Assembly (NCBI RefSeq): GCF_031598375.1
Contig: NZ_CP123872.1
Location: 1,178,001 to 1,242,000, forward strand
Direction: 5' to 3'
DNA from: Temperatibacter marinus
GTDB lineage: Bacteria > Pseudomonadota > Alphaproteobacteria > Sphingomonadales > Kordiimonadaceae
DNA length: 64,000 nt
Part shown: in pieces, positions 1 through 64,000 of the stretch
How the letters are laid out: every line of letters starts with the position of its first letter
How positions within the stretch are numbered: position 1 is the stretch's first letter
The notes under the pieces: model-generated
What the model saw: the letters and a program-made list of their open reading frames with translations, nothing else
Told to the model about the DNA's origin: nothing
The model's database searches: none
Position numbers and translations under genes: made by a program

Positions 1-1
1 T

Positions 2-535
2 GTTTTCGGTCACACCCAAAAAGCTTTCATGCATGATATTAAAAAGCCTGTCATCGCAGCCGTCAATGGCTATGCTCTTGGTGGGGGCTGTGAACTGGCG
101 ATGCTCTGCGATTTTATCCTAGCAGGTGAGACAGCGAAATTTGGTCAGCCTGAAATAAATTTAGGTGTTATACCAGGGATTGGTGGTTCTCAAAGATTAA
201 CCAAGCTTATTGGTAAATCAAAAGCGATGGACATGATGCTAACGGGTCGGATGATGGACGCCAATGAAGCGGAACGGGCCGGCTTAGCATCGCGAATTTT
301 CCCAACGGATGATTTAGTCGATGAAGCCATTAAAGTTGCTGGCGTCATTGCTGGAAAATCTTTGCCAAGTGTTGTTATGGCAAAGGAAACTGTTATTAAG
401 GCTGTTGACATTCCAACACAAGACGGTGTGGATTTTGAAAAACGGTGTTTCTATAGTCTGTTTTCTACAGAAGATCAGAAAGAGGGCATGGCTGCTTTCG
501 TCGAAAAGCGCCAACCAAATTTCAAAAACAAATAG
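2..535 (+). CDS. Enoyl-CoA hydratase/isomerase family protein (5' end cut by window)
   Basis: The reading frame is open from base 2, so the start lies outside the window; the first internal ATG is at 29. The visible 177 residues carry crotonase-fold motifs: the oxyanion-hole stretch around [12 protein letters not shown], then [19 protein letters not shown] holding the second catalytic Glu region. The C-terminus ([21 protein letters not shown]) is typical of short-chain enoyl-CoA hydratases of fatty-acid and amino-acid degradation, which hydrate trans-2-enoyl-CoA to 3-hydroxyacyl-CoA in the cytosol. Family length is about 258 residues, so roughly 80 are missing. A terminator follows directly. 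Exact substrate cannot be told from sequence. Confidence 0.93.
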
Positions 536-560
536 TCAGAAGCCGCAGTAATTTTTTGAA

Positions 561-586
561 AAGAGTGTCCTAGAGCACTCTTTTTT
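561..586 (+). terminator. Rho-independent terminator after enoyl-CoA hydratase
   Basis: A 7-bp perfect stem (AAGAGTG/CACTCTT) with an 8-nt loop is followed by a T run. It lies 26 bases past the hydratase stop codon. Confidence 0.8.
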
Positions 587-830
587 CATATTTATGTCAA
601 AAAGTTGGGTGGTTTCACTCAATTGATGCTTTTCTATATTGACCTACAAGGCGGGGAGCGCTATAGACGCCCCGAAATGAACAGAAAGCTGATTCTCGAA
701 AGAGCAGCAAAATCTGTAAGAAATTTAACAGTGGCAGCATCCTTCATTATAATGAAGTTAGCGCCAACAGGCAGCTTCCCCTTGATCGAAAAATCAAGTC
801 AGCGCCAATTGAAAATAGGTTTGATATAAC

Positions 831-1094
831 ATGGCAAATACACCACAAGCTAAAAAGCGTGTTCGTCGCAATGAGCGTCGTGCAGAAATCAACAAAGCCC
901 GCGTAAGCCGTATGCGTACATTCATTCGTAAGGTTGAAGAAGCAATCGAAGGCGGCGACAAAGCAGTTGCAGCGGATGCTCTTAAAGCAGCACAGCCAGA
1001 AATCATGCGCGGTGCAACCAAAGGCGTTCTTCACAAGAAAACAGCGTCACGCAAAGTGTCTCGCTTGTCTGCTCGTGTGAAGGCAATGGCATAA
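831..1094 (+). CDS. rpsT: 30S ribosomal protein S20
   Basis: The 87-residue Lys/Arg-rich protein begins [17 protein letters not shown] and ends with the conserved [19 protein letters not shown] tail, the standard length and pattern for S20. It binds the 5' and 3' minor domains of 16S rRNA in 30S assembly. The gene stands alone: a 295-base spacer precedes it and its own terminator follows. An rpsT gene just upstream of dnaA is common in alphaproteobacteria. The short open frame in the upstream spacer (605-829) has no recognisable protein character and I read that spacer as leader and promoter. Confidence 0.98.
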
Positions 1095-1117
1095 GCCTCT
1101 CAGTTTTTCTAAGACTG

Positions 1118-1461
1118 ATTCGCTTAATTGCGACATATAATTTCAAAAAGCTGTACAGATTCTGTGCAGCTTTTTTTTATTCTTGGTCTGGAATGCGAAC
1201 AAAGAAAGTACAGGAGAGGGACGGTAAAAGTCGTCTACACTATATCTTGTGTCTGGAAATCTGATGCATACTAGGAGGGCAAAAAAATGGACAAAATTGA
1301 CTCTTTTTATTGTCCCCGCTGCTGAGCAGGTGTAGTTTTGAGTCTCGCACTTCAAGGCATTGTTTGAGGGTGATTGTTACAACTTTCGTAACATCAATTG
1401 AAAACAGGCAATCGAATCTCGTGGACTGGCTTTTTATGGTCACCACCCACGCTTTCGAGTC
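1118..1461. promoter_or_regulatory. GANTC (CcrM-type) site cluster upstream of dnaA
   Basis: The 600-base rpsT-dnaA spacer has no convincing gene. It contains six GANTC sites, at 1118, 1158, 1299, 1340, 1414 and 1457, four of them within 163 bases. GANTC is the site methylated by CcrM in many alphaproteobacteria, where hemimethylation after fork passage times transcription of dnaA and other cell-cycle genes. No clear run of DnaA boxes (TTATNCACA) is visible, so I do not call this oriC. Regulation by CcrM here is inferred; the CcrM gene is not in the window. Confidence 0.5.
1148..1178 (+). terminator. Terminator after rpsT
   Basis: An 11-bp stem, AAGCTGTACAG against CTGTGCAGCTT with one G-U pair and a 3-nt loop, is followed by eight T. 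It sits about 55 bases beyond the rpsT stop. Confidence 0.85.
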
Positions 1462-1697
1462 ACATATTTCGATATTTTTATTTAAATTATCGGTCAGTGT
1501 AATGCCAAAGCTGTAGAAAACGCAGTTGAAAGATAGGCCTCTTATATTCATTGTTGGTTCATGGATAAGGGTGGAGATAGTTTGACACTGTGAAGAGACA
1601 GTCTTTTGATTTGAAGCGATGTCTGGGATTGTGCGCGGGGTTGATACCAGATGGCAGAGTGTAAAGTACTGTATGTAGTTGTGAGCTGGAAAACTTA

Positions 1698-3146
1698 ATG
1701 AATAACGAGAGGGAAAAAGTGGGAATGTCATTATCAGCAGGGAATGCACAACAGACTTCATCTCAAGATTTGAGTGGTAAAGACCAAGAAGTCCATATGG
1801 CTATTTGGGGGTCTGTGTGTGATAAATTCTGTCGAGAATTTGGCCAAAACGCTTATGATACATGGGTTTCTCATTTGATCTTTTCCTCATTCGAAGGGGG
1901 CGTTGTTTCTCTTGCAGCGCCGACCCGCTTTGTGCGCGATTATATTCAGTCTCATTATGCCACACGGTTGAATGATTTTTTTAAAGCTGACCTTGTCGGT
2001 ATGCATGAGCTCGTCATTCGCTTAGATTCCAGTTTACAAAGCAAGCATCGTGAAGAGCAGGCAGAAAGTAAAGCGGACGCTCAGTCAGGTGATTCTGCTG
2101 TTGTGACGTCTGCAAACTTTGAAGGGTCTGCGCTGGATCAACGGTATACTTTTGATAGCTTTGTAGTCGGAAAGTCTAATGAACTTGCTTATGCGGCCGC
2201 AAAGAGAATTGCCGAAAGTGATGAAATCGCCTTTAACCCTCTCTTCATTCATGGAGGGGTGGGTCTTGGTAAAACACATTTAATGCATGCGATTGCTCAC
2301 GAGATAAGACGGAAGGCGCCACAAAAGAAGGTCGTATATGTGTCGGCTGAAAAATTTATGCTGGAATTCATCGCTGCCCTTCGTTTTAAAGATACCCACG
2401 CATTCAAGCAGAAATTTAGAAATGTTGATATTCTGATGGTTGATGATGTGCAGTTCATTGCGAACAAGGACAGCACCCAAGAAGAATTCTTTCATACCTT
2501 CAACGCATTGGTGGATAATCGGTGTCAGTTGATTATTACAGCAGATCGTTCGCCTACAGAATTAGAGGGCATTGAAGAGCGTATTGTCTCTCGTCTTGGG
2601 TGGGGTCTTGTAGCAGACATCCATCCCACAGATTACGAATTGAGACTGGGTATCTTACAGTCCAAGGCAGAAGCGAATGATAAAGTGATTGTGCCTCAAG
2701 ATGTGTTGGAATTTTTAGCCAAGAGGATTACCTCTAATGTGCGCCACTTAGAGGGTGCTCTGACGCGGGTCATGGCTTTTGCTGAGCTTGTTGGTCGTCC
2801 AATTACAATGGAAATGACACGGAATGTGCTTCAGGATCTCATACGTGCAAATGACCGTAAAGTAACGATTGATGAAATCCAGCGTACTGTAGCGGATTAT
2901 TTCTCTATTCGATTGTCAGAGCTTTTATCTGATCGACGTGCTCGGAATATTGCACGGCCTCGTCAATTTGCTATGTATCTTTGTAAGCAATTGACTAATA
3001 GAAGCTTACCTGAAATTGGCCGTAAGTTCGGCGGTCGTGATCATACCACTGTCATGCACGCCGTGAGAAAAGTTGAAGAATTGAAAGAGCAAGATAGCCA
3101 GATCGAAGATGATATAGGGCGCTTGATGCGTCAGCTTGAAGGCTAG
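1698..3146 (+). CDS. dnaA: Chromosomal replication initiator protein DnaA
   Basis: This is a full-length 482-residue DnaA. Domain I starts around residue 30. The AAA+ domain has Walker A GGVGLGKTH near 185-193 and Walker B ILMVDDVQF near 250. Domain IV carries the DnaA signature GGRDHTTVMHAV used to read DnaA boxes. It binds ATP and unwinds oriC to start replication. ATG at 1698 is the longest start, but ATG at 1725 sits behind a better purine-rich site (gagaggg), so the protein may be 9 residues shorter. It heads the dnaA-dnaN-recF-gyrB cluster but is parted from dnaN by about 1 kb. Confidence 0.98.
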   Translation: MNNEREKVGMSLSAGNAQQTSSQDLSGKDQEVHMAIWGSVCDKFCREFGQNAYDTWVSHLIFSSFEGGVVSLAAPTRFVRDYIQSHYATRLNDFFKADLVGMHELVIRLDSSLQSKHREEQAESKADAQSGDSAVVTSANFEGSALDQRYTFDSFVVGKSNELAYAAAKRIAESDEIAFNPLFIHGGVGLGKTHLMHAIAHEIRRKAPQKKVVYVSAEKFMLEFIAALRFKDTHAFKQKFRNVDILMVDDVQFIANKDSTQEEFFHTFNALVDNRCQLIITADRSPTELEGIEERIVSRLGWGLVADIHPTDYELRLGILQSKAEANDKVIVPQDVLEFLAKRITSNVRHLEGALTRVMAFAELVGRPITMEMTRNVLQDLIRANDRKVTIDEIQRTVADYFSIRLSELLSDRRARNIARPRQFAMYLCKQLTNRSLPEIGRKFGGRDHTTVMHAVRKVEELKEQDSQIEDDIGRLMRQLEG

Positions 3147-3282
3147 ACTGACTGCGCTCATTGATGGTTGTAGGGGCTTGGCTTGATTGCGTTCTATGTC
3201 TTTACAGTCCCTGACTCTCTAAATTTACAATAAATAATAGATTGGATATGATCCCCCTCTTGCTCTTGGGAAGGTCCTTTTT

Positions 3283-3830
3283 ATGTTACTTCGCACATTT
3301 ACACATCATTTTAGGGAGCAAAATTGGTTTGCCGTGGGATTAGATGTCCTTGTAGCGGTCATTGGTATCTTTTTGGGGTTGCAGGTCACAGATTGGAACC
3401 AGACGCGTCAGCAGTAAGATATGGAAGAAGTTTACCTAACTTTGCTGTATGAAGATTTTTCAGAGAATGTCAAAGAAGCAAATAAACGCTCCGAGACTCA
3501 TCAGGACGTTTAAATTGGATAAGGGATCAAGCGCTTCGACAGGCCTTGCAAGAATTTGCGGCACGGAAAAAGCGCATTGACGATCAACTTGAGTATTTCA
3601 GGTAGCTTCGTTTGGTTTCTGAACCAATTTTTGCATAGATCCAGAATAATATCCTGAAAGAAGACGGGAAAATCATAAAATAAAGAAATTTCAATCAGGC
3701 GTTCGGCAACTCTGACTTTCTTAATGCTCTGATGGAAACGTCCCAGTCACACACTCTCCTTGCCATATACCGCAAAGGCGAAATGGAGAATGCTGAGCGG
3801 GTCTCGTACATGATAGCCTGTCGATTATAA
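3283..3830 (+). pseudogene. Decayed DUF6090-like small membrane protein gene
   Basis: From ATG 3283 the frame encodes 44 residues including HHFREQNWFAVGLDVLVAV, IGIFLGLQVTDWNQTRQQ, a single-TM N-terminus typical of DUF6090-like proteins (inferred from memory of the family). It meets TAA at 3415. The same frame goes on as DMEEVYLTLLYEDFSENVKE until TAA at 3511. A shifted frame then gives a helical stretch (IRDQALRQALQEFAARKKRI) with further stops. A last open piece ends at TAA 3828. At least four in-frame stops and one shift make it non-functional. It lies between dnaA and dnaN, where an insertion is unusual. Confidence 0.7.
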
Positions 3831-3896
3831 AAGCCCGCCTGTTAGGCTGTAGAAAGCCCTCATGATAGGCAAAAATAGTCTCTGTAGTAGGTCGGT

Positions 3897-3962
3897 GAAT
3901 CGATGGATTTTTCTGTGAAAAATTGCCACAGAATCAATTAGAATCGAATCGTGGGGCGACTC
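3897..3962. promoter_or_regulatory. Dense GANTC cluster and inverted repeat upstream of dnaN
   Basis: Five GANTC sites lie at 3897, 3931, 3941, 3946 and 3958, that is within 66 bases. Between the first two is an inverted repeat, TTCTGTG/CACAGAA (3911-3933), one arm of which overlaps a one-mismatch DnaA box on the minus strand (TTTTTCACA, 3914-3922). The remaining 3831-4180 spacer has no gene. A methylation-timed promoter for dnaN, or part of an origin, are both possible; only the motif cluster itself is directly seen. Confidence 0.5.
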
Positions 3963-4180
3963 GCCACTTAATTCAGTAAAAAAATAGGGAATTCATACTC
4001 TTTTTTGTTGGAATTGGCTAGAAAATCGCTATTGTTAAGAATGAGTTTGGATCAAAAAAAATGGGTGTGATTTTTATCGGCTCAGCCTTGAGTAAAACAG
4101 CGGGAATGCTGGCTCATTTTGAGAATTTCAAGGGTTTTTTTGGTCCGTGGGAGAACCTTTCAATAAAGAAGATATAATCC

Positions 4181-5296
4181 ATGAAAGTTACCATAGAACG
4201 CAATACTCTTTTAAAAACGTTGGGTCATGTTCAAAGCGTCGTTGAGCGCCGCAATACAATTCCAATTCTTTCCAATGTGATGCTTGAAGCTGACGGCAGT
4301 AATCTAGCGATGACTGCCACAGACTTGGATATTGCAATTGTTGAAAATGTAGGGGTAATGGTTGAGGTTGCGGGCTCTACCACAGTGCCGGCGCATATGC
4401 TTTTTGACATTGTTCGGAAGTTGCCAGATGGTTCTGAAGTTCAGCTTACTCTTGAAGAGGGAGAGCGCTTGATTGTTCAAAGTGGACGTTCTCGCTTTAC
4501 ACTGGCGTGTCTGCCTAAAGAAGATTTTCCCGTGATGAGTGAAGGCGATTTGCCCCATCGTTTTGAAATCGCTGCAGAAGAGTTGAAGCGACTTGTTGAT
4601 AAAGCCCGTTTCGCGATCTCTACAGAAGAGACGCGTTATTACCTGAATGGCATTTACCTTCATGTGGCCGACGCTGAAGAAGGGCCGCGCTTGCGGGCGG
4701 TCGCTACGGATGGTCACCGCCTCGCCCAGGTTGAGCAAGATTTGCCAGAAGGGGCTATGGGGATGCCAGGTATTATTGTGCCTCGTAAAACTGTTGCTGA
4801 AATTCGCAAGCTCATCGATGAATGTGAGACGGCTATCCATGTGGCTTTGTCTGATACAAAAATTAGATTCAGCTACGGGGGCACGACGGTTACCTCAAAA
4901 TTAATCGACGGCACATTCCCTGATTATACACGGGTTATTCCTGAGGGGAATGATAAGATATTGGAAATTGACGCCAAGACTTTCGCAGAAGCTGTGGACC
5001 GTGTATCGACAATTTCTAGTGATAAGACCCGTAGCGTGAAAATGTCGTTAGGCGTTGATATGCTGACGTTGACAGTTAATAGTCCAGATAGTGGTACGGC
5101 CACTGAAGAGTTGGCGGCAAGTTATCAGGCAGATAGTTTTGATGTTGGTTTTAACAGTCGATATCTCTTGGATATTTTGCAGCAAATCGAGTCAGATACG
5201 GCGCAGGTATATTTAGCTGATCCTGCTGCACCGACAGTCTTGCGCGATATCCTTGATGAAGGTGCTCTTTACGTATTGATGCCAATGCGTGTTTAA
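4181..5296 (+). CDS. dnaN: DNA polymerase III beta subunit (sliding clamp)
   Basis: The 371-residue product begins MKVTIERNTLLKTLGHVQSV and ends with ALYVLMPMRV, both characteristic of the beta clamp. Length fits three repeated clamp domains of about 120 residues. The dimeric ring encircles DNA and tethers DNA polymerase III and other clamp-binding proteins. Motifs such as ATDLDIAIVE, RAVATDGHRLA and RYLLDILQQI are the usual clamp landmarks. recF follows within 140 bases. The ribosome-binding site is weak (aaagaaga region). Confidence 0.98.
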   Translation: MKVTIERNTLLKTLGHVQSVVERRNTIPILSNVMLEADGSNLAMTATDLDIAIVENVGVMVEVAGSTTVPAHMLFDIVRKLPDGSEVQLTLEEGERLIVQSGRSRFTLACLPKEDFPVMSEGDLPHRFEIAAEELKRLVDKARFAISTEETRYYLNGIYLHVADAEEGPRLRAVATDGHRLAQVEQDLPEGAMGMPGIIVPRKTVAEIRKLIDECETAIHVALSDTKIRFSYGGTTVTSKLIDGTFPDYTRVIPEGNDKILEIDAKTFAEAVDRVSTISSDKTRSVKMSLGVDMLTLTVNSPDSGTATEELAASYQADSFDVGFNSRYLLDILQQIESDTAQVYLADPAAPTVLRDILDEGALYVLMPMRV

Positions 5297-5428
5297 GATG
5301 AATTGGGTTCTGGTAAAAAGGTATCTTTTGCCAGAATTCATTATTTGGGGCCTTGCGTGTTTGACGGAATGACAAAAAACTCAAAAGTTAAAAGAGCTAT
5401 TCTCTCGTCGAGCGATGTGGAGGAAGGG

Positions 5429-9075
<3,647 letters not shown>

Positions 9076-9116
9076 AAGAGGATAGGATTACTATAATTTT
9101 AAGCGACTACTAGGAT

Positions 9117-9147
9117 AGCCTCTGACGAAAGTCAGGGGCTTTTTTTT
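9117..9147 (+). terminator. Terminator after gyrB
   Basis: A 10-bp stem (AGCCTCTGAC/GTCAGGGGCT, one G-U) with a GAAA tetraloop is followed by seven T. Confidence 0.9.
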
Positions 9148-9150
9148 CTA

Positions 9151-9215
9151 ATAAAACTATAGTGTGACATTTTATTGCATAATAAAAATGGCAGTTTTAT
9201 TGATGTTGTTATAAT
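9151..9215 (+). promoter_or_regulatory. Nested inverted repeats and -10 box before the amylase gene
   Basis: ATAAAACT (9151-9158) pairs with AGTTTTAT (9193-9200); inside them TTTTATT (9170-9176) pairs with AATAAAA (9181-9187). A perfect TATAAT follows at 9210-9215. No good -35 is seen, so the repeats occupy the -35 zone and could be an operator for a regulator outside the window. Confidence 0.4.
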
Positions 9216-9298
9216 ATACAAAATATATTTGCCTTGATTTGTATAGTTATTTCACGCATAGTCATGCCTGTGTTCTGGCGATTCTAGGGAGAAGAATT

Positions 9299-11167
9299 GT
9301 GATTAAAAAAATCGCGCTATTCGTACTATCAGTCTTTATTGTTGTATCCTCTGCACAGGCTCAAAGCTCTTTGAAAAGAGTAGAGCCCTTAAATTGGTGG
9401 GTAGGGATGAAACATCAGGACCTTCAACTTCTTATTTATGGGGAGAAGATTGGTCACTTGTATCCTACGTTTTCATACGAAGGGGTTTCTCTTACTAAAG
9501 TCGTTAGGACAGAAAATCCCAATTATATTTTCGCCTATCTTTCAATCGGCTCTCAAGCGAAAGCGGGCACAATGAAAGTTGATCTTCTTGATGAAAAAGG
9601 CGTGGCACAGCATTCTTTTGCATATGAATTGAAGGAGCGCGATGCGGGTTCTGCTGACCGTGAAGGGTTTAATACCTCAGATGTAATGTATTTGGTGACT
9701 CCGGACCGTTTTGTGAATGGGGACCCGACAAATGATCAGATTGAGGGCATGCGAGAACAAAGCTTAGATCGAACAGCGGGCTATAAACGTCACGGCGGTG
9801 ATATTCAGGGCCTAGAGGATAGCTTAGACTATATTAAAGACATGGGCTTTACTGCAATCTGGCTAAACCCGGTGCTTGAAAACGATCAACCAGATGCTTC
9901 TTATCATGGGTATGCGGCGACTGATTTTTATAAAGTTGATCGACGGTTTGGCACCAATGAGCACTATCGTCGATTCGTGAAGAAGGCTAAGAAGCAGGGC
10001 ATTAAGACCATCATGGATATGATTTTAAATCATAGTGGGCATAAGCATTGGTTTGTTGAAGATAAGCCAACAAAAGACTGGGTAAATTTTGGAGGGTCTT
10101 ATGTGAATACGTCCCATCGGAGACAAGCAAATATTGATGCCTATGCTTCGGACTATGATCGAAAAATGTTCACAGATGGCTGGTTTGTGGCTTCCATGCC
10201 TGATTTGAATCAGCGGAACGAATTAATGAGTGATTATCTTATTCAAAACACCATCTGGTGGGTTGAGTATGCTGACTTGTCAGGCATTCGTATGGATACC
10301 TATCCATATCCGGATAAACATTTCATGACAGAGTGGACGTGCCGACTGGCCGAGGAATATCCATCTTTTAATGTGGTTGGGGAAGAATGGTTTAATGACC
10401 CTGCTATTGTAAGTTATTGGCAGCGGGGTAAGAAGAATCACGATGGTTATACAAGCTGCTTAAGGTCTTTAATGGACTTTCCAATTCAAGAAGCTTTCCG
10501 AGACGCCCTTAAAACCGATGATAAACATTGGGGTCAGGGTTTGATGAAATTATATGATAAATTGGTTCTAGATTTCCAATATCCAGAACCAGAAGAATTG
10601 GTTGTTTTTCCAGACAATCACGACATGGATCGCATTCATACTCAAATGGGGGAGGATGCTGACTTTACCCGCATGTCGCTGGCCTATTTTGCAACCATGC
10701 GCGGTGTGCCGCAATTTTATTACGGTACTGAAATATTAATGGAAAACAGTGCTAAACCGGGAGATCACGGTTTGATTCGCACAGATTTCCCTGGCGGATG
10801 GGCCGGTGATGCTGTGAATGCTTTTACAGGTAAGGGCTTGACAGCTGAGCAGAAAAAAACTCAGGTTTATTTGAAAAAGCTATTGCAGTGGCGGAAAAAT
10901 GCGAAAGTGATTCATACTGGTGATTTGATGCATTTTGTGCCCGAAAACGGTGTCTATGTTTTCTTCAGATATATGAAATCTGGTGAAAAAGTCATGGTGG
11001 TTCTCAATAAAAATGATGCTGAAACAAGATTACCTCTTGCGCGCTATGCAGAGATGTTGTCCGGCCGCATAGGTGTTGTAGATGTAATCTCTCAGGAGAA
11101 GCAGGACTTAAGTCAGGGTGTTTTGCTCTTGGATGCAAAAACAACTCATATTTTTGAGGTACAGTAG
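9299..11167 (+). CDS. Exported GH13 alpha-amylase family glycosidase
   Basis: I choose GTG 9299 because AGGGAGAAG (9287-9295) precedes it and it yields a clean signal peptide (IKKIALFVLSVFIVVSS, then AQA); the frame is open up to 9239. The 622-residue protein has an N-terminal beta-sandwich like that of cyclomaltodextrinases, then the GH13 barrel. Region I is MDMILNHSGHKH, region II GIRMDTYPYPDK with the nucleophile Asp, region III VVGEEWF with the acid Glu, and region IV VVFPDNHDMDR with the third acid. It should cleave alpha-1,4-glucans or cyclodextrins in the periplasm or outside; the exact substrate is not determinable. A barrel protein gene follows. Confidence 0.9.
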   Translation: MIKKIALFVLSVFIVVSSAQAQSSLKRVEPLNWWVGMKHQDLQLLIYGEKIGHLYPTFSYEGVSLTKVVRTENPNYIFAYLSIGSQAKAGTMKVDLLDEKGVAQHSFAYELKERDAGSADREGFNTSDVMYLVTPDRFVNGDPTNDQIEGMREQSLDRTAGYKRHGGDIQGLEDSLDYIKDMGFTAIWLNPVLENDQPDASYHGYAATDFYKVDRRFGTNEHYRRFVKKAKKQGIKTIMDMILNHSGHKHWFVEDKPTKDWVNFGGSYVNTSHRRQANIDAYASDYDRKMFTDGWFVASMPDLNQRNELMSDYLIQNTIWWVEYADLSGIRMDTYPYPDKHFMTEWTCRLAEEYPSFNVVGEEWFNDPAIVSYWQRGKKNHDGYTSCLRSLMDFPIQEAFRDALKTDDKHWGQGLMKLYDKLVLDFQYPEPEELVVFPDNHDMDRIHTQMGEDADFTRMSLAYFATMRGVPQFYYGTEILMENSAKPGDHGLIRTDFPGGWAGDAVNAFTGKGLTAEQKKTQVYLKKLLQWRKNAKVIHTGDLMHFVPENGVYVFFRYMKSGEKVMVVLNKNDAETRLPLARYAEMLSGRIGVVDVISQEKQDLSQGVLLLDAKTTHIFEVQ

Positions 11168-11201
11168 AGCGTTGGCTCACACTGTTTTTGGTTGAATCGG
11201 G

Positions 11202-11235
11202 AAAGGCTCTTGCACTGAATGCAAAAGGCCTTTTC
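11202..11235 (+). terminator. Terminator after the amylase gene
   Basis: AAAGGC (11202-11207) and GCCTTT (11228-11233) form the outer stem with an inner TTGCA/TGCAA pairing and T-rich 3' side. Confidence 0.65.
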
Positions 11236-11310
11236 TATATATAAAAGCTTTCTTTTGGTCGGTTATGGTTGTATAATTCTCTTTATCCTAAATTAGTTTG
11301 GAGTAAAAGG

Positions 11311-11991
11311 ATGAATTATTTAACTGTATTTGTGAGCAGTCTGCTCATTTTAGTCGTATCTTCAATGGCATCTGCACAGTCAATGGATTTTTTTGATAGA
11401 ACTGTCGAAAAGAAATTCGATGGTATCGCAGCGGGCTTAGATTTTGGCTATACTCATTACAAGACTGAAAATGCCCAGTCTACAGCCCTTATAGGCCGTA
11501 GTAATAATGAGACATTTAATTGGGGGTTTCATGGAAAATGGCGATTTCAGCATGACATTGGATTGATGCTAGGCTTTACCTTAAATCATATGTATCTGGG
11601 TGATAAATCAGGTGCAGAATCGCGGACTAAATATACTGAAGAGGATGTGACATATTATACAACACAGAATGTTCACTCAAAAACAGATTTGTCTGTATCG
11701 GTTGGGTATACATTAGGTGCGGAGTATGAATGGCTTTTATATTCAGAAATTGGATTGGCCTCAGCGCGTCTAAAGATGCGTGATTTTTCTAGAGATGTGG
11801 GAGAGCGTGCATTGAATACTGATGTGAGGTCCTCATTTAGTAAAAGTGGTTTGTTATTAGGCCTTGGTGTGGAATATGCCTTTTCAGAGCGGATCCTGTT
11901 TCATACAAAACTTAATCGAACAAAATTATACCAAAAAACAGGCGTTAATGAAATCAATATGGTTTCGACAGGCTTTAGTTATCGATTCTAA
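11311..11991 (+). CDS. Outer-membrane beta-barrel protein (autotransporter-barrel-like)
   Basis: ATG 11311 follows GGAGTAAAAGG and gives a signal peptide (MNYLTVFVSSLLILVVSSMA, cleaved near ASA-QS). The 226-residue protein alternates polar and aromatic residues throughout (GLDFGYTHYK, FNWGFHGKWRFQ, GYTLGAEYEW, GVEYAFSERILFHTKL) and ends FSYRF with a terminal Phe, the classic outer-membrane barrel signature. It probably forms an 8- to 10-strand barrel. Its role is unknown; position behind an exported amylase allows, but does not prove, a part in glucan uptake or surface display. Confidence 0.75.
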   Translation: MNYLTVFVSSLLILVVSSMASAQSMDFFDRTVEKKFDGIAAGLDFGYTHYKTENAQSTALIGRSNNETFNWGFHGKWRFQHDIGLMLGFTLNHMYLGDKSGAESRTKYTEEDVTYYTTQNVHSKTDLSVSVGYTLGAEYEWLLYSEIGLASARLKMRDFSRDVGERALNTDVRSSFSKSGLLLGLGVEYAFSERILFHTKLNRTKLYQKTGVNEINMVSTGFSYRF

Positions 11992-12037
11992 AGGTGCAAA
12001 TAGAAGTCTTAGGGCAAGCCCCTGAGTAAGCTCAGTG

Positions 12038-12073
12038 TAAGTCCCAGGCATGATGTCTGGGACTTATTGTTTT
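12038..12073. terminator. Hairpin between barrel gene and MAPEG gene
   Basis: A 10-bp stem, TAAGTCCCAG/CTGGGACTTA, is followed on the plus strand by a T-rich stretch. It lies in the convergent spacer and may serve both strands. Confidence 0.7.
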
Positions 12074-12094
12074 CAAGACTTGTCCAAGCATCAG

Positions 12095-12487
12095 TTATAG
12101 GGATTGTAAGTGCCAAACTAATGATATTGATAGGACTAAAAAACTTATAATAGTCGAAAGCATTCCAAAAATTCTTGGCTTAAGTGACCCATTTTCCGCC
12201 ATGCCTAGAGCGTGCGATATGCGGGCTAGAGGAAAGAGAAGTGCGAAAAAAGTCACGACTAAAGTGGGGCCTCCCGTCCCTTCCAGTAATCCAAGAAGGA
12301 TCAGGAAAATTGGGGTCGTCTCGATAAAATTTCCATGCCGTCTTATCTTATAAAGTAATTCTTGATTACCACCGTCGCCGATAGAAATGCTTGCTTTGCG
12401 ACGTGCAATGCCTGTTGTTACAGTTAAGATGATTTGGATGAGTCCCAGTGCAGCAGCTGCATAGGCTGTCATTATTGGTAAAGTCAT
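12095..12487 (-). CDS. MAPEG family membrane protein
   Basis: The 130-residue protein has four predicted membrane helices and the MAPEG landmark in which a polar R-x-H-G-N-F-x-E-x-x-P motif (RRHGNFIETTPIFL) follows the first loop, then ARISHALGM. MAPEG proteins are membrane-associated enzymes of eicosanoid and glutathione metabolism in eukaryotes; bacterial members often resemble microsomal glutathione transferases but most are uncharacterised. It is transcribed divergently from a LysR regulator across 133 bases, which makes it the obvious candidate target of that regulator. Confidence 0.85.
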   Translation of the reverse strand: MTLPIMTAYAAAALGLIQIILTVTTGIARRKASISIGDGGNQELLYKIRRHGNFIETTPIFLILLGLLEGTGGPTLVVTFFALLFPLARISHALGMAENGSLKPRIFGMLSTIISFLVLSISLVWHLQSL

Positions 12488-12569
12488 TTGCTAAGCCTTT
12501 CTTATTCTTGAACCTCCCTGTCCTTAAACTAGTTATATGGTGCAATAAATAGGCATTAATGATATAGTC

Positions 12570-12587
12570 TGGTGCATAAATGAACCA
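12570..12587. promoter_or_regulatory. Imperfect dyad in the MAPEG-LysR spacer
   Basis: TGGTGCATAAATGAACCA is a dyad with TGGT/ACCA ends (about 14 of 18 positions symmetric), 34 bases before the LysR start. A partial repeat (TGGTGCA) lies at 12539-12545. LysR-type regulators usually bind such interrupted dyads in divergent spacers. Confidence 0.4.
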
Positions 12588-12620
12588 TACAAGCGTTATG
12601 AAATATCTTAGGTTACGGAT

Positions 12621-13496
12621 ATGAATTGGAATGATTTAAAAATATTTTTGGCGGTCTCTGATGCGTCCTCTATTCGTGAGGCTGCAAAGAAGCTAAAAGT
12701 GAGCCACAGTAAAGTATCGCGTCATATAGATGCTCTAGAGGCAGCCAGTGGGGTGAAGCTTTTTGATCGATTATCAATTGGGTATCGTCTTACAGCCGCC
12801 GGTGAAGAATTAATCCCTATAGCACGGGATATGGAAACCCGTGTGCATAGCTATTGTCGTATGGTTGCGGGTCGGGATGATATCTTATCTGGCGTTGTGA
12901 CAGTGACATGTCCTGAAGTGTTGGTGACTCCCTTACTGTTGGACTACTTTTTGGCCTTCATGAGAGAATATCCCGCGATTCAGGTAAAAATTAGCACGTC
13001 TTATGAATTATTTGATCTATCCAAGCGGGAAGCTGATGTTGCCTTTCGCATTACGCACTCTCCGCCAGAGCATTTAATTGGCCGAAAAATAGGCGATTTT
13101 AATGAAGCGGTCTATGCTATGGAAAGCTATATGATGAGCCATAGGCCTACGAGCAAAGAGTCATCCGCACGGTGGATTGGATGGGGAGAACCTGAAGAGC
13201 ATCCATCATGGATCGCTTCGTCCCCTTTCCCCCATTTGCCTATCATGGGACATTTTAATAATCCAAGCATTCAATGCGAAATTGCTGAGAGAGGAGAAGG
13301 CTTAGGGTTTTTCCCCTGCTGCTTTGTGAAGCCTGATTCCCGTTTGAAAAAACTTTCAACGCCTAAAAATATTTCTGAATTGTGGATGCTGTCCCATAAG
13401 GACTTGCGGTCTAGCAAGCGTCTTCGAGCCTTTAAAGATTTTATGACCCGCCATATTCCCGAAATTAAATCTAAATTAGAAGGGCACTCCCTTTAA
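12621..13496 (+). CDS. LysR family transcriptional regulator
   Basis: The 291-residue protein has an N-terminal winged helix-turn-helix (WNDLKIFLAVSDASSIREA, then KLKVSHSKVSRHIDALE) and a periplasmic-binding-like effector domain from about residue 90. It resembles the group in which the first strand of the effector domain reads GVVTVTCPEV. It likely autoregulates and controls the divergent MAPEG gene. Its stop overlaps the stop of the convergent polA gene by four bases, so there is no room for a terminator between them. Effector unknown. Confidence 0.9.
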   Translation: MNWNDLKIFLAVSDASSIREAAKKLKVSHSKVSRHIDALEAASGVKLFDRLSIGYRLTAAGEELIPIARDMETRVHSYCRMVAGRDDILSGVVTVTCPEVLVTPLLLDYFLAFMREYPAIQVKISTSYELFDLSKREADVAFRITHSPPEHLIGRKIGDFNEAVYAMESYMMSHRPTSKESSARWIGWGEPEEHPSWIASSPFPHLPIMGHFNNPSIQCEIAERGEGLGFFPCCFVKPDSRLKKLSTPKNISELWMLSHKDLRSSKRLRAFKDFMTRHIPEIKSKLEGHSL

Positions 13497-16273
13497 TGTG
13501 CCTCTTCCCAGTCATCGCCGACCCCTACATCAACAACTAGAGGAACGGCCATTTCTAAAATCGGTTCACATGCAGCTTCCATTGTAGATTTAATTACTGC
13601 AGAGGCTTCCGTGACCCGGGCTTCAGGAATTTCAAAGACCAGTTCATCATGTACTTGCAGTAGCATTTTTACATCGGGGAGGAGGCCTGCTCTCTCAAGG
13701 GCAGGAGGCATTTGAATCATTGCCCGCCGGATCACATCAGCGGCAGTCCCTTGGATAGGGGCATTAATCGCTGCGCGCTCACCAAATTGACGCCGCATAG
13801 GATTCTTTTCTTGGATAGCGCCGATGTGGACTTTCCGTCCAAATAGGGTTTCAACGTGCCCTTTCTCTTTTGCGAATTCTATGGTTTCATCCATATAGGC
13901 CCGAATGCCGGGGAAGCGTGCAAAATAAGCGTCAATAAAACCTTGAGCTTCTTTACGACTGATCCCTAATTGACGGGCAAGTCCAAAGGCCGAAATGCCG
14001 TAAATAATACCAAAGTTAATTGCTTTGGCATTCCGCCGCACCATAGGGTCCATGCCCTCTACAGGGACGCCGAACACTTGTGAGGCGGTCATGGCATGAA
14101 TATCAATTCCTTCATGAAAGGCGTCTTTAAGAGCTTGAATATCCGCCATATGGGCCAAGATGCGTAGCTCGATTTGGCTGTAATCTGCGGCGACGAGCTT
14201 ATGGCCTTCTTCGGGGATAAAAGCTCTTCGAATTTTGCGGCCTTCACTGGTTCTGATTGGAATATTCTGTAAGTTTGGATCATTACTGGATAGGCGGCCT
14301 GTGGTGGTGCTGGCCAGTGAATAACTTGTGTGAACACGACCTGTTGCAGGATTTATTTGTCCCACCAGCGCGTCAGTATAGGTGCTTTTCAGTTTTGCAA
14401 ATTGACGGTATTCGATAACCTTTTGTGCAATATCTACGCCTTCACCAGCAAGTTTTTCTAAAACATCAACATTGGTAGAGAAGGCCCCTGTCTTAGATTT
14501 CTTACCCCCTTTTAAGCCCATATCCTCAAATAGGATTTCGCCAAGTTGTTTGGGAGAGGCAATATTAAAGGGGCGCCCTGCCAGATCATGAATATCAATT
14601 TCTAAGCGCTGTATACCCTCAGCAAATTCATTACTGAGGCGTCTTAGTTCCGCGCCGTCTACCTTTATTCCAGCCTGTTCCATATCCGAGAGGACTTTCA
14701 CAAGTGGGCGCTCAAGCGTTTCATAAACGGTTCTGACCTTTTCAGCAGCAAGTCGAGGCTTCAGAATGCGAGCAAGACGTCCTGTTAGATCTGCATCTTC
14801 AGCAGCATAATGGGTGGCTTCTTTCAGTGGGATAAGGTCGAATGTTTTTTGATTTTTACCTGTGCCCGCTATCTCTTTAAAGGCAACGGGAGTTATGTCT
14901 AAATTTATGCCTGATAGTTCATCCATCCCGTGACCATGACGACCGGCATCGAGGGCGTAAGACATAAGCATCGTATCATCGATCGGAGAGACAGCGATAC
15001 CTTCTCGGGCGAGAATCGTCATATCGTATTTCATGTTTTGGCCAATTTTTAAAACGCTCTCATCTTCAAAGAGAGGTTTCAAGGCCGCGAGGGCTTTGGC
15101 TTTATCAATTTGTGTTGGAGGCACTGCAAACATATCATCACTATCCCCCTTATGGGCAAGAGGAATATAGCAAGCCTTGCCTGCGTCTATGGATAGACTA
15201 ATCCCAACTAAATCGACCGCAGTAGCATCTAAGCCTGTAGTCTCTGTATCAACAGCTATAACGCCCGCTGAATAAGCAGCTTCAATCCACAACGAGAGGT
15301 CATCAAGAGTGGTGATGCAGCTATAGTCAGTCTCGATTTTTTCAATTTCATTGTCTGCGGCTTGATGTGCCGTGTCTTCAAGATCAGCGCCGTAATGATT
15401 AATCACTTTTGTGCGTAAACTTCTAAAAGATTGGGTGTCAATGAATGAGAGCAGGTCTTCGGCCACTGGGTTTTTTACAGCCATTGTTTCGAGATCATCA
15501 GTGATCGGGCAATCGACCTTTAAAGTCACAAGATCGCGGCTGATGCGCGCTTGGTCAGCAAATTCTAGAAGGTTCTCTCTGCGCTTATTCTGTTTAATTT
15601 CTGCAGCACGATCTAGAAGTGTATCTAAATCCCCATAGTCATTGATAAGTTGGGCTGCTGTTTTGACGCCGATACCAGGTACGCCAGGCACATTATCAGC
15701 ACTGTCACCGGCAAGCGCCTGAACATCAATCACTTTTTCCGGGCCTACACCAAATTTTTCATGAACTCCATCAATCCCGATCCGTTTGTTCTTCATGCTG
15801 TCAAACATGGTCGTCCCCTGATCAACAAGCTGCATCAAATCTTTGTCACTTGAAACGATTGTCACATCCCAGCCTTTTTTGCGGGCTTGCACAGCATAAG
15901 TTGCAATCAGATCATCAGCTTCGTAGCCTGGCATTTCTAAAGATTTAACCCCAAAGGCTTCAACGGCTTCACGAATGATAGAAAACTGTGGCACTAAATC
16001 TTCGGGTGCAGGTGGGCGGTGGGCTTTATATTCTGGATAGATATCATTTCTAAAAGTTTTTTTTGCCGCATCAAAGATCACGGCTAAGTGAGAGGGACGC
16101 TCTCCATCTCTTAAATCTTGTAGCAGTTTAAACAGCATGCTTGAAAAGCCATATACAGCATTCACAGGAGTTCCGTCCGGTCTGTTCATACTGCCCGGTC
16201 TTATGGCGTGATAGGCTCGGAAGATAAATCCAGATCCATCTACAAGATAGAGATGCGGTGTCGCGTCTGTCAT
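13493..16273 (-). CDS. polA: DNA polymerase I
   Basis: The 926-residue protein contains all three domains. The N-terminal 5' nuclease spans about 1-300 (LVDGSGFIFRAYHA, ADDLIATYA, VSSDKDLMQLVD, GVPGIGVKTAAQLI). The 3'-5' exonuclease, about 320-510, keeps the metal residues (AVDTETTGLD, AAEDADLTGRL). The polymerase domain has motif A LVAADYSQIELRILAH, motif B with RRNAKAINFGIIYG and motif C LLQVHDELVFEIP. It handles Okazaki fragment maturation and repair synthesis. GGGAGAA precedes the ATG. Convergent overlap with the LysR gene is noted there. Confidence 0.98.
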   Translation of the reverse strand: MTDATPHLYLVDGSGFIFRAYHAIRPGSMNRPDGTPVNAVYGFSSMLFKLLQDLRDGERPSHLAVIFDAAKKTFRNDIYPEYKAHRPPAPEDLVPQFSIIREAVEAFGVKSLEMPGYEADDLIATYAVQARKKGWDVTIVSSDKDLMQLVDQGTTMFDSMKNKRIGIDGVHEKFGVGPEKVIDVQALAGDSADNVPGVPGIGVKTAAQLINDYGDLDTLLDRAAEIKQNKRRENLLEFADQARISRDLVTLKVDCPITDDLETMAVKNPVAEDLLSFIDTQSFRSLRTKVINHYGADLEDTAHQAADNEIEKIETDYSCITTLDDLSLWIEAAYSAGVIAVDTETTGLDATAVDLVGISLSIDAGKACYIPLAHKGDSDDMFAVPPTQIDKAKALAALKPLFEDESVLKIGQNMKYDMTILAREGIAVSPIDDTMLMSYALDAGRHGHGMDELSGINLDITPVAFKEIAGTGKNQKTFDLIPLKEATHYAAEDADLTGRLARILKPRLAAEKVRTVYETLERPLVKVLSDMEQAGIKVDGAELRRLSNEFAEGIQRLEIDIHDLAGRPFNIASPKQLGEILFEDMGLKGGKKSKTGAFSTNVDVLEKLAGEGVDIAQKVIEYRQFAKLKSTYTDALVGQINPATGRVHTSYSLASTTTGRLSSNDPNLQNIPIRTSEGRKIRRAFIPEEGHKLVAADYSQIELRILAHMADIQALKDAFHEGIDIHAMTASQVFGVPVEGMDPMVRRNAKAINFGIIYGISAFGLARQLGISRKEAQGFIDAYFARFPGIRAYMDETIEFAKEKGHVETLFGRKVHIGAIQEKNPMRRQFGERAAINAPIQGTAADVIRRAMIQMPPALERAGLLPDVKMLLQVHDELVFEIPEARVTEASAVIKSTMEAACEPILEMAVPLVVDVGVGDDWEEAH

Positions 16274-16364
16274 GAAAATTCTCCCGTCATGCGTTGAGAG
16301 CTATATAAGGAAGGCTTGGCGGTAAGGGCCAAGCCTGATGGATCAGAGGGAAGAGTAAACCGCG

Positions 16365-16541
16365 TTAGGTATCCGCAGGGCCACCTTCTAAAATATATTG
16401 TCGATCACAATAAGGACAGTCAATTTTTCCATCTTTATCTAAGGTAAGATAGACACGTGGATGACCCAGTGCGCCTTCGCCACCATCACATGCAACACGA
16501 TGTTCTTTAGTCTTCACCACTTCAGGAGCTTCAATAGTCAT
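16365..16541 (-). CDS. Small zinc-finger protein, NDUFS6/zf-CHCC-like
   Basis: This 58-residue gene translates as a protein beginning MTIEAPEVVKTKEHRVACDG and carrying GALGHPRVYLTLD followed by DCPYCDRQYIL. The C...H...C-P-Y-C spacing is that of the zf-CHCC family, which includes the mitochondrial complex I subunit NDUFS6; bacterial homologues of about 60 residues are widespread in alphaproteobacteria. A role with respiratory complex I is plausible from the family, not from this locus. AAAGGGA precedes the ATG (reading the minus strand). It lies just upstream of polA on the same strand. Confidence 0.88.
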   Translation of the reverse strand: MTIEAPEVVKTKEHRVACDGGEGALGHPRVYLTLDKDGKIDCPYCDRQYILEGGPADT

Positions 16542-16649
16542 TGATTAATCCCTTTCTTTTCTTATGTAGGGTATGTATTTCTTTAAATTCTTTATACAAA
16601 AGGCTACTGTACGTGGCAAGCCAAAGACTAATATAAAAGTGGATTACTT

Positions 16650-17606
16650 ATGACCCAAAATGCAATCGAGATTAAAGGCCTAGATAAAGTTTATAAAGGC
16701 AGCAAAAATGCCCCAGATAAGCATGCGCTCAAGTCGATCGATTTGAATATTAAACGTGGCTCAATGTTTGGCCTCCTGGGGCCCAATGGGGCCGGTAAAT
16801 CCACAACCATTAATATCCTAGCAGGGTTGGTTAATAAAACGGGGGGTAGCGCGTCCATTTGGGGCTTTGATATTGCTGAAAATCCGCGCAATGCCAAAGC
16901 ATCAATCGGAATTGTTCCCCAAGAGCTTGTCTTTGATGCCTTTTTCACCCCAAGAGAAATGCTGGAGGTTCAAGCGGGTATGTATGGGGTGGCACCTGAA
17001 GATCGTATTACCGATGAGTTGCTAAGAGCAGTGCGCCTTGAAGACAAAGCAAATGCCTATAGTCGGACCTTATCAGGTGGGATGAAACGCAGGTTGTTGA
17101 TCGCGAAAGCCATGGTGCATCAACCGCCGATTCTTGTACTTGATGAGCCAACTGCTGGTGTGGATATTGAACTTCGACAACAGCTCTGGGAATATGTGCG
17201 TGAATTGCATGCAAAAGGCACAACCATTGTTCTGACCACGCATTATCTTGAAGAAGCAGAAGAATTATGTGATGAAATTGCCATCATCAACCACGGAGAG
17301 GTTGTGGCTTGTGAGCCAACACCTCAGTTGCTCTCGCGCATTGAAGAAAAAGAAATATTAATAACTGTCTCTGAAAGCCTGACAGAAATGCCAAAGGCGC
17401 TGCAAGACTTCCATAGTGAAATAAAAAGCGATCACCTCTTGGCCGTTAAAATCAGCAAAGAGAAATATACAGTCGGTGAAGTATTAAATGCATGTAGTGA
17501 TGCAAAACTAACCATTACAGACATTTCTACAGCTGAATCCGATCTAGAGGATATTTTCTTGCAACTGACATCCAGCACCGCTGGGAGTAAGAGTGATGCG
17601 GCGTAA
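16650..17606 (+). CDS. ABC transporter ATP-binding protein (ABC-2 type)
   Basis: The 318-residue subunit has Walker [15 protein letters not shown] (about 43-56), a signature [15 protein letters not shown], Walker [13 protein letters not shown] and the switch His in [15 protein letters not shown]-terminal extension of about 90 residues is like that of drug/lipid exporter ATPases (YadG/CcmA/DrrA group). Its partner permease would normally follow, but here the next gene is nadB, whose start overlaps this gene's last 14 bases. The subunit must work with a permease encoded elsewhere, or its partner has been lost. Confidence 0.93.
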
Positions 17607-19221
17607 TTACGATGTTCTTATCATTGGTTCAGGCGCTGCGGGCTTAACCTTAGCGCTTCAACTTCCTGATTCATTCCGAGTTGCTGTTCTTTCAAAGGCA
17701 AAGATTGGCGCTGGCTCTACTAAATGGGCACAGGGCGGTATAGCGGCGGTTCTCGAATCGACAGACAGTCTCGAGTCGCATGTTGATGACACACTTGTGG
17801 CGGGAGCAGGGCTTTGCAATGAATCAGCTGTCAGATATGTTGTGGAACGGGGTCCTGAGGCCATTGAAAATCTCATTTCACTCGGAGTAGATTTTGACCG
17901 TGCTGATAAACAGGCTGAGGATGGTTATGGCTATCATCTAACCCGTGAGGGAGGGCATAGTCACCGCCGAATTATTCATGCTGCAGATGCAACAGGTCGG
18001 GCCGTACAACATACACTGAACGACCAAGTCAGGGCGGCAAAGAATATTGATGTTTTTACAGATTATATGGCAATTGATCTTATTATAAACCGTCATTTGA
18101 AAGAAGCAAAGCCCGACCAGGATCAAGTTCACGGTGCTTATGTTTTTAATAGGAAACTAGATCGAGTAGAAACGCTTCATGCTAAAGCAACAGTTCTTGC
18201 AACGGGCGGGGCAAGTCGCGTTTATCAATATTCATCCAATCCTGATGCCGCGACCGGTGATGGAATAGCGATGGCATGGCGGGCAGGATGCCGTATTTCG
18301 AATATGGAATTTAATCAGTTCCATCCGACATGTTTGTATAATCCCCAAGCAAAAACCTATTTGATCACTGAAGCTATGCGCGGCGAGGGGGCAATTCTTA
18401 GATTGCCGGATGGTGATGCTTTTATGGAGCGTTATGATAGTCGCGCTGAATTGGCTCCTAGAGATATTGTTGCACGGGCAATTGATGCTGAAATGAAGCG
18501 CTTAGGCGCCCCGCATCTCTTTTTAGACATAACGCACAGAGACCCTGATTTTGTCATTTCTCATTTTCCAAATATCTACAGACATTGTCTTGAGCTAGGC
18601 ATTGATATTACAAAAGACCCAATTCCCGTAGTCCCTGCAGCCCATTACACATGCGGCGGAATTCTTGTGGATACAGTTGGGCGGACAGATATGAGCAGAC
18701 TTTATGCGATCGGGGAATGTTCGAGTACTGGCCTGCACGGTGCAAATAGAATGGCGTCAAACAGCCTTTTAGAATGTTTAGTCTATGGTCAAAGTGCCGC
18801 GCGGCATATCGTGGACTTGTTAAAAGACATACCTCAGCAATCTCTTGCCAGAGATTGGGATGAGAGCCAGGTTACAAATTCTGATGAAGAGGTCGTGGTG
18901 ACTCATAATTGGCATGAGGTTAGGCGTTTTATGTGGGATTATGTTGGAATCGTGCGAACAAATAAACGATTGGCTCGGGCAAAAAATAGAGTAGATCTGC
19001 TTTCCAAAGAAATTGCAGAATATTATGGGAATTTCCGCGTCACGGCAGACTTGCTTGAGTTGCGTAATATTGTCACTGTTGCGGATTTAATTATTCGTTC
19101 TGCTCAAGCCCGAAAAGAATCACGAGGTCTTCATTATACTTCTGACTATCCAGGACTGGCACAGGAAGCCACCAATACAATTTTAACGCCTTTTAGGCAG
19201 GATGTACTTGATCGACTTTAA
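17593..19221 (+). CDS. nadB: L-aspartate oxidase
   Basis: NadB oxidises L-aspartate to iminoaspartate, the first step of de novo NAD synthesis; NadA and NadC are not in this window. The 542-residue flavoprotein has the FAD-binding [15 protein letters not shown] at the N-terminus, [10 protein letters not shown], the [17 protein letters not shown] motif, and [16 protein letters not shown] followed by [21 protein letters not shown]-type sequence, all characteristic. The helical C-terminal domain is present. GTG 17593 and ATG 17596 are both possible starts; both overlap the ABC gene and follow GGGAGTAAG. Confidence 0.96.
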
Positions 19222-19225
19222 AGAA

Positions 19226-19253
19226 AAAAGCCCAGCAAAATCGCAGGGCTTTT
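19226..19253. terminator. Bidirectional terminator between nadB and tonB-like gene
   Basis: AAAAGCCC (19226-19233) pairs with GGGCTTTT (19246-19253), extended by an inner GC/GC pair. A/T runs on both sides allow use from both strands of this convergent pair. Confidence 0.75.
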
Positions 19254-19278
19254 GATCGATAATGTTGATAGGCTTGAC

Positions 19279-19626
19279 TTAGCCAAGGAGCCAAGTGAAA
19301 GGCACTTTTAGAGAATAAGTTTCTTTACCGTCTGGAAGTTGCGGCATCTTCAGTTTATTGACAACTTTAGGAATTTCCCGGTCTAAAACTTTTGCGCCAG
19401 TCGATTCTAGAACTTCATGGCTTGCAACAGATCCATCAGCATTAAAGACGATGCGAACGATTGCGCGTCCTTCAATTTCACGGTTCATTGCTGACCGTGG
19501 ATATTTTTGATATTTGGATATTTGTTTCACGAGTTTTGTCTGCCACTGTTTTACTTCAGAAGCTTGAACATCGACCGTGGTCATTAGAAATAGGGCTAAT
19601 AGTGCGATGATACTGTTTTTAATCAT
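19279..19626 (-). CDS. Secreted TonB C-terminal domain protein (copy 1)
   Basis: The 115-residue product has a signal peptide (about 1-22, ending VQA-SE) and then only a TonB C-terminal domain: YPRSAMNREIEGRAIVRI, FNADGSVASHEVLESTGA, REIPKVVNKLKMPQLP, ending PFTWLLG. It lacks the N-terminal membrane anchor and Pro-rich spacer of energy-transducing TonB, so it should be free in the periplasm. It is a close paralogue of the next gene upstream. Family knowledge places such domains at TonB boxes of outer-membrane receptors, but a stand-alone domain cannot transduce energy by itself. Confidence 0.85.
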   Translation of the reverse strand: MIKNSIIALLALFLMTTVDVQASEVKQWQTKLVKQISKYQKYPRSAMNREIEGRAIVRIVFNADGSVASHEVLESTGAKVLDREIPKVVNKLKMPQLPDGKETYSLKVPFTWLLG

Positions 19627-19854
19627 TGTTACCTCTTTACAAAATTAAATCACCATTACTCAAGTGATACCGCAGGATAGCGAAAGTCTATCTTTAGTGC
19701 GCAGGAAAATACCTTACAAACGTTAATAGAGTGTTAGCATGTACAAGAATATTTTCCGCACTGCAACATTTGTTTAAACTGTTTAACAATTCAAATAAAA
19801 TTATTATCTTTCAGTAGTTTATGGAGGAAATTTTAAAATTCTACTAACAATAAA

Positions 19855-19882
19855 AAAAAGCGCTTCAAGAGAAACGCTTTTT
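19855..19882 (-). terminator. Terminator after TonB-domain copy 2
   Basis: AAAAAGCG (19855-19862) pairs with CGCTTTTT (19875-19882); on the minus strand the stem is followed by a T run, just beyond the stop of the gene at 19907. Confidence 0.75.
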
Positions 19883-19906
19883 AAAATATCTTTAAGTCAA
19901 CTAAAC

Positions 19907-20257
19907 TTAACCAAGGGCCCAAGTGAAAGGAATTTTAATTGCGAGTTCTTTCCCTGTTGGTAAGGCCGGCATTTTAAGCTTGCCGATAACTTTTGGGATT
20001 TCCCGGTCCAGCACTTTCGCGCCTGTTGATTGAAGGACTTCGTGGCTGGCAACTGAGCCATCAGGATTAAAGATAACTCTAACCACAGCCCGTCCTTCGA
20101 TTTCACGGTTCATTGCTGACCGTGGATATTTTTTATACTTAGAAATTTGCTTAACAAGCGATCTTTTCCATTTATTCATGTCAGCAGCGTCAACACTTGT
20201 AGAAAGTGGCATCATCAAAAAGGCTGCAGCAAATAATATTTTCAAAGCTTTCATCAT
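19907..20257 (-). CDS. Secreted TonB C-terminal domain protein (copy 2)
   Basis: A 116-residue paralogue of the gene at 19279. It too has a signal peptide (about 1-24, ending VDA-AD) followed directly by a TonB C-terminal domain with KYPRSAMNREIEGRAVVRV, FNPDGSVASHEVLQSTGA and PFTWALG. The mature parts are identical over most positions, and DNA identity is visible too (for example tttcacggttcattgctgac in both), pointing to a fairly recent tandem duplication. Each copy has its own upstream spacer, and this one has its own terminator, so they may be expressed separately. Function beyond periplasmic binding is unknown. Confidence 0.85.
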   Translation of the reverse strand: MMKALKILFAAAFLMMPLSTSVDAADMNKWKRSLVKQISKYKKYPRSAMNREIEGRAVVRVIFNPDGSVASHEVLQSTGAKVLDREIPKVIGKLKMPALPTGKELAIKIPFTWALG

Positions 20258-20528
20258 TTTTCCCGTTTACCTAGTCTATCATATAGTAAGGTATATACCC
20301 GTTTTTAGTGTTCGAAGTTATGCTTGCCATAAGAAATAGCATGAAAATCTTAACGACAGGTTTACATAAACTCCCATTCCCCGTAAAAATCATAGCGATA
20401 AAAGTGAACTGCATTCAAGCTACAATTTTCAAAAATTTTACAATCTGGTATAAACCATTGTTATATATGTAATATTTTTGTAATTTAAGAATATACTTGC
20501 CATAAAAAAAGTCCAACCGAAGATAATA

Positions 20529-21815
20529 TTAATGAATTTTTTTCATTTTGATTTGTGTGATTTGGTTGCGACGACGGCCAGTGACTTCAAATGTGAATCC
20601 GTGAAAGGTAAATTTTTGACCCACAATCGGAATGGATTCGGCCTCATAAATAACAAGCCCTGCAATTGAAGTTGCTTCTGTATCAGGCAGCGTCCAATCT
20701 TTCAGGCGATTCAAATCACGGATAGGAACATTTCCTTCTGTTAAGAGCCAGCCTTCTTCAATCTCTTGTACTCCTGAGACAACGAAATCATGTTCGTCAG
20801 CAATATCTCCGACAATTTCCTCCAAGATATCCTCAAGAGTGATAAGGCCTTGAAGGTCGCCGTATTCATCAACCACAAGGGCAAAGTGAGACTTCTTTTC
20901 AAGGAAAGCATTTAATTGTTCACGAAGTGTTGTCGTCTCTGGAACAAACCAGGGCTTTGTCATAATTCGTTCCACATTAAAGCGATGCATTTGTGTGCCG
21001 GCACGCCTGAGTGCTCTGAGAACATCCTTAGCATGAAGAATACCCACAATATTATCTGGACTGCCACGATAGAGAGGTAATCTTGTATAGGTGCTCAACA
21101 CAATTTTTTTGATGAGATCATCAAGTGGGGCATCAATGTCAAGAATTTGCATTAGCCGGCGGTGAATCATAACGTCTTCGACACTGATTTCATCAAAGTC
21201 CAAAATTGAGCCGAGCATATGGCGATCAGACTTTTGCAGATCTCCTTCTTCACTGTGAAGGTCAATCGCCCCCCTTAATTCTTCCTGTGAAGACAGGGTG
21301 ACATTCACATCATTTACGCCAAATATTTTTAACGTAAGGCGCACAATCATCTGAATTAATTTAATCAGGGGTGAGAAAATTACCACCATGGCTCGGATCA
21401 GGCCAGAGACTCTCAGCGCCATAGGCTCGGCATTTGAGATGGCATAACTTTTTGGTAAGACTTCTGCAAAAATCAATACCAAAATCGTCATGACGATGGT
21501 TGCGATGGCAACGCCATTCACGCCAAATAGATTCAGAAAGAGACTCGTGGTCAACGATGTTGCTAAGATATTGACCAGATTGTTCCCTAGCAGAATAGCG
21601 CCAATGAACCCTTCTCGGTCATTCAGTAAATTTTTGACTCGAGTGGCTCTTTGCTCCCCGTCCTTTTCCATCTGCCGAATGCGGGCCTTACTTGTAGCCG
21701 TCAGAGCTGTTTCTGAACCAGAGAATAATCCAGATAGAAGAAGAAGAAGAAAAATAGAGCCAATGATAATCCAGACTTCTGTCTCTAAGCTTTCTAAAAG
21801 AGGCGCGCTTTCCAT
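20529..21815 (-). CDS. CorC/HlyC (CNNM-type) membrane protein with CBS pair
   Basis: The 428-residue protein has a DUF21/CNNM membrane domain at about 1-190 (LLLLLSGLFSGSETALTATS, AILLGNNLVNILATSL, FAEVLPKSYAI). A CBS pair follows at about 205-330 (VEDVMIHRRLMQILD, ILHAKDVLRALR, VDEYGDLQGLITLEDILEE). A C-terminal CorC_HlyC domain ends it (EGWLLTEGNVPIRDLNR). Such proteins are implicated in Mg2+ or Co2+ export; names such as hemolysin are historical. It is preceded on its own strand by a GC-rich structured stretch and a small gene. Confidence 0.93.
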   Translation of the reverse strand: MESAPLLESLETEVWIIIGSIFLLLLLSGLFSGSETALTATSKARIRQMEKDGEQRATRVKNLLNDREGFIGAILLGNNLVNILATSLTTSLFLNLFGVNGVAIATIVMTILVLIFAEVLPKSYAISNAEPMALRVSGLIRAMVVIFSPLIKLIQMIVRLTLKIFGVNDVNVTLSSQEELRGAIDLHSEEGDLQKSDRHMLGSILDFDEISVEDVMIHRRLMQILDIDAPLDDLIKKIVLSTYTRLPLYRGSPDNIVGILHAKDVLRALRRAGTQMHRFNVERIMTKPWFVPETTTLREQLNAFLEKKSHFALVVDEYGDLQGLITLEDILEEIVGDIADEHDFVVSGVQEIEEGWLLTEGNVPIRDLNRLKDWTLPDTEATSIAGLVIYEAESIPIVGQKFTFHGFTFEVTGRRRNQITQIKMKKIH

Positions 21816-21908
21816 AAGGGTCCTATAAAATTATTGAGTGTTCTTTTCTAAATACGTGGTCAGTTCATGAACTACAAGGACAAATGTGTTGAGGGATCGA
21901 AATGCTAA

Positions 21909-22013
21909 AGCCCGCTTTCTGGGTAGGAAAGCGGGCTATGGGTTCCAGGGCGGGTATCCCTGGAAGCCGGCAGGAGCATTGGGTGCCGGGTGCTGAAAAG
22001 CTCCTATCCGGCT
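21909..22013 (-). ncRNA. Candidate structured RNA element (three hairpins)
   Basis: The 220-base spacer between two minus-strand genes holds three consecutive hairpins: an 11-bp perfect stem (21909-21919/21927-21937), an 8-bp perfect stem TTCCAGGG/CCCTGGAA (21943-21950/21958-21965), and a compound stem AGCCGG/CCGGCT plus GGAGC/GCTCC (21965-21977/22000-22013). The tract is visibly GC-richer than its AT-rich flanks, as is usual for structured RNA. On the minus strand the last hairpin ends in CTTTAG, a weak terminator. It could be the 3' UTR of the small gene, a leader of the CorC gene, or an independent RNA. Strand is a guess; no known family recognised. Confidence 0.4.
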
Positions 22014-22034
22014 AACTGGTTGATCAGCCTGCGA

Positions 22035-22262
22035 TTAATGCAGAGTGATCTGATCTTCCAGATCTTCTAATTCGGCCTTCATCGTCAGATGACGCTGGAC
22101 ACCGAGCCACATGTCAAAGCCCTCATTATCACCAAGGAGGCGCATTTTTTTGAGAGCATCTTCGGCCATACCAATTGCTTTATTGCCAAAATTTTTGAGC
22201 AAATTATCTGCCACATGACCAAAATAGATATTGGGATCAAAAGGTAGAGACTCTAATTGCAT
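22035..22262 (-). CDS. Small conserved-looking protein of unknown function
   Basis: A 75-residue acidic-to-neutral, probably helical soluble protein (begins MQLESLPFDPNIYFGHVADN; ends ELEDLEDQITLH). It has no signal peptide or membrane segment. It contains one Trp in GFDMWLGVQRHL. TAGGAGT lies six bases before its ATG, which supports real translation. I do not recognise the family. The helical pattern with repeated Leu and the context next to a structured RNA element are the only leads. Confidence 0.6.
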   Translation of the reverse strand: MQLESLPFDPNIYFGHVADNLLKNFGNKAIGMAEDALKKMRLLGDNEGFDMWLGVQRHLTMKAELEDLEDQITLH

Positions 22263-22434
22263 GGCGTACTCCTATAGGTATGGTTGCGGTTCACTCTCTA
22301 AAAAGCAAAGCGCGTGCCAATTTGTAAAAGCCTTGAAGGATGCCGGTTTTGCAGGGAAGACCAGATGACCATATTGCAGATTTCGCTGATTTAGTTCGCT
22401 CCAGTTGGATGAGGTGTTAATTCTTGCCCAGAGT

Positions 22435-23082
22435 TTATTGCAGGGGGGGCAATTCTTTCCATGGATTGTTAGAGCGAATTCTTGGAATGACGGTTACAGA
22501 ACAGTTGGTAAGTTTTTCAATTTCTAAAGCTGTACGCTGAAGATCGGGCTGACGATCGCCTGCAGATTCCGACATAAAGATTTTTTCTGTCTTTATGCCG
22601 CGACTGATTTGAGCTTCTATAGTTGCAAGTGTGTGTGAGATCGTCCCAAGATAACTGCCCACCACCAGATAGCATGATAGGTTTAGATCTTTTATCCAGT
22701 CGGCAACCAGTTTATCACCAACCAAGGGGACAAAGGAACCGCCGACACCCTCTATTAAACAAGAAGAGTGTTCATTCAGCCAGTGTTGGCAAAGATCAAG
22801 AAGTTTCTCATAGCATAGGGGCTTGTGCTCAAGCTCAGCTGCCATACTGGGCGCAAGTGGCGCTTTATATCGAAGAGGGGACAGGGTGTTCCAAGTTTCC
22901 AAAGTTAAGGGCAGGCCCTGAGCTTCAGCAAGAATATGAGTGTCTGAGCCTTCCATGGTGCTCGCGGTCACACCGCTGATGATTGGCTTAAAGGCCTTAT
23001 AGCCATATTGATGGGCTAGGCCAGCAGTTACAAGGGTTTTCCCTATTTCCGTACCTGTAGATGTGATGAAATAGTGACTCAT
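22435..23082 (-). CDS. bioD: Dethiobiotin synthetase
   Basis: BioD carboxylates and closes 7,8-diaminopelargonate to dethiobiotin with ATP. The P-loop TSTGTEIGKT lies at residues 7-16 of the 215-residue protein begun at ATG 23082, the usual place; a longer frame to 23106 is less likely because ATG 23082 overlaps the bioF stop as ATGA. Further landmarks are YKAFKPIISGV, PLAPSMAAE and CLIEGVGGSFVPL (GAGG-like motif, here GVGG). It is the second gene of the bioF-bioD pair. Confidence 0.95.
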   Translation of the reverse strand: MSHYFITSTGTEIGKTLVTAGLAHQYGYKAFKPIISGVTASTMEGSDTHILAEAQGLPLTLETWNTLSPLRYKAPLAPSMAAELEHKPLCYEKLLDLCQHWLNEHSSCLIEGVGGSFVPLVGDKLVADWIKDLNLSCYLVVGSYLGTISHTLATIEAQISRGIKTEKIFMSESAGDRQPDLQRTALEIEKLTNCSVTVIPRIRSNNPWKELPPLQ

Positions 23083-24236
23083 GCCAATAATCCTATGGAT
23101 AAACAAGCTTGAATGAGACCATCAACTTGGGCGTCCGAGTGTGTCGCAGAGAAGCAAAACCTTAATCGACTTGTGCCTGGTGCAACGGTGGGTGGTCGAA
23201 AAGCCCAAGCTAGATAACCTTGATCAGCAAGAGATTTAGAAGCTGCAAGAGTGTCTTCTTCAGACCCCATAATCAGCGGAACAATTGGTGTCGTAGGATT
23301 TGGCAGATTAAGGGCATCAGCGAATCGCTGGGCTAGAATCACAGGGCGCTGTATGCGCTCCTTGTCGGTTTCTATAATCTCAAGAGAACGAATACTCGCA
23401 GCAATGACAGCTGGTGGAAGAGCTGTTGTATAGATTAAACTTCTGCTACGAGATCGTAATAATTCGCACACAGCGTGACTGGCCGCGAGATAGCCTCCAT
23501 AGCTTCCAATTGCTTTTGAGAGTGTCCCCATCTGAAATGGAATCAGTCCTTCGGCCTCTTGAGCCACAGTTGACCCTTTACCCCCGCCAACAACGCCAAA
23601 TCCATGGGCATCATCACTGTATAGCCAGCAATCAAAAACCTTGGCAATTTGGCCTTGTTTTTTAAGCGGTGCCATATCACCGTCCATAGAATAGACACCG
23701 TCTACCACGATCATCGCATGGGGATATTGATGTCGATATTGTCTTAACAATTCTTTCAGATGGTCACAGTCGTTATGATTGAAAAAATAAACAGTAGCGC
23801 CTGATAATTTGATACCTGCATGTAGAGATGTATGGATTAATTCATCTGCAAATATAACATCTTGTTTCCCTAAGAATGTCGGAATAACACCTGTGTTCGC
23901 CATATATCCAGACCCGAAAACCACCGCATCTTCGGTGCCTTTCATCTGTGCAATTTTCTTTTCCAAATCCCGGTGTAGAGGATGATTTCCTGTGACAAGG
24001 CGCGAGGCACCTGCACCTGCGCCGTACTGAGCCATAGCTTTCTGAGCGGCGTCTATTACTGCAGGATCGGTCGATAATCCAAGATAATCATTATCTGTAA
24101 AACTAACGATCTGACCCCAGCTCTCTCTCGTCGCAGACATATCAGCACTTCGCGAATGGTCGAATAGAAACCGTCTCTGGGCTTTAGCGTCAATCGCATC
24201 TAGTTTTGCTTTGGTATATGTCTCTAGGCTTTTCAT
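23079..24236 (-). CDS. bioF: 8-amino-7-oxononanoate synthase
   Basis: BioF condenses pimeloyl-ACP (or CoA) with alanine using PLP. The 385-residue form from ATG 24236 (MKSLETYTKAKLDAID) fits the family; the frame extends to 24311 but adds low-quality sequence. Motifs: NDYLGLSTDPAV, GAGASRLVTGNHPLH, DDAHGFGVVGGGKG and the PLP-lysine region MGTLSKAIGSYGGY. It overlaps bioD by four bases and is divergent from bioB across about 120 bases that must hold promoters for both arms. No BirA-type or BioR-type operator palindrome is evident there. Confidence 0.95.
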   Translation of the reverse strand: MKSLETYTKAKLDAIDAKAQRRFLFDHSRSADMSATRESWGQIVSFTDNDYLGLSTDPAVIDAAQKAMAQYGAGAGASRLVTGNHPLHRDLEKKIAQMKGTEDAVVFGSGYMANTGVIPTFLGKQDVIFADELIHTSLHAGIKLSGATVYFFNHNDCDHLKELLRQYRHQYPHAMIVVDGVYSMDGDMAPLKKQGQIAKVFDCWLYSDDAHGFGVVGGGKGSTVAQEAEGLIPFQMGTLSKAIGSYGGYLAASHAVCELLRSRSRSLIYTTALPPAVIAASIRSLEIIETDKERIQRPVILAQRFADALNLPNPTTPIVPLIMGSEEDTLAASKSLADQGYLAWAFRPPTVAPGTSRLRFCFSATHSDAQVDGLIQACLSIGLLA

Positions 24237-24354
24237 GTTGCTTTGGTAGGCGCTTTCCTCAGAAGCGTCAAGGTTCGATTTTTGCTTGACTTTATTAGGG
24301 TGAAGGCCCACTTATCGCAAAATATGCTGTGGTCCCATCCGATGGAGTATAACA

Positions 24355-25383
24355 ATGAATGCACTGACAAATCCCTCTTCAGACAATGCCTTAGACACAC
24401 GCCATGACTGGAAAGTTCAAGAGATTGAAGCTCTTTTTGAAAAACCATTCATGGAGCTTGTATTTGAAGCAGCACATACTCATCGTCTCTATCATGACCC
24501 AAACGAAGTACAGTTATCTCAGTTAATCTCGATTAAAACAGGCGGGTGTGCTGAAGATTGTGGCTATTGTTCTCAGTCCTCAAAACATGCGAAAACGACT
24601 GGCTTAAAAGCTGAAAAATTGATGGAAGTCGAACGGGTTCTTGATGCAGCAAAGAAAGCAAAAGAAGGTGGTGCGACGCGCTATTGTATGGGCGCTGCGT
24701 GGACCAGTCCAAAGGATAGAGACATGGACTCGCTTTTGGCTATGGTAAAAGGCGTGAAAGATCTTGGACTCGAAAGCTGCATGACCCTTGGCATGCTCAA
24801 TCAGGCACAAACAGCGCAACTAGCTGACGCTGGTCTTGATTATTACAATCACAATGTTGATACCAGTGAAGAATTTTATGGCGAAATTATTACTACTCGA
24901 AGCTACCAAGAACGTTTAGACACCCTTGAATTGGTTCGTGAGAATGGCATTAATGTCTGTTCTGGGGGAATTGTCGGAATGGGTGAGAAACGCCGGGATC
25001 GTGCGGGCATGCTGAAGACATTGGCAAATTTGCCGGTGCACCCTGATAGTGTGCCAATCAACATGCTTGTGGCTGTACCTGGCACCCCTCTGGAACATGT
25101 CAAAAAGATGGATCCATTTGAATTTGTTCGCACCATTGCTGTTGCACGTCTCTTAATGCCAAAGGCTGAAGTCAGGCTATCAGCAGGGCGTCAAGAGATG
25201 TCAGAAGAATGTCAGGCTCTTTGCTTTATGGCGGGAGCAAGCTCTATCTTTTATGGCGATCAATTGCTGACGACTCCCAATCCAGAAAATAATAAAGACC
25301 TTGCCTTGATGCAAAAACTTGGCATGCATGCGCAAGCGCCAAAAGAGGCTCAGGGGTGTAAGCGCCAAACGGCAGCAGAATAA
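24355..25383 (+). CDS. bioB: Biotin synthase
   Basis: BioB is a radical-SAM enzyme that inserts sulfur into dethiobiotin to make biotin. The 342-residue protein has the CxxxCxxC cluster motif [14 protein letters not shown] with cysteines at 65, 69 and 72, plus [20 protein letters not shown] and the C-terminal [16 protein letters not shown] characteristic of BioB (second cluster region). GATGGAG lies before the ATG. Its stop TAA shares bases with the bioA start (TAATG), so bioB-bioA form a coupled operon. Confidence 0.97.
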
Positions 25384-26621
25384 TGACGGACACATCTTCG
25401 ATCTGGTTGCCTTACACACAAATGAAGACAGCCCCTGAGCCCATTGAGGTTGTATCAACTCTTGATACACGCATCGAGCTTAAAGATGGCCGAACTCTTA
25501 TTGATGGCATTGCAAGTTGGTGGACAGCTGCGCACGGGTATAATCACCCTTACATTGTGGAAAAAGTGCAAGAACAGCTGGAACAAATGCCTCATGTGAT
25601 GCTTGGGGGTTTAGTTCATAATCCAATTAAAAAGCTCACAAGTCGAATCGCTGCCATGTTGCCTGGAAGCCTAAATAAATGCTTTGTAGCAGAAAGCGGT
25701 TCTGTTTCTGTTGAAGTCGGCATGAAGATGTGCTTGCAGTATTATCTCAACAGAGGTGTCAAAGGCCGCAGCAAATTTGTACATTTCCGTGATGGATATC
25801 ATGGTGATACGCTTGGCACGATGGGGATATGCGACCCTGATGAAGGTATGCATAGTCTCTTTGGAGATGCGTTGGTCGATAATTATTTACAAGAGCTGCC
25901 TCGCACAGCGGAAGAGGCCAATCAGTTCGCTGAATGGTTGCTTAAAAACAGCAATCAAATTGCGGGTGTAATCACTGAGCCTTTGGTGCAGGGAGCAGGG
26001 GGCATGGTCTTCCATGAGCCTGAAACCTTGCAATGGATACGCAAAGCTTGTGATCAGGCTGGTGTCTTGATGATTGTGGATGAAATTTTCACAGGTTTTG
26101 GGCGCACAGGCACAATGTTTGCCATTGATCAAGCAGGGATTATCCCTGATGTCGTTACGCTATCTAAAGCGCTGACAGGGGGATTTGTGCCGCTTTCAAT
26201 CGCTGTTGCCCGAGAGGAGATTTTTGAGAGTTTTTATAGTGATGATCCGATGAAAGCTTTGATGCATGGTCCTACCTATATGGGGCATGCGTTAGGCTGT
26301 GCAGCTGCCAATGCTTCTCTAGATTTATTTCAAGAAAATGATTGCCTGTCAGCTGTTGCACAAATCAATATGCAGCTTGGTTATGAACTTGAAAAATGCC
26401 GCGAGGTTGCGTGCGTGAAAGATGTGCGAACACTTGGGGCTATTGGGGTCGTGCAGACGCATGAAGGCTTTGATGTTCAGGAATTAAAGCCGAAATTTAT
26501 AGATGCTGGGGTTTGGGTTAGGCCGTTCAGGGATATTGTTTACCTCACCCCAGCCTATACGATTACGCCGGATGATTTAACCCAACTAACAGAGAGTATA
26601 TATTCTGTTTTAAGCACATAA
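25383..26621 (+). CDS. bioA: Adenosylmethionine-8-amino-7-oxononanoate aminotransferase
   Basis: BioA transfers an amino group from SAM to 8-amino-7-oxononanoate. The 412-residue class-III PLP aminotransferase has IWLPYTQMKTAPEP at the N-terminus (BioA hallmark W-x-P-Y-T/D-Q), DGIASWWTAAHGYNHP, SGSVSVEVGMKM, MIVDEIFTGFGRTG, PLP Lys in VTLSKALTGGFVPL, and HGPTYMGHALGCAAANAS. It ends the bioBA operon at a strong bidirectional terminator. bioC and bioH (pimeloyl formation) are not in the window. Confidence 0.97.
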   Translation: MTDTSSIWLPYTQMKTAPEPIEVVSTLDTRIELKDGRTLIDGIASWWTAAHGYNHPYIVEKVQEQLEQMPHVMLGGLVHNPIKKLTSRIAAMLPGSLNKCFVAESGSVSVEVGMKMCLQYYLNRGVKGRSKFVHFRDGYHGDTLGTMGICDPDEGMHSLFGDALVDNYLQELPRTAEEANQFAEWLLKNSNQIAGVITEPLVQGAGGMVFHEPETLQWIRKACDQAGVLMIVDEIFTGFGRTGTMFAIDQAGIIPDVVTLSKALTGGFVPLSIAVAREEIFESFYSDDPMKALMHGPTYMGHALGCAAANASLDLFQENDCLSAVAQINMQLGYELEKCREVACVKDVRTLGAIGVVQTHEGFDVQELKPKFIDAGVWVRPFRDIVYLTPAYTITPDDLTQLTESIYSVLST

Positions 26622-26650
26622 AAAAAGCCCGCTGTTAAGCGGGCTTTTTT
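26621..26650. terminator. Bidirectional terminator between bioA and glutamate dehydrogenase
   Basis: A 13-bp perfect stem (AAAAAAGCCCGCT/AGCGGGCTTTTTT) with a GTTA loop, A run on one side and T run on the other, in a convergent spacer. Confidence 0.93.
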
Positions 26651-29600
26651 CTATTTTAGAATGGAACGTAAGTGCCTCACAGCAAAACTCAATTTTGAGA
26701 GTCCCATTGCTCCAGAGGCTTTCAAATCCGCAACCAGTCGTTCTGTTCGAATGATCTTAGTCTTCTGAGCGTCTAGCCATGCTGAGAGCGCTTCTTCAGG
26801 TTTATTCTGACCTGAACTTTCCAAGACCTTGCGCGTTAATTCCCGTTGCTGATCAGCCAGATCCTCTCGAACTGAGCGGAGGGAAAGGACGTCCCAACGA
26901 TCTTCAGTCTGTACAGCATAAGAGGCATTTCTTAGCCAGTTAAAGCCAGCAGCCTCGCCGAGAGAGAAGTAGAGAACAGCCACTTCCTTTACGTCGCGAC
27001 GTGTTGCTTCAGCCACAGCATTGATATCGGGCACTTGACGGAAGCTATCCATGCCTGCCATCACACGAGCTAATTCGTCGGTAACACCTTGTTTCTTGAA
27101 GTGTGATATTTTCTCAGCGGCCAGTTTTTTAGATTCTGGTGTGAGTAGATTATCAGCTTCAGAAAAGAGGTTATGCACAGGAGTTGCAAAGCGGCGAATA
27201 AGATCCTGAATGTCAAATGGCTGTGCAAGATTTCTCAAGAGCCATAGGACTTGATGGCGAATAAACAATGAAACTTCATTGTGCATTTCATATTGCAGAC
27301 CTGAGTCGATTTTATAGTCCAGATCATTAATTTGTTGCCAATTTGTCTTGAGTTCATATATTTCACGGACAATAACAAAGGCAGCGACGATATCTTCTAC
27401 AGCCAGACCTGTTTCTTCTTTAATATCATAGACAAAAGTTAGGCCTGCCCAGTTTACAACTTCGTTACAAAGAACCGTCGCAACCAATTCACGCTTTAGT
27501 CTGTGACGGCTGATTTCGTCTGGGAATTTTTCCCTTAATACTTTCGGGAAGGACCATTCCAACTCATCTCTAAGGACAGCTCCATCAACAATTGTTCCTT
27601 CTAAAAGTACATCATAGAGAGACATTTTTGCATAAGACATCAGTGTGGAAATCTCAGGACGGGTTAAGCCTTTATCCTGAGCTTCCATTTCCGCAAGCTT
27701 GTCATCACTCGGTAAATTTTCAATCTCACGATTTAAGAGGCCTTCGCGTTCCAACATGCGCATTAAGCCTGCATGACTGTCCCGCTGTTCAGTCGCATAG
27801 GCTTCTGTGACCGAAATGGCCTGCGTTTGTAGATAGTTATCTGTGAGAACAATATCAGAGACTTCGTCAGTCATTTCAACAAGAAGCGTGTCTCTCTCAT
27901 CCCGATTCATTTTTCCATTCTCTAGAACATCGGCCAGAAGAATTTTAATATTCACTTCTTTATCGGAACAATCCACTCCAGCAGAGTTATCAATAAAGTC
28001 TGCATTTAGTCGTCCGCCCAGCTTAGACAATTCGATACGAGCCTTGTGGGTCATCCCTAGATTACCACCTTCGCCAATTACTTTAATCTTCAACTGATCA
28101 GGAACAATCCGAATAGCATTATTAGCACGATCACCGACTTCAGCATCTGTTTCATCACTGGCACGGATGTAAGTTCCAATCCCACCAAACCAGAGTAGAT
28201 CTGCTTCGGCTTTGAGGATGGTGTGGATTAATTGATTGGGTGCCATCGTATCGTCTTTGACACCGAGCCATTCTTTCATCTCTGCAGAAAGTGGAATTGA
28301 CTTTTCCGAGCGAGAGAAAATTCCTCCCCCCTTAGAAATGAGCTTTTTGTTGTAATCTTCCCAACTTGAACGAGGCATTTCAAAGAGACGTTTTCTTTCA
28401 TCCCACGTTTTTTCGAGGTTTTTAGGGTTAGGATCTACAAAAATATGAAGATGGTTGAAGGCAGCTTTGAGTGCGATTGTTTTGGAAAGAAGCATGCCAT
28501 TTCCAAAGACGTCCCCCGCCATATCGCCAACACCAATGGTGGCAATAGGATCGGTTTGTGTGTTCACTCCCAACTCTCTGAAGTGGCGTTGCACACTAAT
28601 CCAGGCCCCTTTGGCTGTGATCCCCATCCCTTTATGGTCATAGCCATTAGATCCGCCTGAAGCAAAGGCGTCCCCTAGCCAGAAATTGTGAGCTTCGCTA
28701 ATCCCATTGGCAATATCAGAAAAAGTAGCTGTGCCCTTATCCGCAGCCACAACCAAGTATGGGTCATCACTGTCACGGCGCCACGTATTTGACGGTGGGA
28801 CGAGATCCCCTTTAATCAGATTATCGGTCAGGGAAATCAAGCTGGTTATAAACATACGATATGCTGCAACCCCCTCGTTCATAAAGGCTTCCCTGTCCGA
28901 GGGTGCAGGAAGTTGCTTGGCAAAAAATCCGCCTTTAGCACCTTGAGGCACAATCACCGTATTTTTCACTTGCTGGGCCTTTACCAGTCCAAGAATTTCA
29001 GTTCTGAAGTCTTCTCGGCGATCAGACCATCTGAGGCCGCCACGAGCAACAGGACCACCGCGCAAATGAACCCCTTCAACACGCGGGCTATAAACCCATA
29101 TCTCCGCATAAGGTCTCGGCAGAGGGGCTTCCTCAATCTCACGGGTTTTTAATTTGAATGCCAACGCCCTTTCGTCCACGCCTTCTAGAACACCAGGCTG
29201 GAAGAAGTTGGTTCGCTGGGTTGCGGACATCACAGAAAGATAGGCTCTCAAAATACGGTCTTGATCTAAACTGCTGACTTTTTCAAGTTCTGACATGAGG
29301 CCATTGGCAATGGTTTTTGCTTGTTTTTCACGATTGCCCTTCGTTTGTGGGTCGAACAGAGTCCGGAATAGAGAAACTAAAGTCGCTGAGAGTTTTGAGT
29401 GCTCAACCATACACTGTGAGATATATTCAGGTGTATATCCAAGACCTAATTGGCGAAGATATTTACCATAAGCCCGGAGAACAAGGATTTCAGACCATGT
29501 CATGCCAGAAGTCATGACAAGGGTGTTAAAGGCATCGTTTTCAGCACGCCCTTGCCATGTGTTTAGCAAAAGGTCTTCGATGATAGGCTTGGTGTCTTCG

Positions 29601-31489
29601 ATAGCAATATCAATGCCACCAGGTTTATAAAGGGTGAAGTCATGAATGCATGCAGGGGAGCCGTCTTGCATTGTATAACTGTGTTCCCCAATGACATGGA
29701 AACCAAGATTTTCAAGGAGCGGAAGACAGTCGCTCAACGGCACCATGCGATTTTTATGATGAATTTTTAATCGGAAATGGTCATCGCCATCTGCGCGATG
29801 ACGATAAAAATCAAAACGGATACGATCCTCATCTGTCAATTCATTGAGCTTCAACACATCGAAAGCAGCTTGGGCAGGATCGAAATTTTCGCGATATCCC
29901 ATTGAAAAGCGATCTTTATATTCGCGGTATAGGATTGTTCCTAATTCTTCGCCTGCTTTTTCTACAAGGCTCAATTTCAGACGATCTTGCCAACCGCGTG
30001 CTGCATCACTGATGGCATCATCAATGGCTTTTTCATCTGGATTAAGAACTTCACCAGGTTTGGTTCTGATAATGAAGTGCCAGCGTGCCAGTGCAGCTGA
30101 TGATAAATTAGCATAGTAAACTGAGACTTCCCCGTTGAAAGCTTCGCAGAGAATTTGAGCTATTTTTTCTCTGAGCCCTGAATGATAGTTATCACGAGGG
30201 ACATAGACAATCGCAGAGACAAACCGTTCAAATTTATCGCGTCGAATAAAGGCCTGGGTCCGTGGACGTTCTGTTAACTGAAGAATGCCTAGGCAATTTT
30301 CATAGAGATGTTCATTGCTAATTTGGAAAAATTCATCCCGAGGATAGCTTTCCATAATATGAAGGAGCGCTTTACCTGCATGCGAACTTTTGTCAAAACG
30401 AGCTGTTTCTTGAATATGATCAACTTTTTGTCTTAAGATGGGAACATCTTTGACACTGCGGCCATAGGATAGGCTTGTAAAGAGGCCAATGAATCGATTT
30501 TCTCCAACAACATTCCCACTCTCGTCAAACAATTTTACACCGACATAGTCAAGGTGAGTGGGCCTATGAACGGTTGCCTTGACATTCGCCTTGGTAATGA
30601 TCAATGGGTCTTTACTTGTGAAGAAGTGCCGAATTTCTGGTGACATGGCCGTGAGCCCATCTTGGCCGCGCAGAACATAGCGTGTTTCATCTCTTAGGAT
30701 ACCTAAGCCAGTTTTTTCAACGGCATTAAAATCAGCAGTGAGCGGATCCCCATCAAAACGATATTGTCTAAATCCGAGGAAGGTAAAGTGATCTGCGCCC
30801 AACCAGCGTAAGAACTCGATGGTTTCTTCCGCCGCATCCATATCCCCTCCAGGCGGATTGACAGTTAATGCCGCGACAGTTTCATCAATTTTGGCTGTCA
30901 TTGGCCGCCAGTCTTTTACGGCTGAGCGAACATCTTTCAAAATAGACGCAACAAAAGCCTGAAGACTATCCAAGGAGGCTTTCCCTGAGAGCGCATCAAT
31001 TTCAATATACATCACACTTTCACGGAGCGAGCCTTCTGACGGCCTTTTCCCGACGAGCGACGTACTAGAGTCCCCGATGACAGCCCCTTTATCACTGCGG
31101 GGAACATCCATAATCGGATGATGCATCATGTGCATGTGAGTGCGGTTTGTAACCGTAAGGCCTCCTGAAATGGAATCGACCAAGAAAGGCATATCGTCGT
31201 TGACGATGATTACAATAGAATGATTGTGACCGTGATTATTGTCTTTAGGAGGATTGTAGACTTTAACGATCGATTCTCCTTTGACCCTTTTCTGAGCCGC
31301 GTCAAAGCAGTCCTTGGCGATTGCATAAAGCTCGGTTGCTGACCGTCTCATGAGATCGTCAGGTGAGGTGGGCGGATAAAAAGCATCGATGAAGGGATGA
31401 ATGGCTTCCGCTTCATTTTTCTTCAGATCTTTATTTGCCACGGTTTTGATGGACTTAATGATCGCGTTAAAATCTTTTTTGGTAATCAC
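26651..31489 (-). CDS. NAD-specific glutamate dehydrogenase (large, GDH-180 type)
   Basis: At 1612 residues this is the large class of NAD-dependent glutamate dehydrogenase common in alphaproteobacteria, which deaminates glutamate to 2-oxoglutarate. The catalytic domain lies in the second half: RGGPVARGGLRWSDRREDF, the KNTVIVPQGAKGGFF lysine region, and the NAD-binding portion with TIGVGDMAGDVFGNG and KVIGEGGNLGMT. The long N-terminal part carries the regulatory ACT-like modules of this class (for example FLGFRQYRF). Start is GTG 31489, with GGGAGAAA upstream. It is monocistronic or follows the PAS-like gene 30 bases upstream on the same strand. Confidence 0.96.
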   Translation of the reverse strand: MITKKDFNAIIKSIKTVANKDLKKNEAEAIHPFIDAFYPPTSPDDLMRRSATELYAIAKDCFDAAQKRVKGESIVKVYNPPKDNNHGHNHSIVIIVNDDMPFLVDSISGGLTVTNRTHMHMMHHPIMDVPRSDKGAVIGDSSTSLVGKRPSEGSLRESVMYIEIDALSGKASLDSLQAFVASILKDVRSAVKDWRPMTAKIDETVAALTVNPPGGDMDAAEETIEFLRWLGADHFTFLGFRQYRFDGDPLTADFNAVEKTGLGILRDETRYVLRGQDGLTAMSPEIRHFFTSKDPLIITKANVKATVHRPTHLDYVGVKLFDESGNVVGENRFIGLFTSLSYGRSVKDVPILRQKVDHIQETARFDKSSHAGKALLHIMESYPRDEFFQISNEHLYENCLGILQLTERPRTQAFIRRDKFERFVSAIVYVPRDNYHSGLREKIAQILCEAFNGEVSVYYANLSSAALARWHFIIRTKPGEVLNPDEKAIDDAISDAARGWQDRLKLSLVEKAGEELGTILYREYKDRFSMGYRENFDPAQAAFDVLKLNELTDEDRIRFDFYRHRADGDDHFRLKIHHKNRMVPLSDCLPLLENLGFHVIGEHSYTMQDGSPACIHDFTLYKPGGIDIAIEDTKPIIEDLLLNTWQGRAENDAFNTLVMTSGMTWSEILVLRAYGKYLRQLGLGYTPEYISQCMVEHSKLSATLVSLFRTLFDPQTKGNREKQAKTIANGLMSELEKVSSLDQDRILRAYLSVMSATQRTNFFQPGVLEGVDERALAFKLKTREIEEAPLPRPYAEIWVYSPRVEGVHLRGGPVARGGLRWSDRREDFRTEILGLVKAQQVKNTVIVPQGAKGGFFAKQLPAPSDREAFMNEGVAAYRMFITSLISLTDNLIKGDLVPPSNTWRRDSDDPYLVVAADKGTATFSDIANGISEAHNFWLGDAFASGGSNGYDHKGMGITAKGAWISVQRHFRELGVNTQTDPIATIGVGDMAGDVFGNGMLLSKTIALKAAFNHLHIFVDPNPKNLEKTWDERKRLFEMPRSSWEDYNKKLISKGGGIFSRSEKSIPLSAEMKEWLGVKDDTMAPNQLIHTILKAEADLLWFGGIGTYIRASDETDAEVGDRANNAIRIVPDQLKIKVIGEGGNLGMTHKARIELSKLGGRLNADFIDNSAGVDCSDKEVNIKILLADVLENGKMNRDERDTLLVEMTDEVSDIVLTDNYLQTQAISVTEAYATEQRDSHAGLMRMLEREGLLNREIENLPSDDKLAEMEAQDKGLTRPEISTLMSYAKMSLYDVLLEGTIVDGAVLRDELEWSFPKVLREKFPDEISRHRLKRELVATVLCNEVVNWAGLTFVYDIKEETGLAVEDIVAAFVIVREIYELKTNWQQINDLDYKIDSGLQYEMHNEVSLFIRHQVLWLLRNLAQPFDIQDLIRRFATPVHNLFSEADNLLTPESKKLAAEKISHFKKQGVTDELARVMAGMDSFRQVPDINAVAEATRRDVKEVAVLYFSLGEAAGFNWLRNASYAVQTEDRWDVLSLRSVREDLADQQRELTRKVLESSGQNKPEEALSAWLDAQKTKIIRTERLVADLKASGAMGLSKLSFAVRHLRSILK

Positions 31490-31518
31490 TGTTTTTCTCC
31501 CGCAGTTAGTTGATACTT

Positions 31519-32778
31519 TTATTCATCAACTTCTTGCGACTGTGCTGATATTTTATCAGGGTTTGGTTGGGACCTTGGTTTCAATGTCCCGTCTTTCATC
31601 AGACGGGCTGTTCTCTTTATTGCTGTTTCCAAAACTGTTTCAGTTGCTGCATAAGGTGCGATAATGCTTGAACTGCCATCTTGGTTCCTTCTTACAACTG
31701 CCAAGGAAAAGGCCTTGTCAGTGGGTAATTTGTCTAAGGGCATATCGGGAAGTTTGTGAAGTGCTTCATGGGCAGAGTCTAAACTGCTGGCATTAAAGGC
31801 GCCCCGTTGTTTTCGTCTTTCAAAGCGCTCTTTCTTCACACATCCTTTGATACCACCAGATTCTGATTTGATGAACTCGACAAAGCTATCTGCATGCTGT
31901 CCTTGCCGCCAGGCATAAGAAAGGGCTGCTGCATATTCAGTTAACCGGGTTTTATCGTACTGCTTGCCAAAAACCAATTTTAAAATTGGTGTAAAAGGGG
32001 CCCGTTCTTGGCTTTTTAACTCATGCTCGGCCAAAAGTACTGCGAGAGCATTTGGTGTATTCAAGCTCGTTTCATAAAAGCCAAGGGTCGTGGCTAAGGC
32101 TTGGTAGAGATGGTCATGAGCGTTGCCAGGGATCGCGGCAACTACTGCAGCATTATCTTGGCATGTGGCCAAAAGACCGCCTAATTCATTGATGACTTCA
32201 GTGGAAGGCACGGCCCCCTCATCTTGATCGAGTGTGACTTGGTCTAAAATGCAGAGGGCAAAATCAACCCTGTTCTCTGCCTTCGTCAATGGCATCACGA
32301 GGGCATGTATATTGATGTCACCAATCACTGTTTTTGCAGCATAGAGGGCAGGCTTATCTAACATCTCCGAGAGTGTACGATCGAGCATCTCAAGGGAATT
32401 ATGATTGTCTAATTCTTTTATGTTAACCCCAGGATTAAATTGCCCACCAAGAGTACGGGATAAATTTTCGCCAACAAATCTTATAATCCAACCAGATTCA
32501 GTATTCATTAAGAGAATCGAATTGGCTTTGAAGGGACTGAGTGCTTCTGGTGTTAATTTCGAAAAAGCAGGAATGAAAGGTCCATGGCCTTCATCATCCT
32601 GGATGGTTGCCCAGAAATATGCTGCAGAAGAAAGGAGCGATTGACCTGCAGCATAATGTGTCAAATCTTGCGTGATTTCCGTGACAAAAAAGTTGTCTTT
32701 CCCGTCCGAAATCTCTTGCCAGAGGGGATCGATCTCAAAATCTTGAGACACGTTATTGCTTGTACTGTCTGTGGTCAT
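31519..32778 (-). CDS. PAS-like domain protein of unknown function
   Basis: The 419-residue soluble protein has an N-terminal half of PAS-like pattern (SILLMNTESGWIIRFVGEN, LSRTLGGQFNPGVNIKELDN), of the kind found in alphaproteobacterial PAS proteins without an output domain. The rest has no motif I recognise; a basic patch KKERFERRKQRGAF and an acidic Ser-rich tail close it. No membrane segment or signal peptide is seen. It lies just upstream of the glutamate dehydrogenase gene on the same strand, so the two may be co-transcribed; a regulatory link is speculation. Confidence 0.6.
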   Translation of the reverse strand: MTTDSTSNNVSQDFEIDPLWQEISDGKDNFFVTEITQDLTHYAAGQSLLSSAAYFWATIQDDEGHGPFIPAFSKLTPEALSPFKANSILLMNTESGWIIRFVGENLSRTLGGQFNPGVNIKELDNHNSLEMLDRTLSEMLDKPALYAAKTVIGDINIHALVMPLTKAENRVDFALCILDQVTLDQDEGAVPSTEVINELGGLLATCQDNAAVVAAIPGNAHDHLYQALATTLGFYETSLNTPNALAVLLAEHELKSQERAPFTPILKLVFGKQYDKTRLTEYAAALSYAWRQGQHADSFVEFIKSESGGIKGCVKKERFERRKQRGAFNASSLDSAHEALHKLPDMPLDKLPTDKAFSLAVVRRNQDGSSSIIAPYAATETVLETAIKRTARLMKDGTLKPRSQPNPDKISAQSQEVDE

Positions 32779-33029
32779 TTACCGTAACCTATTGACAAAG
32801 CAGTCCCTATTTGACTGCATTTTAGATTCTGACACTTTATTCTTATCACTGCAAGTCTTTTCGACACGCAGCACGACTCCTTGCATCGGGGTCTTAATAT
32901 TGGAAGAGTCTTGCGTCAATAGAGAATTAAATCTTATTGAAAATTGGTTTCGCTCTTGCCTTCTTGACCTGACTACCTAAATCAGAGACTATGGCGTGAC
33001 GTAAAGATAGACAAAAAGTGGGAGGTCTT

Positions 33030-34826
33030 ATGCCGATCAACAACTGGCCCAATCTAGTATCCATGTTTTTCGATCAAGTAGAAGCCAATGCTTTGAAACC
33101 AATGCTGCATGCAAAAAAAGACGGGGCTTGGGTGTCTCTCTCTTGGCAGGAAGTGGCTAAACAAGTTGCTCAATTAGCACAAGCATTGAAGCAAATGGGT
33201 ATTGAAAAGGGAGATCGGGTTGTTCTGGTCTCGGAAAATAGGCCTGAATGGGCGATTGCTGACTTAGCCATAATGGCCGCAGGTGCGATTAGCGTTCCCA
33301 CCTATACAACTTATACGCCTCGTGATTATTTACATATTCTAGAAAATAGCGGGGCTAAGGCCGCCATTGTTTCGACCAAAGCTTTGTCTATGACCTTTCT
33401 AAAGGCTGCGCATGAATCAGAGGATTTAATGCATACAATTTGTATGGAAGATCCTGATTTATCGCAACAACTTGATGTGACAGTCTATGACTGGACACAA
33501 CAGCTTGCTGCTCAGGACGGAAATGTAGCAATGGTGAAAGCATGGTCAGACCCTGTGAAACGTGATGACATTGCTTGTTTGATTTATACATCTGGTACTG
33601 GGGGTGCTCCAAAAGGAGTTATGATCCATCATGGTGCTATCCTTCATAATTGTGAAGGGGCGGCTGAGGTTATTAAAGAACTGGGGTTAAAGAATAATTC
33701 TTTTTTATCTTTTTTACCTCTGTCTCATGCCTATGAACATTCTGCGGGCATGTATCTACCGCTCTCAATTGGGGCTGACATTTGGTACGCAGAAAGTTTA
33801 GATAAATTGGCGGCCAATATGGAAGAAGCAAGTCCGACGATCATGGTTGTTGTACCACGACTCTTTGAAATGCTGCGTCTTAGACTCATGCGTCAGATGC
33901 AAAAGAAAGGCGGGCTTTCTTCAAAGCTATTTGATCGAACCGTCGCGCTCGGCATGAAAAAGTCTATTGGAGAAGAGTCTCTCTCCTTCTTTGAAAAACT
34001 CCAAGACTCTCTTTTGGATATATTGGTTCGGAAAAAGGTACAGAAAAAATTTGGGGGACGGATCAAAGCACTTGTTTCCGGAGGGGCGCCTTTGTCCCCG
34101 GATGTTGGTTTTTTCTTTGCAGGCCTTGGTTTGCCGTTGTTGCAAGGGTATGGGCAGACAGAATCTGGCCCTGTGGTCTCTGTTAATCCACCTTCTGATC
34201 CCCGAATGAGTACGGTGGGTAAGATTATGAAAAATACAGAAGTTAAAATTGCTGCGGACGGCGAGATCCTTATCCGGGGTGAATTAGTTATGAAGGGCTA
34301 TTGGGGCAATGACCTTGCTACAAAAGAAGCTCTTAAGGAGGGCTGGCTTCATACGGGGGATATTGGCATCTTAGATAATGAAGGATTTCTCTCCATCACT
34401 GATCGCAAGAAAGATATCCTGATCAATGATAAGGGCGATAACATCTCTCCTCAAAGAATAGAAGGATTAATTGCCTTAGAAAACGAAATCGCTCAAGCGA
34501 TGGTTTACGGTGATCGTAAGCCTCATTTGGTCGGCTTGGTTGTGCCTGATCAGGAGTGGCTTGTGGAATGGGCAAAAGCAAATAAAAAAGAAAGCCGTAA
34601 ATTGGCCGACCTTATGGATGATCCAGATCTTAAGAAGGCATTGGATGCTGCTGTCAGGCGAGTGAATGGACGCTTGTCAAACCTTGAGAAAATCCGGAAG
34701 ATCATCATCGCCAAAGAAGCTTTTTCAATCGACAATGAACAAATGACACCAACTTTAAAAATTCGCAGGCATGTGATCTGTGACGCTTATCAAGAGCGTC
34801 TAGAAAGTCTATACGGGAAAAAGTAA
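33030..34826 (+). CDS. Long-chain acyl-CoA synthetase (AMP-binding)
   Basis: ATG 33030 follows GGGAGG. The 598-residue ANL-superfamily enzyme has the P-loop-like motif CLIYTSGTGGAPKGVMIHH, LLQGYGQTESGPVVSVN, GWLHTGDIG and the hinge DRKKDILINDKGDNISP. It should activate fatty acids to acyl-CoA via acyl-AMP; the pattern (SFLPLSHAYEHSAGMYLPL) fits the FadD15/ACSBG-like long-chain group. The 250-base upstream spacer contains three GANTC sites (32825, 32875, 32906). It converges on the next gene with only nine bases between stops. Confidence 0.93.
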   Translation: MPINNWPNLVSMFFDQVEANALKPMLHAKKDGAWVSLSWQEVAKQVAQLAQALKQMGIEKGDRVVLVSENRPEWAIADLAIMAAGAISVPTYTTYTPRDYLHILENSGAKAAIVSTKALSMTFLKAAHESEDLMHTICMEDPDLSQQLDVTVYDWTQQLAAQDGNVAMVKAWSDPVKRDDIACLIYTSGTGGAPKGVMIHHGAILHNCEGAAEVIKELGLKNNSFLSFLPLSHAYEHSAGMYLPLSIGADIWYAESLDKLAANMEEASPTIMVVVPRLFEMLRLRLMRQMQKKGGLSSKLFDRTVALGMKKSIGEESLSFFEKLQDSLLDILVRKKVQKKFGGRIKALVSGGAPLSPDVGFFFAGLGLPLLQGYGQTESGPVVSVNPPSDPRMSTVGKIMKNTEVKIAADGEILIRGELVMKGYWGNDLATKEALKEGWLHTGDIGILDNEGFLSITDRKKDILINDKGDNISPQRIEGLIALENEIAQAMVYGDRKPHLVGLVVPDQEWLVEWAKANKKESRKLADLMDDPDLKKALDAAVRRVNGRLSNLEKIRKIIIAKEAFSIDNEQMTPTLKIRRHVICDAYQERLESLYGKK

Positions 34827-34835
34827 GCGTTGGCC

Positions 34836-35570
34836 TTATGAGGTGAAGGGATAGATATCCTCAAAACCAAGCTTGATGAAGATAGGTTTGAGGGTTCCGT
34901 CCTGATGTTTTGCAAGCAGCCATTGGTCGAGCTTAAGTAGGATTGATTTTTTCTTCGTTGTCTTTTTCATGATTGGGAACAGTTCGAAGTTTTTAAGAAT
35001 GGGAATGGTTCTTAGACCTTGTTCATTAAGCTGCTTATAACTCATGAGACTGAGTAACTCACTGTTTGACTCTATAAGGGCGTCCAGAGGCCTGTTCTTT
35101 AAAATTTTAAGCCCTTGAGGAAGATTGTCCAGTTCAAGGCTGCGTCCTGTAAAGCCAAAAATTTGATTGAGATCTTCTCCACGGTGCCAAGCCAAGTAAC
35201 GATCGTTGGTGAGATCCTTAACGGACTGAATGTCACTTTCTTTTCTGACTATTGCAATAATATCAATCTTAGCGAAGGGTAACTTAGTTGCATCCCAAGG
35301 AAGGGTTGGATCTTTATGCTTATACATATAGACGTCAACACGGCCATCATCAAAGGCCTTTTCAAGGCGGCGAACAGGCATGACGACATAGTGACAAGTG
35401 TAATTGAATTCCTTGCAGAAACTCGTCATAAAGATTTTTGAAGCTTGGCGAGTCTTTGGGTTTAAACGATCAGAGGATCCGAAGACCAAGTCAGGGGAAA
35501 TTTCTTCTGCAAGTGCTGAACATGAGACCATGATCAGTATCATAGAAAAAAATTTAAAGTGAGAGCGCAT
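34836..35570 (-). CDS. Periplasmic solute-binding family 3-like protein (paralogue A)
   Basis: A 244-residue exported protein with a signal peptide (about 1-21, ending ALA-EE) and a type-2 periplasmic-binding fold of the amino-acid-ABC kind. Shared blocks with the next two genes include SFCKEFNYTCHYVVMPVRR, RVDVYMYKH, LAWHRGEDL, ELDNLPQGL and IPILKNFELFPIMKK. It ends early at YPFTS, lacking the GKNWxKW tail of the other two. No permease or ATPase gene is adjacent. The ligand is unknown. Confidence 0.75.
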   Translation of the reverse strand: MRSHFKFFSMILIMVSCSALAEEISPDLVFGSSDRLNPKTRQASKIFMTSFCKEFNYTCHYVVMPVRRLEKAFDDGRVDVYMYKHKDPTLPWDATKLPFAKIDIIAIVRKESDIQSVKDLTNDRYLAWHRGEDLNQIFGFTGRSLELDNLPQGLKILKNRPLDALIESNSELLSLMSYKQLNEQGLRTIPILKNFELFPIMKKTTKKKSILLKLDQWLLAKHQDGTLKPIFIKLGFEDIYPFTS

Positions 35571-35653
35571 GCATGCCTATAGTTCTGAATTACTGCAATT
35601 TATATAATAGCTGAGTATAGGCCTCCCTCAAGGAAAATTCGCTGAAAGTAGTC

Positions 35654-36430
35654 CTATTTTATCCATTTTTGCCAATTTTTACCAAAGGGATAAACGTCTT
35701 GATATCCGATCTCTTCATATAATTTTTTCAAGAGGCCTTTAGCGTGTTGATCAAGATACCAGTCATTTAATTGTTGTAAGAAGAGGGTTTTGTCGTTGGT
35801 GGCTTTCATGACAGGAAATAAGGGAACATCCTCCAAAATTGGGATTGCGGAAAGGCCCTGCTCTCTCAATTTATCGTAACTCATTAGGGCAAAGAGCTCG
35901 CTATTCCAATCAAGAATAGCATCAATTGGCCTCGCTTTTAAAAGACGAAGACCTTGCTCCAGCGTGTCCAGTTCCACATGATTGCCTGAGAAGCCTATGG
36001 TGGATCCTAATCCATCTCCTCGGTGCCAAGCCAGAGTTAGACCCTTTCGTTTATGGTCAAATACTTTATCTGGATAATTTTCCGTGAGAACAATGGCGAG
36101 TAACGTTGTGGCAGCAAAGGGATGGTCGGTAATAAGTCTACCGGGACCTTGTACATGGTCTTGATACATGACGATGTCGATTTTGCCTTGTTCAAAGGCT
36201 CGCATCAGCCGTCGAGAAGGGATGGTTAGAAACTGACAAGAAAGCTTACTTTCTGTGCAAAAGCCTGTGATGAGTTTTTGTGTGATAGACAATGTTTTTT
36301 GGTTCAGTCGGTTTGGTGCTCCAAAGGTTAAATCATATGTTTTAAATTCTTTTGCATAAGAAATTGGTGTCACTCCTAATGTGAAAGTAACTAAGAGAAT
36401 CGTATAAAAAATGTTCATTTTATTACTCAT
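35654..36430 (-). CDS. Periplasmic solute-binding family 3-like protein (paralogue B)
   Basis: A 258-residue exported paralogue of the genes on either side; signal peptide about 1-26 (ATG at 36418 is an alternative start). Blocks matching paralogue A include FGAPNRLNQKT, LTIPSRRLMRAFEQGKIDI, LAWHRGDGLGSTIGFSGNH, ELDTLEQGLRLLKARPIDA and IPILEDVPLFPVMK. The C-terminus is YPFGKNWQKWIK. Two conserved Cys (in GFCTESKLSCQF) could form a disulfide, also present in A and C. It is the closest relative of A. Confidence 0.75.
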   Translation of the reverse strand: MSNKMNIFYTILLVTFTLGVTPISYAKEFKTYDLTFGAPNRLNQKTLSITQKLITGFCTESKLSCQFLTIPSRRLMRAFEQGKIDIVMYQDHVQGPGRLITDHPFAATTLLAIVLTENYPDKVFDHKRKGLTLAWHRGDGLGSTIGFSGNHVELDTLEQGLRLLKARPIDAILDWNSELFALMSYDKLREQGLSAIPILEDVPLFPVMKATNDKTLFLQQLNDWYLDQHAKGLLKKLYEEIGYQDVYPFGKNWQKWIK

Positions 36431-36542
36431 TTATAGCCCCATATCTGGCGGTATAATGAAACTATTTCACGTTTTTAACAATGTTTAGTTAAAATTTGAT
36501 GAAAATAACCATAATCGCCAAAAGTGCACTGAGCGTTAGAAA

Positions 36543-37328
36543 CTATTCTTCGGATTTCATCCATTTTTTCCAGTTTTTGCCATAAGGATAAACAAAGCTT
36601 AAACCATGTTTTTGGTATATATCGTAAAGAATCCCAGCGTGATGCTTGTTATCCATCCAGTCACTGAAAGCTTTGAGCAAATGTCCCTTGCTGTTGCCCT
36701 GATCCATAACTGCAAATAGAGGAAGGTCTTCTATGAGGGTCAGGATAGTGTACCCCTTCTGAGAAAGTTTTTCTATAGAAGTCTGCAGTTGAATTTCAGA
36801 CCCATATTGAACAAATGCATCCATTCGTCCTCTCTCTAATTGGTTGAGAGCTTGATTTAAACTATCAGAGAATATTTTGTCCCCCTCAAAATTCAATATC
36901 TTCTCAAGGCCAAGTGATCTCATAAAGCCAAGTTTATGATCGAAGATGGTTGCCTCAGATTTGAGCGTAGGATGGTCTTTTGGGACAATAGCCCAAACAT
37001 CGATTGTGACGATAGGATTGGCTGACCGGAAGTCCTTTTTATTCACGGTATGATCATAAAAAAGAACGATATCTGTACCGCGATTACGAAATGTTTTTAG
37101 GATTCGAGCCACTGACATTTCGCGGTCTTTACACTCTTGTTTTATGTCTGCACAAAATTGAGAAATAATATCACGAGCAAAGGATTTAGACTGAGCACTG
37201 CTCGCATAAGTTAGACCAAAGACCAGAGGATCCTCTGCTTTAGTGTTTGAACTGAAAGCTGAGATAAGCCCTATCGTACAGAGAAATAAGGAAGAGATGA
37301 ATTTCAAAGCTTTTGCGCGAGTCAGCAT
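36543..37328 (-). CDS. Periplasmic solute-binding family 3-like protein (paralogue C)
   Basis: A 261-residue exported protein, signal peptide about 1-31 (ending TKA-ED). It is the most diverged of the three tandem paralogues but keeps the plan: FGLTYASS, QFCADIKQECKDREMSVAR, DIVLFYDHT, LIEDLPLFAVMDQ and the tail YPYGKNWKKWMK. It lacks the LAWHRG block shared by A and B (LGFMRSLG instead), which suggests a different ligand. It starts nine bases after the DUF6702-like gene ends, on the same strand, so it may belong to that operon. Confidence 0.72.
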   Translation of the reverse strand: MLTRAKALKFISSLFLCTIGLISAFSSNTKAEDPLVFGLTYASSAQSKSFARDIISQFCADIKQECKDREMSVARILKTFRNRGTDIVLFYDHTVNKKDFRSANPIVTIDVWAIVPKDHPTLKSEATIFDHKLGFMRSLGLEKILNFEGDKIFSDSLNQALNQLERGRMDAFVQYGSEIQLQTSIEKLSQKGYTILTLIEDLPLFAVMDQGNSKGHLLKAFSDWMDNKHHAGILYDIYQKHGLSFVYPYGKNWKKWMKSEE

Positions 37329-37336
37329 GGGGTTCT

Positions 37337-37840
37337 TTAACTTAGATTTATAGATTGAACAGTCATATTACTTTTAAAAATTAAACTAGAGACAGCATTG
37401 TTGCTTTCAACATTGACTAAATTTTGCTGGTCTGCCCAGATATTCATCAAGATTTTATTTGTGATACTTGCAGTTTGAGTAAGAGGGGGGGAGGAAAATT
37501 CCTCGTAGACCCAAAAATAAGCCCCATCAATTTCATATCCAACAGATTTTATAGGGAGAGCTTTTCCGTTTATTTTAATCTGAAAATTCGCTCTCACATA
37601 GTCTGCAAAGATTTGCTGAGTTTTTTTTGAGGCGATAAGATCTGCCCGTGGCCCCTCAATGCGTCCAGCAGCATGTTCTGCATCGTGCACATAAAAGCGA
37701 TGCATAATCTCATAGGCTTGAGAGCGCTCATTATACTTTATGACTGTGAGGCCTTCTTTTTGCTGATGAGCAGTGACAGGGAACCAGAGGAGTCCCCCCA
37801 TCACAAGAATAATGCCGAGTTTTAAGAGAGCAGACTTCAT
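37337..37840 (-). CDS. DUF6702-like secreted protein
   Basis: A 167-residue protein with an N-terminal signal (LLKLGIILVMGGLLWFPVTA, then H). The body (TVIKYNERSQAYEIMHRFYVHDAEHA) and the domain pattern match the DUF6702 family, small exported proteins often found beside M1 peptidase genes. Its ATG shares a base with the stop of the upstream M1 peptidase (TAATG), so translation is coupled. The neighbourhood supports a role in or near the M1 peptidase, but no activity is known. Confidence 0.75.
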   Translation of the reverse strand: MKSALLKLGIILVMGGLLWFPVTAHQQKEGLTVIKYNERSQAYEIMHRFYVHDAEHAAGRIEGPRADLIASKKTQQIFADYVRANFQIKINGKALPIKSVGYEIDGAYFWVYEEFSSPPLTQTASITNKILMNIWADQQNLVNVESNNAVSSLIFKSNMTVQSINLS

Positions 37841-40347
37841 TATTTTTCTGTCACTTTGTCGACTTTGTCACTCACTTTATCCGTTTTAGTTGGCGCTTTT
37901 TTTGCGTCATCCGCTTTCTTCTTTTCAGCATCAAGCCATTTTTTCATGCGGCTTGGTTTGTAGCCTTTGCCTTTGTAGATCTCAACCCGACTTGGTATGA
38001 TCTGACGCGGATAATAGTTATTGTCCAAATCTGTATCCGATGTCTCCCAATCAGGGTCTAAAACCACCTGCTTAAGTTCTTTTCCTTTAGGAAAAACAAG
38101 AAGCTTGTGGACTTGGTCAGGAGTACGGCGCCAAATTTCCGCAGGGATGTAGTCTTTACTGCGGCTGCCATCTGTAAATTCAAGGCCAAGAATAACAGGC
38201 ATAACAAGTCCGCCTTTATTATTTAACTCAAGAATATAATAGGATTTATTGTCCTTTATCGCGCGCTCAAAGACGGTGCGCTGCCAAGCGTAATCTTTAT
38301 CCTTTTCAAGACCTTTTAGATATTTGCCCAGCGCTTTATGATCAGCTTCTAGAATGTCATTCACTTTAACTTCATCATAAAAATCACGAATATCTTCATT
38401 CTTTTCCATCCATGTTTTTTTACCGTCTTTGGCATTCTGTTTTAAAAAGATTGACTTGGTATGCTTTTCTAAACGCTCAGTCTCTTTGACCGGCTTCTCG
38501 ACCAAGGGATTTTTGGTATCAACGCGCAGTTTATAGACAGCATCAAGCGAGATATCTACATGATCGGTTGTGTAAAACCATCCCCGCCAGAACCAGTCAA
38601 GATCTACGCCGGATGCTTCTTCCATTGTTCTAAAGAAGTCAGACGGCGTTGGACGTTTAAATTTCCAGCGGCGTGAATATTCTTTAAAAGCAAAATCAAA
38701 CAGTTCTCTGCCTAAGATTGTCTCACGTAAGATATTGAGCGCAACAGCTGGTTTTGCATAGGCATTGGGTCCGGGACGCCACAAGCTATCAGCTTGGGTC
38801 ATAATAGGGACTTGCTTGTCCGACTTCATATAAGCCACAATATCTTTTGGTTCAGCGCCCCAACTGACAGAGGTATCCCACTCACGGCCTGCCACCGCAT
38901 CAAGGAAACTATTCAGGCCTTCATCCATCCATGTCCATTGGCGTTCATCGGAATTAACGATCATTGGAAAATAATTGTGGCCAACTTCGTGGATCACAAC
39001 GCCAATAAGATATTTTTTCATACCTTCGCTATAGGTCCGTGTGCCGTCCTTATGCAGTTTGGTGCGAGGACCATTAAACGTGATCATCGGATATTCCATA
39101 CCGCCAACAGGGCCGTTGACACTCTGAGAGGTAGGATAAGGATAATCAAAGGTGAAATGGCCGTAGACTTCCATGGTATGAATGATGGAGGCTGTCGAAT
39201 ATTTCTTCCAGAGATCGCCCCCTTCTTTTGGGTAGAAAGACATGGCCATCACTAATTCTTGGTCTGCACCATCTTGTTGATAGCCTTGAGCGTCCCACAT
39301 GAATTTTCGAGAAGTAGCCCAGGCAAAATCGCGTACATTATCAGCATCAAACTTCCAGGTTTTTACTGCATCGGTTCCCGCCGCCTCATTCTCAAGAGCT
39401 TCTGCCGCGGTCACAATAAAATGTGGTTTGTCTGCTGTTTCAGCTTCTTTTAGGCGTTTCATCTGTTCTTTCGTTAGAACGTCTTTAGGGTTTTGCAGGG
39501 TACCTGTCGACGAAACAATATGATCCGCAGGGACAGTCATCTCTAACTCATAATCACCAAATTCAAGGGTGAATTCGCCGCGGCCTAAAAATTCTTTGTT
39601 GGTCCATGCTTCATAATCTGTATAGGCATGCAGTCTTGGGAACCACTGAGCGAAAAGGAAGATGTCATTGCCCCCTTCTCTCTTGTCATTTGGGAAGTGT
39701 TCGTAACCACCCCGTGCATATATGATGTTTTCATCAACAATATTAAAAGCAAATTCGACGTTGAATTTTACTTTTTTGCCAGGTTTGAGAGGGCTCTTGA
39801 GGTCTACTCTCAGATTTGTGCCCACAAGGGCAACATTGAGTGGGTTACCCTTAGCATCGGTTACATTCAAAACGTCATAGCCAAACCTGTTGTCATCCAT
39901 ATATTGCTGGCGTCTTATTTCTTCCATCGAGAGGCCGTGGGCCTTTGTACGATTACCAAGTTTGGTTCCTGGTCCGCGCCGACCAATTCCTGCAAAGGCT
40001 GTTGATTTTTCAGCCATGCTGTCTTTTTTGAATCGGTTTTGGTCAAGCTGCAGCCAAAGATAGCGCAGAGTATCTGGGGAATTATTGGTATAAGTTATTT
40101 CTTCTATGGCTTCTAAACGGCGTTTGTCTTCAAGAAGTGTCGCCTTGATTTTATAATCTACTTTTTGTTGCCAATATTTATGACCAGGCTCGCCGGCTGC
40201 ATTTCTATAGACATTTGGGGTTGGCAAGATTTCATCAAGCTGTCGGAATTTATCTTTAAATGTGCCTTTTGTTTGTTCAACTTGTGCAAGGACACTGCTG
40301 TTTGCAAGGATGACTGCAATAAAAAGTGTGCTCAATAGTCTAATCAT
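37840..40347 (-). CDS. M1 family metallopeptidase (aminopeptidase N-like)
   Basis: ATG 40347 follows GGTTGGGG and gives a signal peptide (MIRLLSTLFIAVILANSSVL, AQ); the frame runs to 40443 with unlikely sequence. In the 835-residue protein the zinc site is GVVIHEVGHNYFP (near residue 450) with the third ligand in WTWMDEGLNSFL; GGMEYPMITF is the substrate-N-terminus motif (GxMEN variant). The C-terminus is Lys/Asp-rich. It should act as an exported aminopeptidase. It is translationally coupled to the DUF6702-like gene downstream. Confidence 0.9.
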   Translation of the reverse strand: MIRLLSTLFIAVILANSSVLAQVEQTKGTFKDKFRQLDEILPTPNVYRNAAGEPGHKYWQQKVDYKIKATLLEDKRRLEAIEEITYTNNSPDTLRYLWLQLDQNRFKKDSMAEKSTAFAGIGRRGPGTKLGNRTKAHGLSMEEIRRQQYMDDNRFGYDVLNVTDAKGNPLNVALVGTNLRVDLKSPLKPGKKVKFNVEFAFNIVDENIIYARGGYEHFPNDKREGGNDIFLFAQWFPRLHAYTDYEAWTNKEFLGRGEFTLEFGDYELEMTVPADHIVSSTGTLQNPKDVLTKEQMKRLKEAETADKPHFIVTAAEALENEAAGTDAVKTWKFDADNVRDFAWATSRKFMWDAQGYQQDGADQELVMAMSFYPKEGGDLWKKYSTASIIHTMEVYGHFTFDYPYPTSQSVNGPVGGMEYPMITFNGPRTKLHKDGTRTYSEGMKKYLIGVVIHEVGHNYFPMIVNSDERQWTWMDEGLNSFLDAVAGREWDTSVSWGAEPKDIVAYMKSDKQVPIMTQADSLWRPGPNAYAKPAVALNILRETILGRELFDFAFKEYSRRWKFKRPTPSDFFRTMEEASGVDLDWFWRGWFYTTDHVDISLDAVYKLRVDTKNPLVEKPVKETERLEKHTKSIFLKQNAKDGKKTWMEKNEDIRDFYDEVKVNDILEADHKALGKYLKGLEKDKDYAWQRTVFERAIKDNKSYYILELNNKGGLVMPVILGLEFTDGSRSKDYIPAEIWRRTPDQVHKLLVFPKGKELKQVVLDPDWETSDTDLDNNYYPRQIIPSRVEIYKGKGYKPSRMKKWLDAEKKKADDAKKAPTKTDKVSDKVDKVTEK

Positions 40348-40489
40348 TTTAAACCCCAACCTAGATAAATATATTAAAGAGGGGGCACCATAACCAGTCC
40401 TTTTGGAGAATACAAGGTAGAGAGGGAATTCCCTCTCTACCACTATATTAACTGCAAAAAATCATCGAAGATTTCTCAAATGGGCAAGG

Positions 40490-42103
40490 TTATTTTTTTG
40501 CGCCACGGTTGGTTAAAAATCTTTTTATTTTCTTAGACTTAGCCATACTTAGGGGGCTGCGGTATTCTTTTTTACCGCGGTAATCATTGACTGTGACGCC
40601 AAAATTCACGTCTGCCCCTTTTTCCACAAGATATTTCACCATGTTGAAATTTCCATTCCATGAGGCCTGAATCAGAGGTGTTTCATCACTGGAAACAAAC
40701 CCGTTCACATCTGCGCCTTCAGAGATAAGAAGCTTGGCGATTTCCATGTGATTATCGCGAGCAGCCATGATTAAAGGATTGCCGTCCCCTTGAGCGGACT
40801 GATTAACATTAGCACCAAGTGAGATTAAATGTTTCACCATATCAATATCACCCGTCTTAACCGCAATGATAAGGGCGGTGCCATCGCCTTGCAAAGGAGT
40901 GTTAATATTGAGTCCGCCTTGAATAAGCATGTCAATTTTTTTGTAATTGCGGTCTTTAATCAGTTCCATCAAATACTCGCCTTCTGCACGAGAAAGTTTA
41001 GAGTAGTGATTGGCTTCTTGTTCTAAGAGCGTTAAGTTTACATTAGGTGCGTAAGCATTCACCGATCCATAAGTCAGAGCGGAAAGGGTTACGCAAGTTA
41101 AAGCTGTCATGATAGCCCGAGGGGCTTTTATTGTTTTCATAGTGAGTACCTCGTTTATTCTGTAGTGAAGTTCTTTCTTTTTACTAAATAATCCCATTGC
41201 TAGGATATTTCTGCGTTCCCGCAGCATGAGATGGGCACAATCCACAAGGGACTGAGCATAAGATTTGCTGTTCGCAAGATGCTTCACAGCTCTCATATCG
41301 CACGCCAACTCTCGCGTGATATGAATTTGTTGATTGAGGATCCGCATAATAGGGCTCCACCAAAATAGAATGGCTAATGTTTCCTGACCCAAATTAACCC
41401 ATAAGTCGCATCGGTCTATATGTGCTTGCTCGTGCAATAAAATGGATTGAAGTTGCTCTGGTTTAAGCTGATGCAAGAAATGATCAGGGAGTAAAATTGT
41501 GGGCGCCAATAAACCAACAGCCATCGGTGAATGGATGCTTGGGGCAGACATAAGAGGAGCCATATTGTCAGGCATGGTGCCGGAAGCAAGATCCAGGCTG
41601 CGTGCAGTTTGCACCGGGCTTGCTTGCCTGATCAGGTGTTGAGTTCTGAAAAAGGTCCTGAGGACAGAAAGAGTTCGCCAAAGAGTGCCCATGCCCCATA
41701 TCCCAAGAAAGATAAGTAAAAGGGGCGTTAAAAATAATACTGTAAGGCCTGAAATTGTCCATTCTTTAGGCGGTTGAACGGCTGCTGAGGCTTGCTTGGG
41801 TGTTAAAGCGGCGTCTCTTGTGATCTCAGAGGTTCTCTCACTAGATTGATCCCTTAGAAGGGCCTTCATCTGTGAGGCTTCCCCTTGCTGACGCTTGATC
41901 TCTGCGGATAGAGCGGACTCGTTTATGAAGACAGAGAAAGGCAATAGAGTAGCTAAGAGAAAAGCTGTTACCCACACCCAACTCTTCAGTTCAGCGGTTA
42001 CAGAGAAGAATCGAAAGAGAAGGGTCAGTCCTCCCAATAACAACAGCCCAATGGCCAGATGGTAGAGGATGAAGGTGGTCAGTATGGAAAGTTCAAATAA
42101 CAT
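40490..42103 (-). CDS. M56 (BlaR1-type) membrane metallopeptidase fused to ankyrin repeats
   Basis: The 537-residue protein has an N-terminal M56 domain: several membrane helices, MAVGLLAPTILLPDH, and the zinc motif ILLHEQAHIDRCDLWVN (HExxH near residue 224) with ITRELACDMRAV. A further membrane helix follows near 335-350. From about 385 on are at least four ankyrin repeats (DGTALIIAVKTGDIDMVKHL, ISLGANVNQS, LLISEGADVNGF, YLVEKGADVNFG). In BlaR1/MecR1 the periplasmic part is a beta-lactam sensor; here that slot is taken by ankyrin repeats. The gene follows blaI-type repressor with an eight-base gap, so they form an operon. Confidence 0.85.
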   Translation of the reverse strand: MLFELSILTTFILYHLAIGLLLLGGLTLLFRFFSVTAELKSWVWVTAFLLATLLPFSVFINESALSAEIKRQQGEASQMKALLRDQSSERTSEITRDAALTPKQASAAVQPPKEWTISGLTVLFLTPLLLIFLGIWGMGTLWRTLSVLRTFFRTQHLIRQASPVQTARSLDLASGTMPDNMAPLMSAPSIHSPMAVGLLAPTILLPDHFLHQLKPEQLQSILLHEQAHIDRCDLWVNLGQETLAILFWWSPIMRILNQQIHITRELACDMRAVKHLANSKSYAQSLVDCAHLMLRERRNILAMGLFSKKKELHYRINEVLTMKTIKAPRAIMTALTCVTLSALTYGSVNAYAPNVNLTLLEQEANHYSKLSRAEGEYLMELIKDRNYKKIDMLIQGGLNINTPLQGDGTALIIAVKTGDIDMVKHLISLGANVNQSAQGDGNPLIMAARDNHMEIAKLLISEGADVNGFVSSDETPLIQASWNGNFNMVKYLVEKGADVNFGVTVNDYRGKKEYRSPLSMAKSKKIKRFLTNRGAKK

Positions 42104-42111
42104 GAGATCTC

Positions 42112-42492
42112 TTACTCGTCCGCTTGATCGATTTTCTTTTGCAAGGCTTCAATGTCCTTGATTTCCAGATCTGTTTCTTCCATGAGATGCTGAGCAAGGA
42201 GCTCAGGTGAGCTCCCAAAGAAGCGATGAAGCAAACTCGTGAAAGCACCGCGTTGGGCTTCTTTCTGAGTAATTTGTGCTGAGTATAGGAATGCTCGTCC
42301 TTCTTTGTGGTATGTAGCATAGCCTTTCTCTGCAAGAATTTTGCACATGGTTTGAACAGTTGTGTAAGCCACGTCCTTGTCCCGAGATAAAATCTCTGTA
42401 ATTTCTTTCACAGAGCAATTTTCTCGTTGCCATAAGATTTGCATGATGGCTTGTTCGCCGTCAGTTAGGTGATCAGATTTTTTGCGGGCCAT
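42112..42492 (-). CDS. BlaI/MecI/CopY family transcriptional repressor
   Basis: A 126-residue winged-helix repressor: LTDGEQAIMQILWQRENCSV, KEITEILSRDKDVAYTTVQT, MCKILAEKGYATYHKEGRAF, followed by a helical dimerisation tail. BlaI proteins dimerise and repress by binding short dyads; release comes when the partner M56 peptidase cleaves them. GAGGATACC precedes the ATG. The next gene is the M56-ankyrin protein, the expected partner. Two candidate operators lie directly upstream. Confidence 0.93.
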   Translation of the reverse strand: MARKKSDHLTDGEQAIMQILWQRENCSVKEITEILSRDKDVAYTTVQTMCKILAEKGYATYHKEGRAFLYSAQITQKEAQRGAFTSLLHRFFGSSPELLAQHLMEETDLEIKDIEALQKKIDQADE

Positions 42493-42507
42493 GGTATCCT
42501 CATTAAA

Positions 42508-42567
42508 ACTAATTCTTTAGGATTTAATGATACTCATGCGAAAAACTCTGTCAACTAATTTATTAGT
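42508..42567 (-). promoter_or_regulatory. Promoter with two candidate BlaI operators
   Basis: On the minus strand there is a perfect -35 TTGACA (42549-42554) and a -10 TATCAT (42527-42532) with a 16-base spacer. A perfect dyad ACTAAT-TT-ATTAGT (42554-42567) abuts the -35, and a degenerate copy (42508-42521, 11 of 14 matching) lies past the -10. The ATG of the repressor is at 42492. This layout would let the repressor autoregulate its operon. Confidence 0.65.
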
Positions 42568-42648
42568 ATTTAATGTAAGTCTATGTATTTAAAGAATATA
42601 AGACGAGAACAATTATCCCGTCTTATTGTGGTATATATGAAATGATCT

Positions 42649-44067
42649 CTACTGAGAGCTGTCTTTTTTGAGCGGCTTTTCAAAGGCACCCATCACATAA
42701 GGAAAAACCACAGGGCTCTCAGACCCATCCTTTGCAACACTGGCTACACCAAAGAAATAATTATCGATCACTATATTTTCTAAAGTAAAACTGCGCGTAT
42801 CAGCTGGGACAAATCGACTGAAGCGCCACTGCGCATCTGTCGTGTATCGCCAGTAAATGCGGAAGCCTTTTAAATTATCCGCCTTAACGGATTCCAGTTG
42901 ATCACTTCTGAGGGTCCACGAGAGAGTAGTCGAGGGTCGAACAGCGCCTTCCAACACAACATCCGCAGGAAAGGGTGGTGCTCCGGCCATTGACGCTAGA
43001 GTGACCACATTCAGACTGGTGAGCTTGGCAGCATACTCCCAGTCAACATACTCAACCGTATCTCCATAATGACGGCCATCTTCATTTCTTAGATCTTGGT
43101 GCTGACGGTCATAATGTTCATTGGTTTCCATGATTCTTACACCGGGTAGGCCCTCTGCGTTAAAGGGGCGGTGATGGCCGCCGCGACCAAAGCGATCCAA
43201 GCGATAAATCATCATGACATCTAGATTCGGTATATAGTCATCAGCGAGTCGGTCGACGAGTCGTGCGATGTTCCTTGAAGGACTATCGACCTCGCCGCCC
43301 AAAAACCGTCGGCTTCTGGCTTCTTGGCTCGTTTCCATGGCTCGGGTGCCTTCAGAAAAGACACGGGCTGTGGTGTTATTTTTTACACCGTTGATGCCTT
43401 CACTGTTGCCAATCATGTCATTATTAATAACTCCCATGAAGCGCCAGCCCTTTTCTTTGGCATGACGCGCGACGGACTTCCCACCAAACAAACCTTGTTC
43501 TTCTCCGCTAAGGCCAGCATAAACAATCGTTCCAGCAAAATCGTGATGACAGAGGACACGGGCAGCTTCCATGGTGCCAGCCATGCCTGAGGCATTATCG
43601 TTGGCGCCGGGACTGTCATCGGTTCCATTAAGCGCATCAGAGATCCGGCTATCAATATCCCCTGACATCATGACAACCCGCGATGGGTCAAGAGTTCCTT
43701 TTTGAACGGCGAGAACATTCACCACCTCAGTCGGTTCTGGAATACGGCCACGAGGATTCTTATCGAGGGGCGTGTGGAACACTTCAGAAACTGTATAGAC
43801 TTCGAGCTTATTTTTGCACGTGGCATTCATGGCTTTAAATTCGGCTTCAATCCAACGCCGAGCAGCCCCAATTCCTCGGGTGTCAGAGTGCGTGTCCGAT
43901 AGCGTATGGCGGGTGCCAAAGCCTGCTAATTTTCGAATATCAGCTTGGATACGATCTGCGGATACTTCTTTGACCATCTGATGGAAGCGCGTCACGTCTT
44001 CCGCACCGCTTGCACCACTTGGTGCGCTGAGTAGCGCGAGCGCTAAAAGTGATGATAAACCCTTCAT
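42649..44067 (-). CDS. M28 family metallopeptidase
   Basis: A 472-residue exported peptidase with a signal peptide (about 1-21) and an M28 aminopeptidase domain. The motifs DSPGANDNASGMAGTMEAAR, YAGLSGEEQGLFGGKSVA and VINNDMIGN hold metal ligands and the catalytic Glu. The first His ligand, expected in an HxD motif, appears as GDIDSR (Asp in place of His), which may alter metal binding. A fibronectin-like C-terminal segment spans about 385-460. AAGGAGAG precedes the ATG. It stands on its own between the BlaI operon and a divergent VOC gene. Confidence 0.88.
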   Translation of the reverse strand: MKGLSSLLALALLSAPSGASGAEDVTRFHQMVKEVSADRIQADIRKLAGFGTRHTLSDTHSDTRGIGAARRWIEAEFKAMNATCKNKLEVYTVSEVFHTPLDKNPRGRIPEPTEVVNVLAVQKGTLDPSRVVMMSGDIDSRISDALNGTDDSPGANDNASGMAGTMEAARVLCHHDFAGTIVYAGLSGEEQGLFGGKSVARHAKEKGWRFMGVINNDMIGNSEGINGVKNNTTARVFSEGTRAMETSQEARSRRFLGGEVDSPSRNIARLVDRLADDYIPNLDVMMIYRLDRFGRGGHHRPFNAEGLPGVRIMETNEHYDRQHQDLRNEDGRHYGDTVEYVDWEYAAKLTSLNVVTLASMAGAPPFPADVVLEGAVRPSTTLSWTLRSDQLESVKADNLKGFRIYWRYTTDAQWRFSRFVPADTRSFTLENIVIDNYFFGVASVAKDGSESPVVFPYVMGAFEKPLKKDSSQ

Positions 44068-44209
44068 TTCTCTCTCTCCTTATGACCCCAATTATTTGAT
44101 GAACAAGGTAACATGATTTGCTTTCATGGCAAGGGCGATTGACTCTTACGCCGAATCAGATTATAAGAACATAACAAGAACAAAAAAAGAGTCACGGCAG
44201 GAGGGTAGA

Positions 44210-44626
44210 ATGGATACCAAGACTTTAGTTACACAGATAAATGTTAATATTGCAGTGAAGGATATTGAACCTAGTTTAGCCTTCTGGCAGGCGGTAGGCT
44301 TTCAGATTACGGACAGTGTGCCCGTTGATGGACCAGAGGGGTCTGGCCCTTTAGGTTTTGCAATAATTTCTAATGGCCAACAACAATTTATGATGCAAAC
44401 TGTTGAGAGTATCGAGGGGGATATGCAGTCTTTCAAAGGCAAAGATTTGCTTTCTAGTCCGGTCTTACTTTTCATTGTTGTCGCTAATATTGATGCCATA
44501 GATGAAGTTCTTCAAGATTTTGATCAGGCCTTCCCGCGCCGAGAGACCTTCTACGGCGCAACAGAAATTGGATATTATACGCCTGATGGAACTCAAGTTA
44601 CTTTTGCTGAATTCAAAGAAGGTTAG
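44210..44626 (+). CDS. VOC (glyoxalase/bleomycin-resistance fold) family protein
   Basis: ATG 44210 is preceded by GGAGGG; an upstream in-frame ATG at 44126 is less likely. The 138-residue protein shows the VOC pattern: INVNIAVKDIEPSLAFWQAV near the start and a C-terminal half ending with GYYTPDGTQVTFAEF. These proteins bind a metal and substrate in beta-alpha-beta modules; functions range from glyoxalase to dioxygenase or antibiotic binding. Substrate cannot be inferred. Confidence 0.85.
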   Translation: MDTKTLVTQINVNIAVKDIEPSLAFWQAVGFQITDSVPVDGPEGSGPLGFAIISNGQQQFMMQTVESIEGDMQSFKGKDLLSSPVLLFIVVANIDAIDEVLQDFDQAFPRRETFYGATEIGYYTPDGTQVTFAEFKEG

Positions 44627-44683
44627 TTTTGTTGACAGCCTTGTGAGTTGTTCCTCTTGATTGCTTATGCTAGAGAGGGGTTT

Positions 44684-45046
44684 ATGAAATATATTCAGAC
44701 ATTCATAGGGACCGTCTTAATTTCCCTCTGCTTTATTCAAGCGGGGGGGAATAGTTTGGCCTCAGTGTCGTCCTTATTTCACCAGCCAGCTCTAGAACAG
44801 AGTTCAACAGACCATATGATTATCTCCGAGGGAGACTGTCATGAGGAGTCTGTGAAACAGGCTCGGATGTCTGATTGCGGTGATTGTCCTGCAGGATGTC
44901 CAATGATGCAATCCGTCTCTTTATGGGCGCCTAACGTTGTTATAATCTTTGGTAAAACCAACTCTGCGACAAAAGTTTTTGAGCCTAAAAGCCCTACGTC
45001 TCTTGCGCATCGCCCAAGTGCACCCCCACCAAAAATCCTTCTCTAA
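44684..45046 (+). CDS. Small Cys-rich secreted protein upstream of multicopper oxidase
   Basis: ATG 44684 follows GAGAGGGG and gives a signal peptide (MKYIQTFIGTVLISLCFIQA). The 120-residue protein contains EGDCHEE and SDCGDCPAGCPMMQ, a Cys/Met patch suited to soft-metal binding, then ends RPSAPPPKILL. Small Cys/His/Met exported proteins of this shape often precede copper-resistance oxidases (the CopL/DUF2946-like group); I infer the same here from position, 42 bases before the multicopper oxidase, and from the metal-binding residues. Exact family not recognised. Confidence 0.6.
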   Translation: MKYIQTFIGTVLISLCFIQAGGNSLASVSSLFHQPALEQSSTDHMIISEGDCHEESVKQARMSDCGDCPAGCPMMQSVSLWAPNVVIIFGKTNSATKVFEPKSPTSLAHRPSAPPPKILL

Positions 45047-45087
45047 TTCACTATTTCTACTGAATTAATGATTTTTAGGATTTTACG

Positions 45088-47202
45088 ATGAAAACTATAG
45101 TTGGTGCTCTTATTAGCACTTTTATCTTCGCCTGTTCCCTTCAGGCGGATGAGAGAAAATACGAATTTGATATAGAGTATAAAACAGTCAATTTTACTGG
45201 TAACCCTGTGAAAGCGATGGCGATTGGGGGCTCTATTCCAGGTCCCCTGATAGAGGCGACAGTGGGGGATATACTGGAAGTGACCTTCCACAATAAGATG
45301 GATGTGATGTCAACAGTGCACTGGCACGGTATTCTTTTGCCGCCAGAGCAAGACGGTGTGGCGTATCTGAATACAAAACCCATTGCGGCAGGGCAAAGTT
45401 TTACCTTTCGGTTTGAGATTAAGCATTCAGGAACTTTTTGGTATCATAGCCATACCGGCCTGCAAGAGCAGCGGGGAATTTATGGCCCCATTCGCCTTTT
45501 GCCGAAAGAGAAAAAGGCACCAGTTCTGCAAGATAAAATGCTTGTTTGGTCTGATTGGACAGACGAAAAACCGATGGATGTTTTGCGTAATCTTAAGCGC
45601 GAAGGCCATTATTATGAAAACAAAAAGGGCAGTTCTCAAGATTGGCTAAAAGTCATTCAGAATGGACCGAAAGCCATCAAAAACCGACTTTATGCCAGCT
45701 GGACTCGCATGGGCCCTATGGATTTATCTGATGTTGGGTATGACGCCTACCTTGCTAATGGTGCGCTAGAGACTCAGTTGGCAGAGGCGAAGGCAGGTGA
45801 AACGGTACGTGTGCGTATGATTAATGCAGCGGCTAGTAGTTATTTCACTGTAGAATATGCAGGCGGCCCTATGACGATCGTTGCCATCGACGGTGTTGAT
45901 GTCCAGCCCATAAAAGTGAAAAAGCTAAAGCATGCAATCGCGGAGACCTATGATGTAGAAGTAACAGTCCCAGCCACTGGAAATTTTGAATTGCGGGCAA
46001 CGAATATTGATGGGACTGGTCAGACTTCTGCCTATATTGGTCACCCATCTGCTCCAAAGGTGAAGGCGCCAGATATCCCTAGGCCCAATCTATTTTTAAT
46101 GGATCACCGTGAGCATATGAAGGGCAAGGAAACATCACCACAGCCCGAGGCCGAATCGAAGACAGAAGATGCCATGATGCCGATGACTTCTTGTTTACCG
46201 GAACATGCTGCCATGGGCCACTGTACTATGGTGCAGGCCGAAGGAGAGGTGATTGAACATCTTACTACGTATGCCCCTTTAAAGTCAGTGACACCAACAG
46301 AATTTGATACGGCTATGCCTGTAAGGAAAGTCCATTTAAAACTGACGGGGAATATGGAACGTTATATTTGGTCTTTTAATGGAAAAACACTATCAGAGGC
46401 GGATCGCATTCAAATTAAAAAGGGCGAACGGGTCCAGTTTATCTTTGAAAATACCACGATGATGAGCCATCCCTTGCACCTTCATGGCCATTTTTTCCGT
46501 GTGTTGAATGGTCAAGGAGCCTTTAGTCCTTTGAAGCATACAGTAGATTTAGTGAGCATGGGCACCATTACCATTGAATTTGAGGCTAATGAGGAACGGG
46601 ACTGGATTTTTCACTGTCACAATCTTTACCATATGAAAACTGGTATGAGTCGCGTGATTTCTTACGCTGGTACCAGTCAGATTGACGATCAATTTGCGCG
46701 AAACCTTTCTATGGATGATCATTGGTTCAAATTTGCTGATCTCGCGGTGCTCAGTAACCAGCAGTTTGGTTCCTTGTGGATGGTGAACAATCGCAATCGA
46801 GTTTCTCTTGATTGGGAAGGTGACTATAAGGGCTCTGCTGAGATTACCCTGCAAGGGACGTATTTTATTGATAAATTTACCGAGCTCATGGCTGGCATAG
46901 AATTGGAACGACATAAAGAGCAAGGACACACGGTAGAAACAGAGACCATTGGTTTCATAGGCTTTTCGAAAATGTTACCCTTTATGCTTCAAAGTGAACT
47001 GCGTCTTGACACAAAAGGTGTCTTTAGGTTTGCAATAGGCAGTCACTTTAATATTACAGAGCGAGCAGCAGTCGATTGGCACTGGAATACAGATGAAGGT
47101 TTTGATGTGACGATTGATTATGAATTTAGTAAAAAATTATCACTCATTGCACGTCGGTCCCATGAATATGATTTTGGGGTGGGACTGAAATTTAAGTTTT
47201 AA
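45088..47202 (+). CDS. Multicopper oxidase (CopA-like) with C-terminal barrel-like domain
   Basis: The 704-residue protein has a signal peptide (about 1-20). Copper ligands are STVHWHGILLPP (HWHG 78-81), FWYHSHTGLQEQ (118-122), a C-terminal SHPLHLHGHFF near 458-466 and the type-1 site FHCHNLYHMKTGM near 508-520. A Met/His-rich loop lies about 340-400 (MMPMTSCLPEHAAMGHCTM), as in CopA/PcoA. Residues from about 535 on resemble the CopB/PcoB outer-membrane barrel and end in FKF. It probably oxidises Cu(I) and protects from copper. In other bacteria CopA and CopB are separate proteins. Confidence 0.85.
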   Translation: MKTIVGALISTFIFACSLQADERKYEFDIEYKTVNFTGNPVKAMAIGGSIPGPLIEATVGDILEVTFHNKMDVMSTVHWHGILLPPEQDGVAYLNTKPIAAGQSFTFRFEIKHSGTFWYHSHTGLQEQRGIYGPIRLLPKEKKAPVLQDKMLVWSDWTDEKPMDVLRNLKREGHYYENKKGSSQDWLKVIQNGPKAIKNRLYASWTRMGPMDLSDVGYDAYLANGALETQLAEAKAGETVRVRMINAAASSYFTVEYAGGPMTIVAIDGVDVQPIKVKKLKHAIAETYDVEVTVPATGNFELRATNIDGTGQTSAYIGHPSAPKVKAPDIPRPNLFLMDHREHMKGKETSPQPEAESKTEDAMMPMTSCLPEHAAMGHCTMVQAEGEVIEHLTTYAPLKSVTPTEFDTAMPVRKVHLKLTGNMERYIWSFNGKTLSEADRIQIKKGERVQFIFENTTMMSHPLHLHGHFFRVLNGQGAFSPLKHTVDLVSMGTITIEFEANEERDWIFHCHNLYHMKTGMSRVISYAGTSQIDDQFARNLSMDDHWFKFADLAVLSNQQFGSLWMVNNRNRVSLDWEGDYKGSAEITLQGTYFIDKFTELMAGIELERHKEQGHTVETETIGFIGFSKMLPFMLQSELRLDTKGVFRFAIGSHFNITERAAVDWHWNTDEGFDVTIDYEFSKKLSLIARRSHEYDFGVGLKFKF

Positions 47203-47220
47203 GCTGAGCTTAGAAAAAGG

Positions 47221-47246
47221 AAAAGCGGCTCAAGGGCCGCTTTTAC
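47221..47246. terminator. Terminator between multicopper oxidase and aroA
   Basis: AAAAGCGGC (47221-47229) pairs with GCCGCTTTT (47236-47244) around a 6-nt loop, in a convergent spacer; A and T runs permit both directions. Confidence 0.85.
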
Positions 47247-47248
47247 GT

Positions 47249-48598
47249 TTAGTCTAAAGAAGCTCCCAGTCCTTGCATAAGATTTTTAAACCCAGGAAAA
47301 CTTGTATTGATTGGGCTTGCATCATCAATGGTGATTGCTTCTTGGGCCATTTGTCCCAGAATTGAAAAACTCATGGCTATGCGGTGATCCAAATGACTAT
47401 CAATGTGACCACCGCCCTTGACTTTACCGTTGTTGCCGACAATTTCAATGCCGTCTTCTAGTTCAGTGAATGAGACACCACATGCTTTCAATCCTTGCGC
47501 CATAACAGCGATTCGGTCTGATTCCTTGACTCGTAATTCTTCGAGTCCAGTAAAGCGGGATGTCCCTGATGCGACTGAGGCTGCACAGAAGAGCACAGGA
47601 AATTCGTCAATCATGGTCGAAGGATGCACAGGTAAGTCAGTAACGCCTTTGAGCCGAGCTGCTTTCACTCTAATGTCCGCAACAGGTTCACCGCCAAGAA
47701 TTTGCTCGTTTAGAAGGGTAATGTCAGCCCCCATATGCTTAAGGGCAAAGATAATGCCAGTTCTAAGGGGGTTCATACCTACATTCTTAAGTGTTACATC
47801 AGACTCTGGAATGATTGAGGCGGCCACTAAAAGAAAAGCGGCACTGGATATATCGCCAGGGACATCCAAATCAATGGGGGAGAGGGTAACGGGTCCAGTA
47901 ATAGAGACCGTGCGGCTGCCGTCTTCGTGATCAGAGACCATAAGATCAGCGCCCATTGCTGATAACATACGCTCAGTATGATCACGAGTCGCAACCGATT
48001 CCTTGAGAGTCGTCACGCCCCGTGTGTTTAAACCTGCAAGCAAAACACAGCTTTTGACTTGCGCACTGGCCACAGGACTTTCATAAGATAAAGGCTGGGC
48101 AGTGCTGGTGCCTGTAACGGCAAGAGGCAGGCGCCCATCACGGCGGGTCATAAAGCGGGCCCCCATTTGTTCCATCGGCGTAATAACCCTTTTCATAGGG
48201 CGACCTCTTAAGCTTCCATCGCCGGTCATCGTGGCTGTTAACTCATGGCTGGACAGCAAGCCCAGGATCAAACGCGTGCTGGTCCCGCTGTTACCCATGT
48301 CAATAACATCTGCGGGTTCCTTGAGGCCCCCAACGCCGACGCCGTGGATCCGCCACTCGCCATTTTCAGATCGGTTAATGTCTGCGCCCATTTGTCGCAT
48401 CGCCTCTGCAGTGGCTAAGACATCTTCGCCTTCTAAAAGCCCACGGACACGGCTCTCTCCTACGGCGAGGGAAGAAAGCATCAAACTCCGATGCGAAATG
48501 GATTTGTCACCGGGCACTTGAACAGTGCCTTTTAAAGAATCGCCTGCTGATGATTTCATAGAAGGGTCAATATTTTGGATTTTAGGCTCTTGCGTCAT
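47249..48598 (-). CDS. aroA: 3-phosphoshikimate 1-carboxyvinyltransferase (EPSP synthase)
   Basis: AroA joins shikimate-3-phosphate and phosphoenolpyruvate in the shikimate pathway. The 449-residue form from ATG 48598 has VQVPGDKSISHRSLMLSSLA, DMGNSGTSTRLILGLL, GDGSLRGRPMKRVI and SPVASAQVKSCVLLAGLN, with catalytic and substrate-binding residues, then RVKESDRIAVMAQGL and HLDHRIAMSFSILG. GxGxS in GNSGTS and the Ala in place of Gly near the PEP pocket (LGLLSSH) are of class II type; this is only a visual judgement. The frame extends to 48643. Monocistronic and convergent with the copper genes. Confidence 0.96.
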   Translation of the reverse strand: MTQEPKIQNIDPSMKSSAGDSLKGTVQVPGDKSISHRSLMLSSLAVGESRVRGLLEGEDVLATAEAMRQMGADINRSENGEWRIHGVGVGGLKEPADVIDMGNSGTSTRLILGLLSSHELTATMTGDGSLRGRPMKRVITPMEQMGARFMTRRDGRLPLAVTGTSTAQPLSYESPVASAQVKSCVLLAGLNTRGVTTLKESVATRDHTERMLSAMGADLMVSDHEDGSRTVSITGPVTLSPIDLDVPGDISSAAFLLVAASIIPESDVTLKNVGMNPLRTGIIFALKHMGADITLLNEQILGGEPVADIRVKAARLKGVTDLPVHPSTMIDEFPVLFCAASVASGTSRFTGLEELRVKESDRIAVMAQGLKACGVSFTELEDGIEIVGNNGKVKGGGHIDSHLDHRIAMSFSILGQMAQEAITIDDASPINTSFPGFKNLMQGLGASLD

Positions 48599-48730
48599 GG
48601 GAAATAGCACTTTAAAACAGATAAGTAATAATTTTAAGCTCAATTGTTGCTAATTTCTTTGACACAATAATCACTTTCTGGCAAGGGATGCGACAAAATA
48701 GTTTATGGTCGGCTTTCAAAGGAGAGAACC

Positions 48731-49066
48731 GTGGTAAAAGAAGAATGGGGTACAAAGCGTACGTGTCCAAAATGTGGTGAGCGTTTTTACGATCTCGGCA
48801 ATGCAGACCCAGTAACATGTATTGAATGCGGTACAGAATGGGCTCCAGAGCCTATCTTGAAATCGAAGCAGCCAATCATTGCTGTAGAACAAGTCGAGAA
48901 AAAAGCGGAAAAAGAAGAGTCTGAAGATCTAGATCTCGAAGTCGATGTTGATATTGATGACAATGACGATCCAATCCTCGGCGATGTCTCTCTTGATGAC
49001 GATGATGATGTTGAAGTAACTGGTATGGTTGATACAAGCCTTTCTTCAGACGGTGACGAAAGTTAA
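48731..49066 (+). CDS. FYDLN acid-domain protein (TIGR02300-like)
   Basis: The 111-residue protein begins at GTG 48731 after GGAGAG. It has two CxxC/CxxC zinc-ribbon-like pairs (KRTCPKCGERFYDL, VTCIECGTEWAP) containing the FYDLN motif, followed by a strongly acidic Asp/Glu tail (VDIDDNDDP, DDDDDVEVTG). This family is characteristic of alphaproteobacteria; function unknown. It sits directly upstream of tRNA-Ala on the same strand, a typical arrangement in that class. Confidence 0.93.
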   Translation: MVKEEWGTKRTCPKCGERFYDLGNADPVTCIECGTEWAPEPILKSKQPIIAVEQVEKKAEKEESEDLDLEVDVDIDDNDDPILGDVSLDDDDDVEVTGMVDTSLSSDGDES

Positions 49067-49097
49067 TTCTTCTTTTTGTCAGTCATCCTAACGGTTA

Positions 49098-49173
49098 GGG
49101 GCCTTAGCTCAGCTGGGAGAGCGCTTCGCTGGCAGCGAAGAGGTCAGGAGTTCGATCCTCCTAGGCTCCACCA
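49098..49173 (+). tRNA. tRNA-Ala (anticodon GGC)
   Basis: A complete 76-base cloverleaf: acceptor GGGGCCT paired with AGGCTCC (one G-U), D arm TAGCTCAGCTGGGAGAGC, anticodon stem CTTCGCT-GGC-AGCGAAG with a GGC anticodon, T arm GGAGTTCGATCCTCC, and encoded CCA. Its 3' half is repeated at 56677-56703 with one mismatch, which marks this gene as the integration target of the following island. Confidence 0.97.
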
Positions 49174-49179
49174 AATAAA

Positions 49180-49212
49180 ACAAGGGGTTAGCGCATTTGC
49201 TAGCCCTTTTGT
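49180..49212 (+). terminator. Terminator after tRNA-Ala
   Basis: A near-perfect 13-bp stem (ACAAGGGGTTAGC/GCTAGCCCTTTTGT, small mismatch) with T-rich 3' arm, seven bases after the tRNA CCA. Confidence 0.75.
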
Positions 49213-49301
49213 TTAGCGGTGACCAAAACGGTGACTATGATTAGCTTTGGGCATCCCATTGACCCGACCCCAGTAACGCAGCCACTTTTTATGTAACCAT
49301 T

Positions 49302-49748
49302 TTAATGTGATTTTTGTAAAGGCTGATGGATGTGGAGCCCCGGAGGGGCGGAACAGCTATCAGCCGGTAAAATCGTCTTTGGTGCTGGTGGGCGATAGCC
49401 CAAACTGCTATGTGGCCTGACAGTGTTGTAATGCTGTCGCCACTGTTCAATGATAATCTTTGCTTCTTTTAATCCATAGAATATTTCTCCGTCCAATAGC
49501 TCATCTCTCAACTTCCCATTAAAGCTTTCATTGTAGCCATTTTCCCAAGGCGACCCTGGATCGATGTAAAGCGTTTTAACCCCAATTTGTTTCAGCCAAT
49601 CCTTGATCCGTGGCCTGCGCCACTGTGTTGACCGCACCTGACCAATGGCCTTGCAAGCCCGACGCTGTGACACGTCAAGCTTGCGGACAATATGATCAAC
49701 AAAAGTTCTACGACGAGAAGGCTCTACCAGTTTCCCTTGGCGGCCTCT
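49302..49748 (-). pseudogene. IS3-family orfB transposase, internally deleted
   Basis: The frame joins the N-terminal orfB segment ([20 protein letters not shown]) directly to the C-terminal catalytic segment ([20 protein letters not shown], then [20 protein letters not shown] and [17 protein letters not shown]). The DDE domain's two Asp-bearing stretches are missing, while the final Glu (NESF) remains. Roughly 150-200 residues are lost, so the enzyme is dead. Normally expressed by frameshift from orfA. Confidence 0.85.
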
Positions 49749-50002
49749 TTGAGAATGGCGTTGTCTAGGGATAGATCAGCTACCAATCGCTTCAATTGTG
49801 CATTCTCTTTTTCCATATCCTTCAGGCGTTTAGCTTGCTCGACTTTCATGCCGCCGTATTCCTTACGTCATCGGTAGTAGGTCAACTTGCTGACGCCTAA
49901 CTGGCGGACAGCGTCAGGGACAGAAAGCCCTTGACCTAATAAAATATCTGCTTCTCTTAACTTAGCAATTGCTTGCTCTGGTTTGTAACGTTTGCCTGAC
50001 AT
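49724..50002 (-). pseudogene. IS3-family orfA with nonsense codon
   Basis: From ATG 50002, after AAAGGAGATT, the helix-turn-helix protein reads KRYKPEQAIAKLREADILLG and ends in LTYYR at TGA (49868-49870). Past the stop the same frame goes on with RKEYGGMKVEQAKRLKDMEK to TAG at 49724. The stop stands where IS3 orfA proteins have Trp, so a single TGG to TGA change would explain it. Reading through gives a normal 92-codon length. Confidence 0.85.
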
Positions 50003-50064
50003 CGTAATCTCCTTTTTGCTTGCCAGAATACTACCTAATACTGGCTGCATTTGAAGGGGCAAGG

Positions 50065-52227
50065 TCATAACTTAGATATCCTGGTTTCAATTTGCCTTTG
50101 ATACACTGTATCACCACGCTCAGCAGCGAAAGAGCGGGCGAGCTGCAAGAGTACCGGATCAAAGCGATGGCGCCGCAGTGCTGCTTTGACACCACGATAT
50201 GCCTTATCAGGTTGACCCATACTGTTCAACGCTACCAAATAAACATATACATATCGTGCATTATTTCTATCCGCTTTTGTAGCCCTTTCAAGCTGTATAA
50301 GAGCCTGAGCCCTATCCCCTGAACGAATTAACGCAAGACCATATGAATGCAATATTGCCCCATCAACATTCTTTACAGTTGAAGCTTTGGCAAGCATGCC
50401 TACTGCTTCATTTTCACGACCCGTTTGCCTAAGAAGTTCTGCAAGATTGACCAAAGCAGGCGCAAAAGACGGATCCTGCTTTAAGCTTTGGCGGTATTGA
50501 CGCTCAGCCTCATCCATGTCACCGCGACGAACAGCATGTTGAGACAAATTCATACGCCCTTCACCGCGCCAACTACTTATCCGATCAGCCTGTAATAGCT
50601 CTGTAAACGCAGCTTTCGTCAAATCAGCGCTAGGGACTGAAAGCAAAGTGCGTGCTGCTTCCACACGAACAGCCTTAAATTCATCATCAAGCAGCGGACT
50701 GATAAGGGTATGCTGATTTTCTGGTGGCAACACTGCTAACGCGCGTATAGCGCCGATACGTAACAGTGCAGAAGGGTCATTCAGCTTGCCTATTGCAAGA
50801 TTAATCAAATTCCTATCCGCAACGCGGGGGATCAGGCTTAGTGCCGTTGCGCGTGTAATAGCCGCAATGTTGTCGTCATTTATTAATGTGTGCAACTGAC
50901 GGCGGGCAGAAGGATTACCGCGCCGGGCTTTATGAACTGTCACCGCATTCTTATTGCGATGCTTGCTACCTGGAAACCAGTGATTTAATTGCTTTGCAGC
51001 CCAGCTATTGGATTGATCTGTATGGCATGTTGTGCAGGCATTGGGGCTTCCTGTTTGGATACTGATATCAGGCCTTGGAATTTTAAAGCTGTGATCACGG
51101 CGCGGGTCAACCACCATGAAACTACGTTCTGGCATGTGACAGTTCACACACATGGCGCCTTTTGTGTTTGTTTTATGCTTGTGATGTTTAGGTGTATCAA
51201 ACACAGGGGCGCTATGGCACTGGGTACACACTCCGTTCCCTTCTGCCTTTAATTTCAGGCTATGACTGTCATGGCAGTCAAAGCAGCTAACGCCTTTTTG
51301 ATACATCTTGCTTTGTAGAAAGGATCCCCAGACATAGACTTCTTCCTTAATCTGACCATCCGCAAAATACAAAGGATCATCCAATAGTGTAGGTGAAAAC
51401 TGATCCATAAATTTTTTAGAAGGGTCAATACCGTCCCTTAAAGGCGATCGCAGACTATGGCATGCGCTACATACTTCCATTTCAGGACGGCGGCGCTGCC
51501 CCTTACCAGACCAAGTGGCTGTATGCGCTCCTTCTTTCAAAGTAAACCCACCCATGTCATTTAGATAAGACATCAGGTCGTCTTTCCAGCCTGGTGGGTT
51601 TTTACCCATTGTGTTTTGCGCACTAGCATGCGCTGAAGCGTCCACATGACAAGAAGAACAGGATATATTCACCTTTGAAAAACTGGTCTTAAAGACATCC
51701 CGTTTTTCATTATAGTTACGTTTAAGCCCAGTTGAATGACAATCAGCGCACATACCGTTCCAATTCTGCAAGGGTTGTTGCCAATGCAAACGATCACCAG
51801 CGGGCAAATATTCATCAGGATATATATGGAACCAGCGCTGACCACCTTTTGATTCGTCACGGCTATCCCACGCAAAGGGCAATACCTGATATTTACCCTT
51901 ATCTGTTTTTACCAGATATTGCTGTAAGGGCGTCACGCCAAATGTATAGGAAATAGAATAGGTAACGGCCTTACCATCCTTATCCTTAATAGCAACCTGA
52001 AAGCCATCCTCTGTTTTTAAAAAGATGGCTGTTTGACTATGATGATCAATGGTAACGCCGGAAAAATCACCAAGAACGCTTTCCTCAGTTGCGGTCGCCA
52101 TCGCCTGCGCGTGATGGGAAATCTGCCAGCCCCCATATTGATCGATGTGGCAGGTACGGCAGGTGTCATCCGCCAATAAAGGTAAGGAAAACAACCCAAT
52201 AATTATTGCTATCAATATTCTATGCAT
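50065..52227 (-). CDS. Octaheme c-type cytochrome with HEAT and TPR repeats
   Basis: From ATG 52227 the signal peptide is MHRILIAIIIGLFSLPLLA. Eight CxxCH heme sites follow in the first 400 residues: CRTCH, CADCH, CSSCH, CSACH, CFDCH, CTQCH, CVNCH and CTTCH. The next part has HEAT-like helices (LLRIGAIRALAVLP, AVRVEAARTLLSVP) and TPR-like helices (AERQYRQSLKQDPSFAPALV; ALIQLERATKADRNNARYVY). Such cytochromes act in periplasmic electron transfer, some with oxidoreductase activity. The TGA stop is formed by the inverted-repeat end of the IS, so the native 3' end has been replaced. Function is unassigned. Confidence 0.85.
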   Translation of the reverse strand: MHRILIAIIIGLFSLPLLADDTCRTCHIDQYGGWQISHHAQAMATATEESVLGDFSGVTIDHHSQTAIFLKTEDGFQVAIKDKDGKAVTYSISYTFGVTPLQQYLVKTDKGKYQVLPFAWDSRDESKGGQRWFHIYPDEYLPAGDRLHWQQPLQNWNGMCADCHSTGLKRNYNEKRDVFKTSFSKVNISCSSCHVDASAHASAQNTMGKNPPGWKDDLMSYLNDMGGFTLKEGAHTATWSGKGQRRRPEMEVCSACHSLRSPLRDGIDPSKKFMDQFSPTLLDDPLYFADGQIKEEVYVWGSFLQSKMYQKGVSCFDCHDSHSLKLKAEGNGVCTQCHSAPVFDTPKHHKHKTNTKGAMCVNCHMPERSFMVVDPRRDHSFKIPRPDISIQTGSPNACTTCHTDQSNSWAAKQLNHWFPGSKHRNKNAVTVHKARRGNPSARRQLHTLINDDNIAAITRATALSLIPRVADRNLINLAIGKLNDPSALLRIGAIRALAVLPPENQHTLISPLLDDEFKAVRVEAARTLLSVPSADLTKAAFTELLQADRISSWRGEGRMNLSQHAVRRGDMDEAERQYRQSLKQDPSFAPALVNLAELLRQTGRENEAVGMLAKASTVKNVDGAILHSYGLALIRSGDRAQALIQLERATKADRNNARYVYVYLVALNSMGQPDKAYRGVKAALRRHRFDPVLLQLARSFAAERGDTVYQRQIETRISKL

Positions 52228-52359
52228 GCTCACCTTCAACCCAACTGGGGTCAACAAACATGAGAAACCCAGTTTTAAAACTCATATCTTGCGACATATA
52301 GAGCAGTATTCACCTTTAGTTGCAACTATCTTTGCTTTCAAAGAAAGTGATAGGTTTAA

Positions 52360-52581
52360 GAAATTCTAGCCAAAGATTTTTTGGGCAAAAAAATAAACCC
52401 TGTGATCGGCGACTTTACAGCACTAAGCACCGAGAATTTATACGAAAGCAGAGACTTGAAACCAGTCAATAATACCTATGACATATTGGCATCTATTCTA
52501 CGTAATCACTTGGGTCTAAGTAAAAAAACTATAAGCAAACACATCTTTCTTGATCAGCAATTAAACTTTAAAAATATCTAA
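52360..52581 (+). pseudogene. C-terminal remnant of a DUF1501-family gene
   Basis: The frame is open from 52360 and gives ...GDFTALSTENLYESRDLKPV then NNTYDILASILRNHLGLSKK. The block Y-E-S/G-R-D-L-x-P-x-x-D and the LRNHLGL end are what I recognise as the C-terminus of DUF1501 (sulfatase-like) proteins of about 400-500 residues. Only about 73 residues remain, with no start context, so it is a leftover from a deletion. The intact gene may once have been part of the island. Confidence 0.6.
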
Positions 52582-52638
52582 GTCCATCGAGATCTAGGTT
52601 AAACCATATTGCTATAGAGTGATGAGCTTCCACATGCT

Positions 52639-52809
52639 TAGGAATTGGCTGGCAGCGAAGTCTTCGATTATATAGAAATGTTCTATAATCCAAAAAGAAA
52701 GCACGGTAACAACGGATTGTTGTCACCAATCGATTTTGAACAACAAACTAAATTGGAACGACAAAGTGTCTATAAATCTAGGGGCATCTCAATCTTTAGA
52801 ATCTATTAA
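52639..52809 (+). pseudogene. C-terminal remnant of a second IS3-family transposase
   Basis: The frame gives AGSEVFDYIEMFYNPKRKHG, NNGLLSPIDFEQQTKL and ends at TAA 52807. FDYIExFYNPxRxHxxxxxLSPxxFE is the canonical end of IS3-family orfB. Only about 55 residues are present and a stop (TAG) precedes it in frame. It differs in sequence and strand from the IS at 49260, so it marks another insertion event. Confidence 0.8.
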
Positions 52810-52831
52810 GAGTGGTTTTCTAGACAGCCGG

Positions 52832-55117
52832 TTAATTTGACTGTGCCGTATCGCTTAAAGTATTTACAACCTTCTCTCGCAATTCATTCACACTCTTCTC
52901 GTGCTTCTGCAATAATGCTTTGAACTCAACGTCTTCCTGAAGAGGCTGTAAAAGGTGGTTGTTCTGCAGTGTCCACCATTCCTTATCGTAATAGGGTAGC
53001 CAGCCCATGTTTAAGGCGTTTTCTAGGTGTTGTATTGCTTTTTCTTTGTTATTTAACTGGGCATTAATTTCAGACAGAGTGAATTCAGCTTGAATTTTAT
53101 CGAACACCTTACCCAGCTTTAGAAATGCTTGTATGCTATCAAGCAACAGGTTCGCGCTCTCAGTCTCCCCTAACTTGGATAAAGTAGCTGCGTATAATAC
53201 GAAGGTTAAATAGTTGTCTGCTGTGATGGCATGTCGTGTTCGAGATGTATCGTGATGCCCTGTAGGGACCATTTGCAATATAGTCTCCTTGGCCTGTTTA
53301 AATTTTTCCGCACGAAATTGCGCAGTGGCTAGATTGAATAAAGCTCTCTGGTTATTCGGTCGATGTACGGCGATACGCTCTATAAGTGGCAGCAAATTTT
53401 GATCCTCGCCTTTTAGCCCCAAATTGATCAAATCCAAAGAATGTAAAAAGTGACCATGTTTTGCTTTCATTTTAGCAAGAATGCTTTCGGCAATGCTATT
53501 TGCGCCAATGCTGAGATAGGCCAAAACAACCTGTTCACAATATTCATCGCTAGAACAGTTTGTGAAAAGCTCTGCATTTGCTGCCTGCCATTCAACTATG
53601 GTGATAATTGACTTTTTATCATGCCTGAAAACATGCGTTGATTCAATTGCATGTGAGATGTGATCTGGTTCAAGAATGTAAGCGCGTTGATACATTCGTT
53701 GGGCTGCATCTTGTTGACCAATTGACTGAAGATATTTGCTGTACGACCGTTTAAGAGAGGCGGATAACGGGTTAAGCGCAATGGCCTGGCTCATGTGTTT
53801 GACGACTTGCGCCTGTTTGCCCATCAGCTTTAATAATGTGCTATACCAATTGTGGGTGGTGGCATTATCCTCAAGGGCAAGGGACTGTATAAATGCTTGT
53901 TCTGCTTGCTGTACCACTGTTGAATCCGCAGCAGTAAAGTGTCTTTCATAACTTGCCCTAAGGGTGAGAACCATTCCCTTTGCAGCCAGCGCCGCTGGAG
54001 CGTTGGGTTTTAATTCTAATGCTTTTTCTATGTGTGGCAGGGCATAGCTTACGGCTTTTTCCTCGCTCCAGTTGGAAAACCGATGCAAAGTAGCATAGGT
54101 AATGCCCAGACCAAGATGCGCTTCAGCATATTCCGGTTCTAACTCTAGCGATTGTTTGAAATATTTCACAGCCTTATTCAGTGATTTTGGATTTCTCTGC
54201 CGCCAGTGATATTGCCCCATCAAATACCATTCGTAAGCTTGTGCATTAACGGGCTTAGCATGCTGTCTTTTCTGATCTGAACCGGGTTGGATTATGTCTT
54301 GTACAGTGGCACTGATAGTGTCTTGAAGTTTAAAATAGTTGTCGGTTTCACCGTCAAAAATTCTTGACCAAAGTTGTTGACCGTCTTTTGTGCTGACTAT
54401 TCTGACATTTATTCGAACCTGTTTCCCCATGGTTTGCACACTGCCATCCAGTAGAGTGTCAACCTGTAAGGCTTTACCAATATCTATTGCATTATATTTG
54501 CCGCGGTACGTAAAGGAAGAATACCTAGAGATCACTTTTAAGTGATTATTTTGCGACAGTTGATTGATAATAGCATCAGATAATCCATCGGTAAAATGCA
54601 GATTGTCTTGCGCTGAACTATGGTTCTTAAAGGGCAATACAGCGATGGAATGAATAGGTAGAGTTTCTGTGGCCGTTCCGTCATCAAAGTTAATAAAATA
54701 GACAGCCAGCGACGCTACTAGCACCAATAAGGATATGACGCTTATAGAGATACGAGAGAATTTTCTTGTTTTACTGCTAACCTGGGCTGAGGGTGCTACC
54801 GTTTTAACATCGGCTATTAAACTATACCCAACACCTGGTAGGGTTTTGATGAATGTTGGACTGCGTGCATTATCGCCCAAGGCTTTTCTGATTTTATTGA
54901 TCGTGACAGACAATATGTCCTCAGCAACTAAGCTTCCTTTCCAGACATGGTCAAATATCTGGGCTTTCGTGACATTTTTTCCCGCATGCTGCATTAAAAA
55001 CAGAAGCACTTGCATGCTTTTATTATCAAGAGAGCGTTTGTCGTCTTTATTGTTTAGGCTATTCGTCCTCGGACAAATTATCCATGACCCTAATTGGTAT
55101 TGTTGGTTTTGTTTCAA
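52832..55117 (-). CDS. CadC-like transmembrane regulator with TolB-like and TPR domains
   Basis: The 761-residue protein starts with an OmpR/PhoB-type winged helix (about 1-105: LDNKSMQVLLFLMQHAGKNV, QIFDHVWKGSLVAEDILSVT, LPGVGYSLIADV), then a membrane segment (ISISVISLLVLVASLAVYFI), then a periplasmic part. Its first section is TolB/adenylate-cyclase-like (IHSIAVLPFKNHSSAQDN, FTDGLSDAIINQLSQ, LLDGSVQTMGKQVRINVRIV). The rest is several TPRs (for example AVKYFKQSLELEPEYAEAHL). This is the architecture of CadC/ToxR-type one-component sensors. It is divergent from the serine hydrolase gene, its likely target. Confidence 0.88.
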   Translation of the reverse strand: MKQNQQYQLGSWIICPRTNSLNNKDDKRSLDNKSMQVLLFLMQHAGKNVTKAQIFDHVWKGSLVAEDILSVTINKIRKALGDNARSPTFIKTLPGVGYSLIADVKTVAPSAQVSSKTRKFSRISISVISLLVLVASLAVYFINFDDGTATETLPIHSIAVLPFKNHSSAQDNLHFTDGLSDAIINQLSQNNHLKVISRYSSFTYRGKYNAIDIGKALQVDTLLDGSVQTMGKQVRINVRIVSTKDGQQLWSRIFDGETDNYFKLQDTISATVQDIIQPGSDQKRQHAKPVNAQAYEWYLMGQYHWRQRNPKSLNKAVKYFKQSLELEPEYAEAHLGLGITYATLHRFSNWSEEKAVSYALPHIEKALELKPNAPAALAAKGMVLTLRASYERHFTAADSTVVQQAEQAFIQSLALEDNATTHNWYSTLLKLMGKQAQVVKHMSQAIALNPLSASLKRSYSKYLQSIGQQDAAQRMYQRAYILEPDHISHAIESTHVFRHDKKSIITIVEWQAANAELFTNCSSDEYCEQVVLAYLSIGANSIAESILAKMKAKHGHFLHSLDLINLGLKGEDQNLLPLIERIAVHRPNNQRALFNLATAQFRAEKFKQAKETILQMVPTGHHDTSRTRHAITADNYLTFVLYAATLSKLGETESANLLLDSIQAFLKLGKVFDKIQAEFTLSEINAQLNNKEKAIQHLENALNMGWLPYYDKEWWTLQNNHLLQPLQEDVEFKALLQKHEKSVNELREKVVNTLSDTAQSN

Positions 55118-55240
55118 GACGCACCCAAATGTAAAAATACAAGCTTATGAATAGTAATCGATTGTAGCTTGATGTACCAGAAACCTGATGATGTCAAAAC
55201 ATCTATGACTGGTAAACCTTAGTTTTCGCAGATGAAAACT

Positions 55241-55270
55241 GACATTTAAGAACATTTAAGAACATTTAAG
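55241..55270. repeat. Three head-to-tail decamers (ACATTTAAG)
   Basis: GACATTTAAG, AACATTTAAG and AACATTTAAG follow each other with an exact 10-base period, one helical turn. They lie 124 bases before the regulator start and about 204 before the hydrolase start. Winged-helix OmpR-type domains typically bind direct repeats of about 10-11 bases, so this is the best operator candidate for the CadC-like protein. The rest of the 55118-55473 spacer holds the longer repeats and no gene. Confidence 0.55.
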
Positions 55271-55404
55271 TTGTTTCGAAAGGGCTGGCTTGTAGGTTTC
55301 CCGCAACCGTTACCACGGCTGGTGTGTAAGACTGCAAAGGACTAAGAATACAGAGGACTAAGTGACGTTGCTTTGTCCCTTTCATATACGCTTTGCTTGC
55401 AAAT

Positions 55405-55458
55405 CAGCCAAATTTAATAAAGCAGCCAAGTTTAATAGAGCCGCTACGTTTAATAAAA
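55405..55458 (+). repeat. Three imperfect 17-18-bp tandem repeats before the serine hydrolase
   Basis: Around 55405-55458 the unit (C)AGCCAAATTTAATAAAG / CAGCCAAGTTTAATAGAG / CCGCTACGTTTAATAAAAT recurs three times. The frame running through it is open (giving P-x-L-I-K-like triplets) and could be read as an N-terminal extension from 55393, but the good start is at ATG 55474. I take it as leader DNA. Confidence 0.5.
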
Positions 55459-55473
55459 TCGATAGGGAATAAA

Positions 55474-56658
55474 ATGATCTTTAATACGCTATTTAAAAGT
55501 ATGTTTGCCGTTACATTATTAATGAATATTAATGCAGTCGCCATCGGGGATGACGGCCAAGCACACGAAGCCACCGCCGCAGATGCAAAAGTCCCATTCT
55601 GGGAACTTCCCCTTTTAGATAAAGCTTTCATTAATTCTGCGCCTAATGACAGAAAAGATGGTCTGCTTGTCGGTGAATTAGGTGTAGATGGTGGCAATAA
55701 AGATATGATTGTTAAGCTTGCGCAGGAGATGGCTGACAACAAGCACGGAGATTATGACAGTCTGCTTATCGCATATAAGGGCAAGTTTTTGTTCGAATCC
55801 TATTACAAGCGTGGCCGCATCAATCTGCCACACTTTCTCGCTTCTGGGACCAAAGGAAATACAGCCTTAGTCGTTGGCCGTGCTATTGAATTAGGGTATT
55901 TGACCCTAGACGACTTACACAAGCCTTTGGTTAGCTTTTTTAAAGGACTTGATGCTACAAAATTTGTGAAGGGTGTTGAAAAGATCACTCTTCATCAAGC
56001 AATGACAATGCGCTCGGGACTACGTTTCACTGATGAAGTGATGGAAAAATTTCGAACAAACAGTGATCAGTATAAAGGCTTAGCGCAGCTTCAGGCTTTT
56101 TTCGAACTCAGCGCCCCTGTTACGTCTGAAACGCAGGTCTACAACTACCGCGGCTATGATCCAATTATGGTCATGCATGTTTTAAATGCGGTGGTGCCAG
56201 GATCTGCCGAAGATTTTATCAAGACTGAGTTTTTCGGTAAATTGGGCATTTCTAATTACAGCTGGCGTACGGATGCGGCCGGGCAGCCATTAGGCGAGAC
56301 AGGATTAAACATTATGTCTCGTGATTTGCTCAAACTGGGTGCATTGGTTATGAATGAAGGCCGCTTGAACGGTGAGCAATTCCTTCCAGCCGATTATTTG
56401 GCGAAAGCCACAAGTGCAATTACGCGGGTCACCGAAGACTGGCAACCTAAATCCTTCTTCTATGGATATCTATGGTATCAAACTAATTTGATTGTTGGCG
56501 ATAAAAGCTATGATGCTAAAGTCTCTTGGGGGGGTGGAGGTAATCGAATAATTACCATAGCTGCCCTGGACTTGGTCGTTGTGATCACTGGTCATGACAT
56601 GAAAGATACTATCATGACACAAGTCTCCAATACCATCTTGCCCGCCTTTATTAGATAG
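55474..56658 (+). CDS. Exported serine hydrolase of the beta-lactamase family
   Basis: ATG 55474 follows GATAGGGA and encodes a signal peptide (about 1-24). The 394-residue protein has a class C/AmpH-like fold: SxxK in ASGTKGNT (Ser 124, Lys 127), MRSGLRFTDEVM, a Tyr-Asn pattern in VYNYRGYDP and, in place of KTG, SWGGGGNRI near the C-terminus. Such proteins hydrolyse esters, beta-lactams or peptidoglycan-type D-amino acid amides; which one is not evident. It is the probable target of the divergent CadC-like regulator. Confidence 0.85.
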   Translation: MIFNTLFKSMFAVTLLMNINAVAIGDDGQAHEATAADAKVPFWELPLLDKAFINSAPNDRKDGLLVGELGVDGGNKDMIVKLAQEMADNKHGDYDSLLIAYKGKFLFESYYKRGRINLPHFLASGTKGNTALVVGRAIELGYLTLDDLHKPLVSFFKGLDATKFVKGVEKITLHQAMTMRSGLRFTDEVMEKFRTNSDQYKGLAQLQAFFELSAPVTSETQVYNYRGYDPIMVMHVLNAVVPGSAEDFIKTEFFGKLGISNYSWRTDAAGQPLGETGLNIMSRDLLKLGALVMNEGRLNGEQFLPADYLAKATSAITRVTEDWQPKSFFYGYLWYQTNLIVGDKSYDAKVSWGGGGNRIITIAALDLVVVITGHDMKDTIMTQVSNTILPAFIR

Positions 56659-56676
56659 CAAGCATACCCGCTGATT

Positions 56677-56703
56677 GCAGCGAAGAGGTCAGGATTTCGA
56701 TCC
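56677..56703 (+). repeat. Partial tRNA-Ala copy, candidate right attachment site
   Basis: The sequence GCAGCGAAGAGGTCAGGA-T-TTCGATCC matches tRNA-Ala bases 49132-49158 in 26 of 27 positions. After that the match decays. It lies 19 bases beyond the serine hydrolase stop and just before a strong terminator. Same orientation as the tRNA, as expected for attR of a tRNA-integrated element. Confidence 0.75.
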
Positions 56704-56725
56704 CTTAGAATTAACCAATATTATC

Positions 56726-56759
56726 AAGGATTTAGCTAGAAATAGCTAGGTCCTTTTTT
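56726..56759 (+). terminator. Terminator after the att-like repeat
   Basis: AAGGA (56726-56730) pairs with TCCTT, with inner TAGCTA/TAGCTA around a GAAA loop, then a T run. Confidence 0.8.
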
Positions 56760-56800
56760 CTTATACGGTATTCATATAGACATTTTTTGACATCAGGCAC

Positions 56801-57643
56801 CTATAAGGAGCGATATACAGCAGGTGTAAAGCCAGTGATTTTTTTAAATTGAATGGACATATGGCTTTGCTGAGCAAAACCTGCAGCATAGCTAATATCT
56901 GATAAAGACCTTTCACTCTGCAAGAGGCTTTTAACTTTTTGAACACGCAGAGCAGTTATATAGCGTGAAGGGGTCATGCCAAAACTGAGCTTAAACATGC
57001 GTGCAAAATGAAAAGGACTAAGTCCTATTAGCGCAGCCAGCCATTCAATGGTAATTTTATGGTCCAATTGATCTTTTATCGCCGAATTCACCCTACGCAT
57101 ATGATAAAGAGATAATCCCCCCTTTACCTGTTTCAAAGACAAATCTTTGCTCGTGTAGTGCTGTAGTAAATGTACAATTATATTGTTTACAATCTCTTCA
57201 CTCTCAACCGGATCAGTCCTTGTCGAGCGCACATATTTTTGGACCCAAGCCAATAAAATCGGATCTTCTTGATAAACCACGTCAAGCAGCTCAATAAAAC
57301 GCACATCTTTTGAGAAAGTCATAGACGCCGCAGTTTTAAGTTGTTCGTCTGGGATGTATAAGTGCAGAAAATCAATCTCACTGTTAATGGCCCATTTGCT
57401 TTCAGACTGTTCTGGCATCAAACAAATTTTACCGGGGCCTCCGTAAAGCCCCTGTTTATCCTTGCGAAAACTAGTGGTGCCCCCTGAAAGATAAAGACTA
57501 AGGGTGTGATCTGACTGGCGACAATAGGTCACATCCGATTGATTGACATGCCACTGCACCATTTCAACGCCCTTTAAAAAAGGGTCTCTTTTAGAGGATT
57601 GTTCATGTGCAATTTTTGCAAAATGATTGAGGTGATCTGTCAT
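56801..57643 (-). CDS. AraC family transcriptional regulator
   Basis: The 280-residue protein has a C-terminal AraC/XylS double helix-turn-helix (about 180-280): KITIEWLAALIGLSPFHFAR, MFKLSFGMTPSRYITALRV, LSDISYAAGFAQQSHMSIQF, ending in KKITGFTPAVYR. The N-terminal 170 residues resemble a cupin-type sensing domain (GGPGKICLMPEQSESKW). It is divergent from the first of two CPBP protease genes across 140 bases, so those may be regulated by it. Inducer unknown. Confidence 0.9.
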   Translation of the reverse strand: MTDHLNHFAKIAHEQSSKRDPFLKGVEMVQWHVNQSDVTYCRQSDHTLSLYLSGGTTSFRKDKQGLYGGPGKICLMPEQSESKWAINSEIDFLHLYIPDEQLKTAASMTFSKDVRFIELLDVVYQEDPILLAWVQKYVRSTRTDPVESEEIVNNIIVHLLQHYTSKDLSLKQVKGGLSLYHMRRVNSAIKDQLDHKITIEWLAALIGLSPFHFARMFKLSFGMTPSRYITALRVQKVKSLLQSERSLSDISYAAGFAQQSHMSIQFKKITGFTPAVYRSL

Positions 57644-57783
57644 GGCATTATAATCTTTTTTTTGTTTAAGCCCTGTCGTGGCTCATCATACCGTATACCG
57701 CAAGATTTTGATATATTTTTGTCGGCTCCAGGGTTTGAATAAAGCGCTTTTAATGAAAAAAAATAAGAAGGAAACTAAAAGTC

Positions 57784-58710
57784 ATGACAGTTTTATCTCA
57801 AACACCTACTGTATTATTTGAAGGCTTCCCGCCGGCAAAGCGCCATAATAATCCATGGATTATGCTTTTATTGTTATTTGCTTTTTTCATTTTGGCGCAG
57901 ATTATTACTATTGTCCCTTTGATTGAATCCGGCCTGATCGACGAGGATCACATCGAAGTACTGGAACAATATCCCAACATTCTCTATATGCTTTTTGCTA
58001 CTTTTTTAACGACCTTTGTTCTCCTATGGCTGTGGGTCAGGTTTTATGAAGGCACAACATTAAAAAGTGTTGGGCTCACTTTGTCTGGGGACTCTTCTTA
58101 TAAATACGGACGTGGCCTCCTCTATGGCCTGGGCATGTCCGGCACTGTTGTTCTATTAATTTATTTAACAGGGGGATTTGTCGTTGAGAAAATACCAACA
58201 TTTACATCCGGCAATCTCATTGCCGTTCTTATTCTCCTCACAGCCTTTGCCGTTCAGTCTGGTGTAGAAGAAATAGTTTTCAGAGGCTGGATGCTCGGAA
58301 AAATAAGTGCGAAAAGGGGTATCGTCGCTGGCATAGCTTTTAATACACTTGGCTTCTTACTCTTGCACCTTTTGTCCTACGATTTTGCTAATAATTCCAT
58401 ATGGATGGCTATAGGCTTTTCCCTGATGTTGATATTGTTTTCAGTCTTTACGAGCCTCATCACCATAAGAGATAGATCTGTATGGGGTGCCTGTGCTTGG
58501 CACGCTGCTTGGAACTGGTTCTTCATTAATGGCTTTGGCGTTGCTACAACGGGAATTGATTTGGACACGCCCCCCCTCTTTGTGGACTTCGCCATCAATC
58601 CAAGTGCGCCACAATGGATTTCAGGGGGCCTGTCTGGGCCAGAAGGCAGTATCATGGCGCTGATCGTATTGTCACTGGCTTGTGTCGTCGCCCTCAGAAA
58701 AAAATCATAG
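57784..58710 (+). CDS. CPBP family intramembrane glutamic protease (1)
   Basis: The 308-residue protein has about eight membrane helices. The CPBP (Abi/CAAX) motif appears as QSGVEEIVFRGWMLGKIS (EExxxR) followed by FNTLGFLLLHLLSYD, and a third motif near the end as WGACAWHAAWNWFF. These enzymes cleave prenylated or membrane-bound peptides in eukaryotes, and in bacteria act in bacteriocin self-immunity or membrane-protein processing. AAGGAAA precedes ATG 57784. It is followed after 14 bases by a second CPBP gene. Confidence 0.88.
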   Translation: MTVLSQTPTVLFEGFPPAKRHNNPWIMLLLLFAFFILAQIITIVPLIESGLIDEDHIEVLEQYPNILYMLFATFLTTFVLLWLWVRFYEGTTLKSVGLTLSGDSSYKYGRGLLYGLGMSGTVVLLIYLTGGFVVEKIPTFTSGNLIAVLILLTAFAVQSGVEEIVFRGWMLGKISAKRGIVAGIAFNTLGFLLLHLLSYDFANNSIWMAIGFSLMLILFSVFTSLITIRDRSVWGACAWHAAWNWFFINGFGVATTGIDLDTPPLFVDFAINPSAPQWISGGLSGPEGSIMALIVLSLACVVALRKKS

Positions 58711-58724
58711 TATAAGATGAAAAA

Positions 58725-59567
58725 ATGACGCAAAAGCAAGATACAATAATCACAGTAAGCTTATTCATAGCTTTAACTGCTCTTTTTCATCTTATTGGCT
58801 TTTGGCTTATTTTCAGACTGGGCAAAGCAACTCCTTTAATGCTCTCGGTAGGTGTCGCGGCAATTGTCACAAGCCTACTAAGAAAACAATCTTTGAATAC
58901 CTGGGGCTGGAGCTGGGGAAAATGGAAATATCAGTGGACGAGCTACCTTTTGCCATTCTTTATCATTGCAACAGCCTATGCTATCATTTGGATTACAGGT
59001 GTGGGGGGGGGTTATAATGAAACCTATATCGACCATACCCGCGAAGGCTATAATCTTGCAGAATGGAATGATGCGTCAATCATTGCATTCCATTTTCTAA
59101 TAACTGCAACGATCACCTTTCTTTTAGCCCTTCCCTCTGTCCTTGGTGAAGAAATCGCATGGCGGGGCTTTCTAGTTACGGCCTTAATGAAATCGTTTTC
59201 CTTTAAGGCCACATCATTAATCAGCGGCTTTTTATGGTCTGTTTTTCATTGGCCGCTTATGTTCATGGGATTTTACGGCGTCTCTGGGACGCCTCTGCCC
59301 TTTCAAGTGGCCTGTTTTACAGTATATATCATGAGCGCATCTGTCATCATGACTTACTTAAGGGTGAAAACAGATAGCTTATGGACTGGTGTTATTTTTC
59401 ATATGAGCGCAAATGTTTTCTTACAGAAATATTTCTCTACCCTTACACAAAATACTGAAACAACAAAGTGGTATGGAGATGAATTTGGTCTATTACCAGC
59501 GTCGCTCATGCTAATGGTAGCCATCTATTATTGGCTTAAAAGTAACAAAGAATTTAACGCGCACTAA
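58725..59567 (+). CDS. CPBP family intramembrane glutamic protease (2)
   Basis: A 280-residue membrane protein with seven or eight helices and the CPBP motifs VLGEEIAWRGFLVTALM, then FLWSVFHWPLMFMG and a final SLWTGVIFHMSANVF. It is only distantly similar to the preceding gene, so the pair is not a recent duplication. The ribosome site is weak. Both genes probably form one operon under control of the divergent AraC protein. Substrates unknown. Confidence 0.88.
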   Translation: MTQKQDTIITVSLFIALTALFHLIGFWLIFRLGKATPLMLSVGVAAIVTSLLRKQSLNTWGWSWGKWKYQWTSYLLPFFIIATAYAIIWITGVGGGYNETYIDHTREGYNLAEWNDASIIAFHFLITATITFLLALPSVLGEEIAWRGFLVTALMKSFSFKATSLISGFLWSVFHWPLMFMGFYGVSGTPLPFQVACFTVYIMSASVIMTYLRVKTDSLWTGVIFHMSANVFLQKYFSTLTQNTETTKWYGDEFGLLPASLMLMVAIYYWLKSNKEFNAH

Positions 59568-59692
59568 GATAAAAACTAATTGTCTCAAAAACCCTAACTT
59601 TCGTTGTCATGGCCTATATTAGGTGGATCATCAGATTGAGTTCCCCTATCAAAGCGTATTCGTTTAACTGAACCAAGACAGAGGATTAAAGA

Positions 59693-60142
59693 ATGAAACT
59701 CATTTTATTGTCTATTATCTCCCTGAATATTTTTGTTTCATCCGCAAGCTCTACTGAAGCGATAACAGGCAAAGAGTATCAAGCTGTAATTGAGACAGCT
59801 TATAATTATTTCAAGGGTGCGGCTAGGGGCGACCAGAAACTTCTATCTAAAGCTTTTGATCAAGATTTTGGCCACGTAAAAATGCTTGTTGTAGACAAAG
59901 AGACTGGGGAAGAAACCATAAGAACTGTGTCCCTAAAAGAGTTTTCTACTTATTTTAAAGGTACAGAAAAAAAGTGGGAGGCTAATATCCTGTCCGTTGA
60001 TATCGTGGACAATAAGATGGCTATTGTGAAAATGGACTTTCATACACCGAGCACTCATTATGTCGATTATCTAGTTATGTATAAACGTCAAAATGCTTGG
60101 CGCATCATTACTAAAACTTTTACAGCAAAGGCTAAATCATAA
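59693..60142 (+). CDS. Secreted NTF2-like (lumazine-binding-like) protein
   Basis: A 149-residue protein with a signal peptide (about 1-19) and a cone-shaped NTF2 fold pattern: YQAVIETAYNYFKGAARGDQ, KLLSKAFDQDFGHVKMLVV, LKEFSTYFKG, AIVKMDFHTPSTHYVDYLVM and WRIITKTFTA. NTF2-like domains bind small ligands or act as enzymes with variable active sites. AGAGGA precedes the ATG. It is convergent with the next gene. No specific ligand can be proposed. Confidence 0.8.
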   Translation: MKLILLSIISLNIFVSSASSTEAITGKEYQAVIETAYNYFKGAARGDQKLLSKAFDQDFGHVKMLVVDKETGEETIRTVSLKEFSTYFKGTEKKWEANILSVDIVDNKMAIVKMDFHTPSTHYVDYLVMYKRQNAWRIITKTFTAKAKS

Positions 60143-60211
60143 TAGAAAATTGGGGTATTTCGCGATTAAAATGTTCAGAAATACCCTCTGAATTATGAAG
60201 AGTGTGCTTTC

Positions 60212-60847
60212 CTACTGTCTTGGTTTTTCATTGATGTCCTTTAATTGAATCATTCTTTCACAGGCATCTTTAAATATTTTTCGCGGATAGACTACTTTAT
60301 ATAAATCACTCAATTTTGACATGGTATGGTTGAAGGCCAGTCTGTAATCGTAGACTTTAGAAAGAAAGCAATCATAAACTCTACTGTTATACTTATGTCC
60401 TGTTTCATGACTTTGAACTGGGTCATCAAAGAGAAGCGTTTCTAGACGTGCGATCGTCGGGTCTGACGGGTAAGGAGTGAGGACTTCCATATGTGTGGAA
60501 AGGCCATCTTTTTTTAAGAGGCCGACAAAATCGTTCTTTCCCTTAACTCTAGAGAGAAAAACAGGCCCTGTTCTTTCATAAACATCTTTTGCATCCTTTT
60601 CAGCATTTCTCCTATTCAAGGCCTTGAGTCTGCCCCTATATAATGGGTCAAATTTTTGACGCCATGCTTCGGCTTGCTGTCTAATATGTTTCTTTGATCC
60701 ACTTAAAGAACGGTAGCCTTCCGTTAAGGGAGAGACGGGCACGACCGCTGCAAGGGATACAGCTGTAGCGACCCCACCCGCTGTTTGTTTTGGACTGCAT
60801 CCATTCATAAACAGAGAGGCAATCACTAGAGAAAAAAATAATCGCAT
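60212..60847 (-). CDS. Putative lipoprotein of unknown function
   Basis: A 211-residue protein with a lipoprotein signal (RLFFSLVIASLFMNGC, Cys as the lipid attachment) and a basic, probably helical body (for example QQAEAWRQKFDPLYRGRLKA, RRNAEKDAKDVYERTG) ending in DINEKPRQ. Cys occurs again in YDCFLSKVYDY and KDACERM. I recognise no family. An AAGG site lies before the ATG. It is 47 bases after the SMP-30-like gene on the same strand, so the two may be co-transcribed. Confidence 0.65.
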   Translation of the reverse strand: MRLFFSLVIASLFMNGCSPKQTAGGVATAVSLAAVVPVSPLTEGYRSLSGSKKHIRQQAEAWRQKFDPLYRGRLKALNRRNAEKDAKDVYERTGPVFLSRVKGKNDFVGLLKKDGLSTHMEVLTPYPSDPTIARLETLLFDDPVQSHETGHKYNSRVYDCFLSKVYDYRLAFNHTMSKLSDLYKVVYPRKIFKDACERMIQLKDINEKPRQ

Positions 60848-60894
60848 TTTGTAACCTTTTTATGTCTGAAGCGCCTTGTTTTGAAACGACAAAA

Positions 60895-61941
60895 TTATTC
60901 CTCTGGAAGCAGAGGGCAGGATAAAATATGTGCCTCAAAAACAGCACCCAGATAGAGGCGCCCCTTGCTAGCGGTCGCAACAGATGAACCGCTCATTTCA
61001 GATCCGCTTGAATAAAGCCCCTCCGTTATAGTGTCTGATTTCAAGTTGATAAAACTTGCCATGGAAGGGGATAAATTTTTAGGATCTTTGGCATGGTTTA
61101 AAAAGGCTAGAGTATTGGGGTGTCCCGCAGTCCATAAGCGGCCGAAATCATCCCATTCTAAATTATCGGCTGCCATACGCATTGGCCATGTTTTACCTTC
61201 TTCAAAACCGTGTGTATCACTTTTGTGCCATGCTCTAATTTGGCGCTTTGATATTTCAGAGATATAAAGGGTTTGTGCATCTTCTGATGCTGTTATTCCA
61301 TTGGCATAGGAGAGGCCGTTGATCACGACTTCTGAAGTGCCGCTTTGATAAAAGACAACGTTAGATACAGGGACAGCTAAAAAGTCTTCTACCATTCTCA
61401 TTGCCCCAGTCCATCCATGATCATTCGTCACATAAAAGGTATCTTCTCCAACGGCCACTAGATCATTAGGAGAGTGAATAAGAGGGTCGGTGATCGTTTT
61501 GATATGATCGAGCATACCGTTGGTTTTGACAGTGAAGACTTCAATGGCATGGGTATGACGGGCGGGGTGAGAGACCACAAATAAGCGTCTATTGCCCTTT
61601 GGCCCTTTCCATAAGCTGAATCCATGGGGGCGAAATCCTCGGGGCGCATTCATAGAGATTTTCTTCAGTGTTGAAGGATCTCCTGCTGTAAACATGTAAA
61701 TGCCGTTCTTTGATCTATCCCCATTCTTACGTCGGTTATCTGCAGAGACAAAAACTTGTCCTAATTCATGATCAATTGTGATGTCTTCAGTGCCAGGAGC
61801 GATCAGTATTGGCGTACACTGATCGGCTAGTTTTGGTTCATAGGACTGGGTCAATCCGGTACCGCTGCCAACCACATAGGCCAATCGAAGGATGATAAGC
61901 AGGCACAGAAATAGTCCTAGGCGAATGGAAAATTTAAGCAT
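60895..61941 (-). CDS. SMP-30/gluconolactonase or arylesterase-like protein
   Basis: From ATG 61941 the 348-residue protein has an N-terminal membrane anchor or signal (LKFSIRLGLFLCLLIILRL). The rest has six-bladed-propeller spacing with LIHSPNDLVAVGEDTFYVTN, INGLSYANGITASEDAQTLY and DNLEWDDFGRLWTAG. These match the calcium-binding N/D positions of paraoxonase/SMP-30 proteins, which hydrolyse lactones or aryl esters. FVSADNRRKNG is also typical of PON-type proteins. Substrate unknown. A small overlapping frame (61934-62071) precedes it. Confidence 0.78.
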   Translation of the reverse strand: MLKFSIRLGLFLCLLIILRLAYVVGSGTGLTQSYEPKLADQCTPILIAPGTEDITIDHELGQVFVSADNRRKNGDRSKNGIYMFTAGDPSTLKKISMNAPRGFRPHGFSLWKGPKGNRRLFVVSHPARHTHAIEVFTVKTNGMLDHIKTITDPLIHSPNDLVAVGEDTFYVTNDHGWTGAMRMVEDFLAVPVSNVVFYQSGTSEVVINGLSYANGITASEDAQTLYISEISKRQIRAWHKSDTHGFEEGKTWPMRMAADNLEWDDFGRLWTAGHPNTLAFLNHAKDPKNLSPSMASFINLKSDTITEGLYSSGSEMSGSSVATASKGRLYLGAVFEAHILSCPLLPEE

Positions 61942-62071
61942 GATGATATCCTTTGAATTGCAGGCACTCTGCAGCAAGAAGCGCCCGATGAAACTCTCTC
62001 AGTCTTTTCAAATTATCCTTTGGATCATCTATCTTTTTTCGGAGCACGTCTACCCTCCATTTTGATTTCAT
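61934..62071 (-). other. Short open frame overlapping the SMP-30-like start
   Basis: From ATG 62071 to TAA 61934 a 45-residue charged sequence reads VLRKKIDDPKDNLKRLREFH. It overlaps the start of the next gene by eight bases (ATGCTTAA), as a coupled leader would. No similarity is recognised and no clear ribosome site is seen, so it may be chance or a remnant. Confidence 0.2.
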
Positions 62072-62199
62072 CGCCCCTGGAGGCGTTGGGCGCTTGAACT
62101 GTGGCTTCTAGGGCTGCTTTTTTAACGCTAAATTCAATCAATTTAATCCTATAAAAGGTTCGAATAGGCCCAAATGGACGACAGTTGATCTAGATTAGG

Positions 62200-62217
62200 T
62201 CTATTGCTCTCAATAGA
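62200..62217. promoter_or_regulatory. Inverted repeat before the membrane protein gene
   Basis: TCTATTG-CTCT-CAATAGA is a perfect 7-bp-arm inverted repeat with a 4-base spacer, about 72 bases before the next gene. The surrounding 62072-62288 spacer shows no gene. It could be an operator or a small hairpin. Confidence 0.35.
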
Positions 62218-62288
62218 GAGACTCGTCAGGCGATTGTCTGTTATCTCTCATAATACATTTATAAAATCCCATTAGAAGGAGAATGATA

Positions 62289-62900
62289 ATGGAAAAAATA
62301 GCGACAGCAATATCACACAGCAATCACTGGCAATCCCGCCTTTTCTTATCCGCAGGCAGTTTAATGGCCTTTAATACAGCGATGCTTTGGCTGCGGCATT
62401 TATCGGATTATAAGATCTCAATCATTTGGGCGGCGATCCCTGCTATCCTGGCTTTTTCTTGTGCTGTCTTTGGACTGTTTAAGCTCTACAACCAAGCGTC
62501 TCTTGGTGCCCCTTTTATAGCCAAAGTAGGCGCTGGTGCTGCTCTCCTTTCGTTGGGGTCTTTAGGGTGTGCGGCAGGATGGATCTTTTTTCTTTTTAGT
62601 TTTGGTCAGGGCATGCCTACTCCACCGCCCCAAGGATTTTTGCTGCTGATTGGCCTCTTTATGATAGCCATGGTGGTGGCGTTCTCTTGTATGGCCCTGT
62701 CATTTTTCTCACAAGAGGGTCAGAAAAAAATCGCTTGGCTTCTCTCTTTGCCTGTCGCCATGTGGCTTTTGATGATTGTTGTCAGTCTACAGCAAGGTAT
62801 GGCAGTAGGATTGTCTCTGGACTTTTACACAAATGCAGTGATCGCTGCAGCCTTTATGGGGTTAGGGGCAAGTTTTAAATCCAGAGTTGTTCAAGGCTAA
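62289..62900 (+). CDS. Multi-pass membrane protein of unknown function
   Basis: ATG 62289 is eight bases after AAGGAGA; ATG 62283 lies too close to that site. The 203-residue protein has about six hydrophobic helices (for example LLSLGSLGCAAGWIFFLFSF, LLLIGLFMIAMVVAFSCMAL) and no extra domain. I recognise no family beyond general resemblance to small DUF-type membrane proteins. It lies directly upstream of the AraC-type regulator on the same strand, which may control it. Confidence 0.7.
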   Translation: MEKIATAISHSNHWQSRLFLSAGSLMAFNTAMLWLRHLSDYKISIIWAAIPAILAFSCAVFGLFKLYNQASLGAPFIAKVGAGAALLSLGSLGCAAGWIFFLFSFGQGMPTPPPQGFLLLIGLFMIAMVVAFSCMALSFFSQEGQKKIAWLLSLPVAMWLLMIVVSLQQGMAVGLSLDFYTNAVIAAAFMGLGASFKSRVVQG

Positions 62901-62990
62901 GAGGCGCTTAGCCTTCTTGGGCTTCTATGCTGATGCAGGTTGCTAACCCTGGCTATTAATACTATAAATATCTGATATTACACTTCGTTT

Positions 62991-64000
62991 ATGTCTGGTA
63001 AAATAATGGTTAATCTCTTACCCACGATCCTTTATTCCTGCATGCTTGGGATGACATTTTTTGCACTCCTAGAAACCTTTAAGAGGCCAAGGAAAAGACA
63101 GTCCATTTTTCTTCTTGGCCTTTTCATACTCTTATTAATTCATATTGCGGGCGAACTTTTTATTTATTCAGGCGCTTATGTCTATGCTCCCTCTTTGGCG
63201 GGCATACAGCTGCCTCTTCGGGTTTTACTGGGACCGGCTTTTTACTTTTATGCTCATGCGACCATGTCACCGGATAAAGCCTTAGGCAAACATATTTGGA
63301 TGGTTGCTCTATCGGGACCAGTTGTTGTACTGGTGGCCATGTTACCTTTTCTGTTGATGATGAGCCCCGAAGCAAAGTTGGCGCTTGCAAATCCGGCTAC
63401 ACGAGATCCAGACCTTTGGGGGATCGCAGTATTTACCTGTCTGTTCTCGACGGCTATTTTTATTGTGTTCACTTTTGCTTTCTTAGCAAAGACTCTTAAG
63501 CTTCATTCTACCCACCAGAAGCAATTGCTCGAACGTTATGCAGAGGTTGAACAGCGTTCAGTGGCATGGATTAGACCGGTCATCGCGATTTGGGGCGTGG
63601 CTTGGCTGCTTTATGCGACGGAGTTTTCACTAGGAGCAATAGGCTGGTATTGGGCTGGCTCTGGTATTGTTTTGCCTCTCTTAGAAACTATAGCTTTGGC
63701 CTTCTTTATCCAAAAATCTTTAAGTCAAAAAATCCTAAATGGTTCTGAAAAGGGCCTTCCCCTAAATCGCCCGGCCAGAACTGCCTTATTAAGTGCTGAG
63801 AAAATGGAGGGTATCGCTGCAAAATTACAGCAAGTGATGACAGAAGAGAAAGCCTATTTGCTTGAAAATTTGTCTTTAAATAAATTGTCTGCACTCACAA
63901 GAGTCTCTGAAAATCATATCTCGGAAACCCTGTCTCAATATTTGGGAACAAACTTTTTTCACTTTGTGAATGATTACAGAATTGAAGAGGCAAAAAAGGC
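62991..64000 (+). CDS. Membrane-anchored AraC family regulator (3' end cut by window)
   Basis: The frame is open from ATG 62991 to the window end, at least 336 residues. The first 240 contain about seven hydrophobic helices (LLPTILYSCMLGMTFFALLE, FLLGLFILLLIHIAGELF, GPVVVLVAMLPFLLMM, and a YWAGSGIVLPLLETIALAF stretch). From about 270 an AraC helix-turn-helix begins (LLENLSLNKLSALTRVSENH, ISETLSQYLGTNFFHFVNDY, RIEEAKK). The layout of seven membrane helices plus C-terminal AraC domain occurs in several bacteria and suggests a sensor acting at the membrane. The window ends before the second helix-turn-helix. Confidence 0.85.
   Translation, partial: MSGKIMVNLLPTILYSCMLGMTFFALLETFKRPRKRQSIFLLGLFILLLIHIAGELFIYSGAYVYAPSLAGIQLPLRVLLGPAFYFYAHATMSPDKALGKHIWMVALSGPVVVLVAMLPFLLMMSPEAKLALANPATRDPDLWGIAVFTCLFSTAIFIVFTFAFLAKTLKLHSTHQKQLLERYAEVEQRSVAWIRPVIAIWGVAWLLYATEFSLGAIGWYWAGSGIVLPLLETIALAFFIQKSLSQKILNGSEKGLPLNRPARTALLSAEKMEGIAAKLQQVMTEEKAYLLENLSLNKLSALTRVSENHISETLSQYLGTNFFHFVNDYRIEEAKK

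Follow-up and report, generated by a model that had tools for sequence, protein, structure and literature searches.

Results

A divergent gene pair with a repeat-rich spacer

The window analysed here is a 64-kb stretch of a 3.18-Mb genome that consists of a single contig. It carries two genes in divergent orientation, one for a membrane-bound winged-helix-turn-helix (wHTH) regulator and one for an exported hydrolase of the beta-lactamase fold (Table 1). This arrangement had been proposed in an initial annotation of the DNA, and the open reading frames, Pfam matches and structural models all agree with it; both genes lie where they had been placed. The 356-bp spacer between them contains three copies of ACATTTAAG and two other tandem arrays, which are the three top-scoring tandem arrays of the whole window (TRF scores 58, 51 and 72). 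The triplicate with a 10-bp period, which had been noticed before, is exact, its copies starting at 55242, 55252 and 55262. With up to two mismatches allowed, the pattern TTTAAG-N4-TTTAAG-N4-TTTAAG occurs once in the genome, and this single occurrence is the exact one. The two other arrays were not found by TRF in the 20 further regulator spacers described below, and no Rfam match to an RNA element was obtained in the spacer.

Table 1. Features of the regulator-hydrolase locus, in window positions
Feature	Position	Strand	Basis
ToxR/CadC-like regulator	52832..55117	-	ORF, Pfam, AlphaFold model, structural alignment; full-length orthologs in 20 other loci
Winged-helix DNA-binding domain (aa 3-107)	54797..55111	-	Pfam Trans_reg_C; VIA-align vs 8b4d, 5ju7
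Candidate operator, three head-to-tail ACATTTAAG units, 10-bp period	55242..55270	+	conserved in 21/21 regulator loci
-35-like element TTGTTT	55271..55276	+	TTG invariant at 21/21 sites
-10-like element TAGGTT	55293..55298	+	position kept across loci; putative -10 role
16-bp tandem array in leader	55327..55362	+	TRF
18-bp tandem array in leader	55401..55457	+	TRF
Exported serine hydrolase, 394 aa	55474..56658	+	Pfam PF00144, model, fold matches
Catalytic S-x-x-K (S124, K127)	55843..55854	+	both invariant in 36 aligned homologs

In the window, the -35-like TTGTTT directly abuts the third repeat and is followed, after a gap of 16 bp (16-17 bp in the orthologs), by TAGGTT, which may serve as the -10 element. 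TAGGTT was not called by a consensus promoter scan, whose sole call was a chance-level site at 55432.

The regulator

The regulator has 761 aa and a TTG start. It comprises an N-terminal wHTH domain of the OmpR type, as in ToxR/CadC-type regulators (Trans_reg_C at aa 29-100, E 1e-16), a predicted transmembrane (TM) helix at aa ~126-143, a CadC-like periplasmic domain at ~153-481 and additional TPRs up to ~760. Pfam gave no Response_reg match to indicate a receiver domain, and in this respect the protein fits the phosphorylation-free signalling that would be expected of the ToxR/CadC type. The modeled wHTH domain best matches DNA-bound ToxR (8b4d; Z 17.4, rmsd 1.5, 103 residues, 32% identity by VIA-align), followed by the DNA-binding domain of CadC (5ju7; Z 16.4, rmsd 2.2, 105 residues). 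The AlphaFold model is of moderate confidence overall (pLDDT 72.6, pTM 0.58) and places a helix at aa 126-143 before an alpha/beta domain and a long TPR array. The pLDDT is low at this helix, and a hydrophobic stretch is conserved at its position in eight regulator orthologs. The model suggests a single TM helix between the wHTH domain and a periplasmic C-terminal sensor.

The periplasmic part had been annotated as TolB-like with TPRs. The TPRs were recovered by Pfam; the TolB-like part gave only weak matches of the FlgO/CsgG type and is better called CadC-like, the model of aa 153-481 superimposing on the CadC sensor 3ly8 with Z 15.7 and rmsd 4.1 over 300 residues (3ly7 was also matched). About 280 further TPR residues lie beyond this domain; on the basis of the model, CadC-like with this TPR extension is the most apt description of the periplasmic part.

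The hydrolase

The ATG at 55474, which is preceded by AGGG, is preferable as the hydrolase start to the TTG at 55393, and the protein has an N-terminal signal-like stretch. It matches PF00144 (Beta-lactamase) with E 2.3e-14 and 53.7 bits against a cut-off of 27. The nearest solved structure to its model (pLDDT 89) is Lsa45 (8dc1; Z 35.1, rmsd 2.5, 312 aligned residues), and NylB and PIB-1 follow with Z 32.9 and 32.5. S124 and K127 are invariant among 36 aligned sequences. The hydrolase therefore combines the fold and the catalytic Ser-x-x-Lys of class C-related serine hydrolases, and both fold and residues support its assignment as an SxxK enzyme of the NylB/esterase/class C group. A classical AmpC beta-lactamase is disfavoured, as NylB, Lsa45 and PIB-1 fit better than AmpC (Z 32-35 vs ~26). 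The hydrolase shares its fold (Z 30-35), the SxxK motif and a Gly-rich segment (353-356) with NylB-like and family VIII esterases (Lsa45 8dc1, PIB-1 8rlj, EstG, NylB) but only 15-22% identity, and its family, of which a pattern scan found about 380 relatives, is distinct from them.

The pair in other bacteria

When GTDB genomes were scanned with a pattern of the hydrolase family, 80 loci were obtained. In seven of these, a full-length regulator ortholog lies directly upstream on the opposite strand: Colwellia DT_19, where a PD40 gene is inserted between regulator and hydrolase, Colwellia RSH04, two Pseudoalteromonas, a Kangiellaceae MAG, Marinicella and Pleionea. A second survey started from the regulator alone, without hydrolase bias; it took in 397 genomes from around Pseudoalteromonas and 248 from around Pleionea and gave one regulator match per positive genome. 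Ten of the 13 new loci face the hydrolase and three a related exported protein, namely a PF00756 esterase in two cases and a PD40 protein in one. The co-occurrence proposed in the initial annotation is thus found from both sides. Altogether, the divergent regulator-hydrolase pair is present at 18 of 21 loci, spread over unrelated marine bacteria: Kordiimonadales, Colwellia, Kangiellaceae, Marinicella, Pleionea and Pseudoalteromonas. The distance matrices of the two proteins are correlated (r 0.82, a value reached by none of 5000 permutations), with trees that differ in detail. Genes flanking the pair vary between loci. In other genomes, the hydrolase most often has PD40 genes as its neighbours, and an esterase-PD40 fusion is present in one relative.

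The 20 further regulator orthologs all belong to Gammaproteobacteria and share 51-65% identity with the window regulator over the full length. Since no ortholog of comparable strength was found in 99 relatives (best 34%) and none in 385 genomes of the class at E<1e-60, a transfer from Gammaproteobacteria is the probable origin of the window copy. No ortholog was found in viral contigs, and plasmid matches were distant only (26-28%). The pair had been described as carried by an island, for which the indications are limited to the absence of a comparable regulator from those 99 relatives and a G+C content a few per cent lower.

The repeats are conserved with the regulator

All 21 regulator spacers contain three units of the type T/C-TTAAG at 10-bp steps (11 bp once). 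The third unit is always followed by TTG and then, after 19 or 20 nucleotides, by TAnnTT or a similar hexamer. Most of TTTAAG-TTG has an information content near 2 bits per base, and the promoter spacer mostly stays well below 1 bit; the phase of the repeats and TTTAAGTTG in the third copy are nearly invariant. Scored with a leave-one-out PWM, the element of repeats and promoter reached 23-69 at the 21 sites, among them three loci with diverged repeats (L186, L187, L193), as compared with a best score of 7.1 across 1.09 Mb of sequence from 73 hydrolase loci that lack this regulator. The site in the regulator spacer ranks top in every locus except L192, which has a second, higher-scoring site, and the element faces the hydrolase side in every locus.

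In a whole-genome scan of 44 genomes, the pattern built from the same 21 sites was present in 17 of 21 regulator genomes and in none of 23 regulator-less genomes; a reversed control pattern had no matches. Four more sites were hit outside the regulator spacers, three ahead of further hydrolase copies and one ahead of the gene of a WD40 protein. Two of them, in L201 and L212, lie on other contigs about 107 bp before a hydrolase ATG, with no regulator found beside them; the other two, in L192, precede a second hydrolase copy and the WD40 gene. The element is also retained where the regulator faces an esterase or a PD40 gene (L182-L184), and in the two esterase-facing loci this site is the only one in the genome.

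The conservation at all 21 loci, the lack of matches in regulator-less genomes and the extra sites before hydrolase and WD40 genes indicate that the element tracks the regulator and marks its predicted targets in trans. Its presence before unlinked hydrolases and its retention when the facing gene is exchanged are as expected of the regulator's operator. The 10-bp triplicate therefore has strong computational support as the predicted operator, in line with the earlier suggestion that its period suits recognition by OmpR-type domains.

Discussion

A predicted one-component sensing and response pair

We consider it most likely that the pair is a one-component cassette of the ToxR/CadC-like kind in which the regulator activates the hydrolase gene from the triplicate at the -35 element. 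The regulator would reside in the inner membrane, where its CadC-like alpha/beta domain and TPR array could sense an envelope or environmental signal that changes a membrane-bound dimer or oligomer. Up to three cytoplasmic wHTH domains would then bind head-to-tail at the predicted operator and, adjoining the -35 element, recruit RNA polymerase to the weak promoter of the hydrolase gene, with a transcript start predicted near 55305. The exported hydrolase may cleave an ester, an amide or a peptide, either within the periplasm or extracellularly. In some relatives, the regulon would also include unlinked hydrolase copies, the PF00756 esterase and the PD40 propeller or WD40 protein, and could represent a small set of proteins, most of them exported, that deal with a single kind of substrate. 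Against the cassette model weigh the -10-like element missed by the consensus scan, the moderate confidence of the regulator model, the diverged repeats of L186, L187 and L193 and the two esterase-facing loci, whose genomes have no second site. The initial annotation had called the cassette self-contained; the surveys support the predicted pairing of sensing and response, but this term is overly strict, since some genomes have predicted unlinked targets and the target gene is exchangeable.

Activation rather than repression is suggested by the geometry of the promoter, in which the repeats directly adjoin the -35 element and a poor -10 element follows. It is, on the same geometry, rather unlikely that the regulator binds the triplicate to repress the hydrolase promoter until a signal releases it. 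A protein bound beside the -35 element could block RNA polymerase, and ToxR is described as able to activate or repress (PMC8517210). However, the repeats lie upstream of the -35/-10 core and not over it, and a poor -10 element (TAGnTT/TACnTT) is what would usually be seen at activator-dependent promoters. We attach very little weight to a reading in which the hydrolase is a bystander and the triplicate is the site of another protein or an autoregulatory site of the regulator. While a repeat in a divergent spacer could in principle serve either gene, the element is directed to the hydrolase side throughout, its unlinked copies precede hydrolase genes without an adjoining regulator and regulator-less genomes lack it.

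A functionless repeat produced by replication slippage, like the 16- and 18-bp arrays nearby, is the least probable origin of the triplicate. The company of these two arrays, which are peculiar to the window spacer among the 21, would speak for it, but the triplicate is conserved among regulators that share 51-65% identity while the surrounding spacer is not, and neither its phase nor TTTAAGTTG has drifted appreciably. On these grounds of conservation we reject slippage and retain activation from the triplicate as the preferred reading.

Relation to CadC, ToxR and HilA

Each part of the pair is of a known kind, ToxR/CadC-like regulators on the one side and PF00144 hydrolases on the other, and the pair itself was not found described in the literature searched. 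In agreement with the initial annotation, which knew of no system of this composition, our search for a CadC-like or TPR regulator with a serine hydrolase or PD40 protein gave nothing relevant, with partial coverage of subscription journals.

E. coli CadC, which controls cadBA, shares with the regulator the wHTH domain, one TM helix and a periplasmic alpha/beta domain with TPRs, and it controls an adjacent unit as predicted for the regulator. The two differ in that identity in the periplasmic part is 11-13% and the regulator is longer by the ~280 TPR residues; moreover, CadC acts on a decarboxylase/antiporter and the regulator's predicted target is an exported hydrolase. The regulator is not CadC proper: it scores 94.3 bits against the CadC family PRK10153 (NCBIfam), below the cut-off of 400, and no cadBA was present among the neighbouring ORFs scanned. 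HilA/EilA (PRK12370) have wHTH, middle domain and TPRs in the same order. The PRK12370 match at aa 155-390 (E 9.9e-27) reaches 93.5 bits, far below the curated cut-off of 589, and we rejected this assignment as well. HilA is cytosolic, whereas the window regulator has a predicted TM helix.

The closest match of the wHTH domain is ToxR of V. cholerae on toxT DNA. The tox-box consensus is TNAAA-N5-TNAAA (PMC8517210), and on its reverse strand the predicted site at 55242-55270 reads TTAAA-N5-TTAAA-N5-TTAAA, which fits these direct repeats and their 10-bp period with three units in place of two. The periplasmic domains of ToxR and the regulator differ, the predicted regulon of the latter is small and dedicated, and no gene for a ToxS-like partner occurs in the shared neighbourhood of the regulator loci. 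CadC sites in E. coli, by comparison, are described as two TTAxxxxT motifs in head-to-head orientation (PMC5430869), as opposed to three head-to-tail repeats at the -35 element, and the regulator would therefore bind in a ToxR/OmpR-like rather than a CadC-like mode.

ToxR/CadC-like regulators are numerous, and for most of them targets and binding sites are not known. Here, sequence alone yields, with internal controls, a base-resolved prediction of operator, promoter and regulon for a whole orthologous family, and this prediction is precise enough for a direct binding test. The pair could serve as a simple non-pathogen model for membrane-bound winged-helix proteins that read head-to-tail repeats, and it opens a way towards the substrate of an exported hydrolase family that is widespread and uncharacterised.

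Other regulators found with the hydrolase family

The hydrolase family is also accompanied by a membrane regulator with wHTH and PD40 domains (16 loci) and by LytTR response regulators with histidine kinases (29 and 25 loci, respectively). Spacers of the wHTH-PD40 type carry TCA[GT]-type units that repeat every 11 bp; 13 of the 14 spacers have four copies and the remaining one has three. A period of 11 stands out for this type (17.8 vs 12.9 in shuffled sequences), as does a period of 10 for the type found in the window (19.5 vs 13.1). The predicted operator thus follows the regulator type. We would give an even chance to a broader view, in which exported hydrolases and propeller proteins form a mobile toolkit common to marine bacteria, with an exchangeable control module and, for each regulator type, its own head-to-tail operator and helical period (TTTAAG three times at 10 bp; TCA[G/T] three to four times at 11 bp). 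If true, the repeat unit and its period could be read as a code that assigns each hydrolase to its controlling sensor. BlaR1-type M56 proteins accompany the hydrolase family in three relatives, and two of these also have a small partner gene.

Other regulators and a paralog of the hydrolase family

The family to which the exported serine hydrolase of the window belongs is also accompanied by a second type of membrane regulator, the wHTH-PD40 regulators. In 14 of 14 divergent spacers of these regulators (loci L080, L084-L091, L100, L107, L127, L137, L140 and L152), the TCA[G/T] unit was repeated three or four times at a period of 11 bp. LytTR response regulators neighbor the hydrolase family at 29 loci and histidine kinases at 25 loci; L121, L095 and further loci from Flavobacteriia are among these.

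In three relatives (L063, L066 and L078), a BlaR1-like M56/TonB_C protein adjoins either the hydrolase family or the PD40 partner of this family; next to the BlaR1-like protein, L063 and L078 have a partner gene that encodes 123 aa, the size of BlaI. In L078, a PF00756 esterase and a PD40 propeller are fused to each other, which links the exchangeable target genes. A second hydrolase paralog in the genome of the window (loci L054 and L076) lacks the predicted operator of three TTTAAG-type repeats; its neighbors are an N6/N4 DNA methylase and a YcaO gene.

Positions of features in the window and at related loci
Feature	Position	Context or strand
PF00756 esterase-PD40 propeller fusion	L078 881-2551	-
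Second hydrolase paralog, 48% identity	G000:C1:1317088-1318311	window's genome
16-bp tandem array	window 55327-55362	hydrolase leader
18-bp tandem array	window 55401-55457	hydrolase leader
IS3-type transposase, C-terminal fragment (rve_3)	window 49302-49673	left of cassette
Multihaem cytochrome c with HEAT and TPR repeats	window 50065-52257	immediately left of regulator
AraC-type regulator and two adjoining CPBP-like membrane proteins	window 56801-59567	after hydrolase

Leader arrays and flanks of the cassette

Neither of the two tandem arrays in the hydrolase leader was found in the divergent spacers of the 20 regulator-ortholog loci outside the window. The 18-bp units terminate in TTTAAT, a variant core of some operators, and these ends are not in 10-bp phase. 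Read from left to right, the window drops in G+C content from 45-48% to 40-44% at about 51 kb. This step and the IS3-type transposase fragment may mark an island edge. Similar to the CPBP-like proteins that follow the hydrolase in the window, CPBP proteins (Rce1-like) are located near the hydrolase cluster in L069-L071.
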